Assembly: GCA_903870815.1 (NCBI GenBank)
Contig: CAIQEI010000095.1
Span: forward strand, 1-32,677
Length of the DNA stretch: 32,677 nucleotides
Direction of reading: 5' to 3'
Source: an uncultured Verrucomicrobia subdivision 3 bacterium
GTDB lineage: Bacteria > Verrucomicrobiota > Verrucomicrobiia > Limisphaerales > UBA11358
Shown here: one piece after another, positions 1-32,677 of the stretch
How the letters are laid out: the number at the start of each line of letters is the position of its first letter
Numbering within the stretch: the first letter of the stretch is position 1
Notes under the pieces: model-generated
What the model saw: the letters and a program-made list of their open reading frames with translations, nothing else
Told to the model about the DNA's origin: nothing
Database searches by the model: none
Made by a program: the position numbers and the translations under genes

Positions 1-2020
1 CACCGACGCGATAGTTGGGACGCGGCACCGGCGTGAGATTGAGGATAACGACAGTGTGATTATTCCCGTCCGCCGTCTGACGCAGGAACGAAAGCACGCT
101 GTTCTCACGGTCATTGCAATCAACCCAGTTAAAACCGGCGTGGTCATAGTCCCCCTGCCACAATCCGGGCGAGGCGGAGTAAAGGCGATTCAAATCCGCC
201 ACAAACTGCTGCAGGCCGCGATGGAAAGGGCCGGCGTCGAGCAACCACCAATCGAGCTGCGCGTTCTCGTTCCACTCGGCGCGCTGGCCGATTTCGCCGC
301 CCATGAACAATAATTTTTTTCCAGGAAAAAGCCACTGATACGCGAGCAGCGTGCGGAGGTTCGCGAATTTCTGCCAATCATCGCCGGGCATCCGGGTGAT
401 CAGCGAGCCTTTTCCGTGGACGACTTCATCGTGCGAAAGCGGCAGCACGAAGTTTTCATTGTGATGGTAAAGCATCGCGAACGTAAGATCGTTCTGATGG
501 TATTTGCGATGCACCGGTTCGCGCTGGAAATAGCCAAGCGTATCGTGCATCCAGCCCATGTTCCACTTGAAGGAAAAACCGAGCCCACCAAGGTAGGGTG
601 GCCGCGTCACCTGCGGCCAGGCGGTGGATTCCTCGGCAATGGTCATCACGCCGGGAAATTCCGTATGGGTGATATGATTGAATTCTTTCAGGAATTCAAT
701 GGCTTCAAGATTTTCGCGCCCGCCGAACTGGTTCGGTATCCATTCGCCCGCCTTGCGGGAGTAATCGAGGTAAAGCATCGAGGCGACGGCATCCACGCGC
801 AAGCCATCGATATGAAAGCGCTCGCACCAGAACAGCGCGTTGGCGACGAGAAAATTGGAGACCTCGTTCCGGCCGAAATTGAAGATCAACGTGCCCCAAT
901 CCTGATGCGCTCCCTTGCGCGGATCCTCATGTTCAAACAGCGCGGTGCCGTCGAATTTTGCCAGCGCCCATTCGTCACGCGGGAAATGCGCGGGCACCCA
1001 GTCCACGATAACCCCGATGCCGGCCGCGTGCAGCGCGTTGACGAGGAATTGAAAATCTTCCGGCGTGCCGAAGCGGCTGGTCGGCGCAAAAAAACCGGTG
1101 ACCTGATAGCCCCATGACGGATAAAACGCGTGCTCGGCCACGGGCAGGAATTCAACGTGGGTGAAACCAAGGCGCGTGACATAATTCACGAGCGGCTGGG
1201 CCAACTCGCGGTAGCTCCACGATTCGGTCGCAGTCTTTTTCTGCCACGAGCCGACGTGCATTTCATAGACGCTCATCGGCGACCGCAGCGGTTCGCGTTG
1301 GCGGCGTTTCTTGAGCCAAGCATCGTCAGTCCATTTGAAGCCCTTGGTTTCCCAGACAATCGCCGCCTGCTTGGGCGCGACCTCGAAGAAAAACCCGAAC
1401 GGGTCGGTGTTTAGCTTGATGCGGCCGTGCGCGTCGCGGATCTCGAATTTGTAATGGGCGCCCTGCCCCACGCTGGGAATGAAAATTTCCCAGACGCCCG
1501 ACGCGCCCAGCAGCCGCATGGAATTAACCCGTCCGTCCCAATTGTTAAAATCGCCAACGACGCTGACACGCTGGGCGTTGGGCGCCCAGACCGCAAAGCT
1601 GGTGCCGTGAACACCGTCAATCGTCCGAAGTTGCGCGCCCAGCTTCTCGTAAATTTTCCGTTCGTCGCCCTTGCCGAACAGATATAAATCCGCCTCGCCG
1701 AGCGTCGGCAAAAAAGAATAAGCATCGCGGGTGCGGCGCATATGACCGGCCTTGTCCGTGATGACGAGGTCGTAGGCATAGACGGAATTGGCCAGCTTGG
1801 TTTCACCCTCAAAAACATCCGTGTTGGGAAGGCGCTTCAGTTCGAACTTGGGCTTGTCCTTTTCATGCACGGGTTGGACTTCGACTTTTTTGGCATCCGG
1901 AAGCAGCGCGCGGATAACAAGGCCGGAGTGGTCGCCAAGCGGATGCATGCCGAGCAGCGTGTGCGGCGACTGATGGGTCAGTTCAACGAGGCTGCGCAGT
2001 TCATCTTTGGTGAGCAACAT
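1..2020 (-). CDS. glgB: 1,4-alpha-glucan branching enzyme GlgB (3' end cut by window)
   Basis: Cytoplasmic GH13 enzyme that makes the alpha-1,6 branches of glycogen. I read 673 codons without a stop from the ATG at 2020 to the window edge, so only the extreme C-terminus is missing (family about 630-730 residues). An N-terminal CBM48-type module (AVWAPNAQRVSVVGDFNNWDG, about 143-163) precedes the catalytic barrel. The catalytic residues are all visible with the E. coli spacing: nucleophile Asp410 in DGLRVDAVAS, acid/base Glu463 in IAEESTAWP, and Asp531 in LSHDEVVHGK. An in-frame stop lies five codons upstream of the ATG, so this is the first possible ATG; there is no clear Shine-Dalgarno. The gene lies 94 bases downstream of the secreted metalloprotease gene with a hairpin between them, so co-transcription is unclear. 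Function is confident. Confidence 0.96.
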   Translation of the reverse strand, partial: MLLTKDELRSLVELTHQSPHTLLGMHPLGDHSGLVIRALLPDAKKVEVQPVHEKDKPKFELKRLPNTDVFEGETKLANSVYAYDLVITDKAGHMRRTRDAYSFLPTLGEADLYLFGKGDERKIYEKLGAQLRTIDGVHGTSFAVWAPNAQRVSVVGDFNNWDGRVNSMRLLGASGVWEIFIPSVGQGAHYKFEIRDAHGRIKLNTDPFGFFFEVAPKQAAIVWETKGFKWTDDAWLKKRRQREPLRSPMSVYEMHVGSWQKKTATESWSYRELAQPLVNYVTRLGFTHVEFLPVAEHAFYPSWGYQVTGFFAPTSRFGTPEDFQFLVNALHAAGIGVIVDWVPAHFPRDEWALAKFDGTALFEHEDPRKGAHQDWGTLIFNFGRNEVSNFLVANALFWCERFHIDGLRVDAVASMLYLDYSRKAGEWIPNQFGGRENLEAIEFLKEFNHITHTEFPGVMTIAEESTAWPQVTRPPYLGGLGFSFKWNMGWMHDTLGYFQREPVHRKYHQNDLTFAMLYHHNENFVLPLSHDEVVHGKGSLITRMPGDDWQKFANLRTLLAYQWLFPGKKLLFMGGEIGQRAEWNENAQLDWWLLDAGPFHRGLQQFVADLNRLYSASPGLWQGDYDHAGFNWVDCNDRENSVLSFLRQTADGNNHTVVILNLTPVPRPNYRVG

Positions 2021-2042
2021 AACGGTTAAAGCTTAACAGAGT

Positions 2043-2065
2043 CTTTGCCGCAAGACACGGCAAAG
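2043..2065. terminator. Perfect 8-bp stem-loop between the metalloprotease gene and glgB
   Basis: CTTTGCCG and CGGCAAAG pair perfectly around a 7-base loop. It sits about 50 bases after the stop of the upstream minus-strand gene and 23 bases before the glgB ATG. No T-run follows in the minus direction, so it may be a weak terminator, an mRNA 3'-end stabiliser or a leader structure of glgB. Confidence 0.35.
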
Positions 2066-2114
2066 CAATGCCAAACCACAAAATTTGCCAGCCACCCAGC
2101 CACCTGGCCGCCGG

Positions 2115-5100
2115 CTAAGGCGACGCCACCCGATAGAAACGAACGCGGTAGTTGGTGGCCGTGCGGTCGGTAAAATTGAACACCGGATTGGCGGCGGTAA
2201 AATTGGTGAGGTCGGCCCACGCTACCGGAACCTGCGCTAGGTTCGTCGCGGCCTGGATGCGGTAGCTGAAATTGGTCTGCAAATTCAGCGCGAAAGCGAA
2301 CCCGTTGGCAAGGGCCAGATAGGGGCCAGCGAAACTGGCCGACGGGACGGGCGCGTTGGTAGCCAGGAAGGCAAAACTGAATTCGCTGGAGTCGCCGCCC
2401 GCCGAAGTCGCCGTGGCGGTGAAGTACTGTCCGGCATAATTACCACTGCTATTGGTCAGCGAGAAATTGGCATTGCCGGAGCCATCAGTGGTCACGCTGA
2501 CGGTGCCGGCGTAAAACCGGCCCTGACCATAGCCGGAAGGATCAGCGGTGAAACCACGATAGACATCAATGAAATATGTGCGGCTCGTCAGGCTATAGAA
2601 TTTACCAAGGACAATTGTGCTACCGGCGTAACCAAAGACATTGGTGATGACGGGATAATTCTGAAAATCATTCGGGCCGGCGAGAAAACCGGTGTGGTTG
2701 GCCGTGACCCCGTCGTTGTTCAGGTCAATGCCCAGTGCGCCGTTGCTGAAAATGGAATTACCGCGGATGGCATTGTTGGTGGTGTCCGCATTCAACAGCT
2801 TCACTCCCGGGCCGCCGGCAAACGCGATCACATTGCCAGCGCCTGCGCCAGTGCCGCCGATGACATTGCCGGTCGCACCGGCTTGCACCAACACATTCCC
2901 CTGGCTATTGCCGAGGGCATTGGTGCCCGTGACATCGGCCCCGAGGATATTGCCCTGAACCAGATTGCCGGCGGTACTGGCGTCGGAAATATAAATGCCA
3001 TAACCCCAGAACCCGGAAATTACGTTGCCCGCCCCCGCCACCGGGCCGCCGATGGTGTTGCTGTTCGCGCCTGCGAAAATGATGACGCCCGAGAACCCGC
3101 TACCCACGGGATGGGCACCGTCCGGGCTCACGCCGAGGTAATTTCCCTCGACCACGTTGGCGGCGCTGGCCGGGCTGGCGAGATAGACGCCATAATAGTT
3201 TCCGGAAATGACATTGCGCGCACCGGGTATTGTGCCGCCGATGATGTTGCCAGGACTGCCATAGGGCAGATAGATGCCGGCAAGGGTATTGGGCACGGCG
3301 TTGGTGCCGGTGATGTCGGTGCCGACGTAATTTCCCGCGACGAGGTTATTGCTGGTGTTGACGTCCGTGAAAAAAACTCCGGCGGTAGTGTTGCCGGAAA
3401 TGACATTGCGCGCACCGGCGACCGTGCCACCGATGGTGTTGCCTTGCGCGCCGCCGGCCAGGAGCACGCCTCCCAAGGCATTGGCAATTGCGTTAGTGCC
3501 GCTCGCGCCCAGGCCGATTATATTGCCCTCGACAAAATTCCCAGTGGCCACCGGGTTGCCAATCTCCACGCCGTAATTGCCGTTACCGGAAAGGACATTA
3601 CCCGCGCCGGCCACTGTGCCGCCGATAATATTTTGAATGCCGCCATAAAGGCCGACACCGCTCAACCCGTTGCCCAGCGAAGCCTGACCGCTGGCATTCA
3701 AGCCAAGATAATTTCCGTCGATGACGTTGCCAACCGTGTTGGTCATAAAGATGCCATATTGCAGGTTGCCGGATAGAATATTCCGCACGAGCCCATTAGT
3801 GCCGCCAATGGTGTTCCCGCCCGCGCCGCCGCCGATGATGACACCGCTTTCGCCGTTAGGCACCGCGTTCGATCCGCTGGCGTCGGGGCCGATGTAATTG
3901 CCGAGGACCGTATTGTTGGTCGTGTTGGCGCCGGTGATGAGGAGGCCGTATTGGAGATTACCGGACAAGATATTTCGTGCGCCGCTGTTCGTCCCACCGA
4001 TAATATTGCCACTGGAACCGTTGCCGATAAAGACACCGCTCAACCCGTTGGGAACGGCGTTTGATCCGCTGGCGCCGGTGCCGATGTAATTGCCGAGAAT
4101 GACGTTGCCGGTCGTGTTCGAGTCGGTAATGAAAACGCCATATTGCGAATTACCAGAAAGGACATTCCGCGCCAGCGCGTTGGTGCCGCCGATGACATTG
4201 CCGCCCGCGCCATTGGCTATGAGAATTCCCTGGTATGCGTTCGGCGCGGCGTTGGTGCCACCGGCACCCAGACCGAACCAGCAGCCGGAAATGGTGTTAT
4301 TGGTCGCATCCGCATATACCAGCGTGAGGCCGTTCCAGTCAAAGCCGGTGAACGAGAGGTTTTTGATCTGGTTGCTTGAAGAGTAAACCAGGACGGTGTC
4401 CGACGTGGACGTTTCAGGAATAATCTGCAAGCCGTCCACTACAATCACCGGCTGATTCGTGAAGCCCCGCTGCGTGGAACCGTCAATCACCATGCCGTTT
4501 GCCACCAGCGGCGGCAGGTGGCCCGTTAGATGGATATTGAACACACCATTGCTGTAGCCGGCGTCGCTCACCGGGATGTTGAACTTAACCGTCGTACCGG
4601 GATTGTCGGTCGCGTAGTAAATCGCCGCGCGCAGACTGCCGGGACCGACATCGGCGGTGGTGGTGACGAGGTTGGTGAGCGGCACGACGGGCGGACCGTA
4701 AAGATACGCCAGCGCCGCGCGGTCGCCGGGGCTGAGACAGTAGTTGCCCAGGCGGAACTGGTAGCGGGGAAAATACGGCGGCTTGGGCTGCTGCGTGGGG
4801 GCCACGCCGGGATTGGTCGAATCAAAATCCCAGCCCAAATGCATGACCGACTCAAAATCGTAAGGGCCGTTGGTAACGGTGGTCGGATCGATCTGAAAAT
4901 AGAAAAGATTGCCGGGCGTGACGTTGTTGGAGATCACCGTCAGAAAGTTGGTCTGGTCAACGCGAATATTTTCATGGTTGAAACCGAACGAATGGCCCAT
5001 CTCGTGCGCGACCTGCGCGCGGCTGAGGCTGGAAACGGTGACCACCTGCGGATTGGTGCCGGGGAAGACGTGGTTAAGAAAGTTGGTGTTGTAATCGAAC

Positions 5101-5390
5101 AGAATCCAGTGCGTCTGGCTGGTGTGCGAGACGAACTTCACGTTCCCGGCCAGCTCCCATTCGCGCAGTCCGGCAAGATAGGTATTCGTCTGCGCGGCGG
5201 TTAGCGTGTTGGTAAATTCATACGGCACGATGCCATTGGTCCACGGCACGGTCGCGGGCGTGGTGCCGGCGTAGAAATTCCCCGCCGAAATCGAACCGGA
5301 AGCCAGCAGCCACACAACTCCAGCCAGAAACAACCATTCCCTCCGCCGGCGGACAGCCGGACCAGCCTGTTTTAGAATGGCACCAATCAT
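2115..5390 (-). CDS. Secreted astacin-like metalloprotease with CSLREA and beta-helix repeats
   Basis: Likely secreted protein of 1091 residues from the ATG at 5390. A signal peptide (RRRREW then a hydrophobic core ending ASGSISAG) is followed by an astacin/M12A-like domain: zinc motif HEMGHSFGFNHE at about 129-140, then RVDQ, and Met-turn SVMHL at about 181-185. A CSLREA-like stretch (VGPGSLRAAIYYA) leads into about eight beta-helix repeats of 62-64 residues (about 371-877). The last 55 residues form the YRIQA-TNL...RFYRV module typical of secreted verrucomicrobial proteins. The start is ambiguous: AGGAGGTG lies directly against the ATG at 5390; ATG 5405 and TTG 5429 are in frame upstream. 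Astacin normally has Tyr after the Met-turn His; here it is Leu. Proteolysis is inferred from the motifs; substrate unknown. The beta-helix suggests surface display or glycan binding. Confidence 0.85.
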   Translation of the reverse strand: MIGAILKQAGPAVRRRREWLFLAGVVWLLASGSISAGNFYAGTTPATVPWTNGIVPYEFTNTLTAAQTNTYLAGLREWELAGNVKFVSHTSQTHWILFDYNTNFLNHVFPGTNPQVVTVSSLSRAQVAHEMGHSFGFNHENIRVDQTNFLTVISNNVTPGNLFYFQIDPTTVTNGPYDFESVMHLGWDFDSTNPGVAPTQQPKPPYFPRYQFRLGNYCLSPGDRAALAYLYGPPVVPLTNLVTTTADVGPGSLRAAIYYATDNPGTTVKFNIPVSDAGYSNGVFNIHLTGHLPPLVANGMVIDGSTQRGFTNQPVIVVDGLQIIPETSTSDTVLVYSSSNQIKNLSFTGFDWNGLTLVYADATNNTISGCWFGLGAGGTNAAPNAYQGILIANGAGGNVIGGTNALARNVLSGNSQYGVFITDSNTTGNVILGNYIGTGASGSNAVPNGLSGVFIGNGSSGNIIGGTNSGARNILSGNLQYGLLITGANTTNNTVLGNYIGPDASGSNAVPNGESGVIIGGGAGGNTIGGTNGLVRNILSGNLQYGIFMTNTVGNVIDGNYLGLNASGQASLGNGLSGVGLYGGIQNIIGGTVAGAGNVLSGNGNYGVEIGNPVATGNFVEGNIIGLGASGTNAIANALGGVLLAGGAQGNTIGGTVAGARNVISGNTTAGVFFTDVNTSNNLVAGNYVGTDITGTNAVPNTLAGIYLPYGSPGNIIGGTIPGARNVISGNYYGVYLASPASAANVVEGNYLGVSPDGAHPVGSGFSGVIIFAGANSNTIGGPVAGAGNVISGFWGYGIYISDASTAGNLVQGNILGADVTGTNALGNSQGNVLVQAGATGNVIGGTGAGAGNVIAFAGGPGVKLLNADTTNNAIRGNSIFSNGALGIDLNNDGVTANHTGFLAGPNDFQNYPVITNVFGYAGSTIVLGKFYSLTSRTYFIDVYRGFTADPSGYGQGRFYAGTVSVTTDGSGNANFSLTNSSGNYAGQYFTATATSAGGDSSEFSFAFLATNAPVPSASFAGPYLALANGFAFALNLQTNFSYRIQAATNLAQVPVAWADLTNFTAANPVFNFTDRTATNYRVRFYRVASP
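2760..4280 (-). repeat. About eight in-frame ~190-bp repeats encoding beta-helix turns
   Basis: Eight consecutive units of 62-64 residues (about 186-192 bp) share the pattern GxNAxPN-x-GV-I-x-GN-IGGT-x-ARNVxSGN-x-YGV-x-NxVxGNYIG. Units 1-3 are the most alike (IGGTN, SGNxQYG, GASGSNAVPNG); units 7 and 8 are the most diverged. This is protein-level tandem duplication within one ORF, not a CRISPR or an intergenic repeat. Boundaries are approximate. Confidence 0.8.
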
Positions 5391-5584
5391 CACCTCCTGA
5401 CACATAAGCGGATTAGATGCTTTCTGCAAGCATGTTTAATTTCCAGCGGGGGTTCAAGGAAGCTGGTAATTGGCGGATAGTGATTTGAACAGTGGTTGGA
5501 TAGGTTTGGATTCAGCCGGATTGGAACGGGTCGGGCTTCCCATATGGTGTTTCCCCACCTGAATTTGCCGGAGGGAAAATGAAA

Positions 5585-5615
5585 CAGGCCGGAGAATCAA
5601 AAATTCTCCGGCCTG
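5585..5615 (-). terminator. Rho-independent terminator of nrdJ
   Basis: A perfect 13-bp stem (CAGGCCGGAGAAT with ATTCTCCGGCCTG) closes a 5-base loop. In the minus direction it starts 17 bases after the nrdJ stop and is followed by TTTCATTTT. It is the clearest terminator in the window and separates nrdJ from the metalloprotease gene. Confidence 0.85.
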
Positions 5616-5631
5616 CGGTTCCCCCACCAAA

Positions 5632-8709
<3,078 letters not shown>

Positions 8710-8789
8710 GGTAATCTCCAGGTTAATTTTTTACACTTTATCCGGTCGGTTTCAAGCGAGACAGAAACCCGCCGGGACTTAAAATCCGT

Positions 8790-8825
8790 CAATTTTCAGG
8801 AAAAACGGGGTTTTCCTCAAAACTG
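8790..8825 (-). promoter_or_regulatory. Long stem-loop in the nrdJ leader
   Basis: A 15-bp stem with one mismatch and one G-U pair (as minus-strand RNA) closes a 6-base loop; its inner 7 bp (AGGAAAA/TTTTCCT, 8798-8817) are perfect. It ends about 80 bases before the nrdJ ATG. It could be an attenuator, an RNA-stability element or a protein-binding site. I see no B12-box consensus that would make this a cobalamin riboswitch. Confidence 0.45.
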
Positions 8826-8829
8826 AAGC

Positions 8830-8847
8830 TCCCCTACTAATTGGGGA
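8830..8847 (-). promoter_or_regulatory. Second, smaller stem-loop in the nrdJ leader
   Basis: TCCCC and GGGGA pair around an 8-base loop, immediately upstream (minus direction) of the long leader hairpin. Together they form a two-hairpin array in the 283-base gap between der and nrdJ, which otherwise holds only AT-rich sequence around 8880-8935 that could carry the promoter. Confidence 0.35.
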
Positions 8848-8992
8848 ACGGATGCCATGATGCTACCACCGGTTGTGGATTTCAAGAAAATTTTACAAAA
8901 AAGTTACACGAATGATATTCCCAAATGAAATCAAGCGAATCGGCAGATTTCCGGTGCCGGAACCCGACTTATTCCCACCGGTGAACAATCTT

Positions 8993-10609
8993 TTATCGTC
9001 GCCCTTTGGCGCGGTTGCTGCCTCGCGCGCCGGATTTTTTGGAGGTCCGCTTTTCCCGCTTCACGCCGAATTGATAGCCGGATTTTCCCGGCGTTTGAGG
9101 CTGCGCCGGCCGGAATTTCCGTTTCGGCAGGACGGTTTTCGGCCGTGCTTTCGGCACCAGCACAATCGGACAGCCTTCGTAGCCAAACGCCGTGCGCAGT
9201 TCATTCGCCAGGCTTTTTTTATATTGGTCGGAAAACAGTTCGTCGCGGTTCACGAATAGCAGAAACGTCGGCGGCGCCTGCCGCACCTGCGTGGCGTAAT
9301 AAAATTTCAGCCGGTGACCGGCAGCGCTGATGGGCTGACGCCGTTCGACGGCGTCGTTGATCGTGCGGTTCAGGATGGCCGTGGGAATTTTCTGCTGTAA
9401 TTGCGCGGCGACGTAGCGCACCGCTTCGAGCAACCGGTCCAGATGAAAACCGGTCGTGGCGGAGGTGAAAATCACGGGCGCGTAATCGAGGAAAAACAAT
9501 TTATCCTGCACCCACGTCCCGAACTCGCTCAGCGTGGTGAGTTTCTTGGCCGTGCCTTCGGTGCGCTTCTTCAGTTCGCGCGAGGCGATTTCCTCCTCGC
9601 GCGCCTTGCGGATTTCATCGGCGAACAAATCCCATTTGTTGATGACAATGATGCACGCGCGGCGCTGCTCGACGATGGTGTCGGCGATTTTCTTATCCTG
9701 CTCGGTGACGCCCACCTCGGCGTCAATCACCAGCACGGTGATGTCGCTGCGGGCGATGGACTCCTGCGCGCGCTGCACACTGAAAAATTCCACCGAGTCA
9801 TCCACCTGGCGGGTTTTGCGCATCCCGGCGGTATCAATCAAAATGTATTTCGAGTGCACGCCGTCGGTCTCCACCTCGAACGGCACGTCCACGGAATCGC
9901 GCGTGGTGCCGGCGATGGGCGAGACGATGACGCGCTTGGAATTGGTGAGCGCATTGATGATGGAGGATTTGCCGACGTTTGGCCGGCCGACGATGGCGAG
10001 CTTGAGCGGTGATGAGTGACGGGTGGCGGGTGACGATTTTATACCCCCGCCAGTCGCGGGAGATTCCGGGTCAGTTATCATTTCTCCCTCGTCACTCGGC
10101 ACAACCGGCAAGAACGCCGTCGCCGCGTTCATCAGGTTCTGGATGCCCTCACCGTGAATGGCGCTGACGGGGAAAATTTTCTCAAAGCCGAGCCGGGCAA
10201 ATTCATCCATGCCTTTTTCCGCGCGCGCCGTGTCCACCTTGTTCACGGCGACCAAAACGGGCTTGCCGCTCTTGCGCAGGCGCTGCGCCACCTCAGCGTC
10301 CAGCGGCACGATGCCTTCCTGCACGTTGACGACGAGGATGATGGCGTCCGCCGATTCGATAGCCATGCCGACCTGCTCCACCGCGGCCTTGATGATAACG
10401 TCGCCGGATTTTTCGCCGCGCAATAGGCCGATGCCGCCGGTGTCCATGAGCGTGTAGGGTCGCCCCTGCCATTCGGCCTCCACGCTGACACGGTCGCGCG
10501 TGACGCCGGGCTGGTCGTGTACAATCGCAATGCGTTTTTTGACGATGCGATTGAACAGCGCGGATTTGCCGACGTTGGGCCGGCCGACGATAGCGATGAG
10601 TCCTGACAT
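8993..10609 (-). CDS. der: Ribosome-assembly GTPase Der (EngA) with an expanded inter-domain linker
   Basis: Double-GTPase that acts in 50S subunit maturation. Two G domains each begin with GRPNVGKS (about 9-16 and 208-215), with NKVD and NKWD G4 motifs and DTGG/DTAG G3 motifs. A KH-like domain (PPTFLLFVNRDELFSDQY) and a basic tail rich in Lys and Arg follow. The start is the ATG at 10609 (MSGLIAIVGRPNVGKS); an upstream TTG is less likely. The 538-residue length exceeds the usual 430-490, partly because the linker at about 171-201 is expanded. That linker is encoded by a short GTGACGGGTG-type repeat (see findings), giving low-complexity residues such as SSPATRHSSP. The motifs are intact, so the protein is probably functional. 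Confidence 0.95.
   Translation of the reverse strand: MSGLIAIVGRPNVGKSALFNRIVKKRIAIVHDQPGVTRDRVSVEAEWQGRPYTLMDTGGIGLLRGEKSGDVIIKAAVEQVGMAIESADAIILVVNVQEGIVPLDAEVAQRLRKSGKPVLVAVNKVDTARAEKGMDEFARLGFEKIFPVSAIHGEGIQNLMNAATAFLPVVPSDEGEMITDPESPATGGGIKSSPATRHSSPLKLAIVGRPNVGKSSIINALTNSKRVIVSPIAGTTRDSVDVPFEVETDGVHSKYILIDTAGMRKTRQVDDSVEFFSVQRAQESIARSDITVLVIDAEVGVTEQDKKIADTIVEQRRACIIVINKWDLFADEIRKAREEEIASRELKKRTEGTAKKLTTLSEFGTWVQDKLFFLDYAPVIFTSATTGFHLDRLLEAVRYVAAQLQQKIPTAILNRTINDAVERRQPISAAGHRLKFYYATQVRQAPPTFLLFVNRDELFSDQYKKSLANELRTAFGYEGCPIVLVPKARPKTVLPKRKFRPAQPQTPGKSGYQFGVKREKRTSKKSGARGSNRAKGRR
10010..10104. repeat. GTGACGGGTG-type imperfect inverted repeat inside der
   Basis: On the plus strand 10010-10036 reads as runs of GTGAxGxGTGACGGGTG; the other arm near 10086-10097 reads CCCTCGTCACTC. 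An inner stem TGGCGGG (10024-10030) pairs with CCCGCCA (10046-10052). A similar sequence lies between dnaJ and rsmE. This looks like a member of a small dispersed intergenic repeat family that here is translated as the Der linker. Confidence 0.5.
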
Positions 10610-10657
10610 GATGGCAGGATAATGGAAATTGCCGCCCGGCAAAAGGCAAAAGCCGGA

Positions 10658-10816
10658 TCATTTGGCAAGCGGCAAAGCCACTGCAGCCAGAATCAACACC
10701 ATACCAACCCCATCATAACCAGCGGCCAGTGCGCGTGTTCCCAGTGCCGGAAGATTAAGATGAGCGCACCGCCGCCGGCAGGACGGATAGCGCGCAAACC
10801 ATCCGAACTTTTTCAC
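10658..10816 (-). pseudogene. Possible decayed or frameshifted small membrane-protein ORF
   Basis: In the 331-base gap between der and the TPR gene an ORF runs from GTG at 10816 to TGA at 10658 (52 aa). Its ends look like protein (VKKFGWFARYPS and GMVLILAAVALPLAK), but its middle is odd (CRRRCAHLNLP). The overlapping +1 frame has a natural-looking middle (GGGALILIFRHWEHAHWPL, then VMMGL). A composite through two compensating shifts would give a two-helix membrane protein of about 53 residues. It could be a decayed gene, sequence error, or coincidence. I do not recognise a family. Apart from this I see nothing in 10610-10940. Confidence 0.3.
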
Positions 10817-10940
10817 CGTGATCAATTGCCCCATGGTTTGCCAGGCGTGACCGGGTTGCTGGATTGAATGGCCGCGTGGCGAGCATAAATTAAATTCCGG
10901 GGATGATTTTATTCATAGATTGCAAATTGATTTGTTTGTT

Positions 10941-11705
10941 TCAATTCAATTTTCCCATCAGGCTTTTTGCGCGGCGCACCCACACGCGGTCGCGGCGGCG
11001 CTGGTAGGCGGGCGCGTGCGGGTCATCGCTCAACACGTCCTTGAGTTCGGCGCGGGCGGCGGCGGGCTGGTTTTCGGCGGCATAGAGTTCAGCGAGCTGG
11101 ACCTTGGCGCGCGGGTAGGAATGGTTTTTTACGATGTGCTGCCAATAGAGCAACGCGTTGCCGGACTCGCCGAGGGCAGCAACGGTCTCAGCGAGCGCCA
11201 TCATAGTATGACCGTAATCGTGTTCCGATTTTTCCGTCACGACCCCTTCGAGCAGCGGGCGGGCCTCGGCGGGCCGCTTCAGGCGCAGCAGGCATTGGCC
11301 CAGATGGGCGCGAGCGTCAATGTCGGCGGCATCGCGGGCAAGCGCGGCGCGGTAGCATTTTTCCGCCTCGGTGAATTTCCCCTTGTGAAAATAGACGTCG
11401 CCGAGCTGGAAGTGATGATAGGCGTTATCGAGGTGATGAATTTTGGCCTGCAACTCGCGAATGCGGGCACGGCTTTGCGCGCCAGGCAATTCAAAGCCGG
11501 TAGAGGCGGATTCGCGATAAACGGAGAAATAATACCAGCAGGCGCCGATCCCCGAACCGACGAAGATGAACAACGCCCAGAGCCATTCGCGTTGGCGCAA
11601 GGCATGCACCAGCATCCAGATCTGAAACACGGTGACCGCCAGCCAAAACGGATTGGTCAACAGAAAACTCAGGGTGCCAAAGCGGTTTAGCAGCGCGTTC
11701 AACAT
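10941..11705 (-). CDS. TPR-repeat protein with N-terminal membrane segments
   Basis: Protein of 254 residues from ATG 11705 (MLNALLNRFGTLSFLL). Two hydrophobic helices near the N-terminus (FWLAVTVFQIWMLVHAL and WLWALFIFVGSGIGACWYYF) resemble a PLDc_N-like membrane hairpin. A run of TPRs follows from about residue 90 (HHFQLGDVYFHKGKFTEAEKCYR, AHLGQCLLRLKRPAEARPLL, and further degenerate units to about 230). This points to a membrane-anchored scaffold, probably facing the cytoplasm; the partner is unknown. The start at 11705 leaves 112 bases to the divergent glycosyltransferase gene at 11818; a longer non-ATG extension would overlap it. No strong Shine-Dalgarno is visible. Confidence 0.8.
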   Translation of the reverse strand: MLNALLNRFGTLSFLLTNPFWLAVTVFQIWMLVHALRQREWLWALFIFVGSGIGACWYYFSVYRESASTGFELPGAQSRARIRELQAKIHHLDNAYHHFQLGDVYFHKGKFTEAEKCYRAALARDAADIDARAHLGQCLLRLKRPAEARPLLEGVVTEKSEHDYGHTMMALAETVAALGESGNALLYWQHIVKNHSYPRAKVQLAELYAAENQPAAARAELKDVLSDDPHAPAYQRRRDRVWVRRAKSLMGKLN

Positions 11706-11817
11706 TCTCGGGCAGAAGCTATGGCCAACGTTTGCCGCTGGCAATGAAACTTTTTCGGACGGCCAACTGCCGGCTTGTTTTCCGCGCGATTGCCGTTTAT
11801 TTAATGGCCGCAGCCGC

Positions 11818-12543
11818 ATGAACCCGACGCTCATCATCGTGCCGACCTACAACGAACGGGAAAATCTCCCGCGCATGGCGGCGAAGCTGTTGTCGCTGCC
11901 GGTCGCCGTGGACGTGCTGGTGGTGGACGACAATTCGCCCGACGGCACCGGGAAACTCGCCGACGACCTGGCGGCGAAGCATCCGCAAATCCACGTCCTG
12001 CACCGCTCGGAGAAAAACGGCCTGGGCCGCGCCTACATCGCCGGCTTCAAGTGGGCGCTGGAAAAAAGTTACGAGTTCGTCTTTGAAATGGATTGCGATT
12101 TCTCACATGACCCGGAGGCGATTCCATCGTTTCTCACGGCCGCCCAAAACACTGATCTGGTGCTGGGCTCGCGCTATTCCGGCGGCGTGCGCGTGGTTAA
12201 CTGGCCGTTGAAACGGCTCATCTTAAGCCGCAGCGCGGGCATTTACGTCTGGCTCATCACCGGCATGCCGTTCACCGACCCGACGGGCGGCTATAAATGT
12301 TTCCGGCGCCGCGCGCTCCAGGCCATCACGCTCGACGCCGTGCGCTCCAACGGCTACAGTTTCCAGATTGAAATGACGCACCGCCTTTGGCGGGACGGAT
12401 TCAACGTCACCGAAGTACCGATCACCTTCACCGAACGCGTCGAAGGAACTTCCAAACTGTCACGTGGCATCGTCACCGAGGCGTTCTGGATGGTCTGGTG
12501 GCTGTGGCTGCAAAACGGCTGCCGCCGCTGGCCGCGCAAATAA
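11818..12543 (+). CDS. Polyprenol-phosphate mannose synthase-like GT2 (DPM1 family)
   Basis: Cytoplasmic-face GT2 enzyme of 241 residues that probably moves a sugar from a nucleotide donor to polyprenyl phosphate. N-terminal PTYNERENLP, VVDDNSPDGTG, the metal-binding MDCDFSHDP (MDADLSH in canonical DPM1) and the acceptor-side GSRYSGG and DPTGGYKCF motifs are all present. It has no C-terminal membrane domain, as in short DPM1-type enzymes; a hydrophobic WMVWWLWLQ lies near the end. The ATG at 11818 begins directly with the beta-strand TLIIVPTYN. It heads a plus-strand run that includes a DUF2723 protein; such proteins may use polyprenol-linked sugars, so it could supply the donor. The identity of the sugar is not readable. 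Confidence 0.9.
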   Translation: MNPTLIIVPTYNERENLPRMAAKLLSLPVAVDVLVVDDNSPDGTGKLADDLAAKHPQIHVLHRSEKNGLGRAYIAGFKWALEKSYEFVFEMDCDFSHDPEAIPSFLTAAQNTDLVLGSRYSGGVRVVNWPLKRLILSRSAGIYVWLITGMPFTDPTGGYKCFRRRALQAITLDAVRSNGYSFQIEMTHRLWRDGFNVTEVPITFTERVEGTSKLSRGIVTEAFWMVWWLWLQNGCRRWPRK

Positions 12544-12579
12544 ACTTTCCGCAGCGGTTTAATTTCCTAAACTTCCGCT

Positions 12580-13713
12580 GTGTCTCTCAAACTTGGCGAC
12601 CTAATAACCCTGACCATACACGACCTCGCGTTCGGCGGCGAAGGCGTGGGGCGGATTGATGAATTTGTGGTGTTCGTGCCTTTCGTCATTCCCGGAGAAA
12701 CCGTCGAGGCGGAAATCACGGAGGTGAAAAAGAATTTCGCGCGGGCGAAACTGCTACGCGTCGTCACGCCGTCGCCGGAGCGCGTCACGCCGGAATGCCG
12801 TTATTTCGGCGGGTGCGGCGGCTGCCAGTATCAACATATTGATTATCCGGCGCAGTTACGGTTCAAACGGAAACAAATCGCGGATTTGTTCGAACGCATC
12901 GGTAAGATTTCGCCAGATAAAATCCAGACGCTGATTCCCTGCCCTTCACCCTATGGCTATCGCAACCGCATCATGATCCGCAGCCAGTGGAACGGCCCGG
13001 CGAAAAAGCTGGTCATCGGGTTCATCCGCGCGGACAACAATTTTGTGGAGGACATCGAGGAATGCAAAATCGCCGAGTCGGCGCTTAATGAACAGATCCG
13101 ACACGTCCGCGCCAACCCGCCGCCGAAGGGCGGCATCAAGGTCGTGCTACGCGTACAACCGGAGAACTGGGAGGTGCCGGAAAACTCCTTTTTCCAGAAC
13201 AATTTCTTCCTGCTGCCAAAACTCGTTGAGACGGTGCGCGCGTTTTTGCAAGCCGGCGGCGCGCGGCATCTGATTGACCTGTATTGTGGCGTCGGTTTCT
13301 TCGGGATTGAGGCGGCGAACGTGGTGGACTCGTTCGTCGGCGTGGAATACGACCAACTGGCCATCAAGGCGGCGCGGCAAAACGCCACGATACGGCAGAT
13401 TACGAACGGGGAGTTCATTGCCGCGAAGGTGGAGGAGGTATTGCCGGAGCTCCTGCAAAAGTTTTCGCCGGAGAAAACATCGGTGATTCTCGACCCGCCC
13501 CGCAAGGGCTGTCCGCCGGGCACCTTGGACTTGCTGCGGCAGACCCGGCCGGGGCAGGTGGTTTACGTTTCGTGCCATCCGGCGACGATGGCGCGGGATT
13601 TGAACATATTGTGCGCGGACGGTGTCTTTGAACTGTCACGCGTACAGCCCTTGGACATGTTTCCGCAAACGCAGCACGTTGAATGCGTGGCGGATTTGCG
13701 CCGCCGAAACTGA
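12580..13713 (+). CDS. TrmA/RlmD-family RNA (uracil-5-)-methyltransferase
   Basis: SAM-dependent methylation of a uracil in 23S rRNA or tRNA, in the cytoplasm. The protein has 377 residues from a GTG at 12580. An N-terminal TRAM domain (1-60) precedes a [4Fe-4S] site: Cys73, Cys79 and Cys82 (CRYFGGCGGC) and Cys162 (EECKIAES), nearly identical in position to E. coli RlmD. The SAM loop is DLYCGVGFFG. The nucleophile lies in YVSCHPATMARD (usually SCNP; here His replaces Asn) and the general base Glu in QTQHVECV. Which RNA position is modified cannot be told from sequence, so I give no gene symbol. It lies 36 bases after the GT2 gene, probably in one transcript but unrelated in function. Confidence 0.92.
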   Translation: MSLKLGDLITLTIHDLAFGGEGVGRIDEFVVFVPFVIPGETVEAEITEVKKNFARAKLLRVVTPSPERVTPECRYFGGCGGCQYQHIDYPAQLRFKRKQIADLFERIGKISPDKIQTLIPCPSPYGYRNRIMIRSQWNGPAKKLVIGFIRADNNFVEDIEECKIAESALNEQIRHVRANPPPKGGIKVVLRVQPENWEVPENSFFQNNFFLLPKLVETVRAFLQAGGARHLIDLYCGVGFFGIEAANVVDSFVGVEYDQLAIKAARQNATIRQITNGEFIAAKVEEVLPELLQKFSPEKTSVILDPPRKGCPPGTLDLLRQTRPGQVVYVSCHPATMARDLNILCADGVFELSRVQPLDMFPQTQHVECVADLRRRN

Positions 13714-13755
13714 ACTTGCCAACGCGTGGTGCTTGGATTCAAACTGAACAAACTG

Positions 13756-16701
13756 ATGCCAAAAGACAACCAGCCCGACCCGAGAAAAAAATTTGCACCA
13801 TGCCTATTGCCGTGGCTGCTGGGCGTGATGATGCTGCTGGTCTATGGGCTAACGCTAAACCACTGGGTAACGCTGGCGAACATCGTGCCGGTGGCGAAGG
13901 TGGCCGGTTACCTCTGGCAGCCGGAATTCTACAATCCACTGCTGTTCCTAGCCACCTGGCCGTTCCGCTGGCTGTCACCCGCAAAGATTCCGCTGGCCTT
14001 GAACGTTTTTTCCGCCGTCTGCGCGGCGGCAGCCCTTGGACTTTTGGCGCGTTCGGTGGCGTTGCTGCCGCATGACCGCACCGAGGCGGAACGGGTCCGC
14101 GAACGCAGCGACTTCGCGTTCCTCACGAGCCGGAGCGCCTGGTTTCCGCCGGTACTGGCGGTGGTAATGCTGGGCTTGGAATATGGCTACTGGCAGAACG
14201 CGACCAGTTTCACCGGCGAATCGTTGAATATCCTGCTCTTTGCGACCGTCATCTGGCTATTATTGGAATTTCGGCTGGATGAACGGCAGGGCCGGCTCTA
14301 TCTCGCGGCTTTGATTTACGGCGCGGGCTTGACGGAAAACTGGGCGCTGGTCGGATTCCTGCCGGTGTTCGTCATCGCAATCCTCTGGCTGCGCGGACTG
14401 GAATTTTTCAATGTCCGGTTTCTGGTCCGCATGACGTTGTGCGCACTGGCGGGCATGTGCTTCTTTCTGGTGCTCCCGATCGTCGGTAAGTTTTCTGGAA
14501 ATTATCCCGTGAGCTTATGGGAAATGCTCAAGCCGGCGTGGCGTCTGGACTGGCAGGTGGTCAAGGCCATTGGCATCGCCGACGTGCGGCACAACCTGAT
14601 CCTGATGTCGGTAACGACATTTTTGCCGCTGCTGGTCATGTCCATCCGCTGGAGCGCGAGCTTTGGCGATGCCAGCCGGATCGGCACTTCGATGGTGAGT
14701 TATCTGTTTCACCTTGTCCACGCGGTGATTTTCACGGTTTGCGTCTGGGTGATGTTTGACGCGCCGTTCAGTCCCGGCGAGTTGAGCCTGGGTTCACCCG
14801 CCCTGACGATGTATTACCTATCCGCGCTGGGCGTGGGTTATTATTGTGGCTATTACCTGCTCGTGTTCGGGAAAAATGCCATGCCAACCCGGAGGAATCC
14901 CCGGCCCCTGCCGGCCCTGCCCAAACGGTTTAATTCGTTATCACCGGTGATATATTTTGGGGTCTTCGCAGCGGCGGCACTGGCCGTCGGCGCACTCACT
15001 TATAAAAATTTTCCGCTCATCCGCTCCGTCAACGACGACACGCTCCTCAAATACGCGCAGTTGACGGAACAAAGCCTGCCGTCCGGCGGCGGGATTTTGT
15101 TGAGCGACGCCGAAGGCATCAGTTCCAGCCCGCAGACCCGGGCCCTGCTCATGAAGGCGGTACTGGCCCGCGATGGCCGCGACAAGCAATTTCTCGTCGT
15201 GGAAACCGATTCATTAAAGTGGGCACCCTACTTCCGTTTTCTCCACAAGCAATCCCCGCAAAAATGGCCGCAGGTTGTCGGCGAAAAGGAGATGGGCGGC
15301 ATCAGCCCAAATGGTATCCTCAGCATATTAAACCAGCTCTCCAAAAGTAACACCATCTGCTATCTCAACCCCAGCTTCGGCTACTATTTTGAACTGTTCT
15401 ATCTGGAACCGCACGGTTTGACCTACCAGCTCAAGCTACTGCCGGATGAAACGCTGATGCCGCCGTCCCTATCCATCAACCTGATAACCGAGAATCAAAA
15501 TTTCTGGAACGAATTTGCACAAACTGAACTCCCGCGCCTGCAAATGGCGCCGAAGCCCCGCGATCCCAACGCCATCCCCAAGAACTTTGCCGAATGGCTG
15601 CTCATGCACCTGCACGGCCAGTCGGATTTCAATCCCAACGTCCAGCTCGTCAACAATTTCTATTCCCGCTCCCTCGATTATTGGGGCGTCGAACTCCAGC
15701 GCGCCGGGCGGCTGCCCGCCGCCGCCGACTGTTTTACAAACGCGCAAAGCATCAATCCCGACAACATCACCGCGGCTATCAATCTCGAGTTCAACCACTC
15801 ACTCCAGGCCGGAATCACCACCACCATTGACCCGCAGCGCGTCACGCCCGACCAGTTCGGCAAATCACGCGACTGGAACGCGGTCATGAACGCCAACGGC
15901 CCGTTTGACGAGCCCAGCTTCATCTTCGCCAACAGCCTCCTGCTCGCCCAAGGCGGCCTGATGCGCCAGGCCATCGCGCCGTTCACCCGCGTCCGCCAGC
16001 TCGCACCGGACAATTTCCCCGTCCGCCTCTGGCTCGCGCAGCTTTACCTGTACAATCGGCTCCCCGATCGCGCGCTGGAAGCCCTGCATGATCCGATGAC
16101 CCAGCCGCACCGGTTTTCGCTGACCGAGAGCAACTCCGCCGAACTCAACCTGCTCGCTTCGGCCGGTTACTTTCAAAAAAACGAGCTGCCGCGCGGCGTG
16201 GAACTGCTGGAACGAGAAATCTCCCGCCACCCTGATGATGGCGCGCTCCTGACCATCGCCGCCCGAGCCTTTTTCATGGGCGGACTTTACACCAACGCTC
16301 TCCGGGTCATTGATCATCGCCTGACCCAGACGCCCAACGACCCGCAATGGCTCTACGGCCAAGGATTCGCCAACCTACAGATTGGTAATTACAGCCGGGC
16401 CATCACCGCGCTCACCCGCGTCATGGAAGTGACCACCAACGACCCCAACGCCCGTTTCAGCCGCGCCATTGCCTACCTCAAGAGCGACCAGTTGGATCTC
16501 GCCCGGGCGGACTACGCCGAACTGCAGACCATCTATACCAATTCAATCCAGATTGCCTATGGACTTGGCGAAATAGCCTGGCGTCAGCACAACACCAACG
16601 AAGCCGCACGGAATTATCAGCTTTACCTGGGTTACGCGCCGACCAACTCCGCTGAATCCAAAACCGTGCGGGATCGCCTGACACAGTTACGCGGACCATG
16701 A
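13756..16701 (+). CDS. DUF2723-like multi-pass membrane protein with C-terminal TPRs, lacking the acidic DSGE motif
   Basis: Membrane protein of 981 residues (ATG 13756; an in-frame GTG lies at 13726). The N-terminal 400 residues hold about ten hydrophobic segments arranged as in DUF2723 putative GT-C glycosyltransferases; YLAALIYGAGLTENW matches YLAMLIYGWIATIHQ of the paralogue at 20822. A soluble domain follows, then five or more TPRs over the last 330 residues (AIAPFTRVRQLAPDN, NALRVIDHRLTQTPNDPQWLYGQG, AITALTRVMEVTTNDPNARFSRA). The first loop, where the paralogue has LTLEDSGELCTG, reads VTLANIVPVAKVAG here, with no acidic residue. The protein may therefore be catalytically inactive or use another site. 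Its stop is four bases from the GT4 start, implying an operon. Substrate unknown. Confidence 0.82.
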   Translation: MPKDNQPDPRKKFAPCLLPWLLGVMMLLVYGLTLNHWVTLANIVPVAKVAGYLWQPEFYNPLLFLATWPFRWLSPAKIPLALNVFSAVCAAAALGLLARSVALLPHDRTEAERVRERSDFAFLTSRSAWFPPVLAVVMLGLEYGYWQNATSFTGESLNILLFATVIWLLLEFRLDERQGRLYLAALIYGAGLTENWALVGFLPVFVIAILWLRGLEFFNVRFLVRMTLCALAGMCFFLVLPIVGKFSGNYPVSLWEMLKPAWRLDWQVVKAIGIADVRHNLILMSVTTFLPLLVMSIRWSASFGDASRIGTSMVSYLFHLVHAVIFTVCVWVMFDAPFSPGELSLGSPALTMYYLSALGVGYYCGYYLLVFGKNAMPTRRNPRPLPALPKRFNSLSPVIYFGVFAAAALAVGALTYKNFPLIRSVNDDTLLKYAQLTEQSLPSGGGILLSDAEGISSSPQTRALLMKAVLARDGRDKQFLVVETDSLKWAPYFRFLHKQSPQKWPQVVGEKEMGGISPNGILSILNQLSKSNTICYLNPSFGYYFELFYLEPHGLTYQLKLLPDETLMPPSLSINLITENQNFWNEFAQTELPRLQMAPKPRDPNAIPKNFAEWLLMHLHGQSDFNPNVQLVNNFYSRSLDYWGVELQRAGRLPAAADCFTNAQSINPDNITAAINLEFNHSLQAGITTTIDPQRVTPDQFGKSRDWNAVMNANGPFDEPSFIFANSLLLAQGGLMRQAIAPFTRVRQLAPDNFPVRLWLAQLYLYNRLPDRALEALHDPMTQPHRFSLTESNSAELNLLASAGYFQKNELPRGVELLEREISRHPDDGALLTIAARAFFMGGLYTNALRVIDHRLTQTPNDPQWLYGQGFANLQIGNYSRAITALTRVMEVTTNDPNARFSRAIAYLKSDQLDLARADYAELQTIYTNSIQIAYGLGEIAWRQHNTNEAARNYQLYLGYAPTNSAESKTVRDRLTQLRGP

Positions 16702-16705
16702 CGCC

Positions 16706-17887
16706 ATGCGCGTCACGCACATCATCACCCGGCTGGTCATCGGCGGCGCTCAGGAAAACACCCTCGCCACCATCCGCGGACTGCGTGCGAAACCCGACAT
16801 CAAATTGAAACTAATTTCCGGCCCGACCCTCGGACCGGAAGGCTCACTCGAAAATGAGGCGGGGAAGATTTTCGGACGGTCATCCCCGGATTTCACCATC
16901 ATACCCGAACTCGTCCGCCCCGTTCACCCGCTGAACGATTTTCTCGCGCTCCTCCAGCTAAAAAAATTGCTCGGCGAACAAAAGCCCGACCTCGTCCACA
17001 CCCACAGCGGCAAGGCGGGAATCCTTGGTCGGCTCGCCGCCAAACGCGCCGGCGTTCCCGTCATCATCCATCACATCCACGGCCCATCGTTCGGCAATTT
17101 CCAAGGCGCTTCCGCCAATTTAATTTTCACGGCCGCTGAGCGGTACGCAGCGCGCGCCACCGACCATTTTTTCTGTTCCGCCGACGCAATGACAAAACGC
17201 TACCTCGCCGCCGGCATCGGCCAACCGGAACAGTTCACGCGCATTTTCAGCGGCTTCGACCTGGAGCCATTCCTGAACACGATCAACGACCGCTCGCTCC
17301 GCCAGCAGACCGGCCTTAATGAAACGCATTTCGTCATCGGCAAAATCGCCCGGATTTTCAAGCTCAAAGGCCATGCCGATTTGCTGGCGGCTTTTTCAAA
17401 AATTCTGCCGCAGATTCCACACGCCCGACTGCTGTTCGTCGGCGACGGCGCATTGCGCGGCGAAATCGAGCAGCGAGTCCGCGCGCTCGGCCTCACCGGC
17501 AAAGTCATCTTCACCGGCCTCGTACCGCCGGGTGAAGTAGCCCGCTACATCGGCATCATGGATTGCGTCGCCCATCTGTCGCACCGCGAAGCCCTTTCCC
17601 GCGCACTGCCGCAGGCGCTCGCCGCCGGCAAACCCGTCGTCGCCTATGACTTCGACGGCGCGAACGAAATCTGCGTGGAAAACGAAACTGGCTTTGTCGT
17701 CCGCACCGGCGACACCGCCGCCACCGCGCAACGCTTGACGCAACTCGCCCGCGATCGGGAACTCCGTGAAAAACTTGGCGCGTCCGGCCGGGCCTTCGTG
17801 AGGCAACAATTCTCGGTCGAAAAGATGGTGGACGACCAATACGCTGTTTACCGGAAACTGGCCGCCAAGCGCGGCCTTCACGTGTGA
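16706..17887 (+). CDS. GT4-family (GT-B fold) glycosyltransferase
   Basis: Cytoplasmic glycosyltransferase of 393 residues, likely extending a lipid-linked glycan. The N-terminal acceptor domain has IGGAQENTL, HTHSGKAGILGRLAAKRAG and IHHIHGPSF; the C-terminal donor domain has GKIARIFKLKGH, LLFVGDGALR, VIFTGLVPPGEV and the nucleotide-sugar ExxxxE region SHREALSRALPQALAAGKPVV followed by DFDGANEI. No signal peptide or membrane segment. The start at 16706 is four bases after the preceding stop, and the 3' end overlaps the next start in a GTGA, so translation of the three genes is probably coupled. The sugar transferred is unknown. Confidence 0.92.
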   Translation: MRVTHIITRLVIGGAQENTLATIRGLRAKPDIKLKLISGPTLGPEGSLENEAGKIFGRSSPDFTIIPELVRPVHPLNDFLALLQLKKLLGEQKPDLVHTHSGKAGILGRLAAKRAGVPVIIHHIHGPSFGNFQGASANLIFTAAERYAARATDHFFCSADAMTKRYLAAGIGQPEQFTRIFSGFDLEPFLNTINDRSLRQQTGLNETHFVIGKIARIFKLKGHADLLAAFSKILPQIPHARLLFVGDGALRGEIEQRVRALGLTGKVIFTGLVPPGEVARYIGIMDCVAHLSHREALSRALPQALAAGKPVVAYDFDGANEICVENETGFVVRTGDTAATAQRLTQLARDRELREKLGASGRAFVRQQFSVEKMVDDQYAVYRKLAAKRGLHV

Positions 17888-18861
17888 ATTTTCCCTTCAA
17901 CTTTTTCCTCGCCGCCTTTGCCGGTGCGTTCGCGACTTCCCTCGTCGCTTTGCCACTCTGGCGCCGATGGTGTCTGCGGGTGCATCTGGTGGACGAACCC
18001 GGCCATCGTAAAATCCATGATTCACCGGTTCCCCTGGCCGGCGGCTTGGCGGTGCTGACCGGCATTCTTCTGCCGCTGGCAACTGGCGCGGTTTTCCTGA
18101 AACTGGGTTTAATTAAAATTTCTGCCGCCAATGCCATTGTTCACGGCCTTGATCGCCGCGCGGTTGAACTGGCCGTGCTCGCGCTCGGAGCGATGGCCAT
18201 CACGCTGCTCGGCTGGCTTGACGACCGGCACGAATTGAAGGCGCTGCCGAAATTCATTGGCCAACTGCTGGTCGCCGTGGCCGTAGCGTCCGCGACCAAA
18301 CGCATCACCCTCTTCGTCCCCAGCGAGATTTTCAGCTACGCCGCCACGATCCTGTGGCTGCTCACCGTCATCAACGCCTTCAATTTCATAGACAATATGA
18401 ACGGCCTCTGCGCGGGGCTGGGCGCGCTCGGCGCCTTTTACTTCGCGATGATTGCCGCCGCCAAGGGCGAATACCTCGTGGCCATCACGGGTTTGCTCAT
18501 GTGCGGCGCGTTGGCCGGCTTTCTGCCGTGGAATTTCCCGAAAGCCCGCGCGTTTCTCGGCGACGCCGGCAGCCATCTTGTGGGCTACCTGCTCGCGGTG
18601 ATGGCGATACTTCCGCACTTTTACACCCGGCAGGAACCACATCGCCTGGCCGTGCTTGCGCCGCTGCTCGTGCTGGCGGTTCCGCTGATTGACCTGGCGC
18701 AAGTCAGTATTGCCCGCACGCTGAATAATAAACCGTTTTGGATCGGCGACACCAATCACCTGTCTCACCGGCTCACTCGCGCAGGCTTGAGCCAGACTCA
18801 GACGGTACTGGTTCTCTGGCTCGTTGCCGCAGTCGCAGGCGCGTTGGCTTGCCAGCTTTGA
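17884..18861 (+). CDS. WecA/MraY-family undecaprenyl-phosphate sugar-1-phosphate transferase
   Basis: Integral membrane enzyme of 325 residues that loads the first sugar phosphate onto undecaprenyl phosphate to start a lipid-linked glycan. About ten membrane helices are predicted by eye. Family motifs appear in order: DEPGHRKIHDSPVPLAGGLA, GWLDDRHELKALPKFIGQ with the metal-binding DD, NAFNFIDNMNGLCAGLGAL, and FLGDAGSHLVGY. The HLSHRL motif near residue 295 matches the cytoplasmic His loop of WecA-type enzymes. FIDNMNGL departs from the commoner NxxDGLDGLA. The start is a GTG overlapping the GT4 stop by four bases. The context of GT4 and DUF2723 genes favours a role in envelope glycan or glycoprotein assembly; peptidoglycan MraY is less likely. 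Confidence 0.92.
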   Translation: MNFPFNFFLAAFAGAFATSLVALPLWRRWCLRVHLVDEPGHRKIHDSPVPLAGGLAVLTGILLPLATGAVFLKLGLIKISAANAIVHGLDRRAVELAVLALGAMAITLLGWLDDRHELKALPKFIGQLLVAVAVASATKRITLFVPSEIFSYAATILWLLTVINAFNFIDNMNGLCAGLGALGAFYFAMIAAAKGEYLVAITGLLMCGALAGFLPWNFPKARAFLGDAGSHLVGYLLAVMAILPHFYTRQEPHRLAVLAPLLVLAVPLIDLAQVSIARTLNNKPFWIGDTNHLSHRLTRAGLSQTQTVLVLWLVAAVAGALACQL

Positions 18862-18939
18862 TGGCAACGCCTCTGCCCTACTCGTCATGCCCTGATTTCT
18901 TTTCGTGTCTTCCGTGGCTCGCGGGGTTAAATTTTCAGA

Positions 18940-19722
18940 GTGAAACTTCTTTTTATCGGCGACATCGTGGGCGAGCCGGGCCGCTCAGCCGTCCAGGCCA
19001 TTGTGCCGCGGCTCCGCGACGAGCATGCGCTGGATTTCGTCATCGCCAACGGCGAGAATGCAGCCGGCGGCAACGGCATCACGCCGCCGATCGCGGGCGA
19101 ACTTTTTTCCGCCGGCGTGGACGTGATCACCAGCGGCGACCATCTGTGGGATCAGAAAACCGTCGCCGATTTGCTTTACAGCGAGCCGCGCTTTCTGCGG
19201 CCGCTGAATTATCCGGCGGGCGTGCCGGGGCGCGGTGCGAATGTATATGAAGTCCGCAATCTGCCACCCATAGGCGTAATGAATGTGCAGGGCCGCGTGT
19301 TCATGCAACCGATGGAAAATCCGTTCACCACCGCCGAGACCGAGGTGAACCGGCTGCGCGAGCAGACCAAAATCATCTTCGTGGATTTCCACGGCGAGGC
19401 GACGTCGGAAAAAATCGCATTCGGCCGGTTTCTTGACGGGCGCGTGAGCGCCGTGGTGGGCACGCACACACATGTGCAGACGGCCGATGAACAAATTCTA
19501 CCCCTCGGCACGGCCTATCTGAGCGATGCCGGTTTCACCGGACCGCAGGACGGCTGTCTGGGCCGGGAAATCGAGCCCGTGCTGAAGAAATTTCTGACGG
19601 GCATGCCGCAGCGGTTTGATGTGGCTCGCAACCGGGTGCGCCTGCTGGGTGCGCTCATACGCATCGACGATGCCACCGGCAAGGCAGTGAGCATCCAGCG
19701 GGTGAATGAGATGGCGGGTTAG
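18940..19722 (+). CDS. YmdB-type metallophosphoesterase (TIGR00282 family)
   Basis: Cytoplasmic dinuclear-metal phosphodiesterase of 260 residues; Bacillus YmdB acts on 2',3'-cyclic nucleotides. Visible motifs: GDIVGEPGR (first metal ligand Asp8), ANGENAAGGNGIT, SGDHLWDQ, VDFHGEATSEK and GTHTHVQTADEQILP. In YmdB and DR1281 the third motif is GNH, where Asn is a metal ligand; here it is GDH. Length and all other ligands agree with the family. Start is the GTG at 18940 (MKLLFIGDIVG), 78 bases after the WecA-like gene. It is the last gene of the plus-strand run and converges on the GT2 gene at 19918. Confidence 0.9.
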   Translation: MKLLFIGDIVGEPGRSAVQAIVPRLRDEHALDFVIANGENAAGGNGITPPIAGELFSAGVDVITSGDHLWDQKTVADLLYSEPRFLRPLNYPAGVPGRGANVYEVRNLPPIGVMNVQGRVFMQPMENPFTTAETEVNRLREQTKIIFVDFHGEATSEKIAFGRFLDGRVSAVVGTHTHVQTADEQILPLGTAYLSDAGFTGPQDGCLGREIEPVLKKFLTGMPQRFDVARNRVRLLGALIRIDDATGKAVSIQRVNEMAG

Positions 19723-19917
19723 CTAGCGATGCTGACCGATGAAACACAGATTTAAATTCCACTCGCAAGCAATCTGGAATTTTTTTTGGTCGGACGCGTC
19801 TTATTTCCAGGCCGATGGGGGGGTCCGCAAAGACGTTAAACCTCACTCCAAAAGCGTCCAAAAAATGGCCAGAGGGAAGCCCTGCACCGCGCAAATGCGC
19901 CGGCTGAACCGGCCCGG

Positions 19918-20664
<747 letters not shown>

Positions 20665-20821
20665 TTGCGCGGGATGCTGCCGGAAGCGGGGCGGCGGGTG
20701 AAGCGAAAAATGCAGATTGAACGCGCGGCGGGCGGGCGGAGTCTATTTTTCAATGCCGTTTTTAATGGACAAATCAGGGATTTAGCCCTCAACTATCCGG
20801 CCTCAAAAGATTTTACAACGC

Positions 20822-23800
20822 ATGAGCAACGACAAAAAAAACAAGCCCGCCGCACCAAAAACGGCCACCCCGGCCAAGCCCACTGCTCCAGCCATTCAGA
20901 TCAAGGTGCCGCCGATGTTCCGTCGGATTGACTGGCTGGCCTTGATTATCACGTTCGGCACCGTCTGGGCGGTTTACCTCTGGACGCTGGCGCCGGAGCT
21001 GACGCTGGAGGATTCAGGTGAGCTATGCACGGGTTCGTATTATGCGGGCATTCCGCATCCGCCGGGCTATCCGTTCTGGGCGATTTACAGCTGGTTCTGG
21101 ACCTTCATCCTGCCCATCGGCAACGTGGCGTGGCGAGTCGAGGTAGGGCAGTCGTTTGCGGCGGCGATGGGCTGCGGCCTGCTGGCGCTGATGGTATCAC
21201 GCGGCAGCAGCATGTTGATCGAGGGAATAGAGGATTTGAAAGCCATTCCGAGCCGCTGGGAAAACCTCATCTGCATGGTGTCGGGTGGTGTGGCGGGGGC
21301 GCTGCTGGGGCTCGGCGGTTTCATGTGGAAGGAGTCGGTGGTCATCAACCGTATTTCGGTGTTCGGCGTGCCGTGGTTGATCGCCATGCTGGTGCTGCTG
21401 ATGCGGTGGATGTATGCGCCGCAGCAAAGCCGTTATCTCTATCTGGCGATGCTCATTTATGGCTGGATCGCAACCATCCATCAAAGTCTCCTGTTGAGCG
21501 CGCCGGGCGTCGAAATCCTGATCGCCCTCATCTCGTTCCGGCTGGGGCGCGACCTGTTCCTCGGCAACAGCGTCATTTACGTCATCATCCTTTATTTTAT
21601 GAGCGCTGGAACGGTGCCGGCGTTGAATGCCATGACGTTCACGGAAAAGACGATTTTTCACATCGTCGGGGTCGGATCAATCCTGGCGGCGGGCTGGTTG
21701 TGGACGAAGACCGGAAAGATTTTGACGGAGTGGAAATCCATTCTATTGATGGGCGTAATGTGGACGGCGGGTGTTCTGGTCTATCTTTACGAACCCGTTT
21801 CTGGGATGACCGATCCGCCCATGCAATGGGGTTATCCGCGCACGGTAGAGGGCTTTTTCCACGCCTTGAGCCGCGGCCAATACGGCACGGGCGAAGGCAC
21901 CAATGTATTTCAGGATCCCACCCGCTTTGCCTGGCAACTCTGGTATCTGGCCAAGGGCTTGTCCGAGTCGTTCAGCTGGGTTTATATGTTTATCGGCCTG
22001 ATACCGTTTCTGTTCATCCGAAAAATGCACCAGCGGGAACGCTCCTGGATTCTGGGGGTGACCACCATTTATCTGTTCCTTTCCGTGCTGCTGGTCATCA
22101 TTTTGAATGTCAGCGCCGATCGTTCCACCTCCGATCTGAACAAGGTTTTCTTCACCGCATCCCACGCGATTTTTGCAATGATGATCGGCTATGGGCTGAC
22201 GATATTGGCCGCCTATGTTGCCACGCATTACGAAAAGATCCGGCGCTGGTGCTTTGTCGGGGGCGGGGTGGCGCTGGTGGTGGCGATTTTCTGCCTGCTG
22301 GACGCGGCGGGCAAACTTTACTACGGCCCAGCCGGCGAAATCAGCCTGTCGCAACTGCCCCACCACATCGCGCTGGCTTTTGACAAGGACCAAAATGGAC
22401 TACCCATTTTTTCCGGCCTCATTCTGGTGGCACTTCCGGTCATTTTCCTCCTCGCCCTGCTGGTTTATCGCAAGCGCGGCCCGGTGCTCATCCTACTCGG
22501 CCTATTCGCCATCACCCCGGTCAGCTCCGGCCTGTCCCACTGGTATAATTGCGAGCAACGCAACCACTGGTTCGGCTACTGGTTCGGCCACGACATGTTC
22601 ACGCCTCCGTTCAAGGATCCCCAGAGCGGCAAACTGAGCTACGACAATTCGCGCCGCGCCGGACTCCTGAAAGACCCGCTGAACGCCAAGCTCATCTATC
22701 CGGAAATGGCGCGCGACACGGTGCTTTTCGGCGGCACCGACCCAGGCCGGTTCTGCCCGACTTATATCATCTTTTGCGAAAGCTTCATTCCGCACCGCTG
22801 CCAGCCGGAACAGGACCAGAAATTTGACCGGCGCGACGTGTACATCATCACCCAAAATGCGCTGGCGGACGGCACTTATTTGGATTATCTCCGCGCCCAA
22901 TACAACCGGTCCAAACAGATTGACCCGCCGTTTTTCAGCGAGCTTTCGAAATATCTCTTCGGCATAGCCTTTGGACCGGCCAATGCCGACTCCGGCCCCT
23001 TTGCGCTCGTGAACCAGGCGCTTTACTACACGCTTGACGTGCCATTCACGAAGTGGGGCACTTACGTGGAAGCCTACCGGCGCAAGGCCGGCGTTTATCC
23101 GCCAAACGAAATTTACATCCCTTCGCCCGAGGATTCGCGGAAATGCTTTCAGGATTACACCGATGATGTCGGCCGGCGCATGTCGCACGATCAACAATTT
23201 CCCAATGAACCCAGGCAGATTCAACCCGGCGAGGAACCCAACATCGTTAGGGATGCCGATGGCCGGGAACAGGTCCAGGTTTCCGGCAATATTGCCGTCA
23301 TGAAGATCAACGGCCTGCTCTGCAAGGTGATTTTTGACAACTGCCCGACGAATGAATTTTACGTCGAGGAAAGTTTCCCGCTCGACTGGATGTATCCCTA
23401 CGAAACCCCGTTCAGCGTCATCATGAAGATCAACCGCAACCCGCTGCCCGAGCTGACGCAAGACGTGTTCGATCTCGACCACAAGTTCTGGAATGATTTC
23501 ACCCCGCGACTTTGCGGCAACTGGATCACCTATGACACCTCCGTCAGCAACATCTGCGACTTCGTCGAACGCACCTACATCCGAAATAATTACAAGGGCT
23601 ACACCGGCGACCGCGCGTTTGTCCGCGACGACGACGCCCAGAAGGCCTTCTCCAAACTACGCAGTTCGCAGGCAGGCATGTATGCCTGGCGCCTGAGCCC
23701 GCAATGCCCGCCGGAATACCGCCAGAAAACCGCCGCCAGCCAGGCCGCCCTGATTCGTGAGACCGACTATGCTTTCAAGCAGGCCTTCGCCTTCTGTCCA

Positions 23801-24487
23801 TATAGCCCGGAAGCCGTGTTTCGTTACATCAACTTCCTGATGCAAATGGCCCAGTCCGAGGAAATGGCCGGACGCCCCGATCAGGCCTCACACCTGTTCG
23901 ATGACGCCATCCTCGTCGCCCAAACCTGCAAGAAACTGGATCCTTACAACGACCAGATCACTGGCCTCATCAAAACTGTGCAGGACTACAAGACCCAGTC
24001 GATGGGCCACGCTCAGGCCGTCAGCCAGATTAACCAGATGGAAGCCACCGCCCATAGCAACCCCAATGACGTCCGTAACCTGATCTCCCTCGGCGTCTAC
24101 TACGCTCAGATGCAGCAAACCAACCGCGCCGTCGAACTCTTCGACGAGGCGCTCACCAGCACCAACCTGAAATATTCCGAAGCCAACGCCGTTGCCGGCT
24201 ACTTTTTCCAACTCAACAACCTGCCCCGGATGCTGGCTGCTCTGCAAAAACTCGTCGACCTCGCGCCGAACGAACCCGAACCGCGCTACAACGTAGCCGC
24301 ACTTCACGCTTACCTCGGACAGACCGCACCCGCGCTCGCCAGCCTCAAGGTCGCGCTCGACCTGAACGCGCAGCGGCTCAAGACCAACCCCGCTGCAGCC
24401 GATTTGCTTGCCCATGCTCGCTCCGACGCCCAGCTGAACCCCCTGCGCGGCCTCCCGGAATTCCAGAAACTCGTCCCGCCCCAGTAA
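20822..24487 (+). CDS. DUF2723 putative GT-C glycosyltransferase with C-terminal TPRs
   Basis: Large membrane protein of 1221 residues. A Lys/Pro/Ala-rich cytoplasmic head (1-35) is followed by about twelve hydrophobic segments to residue 590. The first extracytoplasmic loop carries the DUF2723 signature LAPELTLEDSGELCTGSYYA then GIPHPPGYPFWA; acidic residues there resemble the catalytic loop of PMT/ArnT-type GT-C enzymes. A soluble region (about 600-950) and degenerate TPRs at the C-terminus (AVELFDEALTSTNLKYSEANA, MLAALQKLVDLAPNEPEPRYN) follow, probably outside the cytoplasm. The likely role is transfer of a polyprenol-linked sugar to proteins or envelope glycans; this is inference. Start ATG 20822, without a clear Shine-Dalgarno. 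Confidence 0.88.
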   Translation: MSNDKKNKPAAPKTATPAKPTAPAIQIKVPPMFRRIDWLALIITFGTVWAVYLWTLAPELTLEDSGELCTGSYYAGIPHPPGYPFWAIYSWFWTFILPIGNVAWRVEVGQSFAAAMGCGLLALMVSRGSSMLIEGIEDLKAIPSRWENLICMVSGGVAGALLGLGGFMWKESVVINRISVFGVPWLIAMLVLLMRWMYAPQQSRYLYLAMLIYGWIATIHQSLLLSAPGVEILIALISFRLGRDLFLGNSVIYVIILYFMSAGTVPALNAMTFTEKTIFHIVGVGSILAAGWLWTKTGKILTEWKSILLMGVMWTAGVLVYLYEPVSGMTDPPMQWGYPRTVEGFFHALSRGQYGTGEGTNVFQDPTRFAWQLWYLAKGLSESFSWVYMFIGLIPFLFIRKMHQRERSWILGVTTIYLFLSVLLVIILNVSADRSTSDLNKVFFTASHAIFAMMIGYGLTILAAYVATHYEKIRRWCFVGGGVALVVAIFCLLDAAGKLYYGPAGEISLSQLPHHIALAFDKDQNGLPIFSGLILVALPVIFLLALLVYRKRGPVLILLGLFAITPVSSGLSHWYNCEQRNHWFGYWFGHDMFTPPFKDPQSGKLSYDNSRRAGLLKDPLNAKLIYPEMARDTVLFGGTDPGRFCPTYIIFCESFIPHRCQPEQDQKFDRRDVYIITQNALADGTYLDYLRAQYNRSKQIDPPFFSELSKYLFGIAFGPANADSGPFALVNQALYYTLDVPFTKWGTYVEAYRRKAGVYPPNEIYIPSPEDSRKCFQDYTDDVGRRMSHDQQFPNEPRQIQPGEEPNIVRDADGREQVQVSGNIAVMKINGLLCKVIFDNCPTNEFYVEESFPLDWMYPYETPFSVIMKINRNPLPELTQDVFDLDHKFWNDFTPRLCGNWITYDTSVSNICDFVERTYIRNNYKGYTGDRAFVRDDDAQKAFSKLRSSQAGMYAWRLSPQCPPEYRQKTAASQAALIRETDYAFKQAFAFCPYSPEAVFRYINFLMQMAQSEEMAGRPDQASHLFDDAILVAQTCKKLDPYNDQITGLIKTVQDYKTQSMGHAQAVSQINQMEATAHSNPNDVRNLISLGVYYAQMQQTNRAVELFDEALTSTNLKYSEANAVAGYFFQLNNLPRMLAALQKLVDLAPNEPEPRYNVAALHAYLGQTAPALASLKVALDLNAQRLKTNPAAADLLAHARSDAQLNPLRGLPEFQKLVPPQ

Positions 24488-24490
24488 TAT

Positions 24491-24512
24491 CGAATTTCAA
24501 ATTTGAAATTCG
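24491..24512. repeat. 22-bp perfect palindrome upstream of grpE
   Basis: CGAATTTCAAA is followed immediately by its exact reverse complement, starting 4 bases after the DUF2723 stop and ending 55 bases before the first grpE ATG. It could be an operator, a terminator-like cruciform or a short AT-rich dispersed repeat. It is not the CIRCE element of HrcA. Confidence 0.6.
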
Positions 24513-24528
24513 CACGGCGTCTTGTCCG

Positions 24529-24557
24529 TTGCCCGGCAATCGCGCCTCTGTTATCGT
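24529..24557 (+). promoter_or_regulatory. Candidate sigma70-type promoter of grpE
   Basis: TTGCCC (24529-24534), a 17-base spacer and TATCGT (24552-24557). If real, transcription would begin near 24564, giving an almost leaderless message for ATG 24568 or a short leader for ATG 24589. The match is modest. Confidence 0.25.
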
Positions 24558-24567
24558 ATGCTTCTGA

Positions 24568-25140
24568 ATGTTCGGACGTAAACAGCCTATGAGCAAAACC
24601 AAAACTGAATTGCCCGAGCCCGATGGCGCCGGCCTGGCGGAGAATGCGGCGCTTACGCCGGAACAGCTGGAGGAACTCAAATCACGCGCCGTCAAGGCAG
24701 ATGAAAACTGGGACCGACTGCTCCGCACGACCGCCGACTTCGACAATTTCAAGAAACGCGCCGCCCGCGAGAAGATCGAGTCCGCGCAATATGCCAGCTT
24801 CACGCTGATCCAGAAAATTCTGCCGGTCCTCGACAATTTTGAAATGGCCCTGGCCGCCGCGCAGAGCGCCAAGGGCGACAAGCTCGCCGCGCTTGAATCG
24901 GGCGTGCTGATGATCCAGCAGCAGTTGAAAAGCGCCCTCGTCGAGACGGGCCTGGAGGAGGTTAACGCCACCGGCCAGCCGTTCGACCCGAATGTCCACG
25001 AAGCCGTATCCCAGCACGAATCAGCCGAGGTCGCCGAGGGCAATGTTCTGCAACAGCTTCGCAAAGGCTACAAATTCAAGGACCGCCTGCTCCGTCCCGC
25101 GACCGTCGTCGTGGCTAAAAAACCGGCAACCTCCGCCTGA
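24568..25140 (+). CDS. grpE: GrpE nucleotide exchange factor
   Basis: Co-chaperone that releases ADP from DnaK. 190 residues from ATG 24568, or 183 from the in-frame ATG 24589 (MSKTKTELPE). An acidic, disordered head leads to the long dimerising coiled coil (about 30-85, with LRTTADFDNFKKRAAREK) and the C-terminal beta-domain containing GQPFDPNVHEAVSQ and RKGYKFKDRLLRPATVVVAK, the GrpE signature region. It lies 44 bases upstream of dnaJ; dnaK is not in the window. The second ATG is a plausible start if the candidate promoter is real. Confidence 0.95.
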   Translation: MFGRKQPMSKTKTELPEPDGAGLAENAALTPEQLEELKSRAVKADENWDRLLRTTADFDNFKKRAAREKIESAQYASFTLIQKILPVLDNFEMALAAAQSAKGDKLAALESGVLMIQQQLKSALVETGLEEVNATGQPFDPNVHEAVSQHESAEVAEGNVLQQLRKGYKFKDRLLRPATVVVAKKPATSA

Positions 25141-25184
25141 TTTCAGCGGCGCGCAAATCGTAAATCTCCAATTGTAAATTCTCC

Positions 25185-26324
25185 ATGGCCAAACGCGATT
25201 ACTACGAAACCCTGGGCGTCCCGCGCGGCGCGAGTGATGAGGAGATCAAGAAAGCCTACCGCAAGCAGGCCGTCAAATTCCACCCGGACAAAAATCCGGG
25301 CGACAAGCAGGCCGAGGAGAATTTCAAGGAACTCGGCCACGCCTACGAAATCTTGAGCGACCAGCAAAAGCGCGCCGCCTACGACCAATACGGCCATGAT
25401 GCCTTCGACCCCCGGGCTCGAGCGCGGGGCGGCTTCGCCAGCGGGGGCGGCTTCCACGATCCGTTCGACATCTTCCGCGAGGTCTTCGGCGGCAGCGGCG
25501 GGGGCATTTTTGAAAATCTCTTCGGCGGCGGCCAGGATCCGAACGGACCGCAGCGGGGTGACGATCTGCGTTACGACTTGCAGATTTCTCTGGAAGAAGC
25601 CGCGCTCGGCTGCGAGAAGGAAATCTCCGTCACCAAGCCCGACCCCTGTGAACACTGTCACGGCGCGGGTGCGGAACCCGGTTCCAAGATGCGCACCTGC
25701 GCCACCTGCGGTGGACGCGGTCAGGTGCTCACCTCACGCGGCATTTTCAGCATCGCGCAGACCTGTCCGCATTGCAAAGGCGCGGGGCGCATCCTCGAAA
25801 AACCCTGCCGGAAATGTTCCGGCAGCGGAAAATATGAGCGCACGTCCAAAATCAAGCTGCGCATCCCCGCCGGCGTCGAGGGCGGCTCGCGCCTGCGGTC
25901 CGCCGGCAGCGGCGAGGCCGGCGCGCGCAGCGGCCCGGCCGGCGACCTTTATGTTTTCTTGCAGGTCAAACCGCACGAGATTTTTTCGCGCGAAGGCGAC
26001 GACCTGCTGTGCGAAGTTCCGGTCAGCTTCTTCCAGGCGACACTCGGCGCGGAGATCGAGGTGCCGACGCTGCAAGGGAAGGCAGCGGTAAAAATCCCCG
26101 CCGGCACGCAACCCGGGACGCTGCTGCGCCTCAAAGGCCGCGGCGTGAAAAATTTGCAGGGCCACGGCCAGGGCGATTTGCACGTCCGCGTGCAAGTCGA
26201 GGTGCCGACGCATCTGAACGGCGAGCAGAAGCACAAGCTCGAGGAATTCGCCGCGCTTTGCGACGGCCGGGAAGCGCCGCTGACAAAAAGTTTCTTCGAG
26301 AAGGCGAAAAAGTTTTTTGGGTGA
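25185..26324 (+). CDS. dnaJ: Chaperone protein DnaJ
   Basis: Hsp40 co-chaperone of 379 residues with the full type I layout. J domain 1-70 with HPDKNPGD; Gly/Phe-rich linker (GGFASGGGFHDPFDIFREVF and FGGSGGGIFENLFGGG); four zinc-finger motifs CEHCHGAG, CATCGGRG, CPHCKGAG and CRKCSGSG; then the C-terminal substrate-binding domains (LLCEVPVSFFQATLGAEIEV). It stimulates DnaK ATPase and binds unfolded proteins in the cytoplasm. The ATG at 25185 gives the canonical MAKRDYYETLGV start. The stop codon (GGG TGA) is the first part of a GTGACGGGTGAC repeat that fills the gap to rsmE. Confidence 0.98.
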   Translation: MAKRDYYETLGVPRGASDEEIKKAYRKQAVKFHPDKNPGDKQAEENFKELGHAYEILSDQQKRAAYDQYGHDAFDPRARARGGFASGGGFHDPFDIFREVFGGSGGGIFENLFGGGQDPNGPQRGDDLRYDLQISLEEAALGCEKEISVTKPDPCEHCHGAGAEPGSKMRTCATCGGRGQVLTSRGIFSIAQTCPHCKGAGRILEKPCRKCSGSGKYERTSKIKLRIPAGVEGGSRLRSAGSGEAGARSGPAGDLYVFLQVKPHEIFSREGDDLLCEVPVSFFQATLGAEIEVPTLQGKAAVKIPAGTQPGTLLRLKGRGVKNLQGHGQGDLHVRVQVEVPTHLNGEQKHKLEEFAALCDGREAPLTKSFFEKAKKFFG

Positions 26325-26366
26325 CGGGTGACAAGGTTTGCCCGCCACTCGCCACTGGTCACCCCG
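26319..26366. repeat. GTGACGGGTGAC-type inverted repeat between dnaJ and rsmE
   Basis: GGGTGACGGGTGAC at the dnaJ stop is mirrored by CACTGGTCACCCC before the rsmE ATG, with CCCGCCACTCGCCACT between. It shares GTGACGGGTG with the repeat in der, suggesting one dispersed family. It could also act as a weak terminator or RNA 3'-end structure. Confidence 0.5.
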
Positions 26367-26369
26367 ATT

Positions 26370-27116
26370 ATGCATCGCTTTTATCTGCCGCCGGAAAACT
26401 GCCGCGGCGAATTACTGCGGCTGGACGGACGCGAAGCGCATCACGCCCTCCACGTCCTGCGCCTGCGACGCGGAGAACGCGTGACCTTGCTCGACGGTGC
26501 GGGTCACGAAATGCTTTGCGAGGTGGAGGGTGCCGTGAACGATTCCCTCGGGCTGGCGATGAAGGAAAATAAGCACACGCCCGCGCCCGCCTGCGCCATC
26601 ACGCTGCTCGTGGCCGTCCCCAAGGGAAAGCTCATCGAAAGCATCATCCAGAAGGCGGTGGAACTCGGCGCGCACCGGATCGTGCCGCTGCTCACGGAAC
26701 GCGTGGTGACGGAGCTCGACGACGCCGGCGCGGAGGCCAAGCGCGCGAAATGGCAGACCGTGGCCATCGAAGCCATCAAGCAGTGCGGCGCGCCATGGCT
26801 GCCAAAAGTGGAGGCGCCGGAGACTATCGCAGAATTTCTGGCCCGCGGCGAAAACTTTGAACTCGCCTTGGTCGGCTCATTGCAGACCGAGCGCCGGCAC
26901 CCGCGCGAATGGATTCGGGCATTTCAGCAGCAGCATGGACGCCAGCCGCAGAGTGCTGCCGCGTGGATCGGGCCGGAAGGAGATTTCACGGTGGCTGAAT
27001 TGCGGGCCATCGAAGCTGCCGGGGCGAAAGCCGTCACACTCGGCCCACTTACGCTGCGCGTCGAGACGGCAGCAATTTACTGCCTGTCGATTTTGAATTA
27101 CGAAATACCGGGATGA
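26370..27116 (+). CDS. rsmE: 16S rRNA (uracil1498-N3)-methyltransferase RsmE
   Basis: SPOUT-class methyltransferase of 248 residues that methylates U1498 of 16S rRNA. The N-terminal PUA-like domain begins MHRFYLPPE and contains HALHVLRLRRGERVTLLDG; the C-terminal trefoil-knot domain has KLIESIIQKAVELG, ERVV, and the SAM-binding knot WIGPEGDFTVAE followed by LGPLTLRVETAA. GPEGDF replaces the common GPEGGF, a minor change. The ATG at 26370 matches the family N-terminus. It is 45 bases from dnaJ, forming grpE-dnaJ-rsmE, an order seen in other bacteria. Confidence 0.95.
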   Translation: MHRFYLPPENCRGELLRLDGREAHHALHVLRLRRGERVTLLDGAGHEMLCEVEGAVNDSLGLAMKENKHTPAPACAITLLVAVPKGKLIESIIQKAVELGAHRIVPLLTERVVTELDDAGAEAKRAKWQTVAIEAIKQCGAPWLPKVEAPETIAEFLARGENFELALVGSLQTERRHPREWIRAFQQQHGRQPQSAAAWIGPEGDFTVAELRAIEAAGAKAVTLGPLTLRVETAAIYCLSILNYEIPG

Positions 27117-27133
27117 ACCGCCGAACGGCGCCT

Positions 27134-27289
27134 TCAGCGTTTGGAATTCACGAAGAACATGACCAACACAACGGTGGCCCCAAAAATGGCCGCAATCAAA
27201 ACCACCCAGAGCATGATCCGGGTCTGCTTTTTGCGTTGCCAAGGAGCCAGACGCGGAAACATCAATTTTCCCAGAAATTTCAGCGGCAT
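27134..27289 (-). CDS. Small single-helix membrane protein
   Basis: 51 residues from ATG 27289. A basic N-terminal half (KFLGKLMFPRLAPWQRKKQTR) is followed by one strong membrane helix (IMLWVVLIAAIFGATVVLVMFF) and NSKR. An in-frame TTG at 27376 would overlap the upstream stop in a TTGA and add 29 residues, but that extension looks less protein-like. I do not recognise a family. It is downstream of the 77-residue conserved-looking protein and converges on rsmE with only 17 bases between. Confidence 0.65.
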   Translation of the reverse strand: MPLKFLGKLMFPRLAPWQRKKQTRIMLWVVLIAAIFGATVVLVMFFVNSKR

Positions 27290-27372
27290 AATATTCTTCT
27301 GAATGATTAACTTCAGATAAGCCGAAATGCCCCAGCTGTCCAGTCCGATTTGCAGGGGACGTCCCGCATGGC

Positions 27373-27606
27373 TCAAGCCGGCTGCGTTTCGGCGAGACCC
27401 CGGCCGCGGCCGTGGTTCAGGTTGATGAGCTGCCGGGTTTCGATGATGTAGCCGACGATGTTGAACTTGCCAATCGCCTCTTTTTTCGCCGCGTCGAAGG
27501 CGGTGCCGGTTTGGGAAAAGCGTTTGCCGTCAGCGGCAATTTTGGTCCAGCGGCTATCGCCGGTGAGGTATTCGAGGTTGTCCGCGTTTTCGATGAGGAT
27601 ATTCAT
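27373..27606 (-). CDS. Small protein of unknown function, conserved-looking
   Basis: 77 residues from ATG 27606 (MNILIENADNLEYL). The sequence is soluble, with the core NLEYLTGDSRWTKIAADGKRF, then AAKKEAIGKFNIVGYI and a final INLNHGRGRGLAE. It has aromatic and Gly positions typical of a folded small domain; no signal peptide, cysteine pair or membrane helix. Similar small proteins occur in Verrucomicrobiota and Planctomycetota as far as I recall, without assigned function. It sits between the ArfB-like gene (91-base gap) and the small membrane protein. Confidence 0.65.
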   Translation of the reverse strand: MNILIENADNLEYLTGDSRWTKIAADGKRFSQTGTAFDAAKKEAIGKFNIVGYIIETRQLINLNHGRGRGLAETQPA

Positions 27607-27697
27607 GAATCTCAATCTAGCAGAGGTATCGACATAACCGGCATGCTATCTTGAAATATCTTTATTCTGGAACACGCGACCGGCGGCGAATCAAAAA

Positions 27698-28111
27698 TCA
27701 TTCCAGCGCCACCGGCCGGCGCGCGGCTTTTTTGCCGGCGTGATGGGATTTGTCGGCGAGCATCTTGTTCTTGGCGCGGCGGGAGCGCTTGCGCTTCTGG
27801 CGGCGGATTTTCTCGATTTCCGAGCGCCGGGCGGCCACGAAGCCATTCTTCCGCTCTTCAAGTTTGTCGAGCAGCAGGCGGCGGGCGATAAAGCGGTTAA
27901 GCCCCTGCTGGCGCGTCTCCTGGCATTTGACCGCCACGCCCGTCGGGCGGTGCAGCAGCATGACGCAGGTGGAAACCTTGTTGACGTTCTGACCGCCATG
28001 ACCACCAGAGCGGACAAAGCTTTCCTCGATGTCCACCTCGCGCACACCCAGCGCGGCCAGGCGCTGCGCAAGGTGGTTCTCTTTTTCAAAGCTGACAGGA
28101 AATGCACCCAT
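27698..28111 (-). CDS. ArfB-like peptide chain release factor homologue
   Basis: 137-residue protein with the RF catalytic domain but no codon-recognition domain, expected to release peptides from stalled ribosomes. The GGQ loop is intact ([18 protein letters not shown] at about 39-41), and [17 protein letters not shown] is the following conserved segment. The last 45 residues are strongly basic ([17 protein letters not shown]), like the ArfB/C12orf65 tail that enters the mRNA channel. I chose ATG 28111 ([14 protein letters not shown]); upstream in-frame codons lie in sequence that looks non-coding. The upstream gap holds two perfect hairpins and diverges from the RluA-like gene. Confidence 0.88.
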
Positions 28112-28180
28112 GAAAAGACTGTAATGGTTAGAAGCTTCCGCCCCAATCATAAATTCCGATCGCATTAACCGCCCAGCGAC

Positions 28181-28199
28181 AATGAACCTCCGGTTCATT
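28181..28199. promoter_or_regulatory. Perfect hairpin in the divergent intergenic region
   Basis: AATGAACC and GGTTCATT pair perfectly around TCC, in the 175-base gap between the ArfB-like gene (minus) and the RluA-like gene (plus). A candidate operator or leader structure; no T-run follows. Confidence 0.4.
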
Positions 28200-28252
28200 A
28201 GTTTCAGGCCGCCCTCGGATGATGGTTCAGGCAATCAATCCACAAACGTTTT

Positions 28253-28269
28253 GATTCCGACACGGAATC
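28253..28269. promoter_or_regulatory. Second perfect hairpin, 17 bases before the RluA-like ATG
   Basis: GATTCCG and CGGAATC pair perfectly around ACA, close to the start at 28287, where it could affect translation initiation or be an operator half-site pair. Confidence 0.4.
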
Positions 28270-28286
28270 CGAGTTAAGTTAGCCTG

Positions 28287-29264
28287 ATGTATAGCACCCC
28301 GCCACAGGAGTCAAACCTGGCCCGTCGTCACGAGGCGATCCGCCGGGCGGTCACGCCCTTACCAGGGAGTCAGCCTCGCGACCACTTCCGACCGCTCAAC
28401 ATACCCGGCCATTGCGACGGTTTGACCCTGCTGACGGCGCTGGGGCGCATGGTGGGGAATATGCCGGAGACCGACTGGCAGGCGGAATTCAACCAGGGCC
28501 GAATTGTGAACCTGGAACAGCAGGCGGCCGCCGCCACGCAATTCGTCCGGTCTGGACAGCGCTACCAGCATCTATTCCCGGCCGTGACAGAGCCGGAGGT
28601 GAATGGCGCGGTGGAAATTTTGCACGAGGACGAGGCCTTGATCGTGGTGAACAAGCCCGCCCCCCTGCCGATGCATGCCGGCGGCAGATTTTATCTCAAC
28701 ACGCTCCAGCATATCCTGAACGCAGCCTATCATCCGCAGACGCCGCGCCCGGCGCACCGGCTAGACGCCAACACGACCGGCCTAGTGCTGGTGACGCGCA
28801 CGCGGATTTTTGCCGGCCGGCTGCAGGCGCAATTCGCCCAGGGGCGCGTCGAGAAAACGTATCTGGTCCGCACGCAGGGCCAACTGCCGGCGGATGAATT
28901 TCATTGCGACGCGCCCATCAGCACCGGGCCCGGTGAAGGGTGTTCGCGCACCGTGGATCCGGACAACGGGCGGCCGGCGCGCACGGAATTTCGCCGGCTC
29001 CGGCGCATAGCGGATGGCACAAACCTGCTCGAGGCGCGGCCCTTGACGGGCCGCACGAACCAGATCCGCGTCCATCTCTGGCAGCTGGGGCTGCCCGTGT
29101 GCGGCGATGCAATTTACCTGCCCGGCTGGCAGCTCGGCCGCACGCAGACGCTGGCGGTGGGTGATTCGCCGCTATGTCTCCACGCGGCCCGGGTAAAATT
29201 TCTTCATCCGGCCAGCGGAGAACCGGTGGAGTTCAGCGCCCCATCACCGTCATGGGCAAAATAA
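28287..29264 (+). CDS. RluA-family pseudouridine synthase
   Basis: Converts a uridine in RNA to pseudouridine; 325 residues. The catalytic motif HRLDANTTGLVLVTR (Asp160) and the conserved VVNKPAPLPMHAGG, KTYLVRTQG and TGRTNQIRVHLWQLG segments identify the RluA family. The N-terminal 100 residues include a region (DGLTLLTALGRMVGNMPETDWQAEFNQGRI) that resembles an S4-like RNA-binding domain with RIVNLE. The RNA target cannot be assigned. ATG 28287 follows the perfect hairpin by 17 bases. Its 3' end lies about 100 bases before the chosen start of the PagL-like gene. Confidence 0.9.
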   Translation: MYSTPPQESNLARRHEAIRRAVTPLPGSQPRDHFRPLNIPGHCDGLTLLTALGRMVGNMPETDWQAEFNQGRIVNLEQQAAAATQFVRSGQRYQHLFPAVTEPEVNGAVEILHEDEALIVVNKPAPLPMHAGGRFYLNTLQHILNAAYHPQTPRPAHRLDANTTGLVLVTRTRIFAGRLQAQFAQGRVEKTYLVRTQGQLPADEFHCDAPISTGPGEGCSRTVDPDNGRPARTEFRRLRRIADGTNLLEARPLTGRTNQIRVHLWQLGLPVCGDAIYLPGWQLGRTQTLAVGDSPLCLHAARVKFLHPASGEPVEFSAPSPSWAK

Positions 29265-29362
29265 TTCGTTGCGGAAGTCGCCGTTTGGCGGAGATTTCAC
29301 ACTTGTATCGTTTTTTAGCCAAAAACACTTTTTCGGCCCACACCAAATCATGGTGCGGGCTT

Positions 29363-30004
29363 ATGATTTCATGTCGCTGGCTGGGAATGGCGCTCAGCTC
29401 GTCTTGCTTAATCACCCTAACCGGGCCGGCTTCAAGCGAAGCCCAGGCCCTGCCGGCGCCGGCAGCAATCCCGGGAACGAATAGCCCCGGTGGCGGATTT
29501 TCGTCCGGGGTACACACGCTCAGTTTCGAGGGCGGGGCCGTGGGGGGTCTGAAGATTCTGGGCAGTTCCCAGAGACACGACCTGGCGCTGGCCAGCCTGG
29601 CCTACGGCTGGATGACGGGGCCGGTTCGGGGCCAAGACCATTGGTATCGCGGCAATTGGGAAATACGGGCGGAACTGTTCGGGGGTTCCGAATTTTTCCC
29701 CGGACAATATTGCCTAGCGGGGCTGACTCCGCACCTGCGCTATGACTTCGCGACCGGCACGCGGTGGATTCCGTTGATAGACGCGGGCGCGGGCCTGACA
29801 GCCACGGGCATCGGCCGACCCGACCTTAGCAACGACTTTGAATTCAACCTGCAAGCCGGCACCGGCCTGCACTGGCTGGTGCGCGACAACTGGGCGGTGA
29901 CGCTGGAAGCCCGTTATTTCCATATCTCCGACGCGGGGATGACCTACCCCAACAATGGGGTGAACGGGGTGATGGGAATGATCGGCATCACCCGCTTCTT
30001 CTGA
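29363..30004 (+). CDS. PagL-like outer-membrane lipid A 3-O-deacylase
   Basis: Probable 8-stranded outer-membrane beta-barrel that removes an acyl chain from lipid A. 213 residues from ATG 29363, beginning with a signal peptide (MISCRWLGMALSSSCLITLTGP, cleavage near SEAQA). Alternating strands run to a C-terminal Phe (GITRFF), as expected for barrel insertion. The family motif HISDAGMTYPNNGVN contains His187 and Ser189, matching His126/Ser128 of Pseudomonas PagL; the residue 14 after His (catalytic Glu140 there) is Asn201. An in-frame ATG at 29252 overlaps the previous gene and would not give a signal peptide. Confidence in the family is good, in the activity moderate. Confidence 0.8.
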   Translation: MISCRWLGMALSSSCLITLTGPASSEAQALPAPAAIPGTNSPGGGFSSGVHTLSFEGGAVGGLKILGSSQRHDLALASLAYGWMTGPVRGQDHWYRGNWEIRAELFGGSEFFPGQYCLAGLTPHLRYDFATGTRWIPLIDAGAGLTATGIGRPDLSNDFEFNLQAGTGLHWLVRDNWAVTLEARYFHISDAGMTYPNNGVNGVMGMIGITRFF

Positions 30005-30055
30005 CCGCCGGGCGGGATTTGACGGTAGCCGGCGGCAACGCCAGCCGCCGCCAAC

Positions 30056-31153
30056 TCAACGCGACTGCACCAACACGCGGAAGGCGCGGCCGAGGTGTTC
30101 CGGATGCGTGAGGGTTTGAAACTGACGCACCTGTTTCGCCTCCAGATTGGCAAAGGATTTTCCGGTCGCGGCCTGTTGCAGGATGCGCGTGAGGAACTGC
30201 GGCTGGGTGCAAAACATATCCGTATTCAAGCCGGCGGCCTCGCCGGCCTGCTGCAGGGCGGAGAAATTGATGTGCGCGGTCAGATCCTGTCCGCCGGGAT
30301 CCGCCAGCAAATCGGCGCTGACCTGATGACGGCGGTAGGCGCGGAGCGTGCCATTCAGCCGCGCCGGCGAAAACTGTTCGGCCGAGGTGAAGCCGTAGTC
30401 AATCGCCAGCAACCGACCGCGCGACAAGGCTTCGGCGGCTTCGCGCCACCAGTTTTCGGCGGCGGGGGAAATTTCGATGGTATAATTGTCGGGCAGCACG
30501 GCCAGAAGCGAGGTTGGCAGCTGGAGGACAGAGGACGGCAAGCGGGATGGGGAGGCGGGCATTTTCATCCAGCCGAATTTATCGCCAGCCAGCGCAACGC
30601 CCCACTCGTACCACAGCTTTTCCCGCGCATCCCAGCCCAGCCGGCGAACAGGGAAGGCGTCGAGGAGTTCGTTGCCAAAAATGATGCCGTCCAGCTTTGG
30701 ACGTTTAATCTTTAAGTCTTCAAAACCGGTGAACCAGCGAATGAGCGGCGCGAAGGGCGAGAGCGTTTCCTCCTGCCACGCCTGACGGTTCCGGGAAGGT
30801 TCCAAAATCCAATATTCCAACCGGTCATAAAGTTCCGGCCGGCGGGCTTGCAGCCAGTTCAAAATGTCGCGCGCCAGTTTCCCGTCATGCGCGCCGGCCT
30901 CGATGATAGGCAATGGGAAATGGGCATTGGGCAATTCCGCCAGCCATTCCGCGAACTGGAACGCCAGCAGTTCGCCGAACAGGCTGCCGGCGCTGACGCT
31001 GGTGACAAAGTCACCGGCACGGCCGACATTGTCCTGACGTGTCTCATAATAGCCCGTTTCAGGACAGTAAAGGGCCAGTTCCATGAAGCGCGCGAAAGAA
31101 ATGACGCCGCTTTGACGAATTTCCATGCGAATGGCGTCAGTCGGCATTTTCAT
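30056..31153 (-). CDS. MidA/NDUFAF7-family (DUF185) SAM-dependent methyltransferase
   Basis: Cytoplasmic protein of 365 residues related to the arginine methyltransferase NDUFAF7 that aids complex I assembly in mitochondria; bacterial substrates are largely unknown. Motifs in order: GVISFARFMELALYCPETGYY at the N-terminus, GAGDFVTS-like GRAGDFVTS, the SAM loop IIEAGAHDGKLARDIL (usually EIGPGxG), IIFGNELLDAFPVRR, LLAIDYGF and GGQDLTAHINFSAL. The C-terminus ends TLTHPEHLGRAFRVLVQSR. Start ATG 31153, with a second in-frame ATG at 31147. It diverges from pilT across only 53 bases. No nuo genes are visible. Confidence 0.88.
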   Translation of the reverse strand: MKMPTDAIRMEIRQSGVISFARFMELALYCPETGYYETRQDNVGRAGDFVTSVSAGSLFGELLAFQFAEWLAELPNAHFPLPIIEAGAHDGKLARDILNWLQARRPELYDRLEYWILEPSRNRQAWQEETLSPFAPLIRWFTGFEDLKIKRPKLDGIIFGNELLDAFPVRRLGWDAREKLWYEWGVALAGDKFGWMKMPASPSRLPSSVLQLPTSLLAVLPDNYTIEISPAAENWWREAAEALSRGRLLAIDYGFTSAEQFSPARLNGTLRAYRRHQVSADLLADPGGQDLTAHINFSALQQAGEAAGLNTDMFCTQPQFLTRILQQAATGKSFANLEAKQVRQFQTLTHPEHLGRAFRVLVQSR

Positions 31154-31156
31154 TGC

Positions 31157-31185
31157 TTGCAGAGGTACATGGCTTTGGCTAGTGT
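31157..31185 (+). promoter_or_regulatory. Candidate promoter of pilT
   Basis: TTGCAG (31157-31162), a 17-base spacer and TAGTGT (31180-31185) lie in the short divergent gap. A GAGGA Shine-Dalgarno follows about 6 bases before the pilT ATG. The -10 match is only fair. Confidence 0.3.
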
Positions 31186-31206
31186 CGTTTCAACAGTGAG
31201 GAATTT

Positions 31207-32304
31207 ATGGCTAAAATTGACGCGTTTTTCAACCTGATGTTTGAACAGAAGGCTTCCGACCTTCACATGGCTTCGGGCAATCCGCCCATGATGCGCATCC
31301 ACGGCGAACTGCAGCGCGTGGATTATCCGCCGCTCGAAAACGACACCCTGAAGGCGATGCTCTACGAAATCGCGCCGGATTACAAAATCAAACTGTTCGA
31401 AGAAACCGGCGACGTGGATTTCGGCTACGAGATCCCGAACATCTCCCGCTTCCGCGTGAATTTCTTCAACCAGAAGAACGGCGTGAGCGCCGTGTTCCGG
31501 CAGATTCCGAGCCGCGTGCTATCGTTCGAGGATTTTGAAAAGCTGGAGGCGCCGCTGCCGGCGGTCTTCAAGAAATTTGCGATGCTCAACCGCGGCCTGG
31601 TGGTCGTGACCGGCGCGACCGGTTCCGGCAAATCCACCACGCTGGCGGCCATTGTGGACTATTGCAACCGCAACCGCAAAGACCACATCATCACGCTGGA
31701 AGACCCGATTGAATTTGTCCACGAGAGCAAGAACTGCCTCGTGAACCATCGCGAGGTGGGCGTGCACACGAAATCCTTCTCCTCGGGCCTGCGCGGCGCA
31801 CTGCGCGAAGATCCGGACATCATCCTCGTCGGCGAAATGCGCGATTTGGAAACGATCGAGCTGGCCATCACGGCGGCAGCGACGGGGCACCTCGTCTTTG
31901 GCACGCTGCACACGCAGAGCGCGGCCAAGACGGTGGACCGCATTATCGACGTTTTCCCCGCCGACCAGCAGAACAAGATCCGCCAGACGCTTTCCGAAGC
32001 ATTGAAGGGCGTGGTGGCGCAGACGCTGTTCAAACGCTCGGACAAGAAAGGCCGCGTGGCGGCGTTTGAGGTGCTGGTGTTCAACACCGCCGTGGCGAAC
32101 CTCGTGCGCGAAGGCAAGACGCACCAGATCCAAGGCATGATCCAGGTCGGCAAGAAATTCGGCAACCAGCAGCTGGACGACCACATAATGGAGCACGTCC
32201 GGATGAAGCGCGTCACGCCGGAAGACGCCTACGACAAGTCGCTCGACAAGAAAAAATTCCGGCCGCTGCTCGCGCACCCGCCGGATGACGACGACGTGAT
32301 GTGA
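31207..32304 (+). CDS. pilT: Type IV pilus retraction ATPase PilT
   Basis: Hexameric cytoplasmic ATPase that powers pilus retraction and twitching. 365 residues. N-terminal PAS-like domain (1-100) with KASDLHMASGNPPMMRIHG, then Walker A GATGSGKST (136-144), Asp box ITLEDPIEF (162-170), Walker B DIILVGEMRD (204-213) and His box HLVFGTLHT (228-236). C-terminal GRVAAFEVLVFN matches the AIRNLI-containing region: here NTAVANLVREGKTHQIQ replaces the usual N-A-x-R-N-L-I-R. The protein ends in an acidic DDDD tail. It has a good Shine-Dalgarno (GAGGA). The next gene, a second family member, starts three bases after its stop, so the pair is an operon. Confidence 0.95.
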   Translation: MAKIDAFFNLMFEQKASDLHMASGNPPMMRIHGELQRVDYPPLENDTLKAMLYEIAPDYKIKLFEETGDVDFGYEIPNISRFRVNFFNQKNGVSAVFRQIPSRVLSFEDFEKLEAPLPAVFKKFAMLNRGLVVVTGATGSGKSTTLAAIVDYCNRNRKDHIITLEDPIEFVHESKNCLVNHREVGVHTKSFSSGLRGALREDPDIILVGEMRDLETIELAITAAATGHLVFGTLHTQSAAKTVDRIIDVFPADQQNKIRQTLSEALKGVVAQTLFKRSDKKGRVAAFEVLVFNTAVANLVREGKTHQIQGMIQVGKKFGNQQLDDHIMEHVRMKRVTPEDAYDKSLDKKKFRPLLAHPPDDDDVM

Positions 32305-32307
32305 TTT

Positions 32308-32677
32308 ATGCGCCGCCCGGAACTTGACCAGATTTTGACGACCATGCTGGCTTCGCAGCCGGAGGTGTCCGATCTGCTCTTCACCGTGGACCGGCCGCCG
32401 CAAGTGGAAGCGTATGGCGAACTCAAGCCGGTCATCCTGGATCCCCCCATCGAGAGGCTGACGTCGTTCCAGATCGAGACCATCGCGATGAACATCATCG
32501 GCGACAATCTCTGGCACATCGAGGACCTGTTGCGGCACGGCTCGTGCGACGCCTCGTATTCATTGACCGACCAGGCCCGTTTCCGCGTGAACATCTTTTC
32601 CCAGCGCGGCAGTTTTTCCATAGTGTGCCGCCAGTTGAACGCCGCGGTGCCGACGCTGGAGCAGTTGAAATTTCCGG
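32308..32677 (+). CDS. Second PilT/PilU-like ATPase, 5' part (cut by window)
   Basis: 123 codons visible from ATG 32308, open to the window end. The N-terminal domain is PilT-like: LLFTVDRPPQVEAYGELKPV, then FRVNIFSQRGSFSIVCRQL, equivalent to FRVNFFNQKNGVSAVFRQI in PilT. The Walker motifs lie beyond the window, so ATPase activity is not confirmed. SDLLFTVDRPP replaces SDLHMASGNPP, so the two are diverged paralogues rather than copies. Adjacent PilT and PilU-like proteins are common; PilU usually aids PilT in retraction. Confidence 0.9.
   Translation, partial: MRRPELDQILTTMLASQPEVSDLLFTVDRPPQVEAYGELKPVILDPPIERLTSFQIETIAMNIIGDNLWHIEDLLRHGSCDASYSLTDQARFRVNIFSQRGSFSIVCRQLNAAVPTLEQLKFP

What the first reader, a model, noticed from the sequence alone, without database searches (positions are those of the whole stretch)
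2115..5390. Astacin-like protease fused to CSLREA and beta-helix domains
An M12A-type zinc motif and Met-turn precede a long beta-helix and a verrucomicrobial C-terminal module. Such a fusion could be a surface protease held on a polysaccharide. The Tyr that normally follows the Met-turn His in astacins (SxMHY) is Leu here, so the fifth zinc ligand seems absent.
Basis: partly seen in the sequence, partly recalled or inferred. Interest (0 to 1): 0.5.

Follow-up and report, generated by a model that had tools for sequence, protein, structure and literature searches.

The report
Secreted astacin-like protease lacking switch tyrosine
A bacterium encodes what looks like an exported zinc protease of the astacin kind mounted on a long beta-helix stalk, and its whole protein lineage has swapped a tyrosine thought to matter for catalysis for leucine, which makes it a natural test of what that tyrosine does.

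Summary
It is not a matrixin: best structural match BMP1/astacin, Z 20.8; best matrixin Z 11.5. The label CSLREA is only loosely right (GSLRAA; no NCBIfam match).

The Met-turn Leu is real and fixed: of 69 domains compared, 10 have Leu (all one kind, three families of one order), 58 have Tyr, including 3 of 3 closest outgroup proteins, and one lacks the motif. One change on the tree, clade support 100/100. The other catalytic residues are invariant and the core is strongly constrained, so decay is unlikely. The clade also has no room for a propeptide, and the window's domain no disulfide. Most likely an active exported endopeptidase with a matrixin-like three-His zinc site; activity is untested. 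Polysaccharide holding is unsupported beyond weak fold resemblance. Two kinds of astacin/beta-helix fusion recur in this class; I found neither described. New variant of a known kind.

The parts
2115..5390 (-). coding sequence of the fusion protein (ATG start at 5390; an upstream in-frame TTG at 5429 is possible and is residue 1 of the numbering used here)
5283..5390 (-). signal-peptide-like N-terminus, residues 14-49 (RRRRE, then hydrophobic LFLAGVVWLLASGSI from residue 33, likely cut before GNFYAG); no room for a propeptide before Trp63
   Evidence: hydropathy; the AGNFY-type start is shared by the Leu clade; no signal-peptide predictor was available
4710..5243 (-). astacin-type catalytic domain, residues 63-240
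   Evidence: PF01400 66.9 bits; fold; VIA Z 20.8 to BMP1
4971..5006 (-). zinc-binding motif HEMGHSFGFNHE, residues 142-153, with the astacin-specific Glu153
4830..4853 (-). Met-turn ESVMHLGW, residues 193-200; Leu198 (4836-4838) replaces the zinc-binding/switch Tyr
4386..4673 (-). GSLRAA N-terminal cap of the beta-helix, about residues 253-348
   Evidence: conserved in the clade; homologous to the GSLREA cap of a stand-alone beta-helix protein; strand-helix-strand in the model
2733..4385 (-). right-handed parallel beta-helix, about residues 349-899; eight copies of a repeat of about 64 residues (N-x-IGG at 411, 475, 539, 600, 664, 728, 791, 855)
2406..2732 (-). linker / predicted beta region, residues 900-1008, low-confidence model
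   Evidence: pLDDT under 50 from model residue 857
2118..2405 (-). C-terminal module ending FYRVASP, residues 1009-1104
   Evidence: profile A6 finds 11 other copies in the genome, all ending 0-4 residues before a stop codon

Best explanation
A secreted, probably surface-retained zinc endopeptidase. Export by an N-terminal signal peptide (inferred) gives a protein whose first folded part is an astacin-type catalytic head, without a propeptide, carried on a rod-like beta-helix and finished by a C-terminal module shared with other proteins of the genome, which I take to be a sorting or attachment domain (inferred). His142, His146 and His152 bind the zinc and Glu143 activates the water (by homology). 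Because Tyr is replaced by Leu198, the resting zinc should be four-coordinate (three His plus water) and the oxyanion should be stabilised without the tyrosine switch, as in metzincins that lack that Tyr. Shown here: the anatomy, the fold class, fixation of Leu, and constraint on the catalytic core. Inferred: export, activity, surface retention, substrate.
For: Astacin profile and fold. Zinc ligands, Glu143, Glu153, Arg156, Asp158, Met196 and His197 invariant in 10 of 10 Leu-clade and 3 of 3 Tyr-outgroup sequences. Mean pN/pS 0.27 in the protease domain, 0.12 in the catalytic core, 0.27 in the cap, 0.52 in the helix, over 36 pairs of 9 of the 10 sequences; same picture in a syntenic pair next to glgB. 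The Leu clade is one change, support 100/100. Diagnostic changes next to the zinc site accompany Leu: Phe150, Asn154, Ile155 against Leu, His, Gln in the Tyr outgroup; position 200 is Trp in 9 of 10 against Arg, which suggests a remodelled rather than a decayed site. Precedent: archaemetzincin has Phe at this position (PMC3427221, passage).
Against: No activity data. The Tyr is described as stabilising the reaction intermediate in astacins (PMC9848320), so the rate could be much reduced. One of 11 members (L052, genome G015) has lost the Met-turn and most of the helix in one open frame, which may be assembly collapse or may mean the head can be dispensed with. The C-terminal module's role is a guess; its model is of low confidence.
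Confidence: 0.6

Rival explanations
1. A pseudoprotease: the head binds zinc but no longer cleaves, and serves as a binding or structural cap on the beta-helix.
For: Loss of a residue that is Tyr in 58 of 58 other domains with a Met-turn; no propeptide and thus no latency to keep; one member lacks the Met-turn (L052).
Against: General base Glu143 and all three His are invariant in 10 of 10; the core is the most constrained part of the gene (pN/pS 0.12). Pseudoproteases as a rule lose one of these (recalled).
Confidence: 0.2
2. A weak or self-directed enzyme: slow turnover lets a propeptide-free protease fold and be exported safely, and it cleaves a single partner or itself at the surface.
For: Tyr loss and propeptide absence occur in the same clade; no conserved partner gene next to it.
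Against: The Tyr-bearing sister group also lacks a propeptide, so the Tyr loss is not needed for safe export without one.
Confidence: 0.12
3. The beta-helix is the enzyme (a polysaccharide lyase, hydrolase or epimerase) and the astacin head clears protein from a glycan-protein matrix.
For: After the astacins the best Foldseek matches of the full model are PL6 lyases, a fucoidan lyase, DFA-IIIase and alginate epimerases (E 2e-4 to 4e-3).
Against: These are weak, repeat-driven matches (rmsd 11-23 A, 8-16% identity); an adhesin (PfbA, 4mr0) scores as well; the helix is the fastest-changing part and open-frame length varies from 969 to 1126 aa among members not cut by a contig end.
Confidence: 0.08

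Closest known systems
Astacin family M12A (astacin, BMP1/tolloid, meprins, bacterial myroilysin and flavastacin)
   Same: Fold, HEXXHXXGXXHE, Met-turn, C-terminal helix; PF01400 over its cut-off.
   Different: Leu for the zinc-binding Tyr; no propeptide; a single Cys in the domain (Cys231), so none of the usual disulfides; EXXRXD kept but not the following RD; fused to a beta-helix.
Second astacin/beta-helix fusion of the same class (kind B here, 13 sequences)
   Same: Protease head, GSLRAA-type cap in most, beta-helix.
   Different: Has a propeptide-like stretch, keeps Tyr (MHY or MEY), and carries a TSP3-like segment near the C-terminus in the one tested by Pfam, L063; separate clade, support 100/99.
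Matrixins (M10) and archaemetzincin
   Same: Metzincin zinc site; archaemetzincin also lacks the switch Tyr, with Phe in its place (PMC3427221).
   Different: Overall fold match of matrixins far weaker (Z 11.5 against 20.8); no Pfam Peptidase_M10 match at E<=1. Archaemetzincins were not compared one by one.
Stand-alone GSLREA beta-helix proteins of the same genus and order
   Same: Homologous cap and helix.
   Different: No protease head; no other copy of the cap in the window's own genome at the sensitivity.

Membership tests
Astacin M12A | match to PF01400 over the curated cut-off | tested here: met
   66.9 bits, cut-off 22.5
Astacin M12A | astacin fold | tested here: met
   Z 20.8 BMP1 3edh (187 residues, 2.4 A), 20.3 astacin 1ast; best matrixin 11.5
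Astacin M12A | HEXXHXXGXXH plus family-specific Glu | tested here: met
   HEMGHSFGFNHE, invariant apart from position 151 in 10 of 10
Astacin M12A | EXXRXDRD after the zinc motif | tested here: not met
   EXXRXD present; RD replaced (QT, AT, AA or QA) in the Leu clade
Astacin M12A | SIMHY motif with zinc-binding Tyr | tested here: not met
   SVMHL in 10 of 10; Met and His kept
Astacin M12A | propeptide or prodomain (34-486 residues among those surveyed in PMC9848320) | tested here: not met
   about 13 residues between the likely signal-peptide end and Trp63; the cut site itself was not predicted by a dedicated tool
Astacin M12A | two or three disulfides in the catalytic domain | tested here: not met
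   one Cys (231) in the domain, next at 383 (window protein)
Astacin M12A | zinc-dependent endopeptidase activity | not testable with these tools
   needs purified protein
Matrixin M10 | better match than to astacin | tested here: not met
CSLREA domain TIGR04214 | match over the curated cut-off of 25 bits | tested here: not met
   no match for the window protein (E<=1; E<=10 for residues 251-1104); even the stand-alone GSLREA relative L147 gives only 12.8 bits
Right-handed parallel beta-helix | coiled parallel strands with regular rungs | tested here: met
   AlphaFold2 model, pLDDT mostly 70-94 over residues 349-899; sister L053 passes PF13229, 47.1 bits

The most novel reading that the evidence does not exclude
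A natural clade of astacins has abandoned the tyrosine switch, the propeptide and the domain disulfides yet remains an efficient peptidase, with a remodelled zinc pocket (Phe150, Asn154-Ile155, Leu198, Trp200) that takes over the oxyanion role or makes it unnecessary.
Probability: 0.35. Interest if true: 0.55.

Novelty: new variant of a known kind. Interest (0 to 1): 0.4.

Why it matters
The astacin/serralysin tyrosine is held to bind zinc at rest and to stabilise the reaction intermediate. Here evolution supplies both states in closely related proteins: a Leu clade of 10 and a Tyr sister group of 3, both without propeptide and with the same cap and helix. Expressing one of each, with swaps at position 198, would test directly what the tyrosine contributes. 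The survey also bears on the view (PMC9848320, section 2.3) that bacterial astacins are sporadic and sit mostly in animal associates: in this one order 54 of 293 genomes drawn, in several separate clades, have an astacin over the Pfam cut-off. The habitat of these genomes was not given to me, so whether they contradict that view is open.

Tried and rejected
Matrixin or reprolysin identity: rejected on profile and fold scores. Sequencing error or local decay as the cause of Leu198: rejected, since it recurs in 10 genomes. Operon partner: next to eight other genes of this kind (L045-L052) and the Tyr outgroup gene L053, only glgB in L051/G033 is a clear shared neighbour; the other matches to window ORFs were distant (about 30% identity). 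Paper searches for astacin with beta-helix, CSLREA, Y149F and SXMHY gave no description of this fusion or of Leu at this place (I saw listings and starts of abstracts; of PMC9848320 the abstract, section 2.3, part 1 of section 2.1 and passages; of PMC3268031, PMC11674741, PMC6949598 and PMC3427221 passages only). The mutant study of the astacin Tyr (Yiallouros et al. 2000) was seen only as a reference entry; I recall that its Tyr-to-Phe mutant kept a small part of the activity, but no call confirms this. The pN/pS run stopped before the C-terminal part (division by zero from a truncated row). The viral structure library gave tail spikes and other beta-helices and two viral astacin-like proteins, not informative here. 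Not used: search_rna_families, search_dna_similar, viral contigs.

Full report
What is there. From N to C: a basic and hydrophobic signal-like stretch, an astacin domain at 63-240 (PF01400, E 2.4e-18), a GSLRAA cap from about 253, eight repeats of about 64 residues that the full-length model folds as a right-handed parallel beta-helix (residues about 349-899, pLDDT mostly 70-94), a poorly modelled stretch, and a C-terminal module. It lies between glgB and a class II ribonucleotide reductase, with no obvious partner.

Astacin, not matrixin. The sequence search of solved structures finds only astacins (best TLL1, BMP1, crayfish astacin). A model of residues 50-256 on nine aligned sequences (mean pLDDT 76.6, pTM 0.74) matches BMP1 3edh at Z 20.8 over 187 residues (2.4 A) and 1ast at 20.3, while the best matrixin reaches 11.5 (Foldseek also ranks astacins before matrixins).

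The missing tyrosine. I collected 69 distinct astacin domains from the window, from relatives and from the related-loci hits. Left out of that set: the three Legionella-type loci, which read MHY; L061, too short, which reads MHY at its twin L030; the weak matches L023, L024 and L033-L044; and about a dozen places that I did not fetch. Ten have Leu after the Met-turn His, 58 have Tyr, one (L052) has lost the motif. The ten are one kind (window, L045-L051, L093, L094), from three families of one order. All three proteins of the sister group (L053, L143, L144; another family of the class) have Tyr. On a tree of 35 of these domains with that residue masked, the Leu clade has support 100/100, the Leu plus sister clade 100/99, and the state changes once (a quick tree of 68 agrees). 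Since Tyr is the state everywhere else, Leu is most simply derived, though the tree alone cannot tell direction.

Not decay. In the ten, the three zinc His, Glu143, Glu153, Arg156, Asp158, Met196 and His197 do not vary. Mean pN/pS over 36 pairs of nine of the ten is 0.27 for the protease domain, 0.12 for its catalytic core, 0.27 for the cap and 0.52 for the helix. In genome G033 the gene sits next to glgB as in the window: glgB is 91.5% identical at pS 0.50, the protease domain 77% at pS 0.45, the helix 50% at pS 0.55, which fits vertical descent with a fast-changing stalk. Against this, the L052 frame of G015 lacks the Met-turn and most of the helix.

Other departures. The Leu clade and its Tyr sisters have only about 13 residues between the likely signal-peptide end and the first Trp of the domain, against propeptides of 34 residues or more in known astacins (PMC9848320). 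The window's domain has one Cys. The EXXRXDRD motif stops at EXXRXD. Among the positions that separate the Leu clade from its Tyr sisters are several near the zinc site: 150, 154, 155 and 198, with 200 nearly so; others lie elsewhere in the domain.

Modules. The GSLRAA segment is homologous to the GSLREA cap of a stand-alone beta-helix protein of the genus (98.3% probability, 42% identity), so a protease was probably joined to an existing module; in the window's genome no other copy of the cap was found. TIGR04214 itself is not met. The C-terminal module has 12 places in the genome including this one; in the 11 others the frame stops 0-4 residues after the match. That is how a sorting or attachment domain would look, but nothing here shows the function.

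Distribution. In the whole held order (320 genomes) 22 match the head-plus-cap profile at E<=1e-60: 11 of this kind including the window and the damaged L052, and 11 of kind B. Within the genus, 9 of 49 genomes have this kind (L052 counted), 7 kind B, and 9 a small single-domain astacin. In a draw of 387 genomes of the phylum, 8 have an astacin over the cut-off, and the window is the only Leu type among those whose Met-turn was found.

Verdict. A real, conserved variant of a known protease family in an unusual architecture. The best reading is an active exported endopeptidase without the tyrosine switch; the pseudoprotease reading is the main rival and one purification would settle it.

Noticed in passing
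L054-L060, L095-L097, L104, L145, L146: A second astacin/beta-helix fusion (kind B) with a propeptide-like stretch; in 4 of 13 the His after the Met-turn Met is Glu (MEY) while Tyr stays.
   Followed up: partly
L011-L016, L025-L027, L081, L083-L092, L102, L109-L112: Small single-domain astacins of about 245-410 residues with SIMHYRxC-type Met-turns, spread over many families of the order.
   Followed up: no
G000 contigs C170, C12, C33, C66, C14, C175, C153, C25 (two), C62, C155: The C-terminal module, mostly ending in FYR-like residues, closes 11 other proteins of the genome; a candidate secretion or attachment domain without a Pfam name in the one copy tested, L161.
   Followed up: partly
L101: An astacin-like domain in which the Met-turn Met itself reads Glu (SVEHY) while Tyr is kept.
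   Followed up: no
L052:7702-9081: A member of the Leu kind in one open frame that lacks the Met-turn and most of the beta-helix; deletion or assembly collapse between repeats.
   Followed up: no
window 13726-16701 and 20822-24487: Two large TMEM260-like/TPR proteins (Pfam PF11028 plus TPR) in one window, which may mean protein O-glycosylation; a 30% identical frame stands beside the protease gene in L051.
   Followed up: no
L067: A record titled Bordetella parapertussis (MAG) whose two astacins group with an Acidobacteriaceae protein in the tree; the title may be a misassignment.
   Followed up: no
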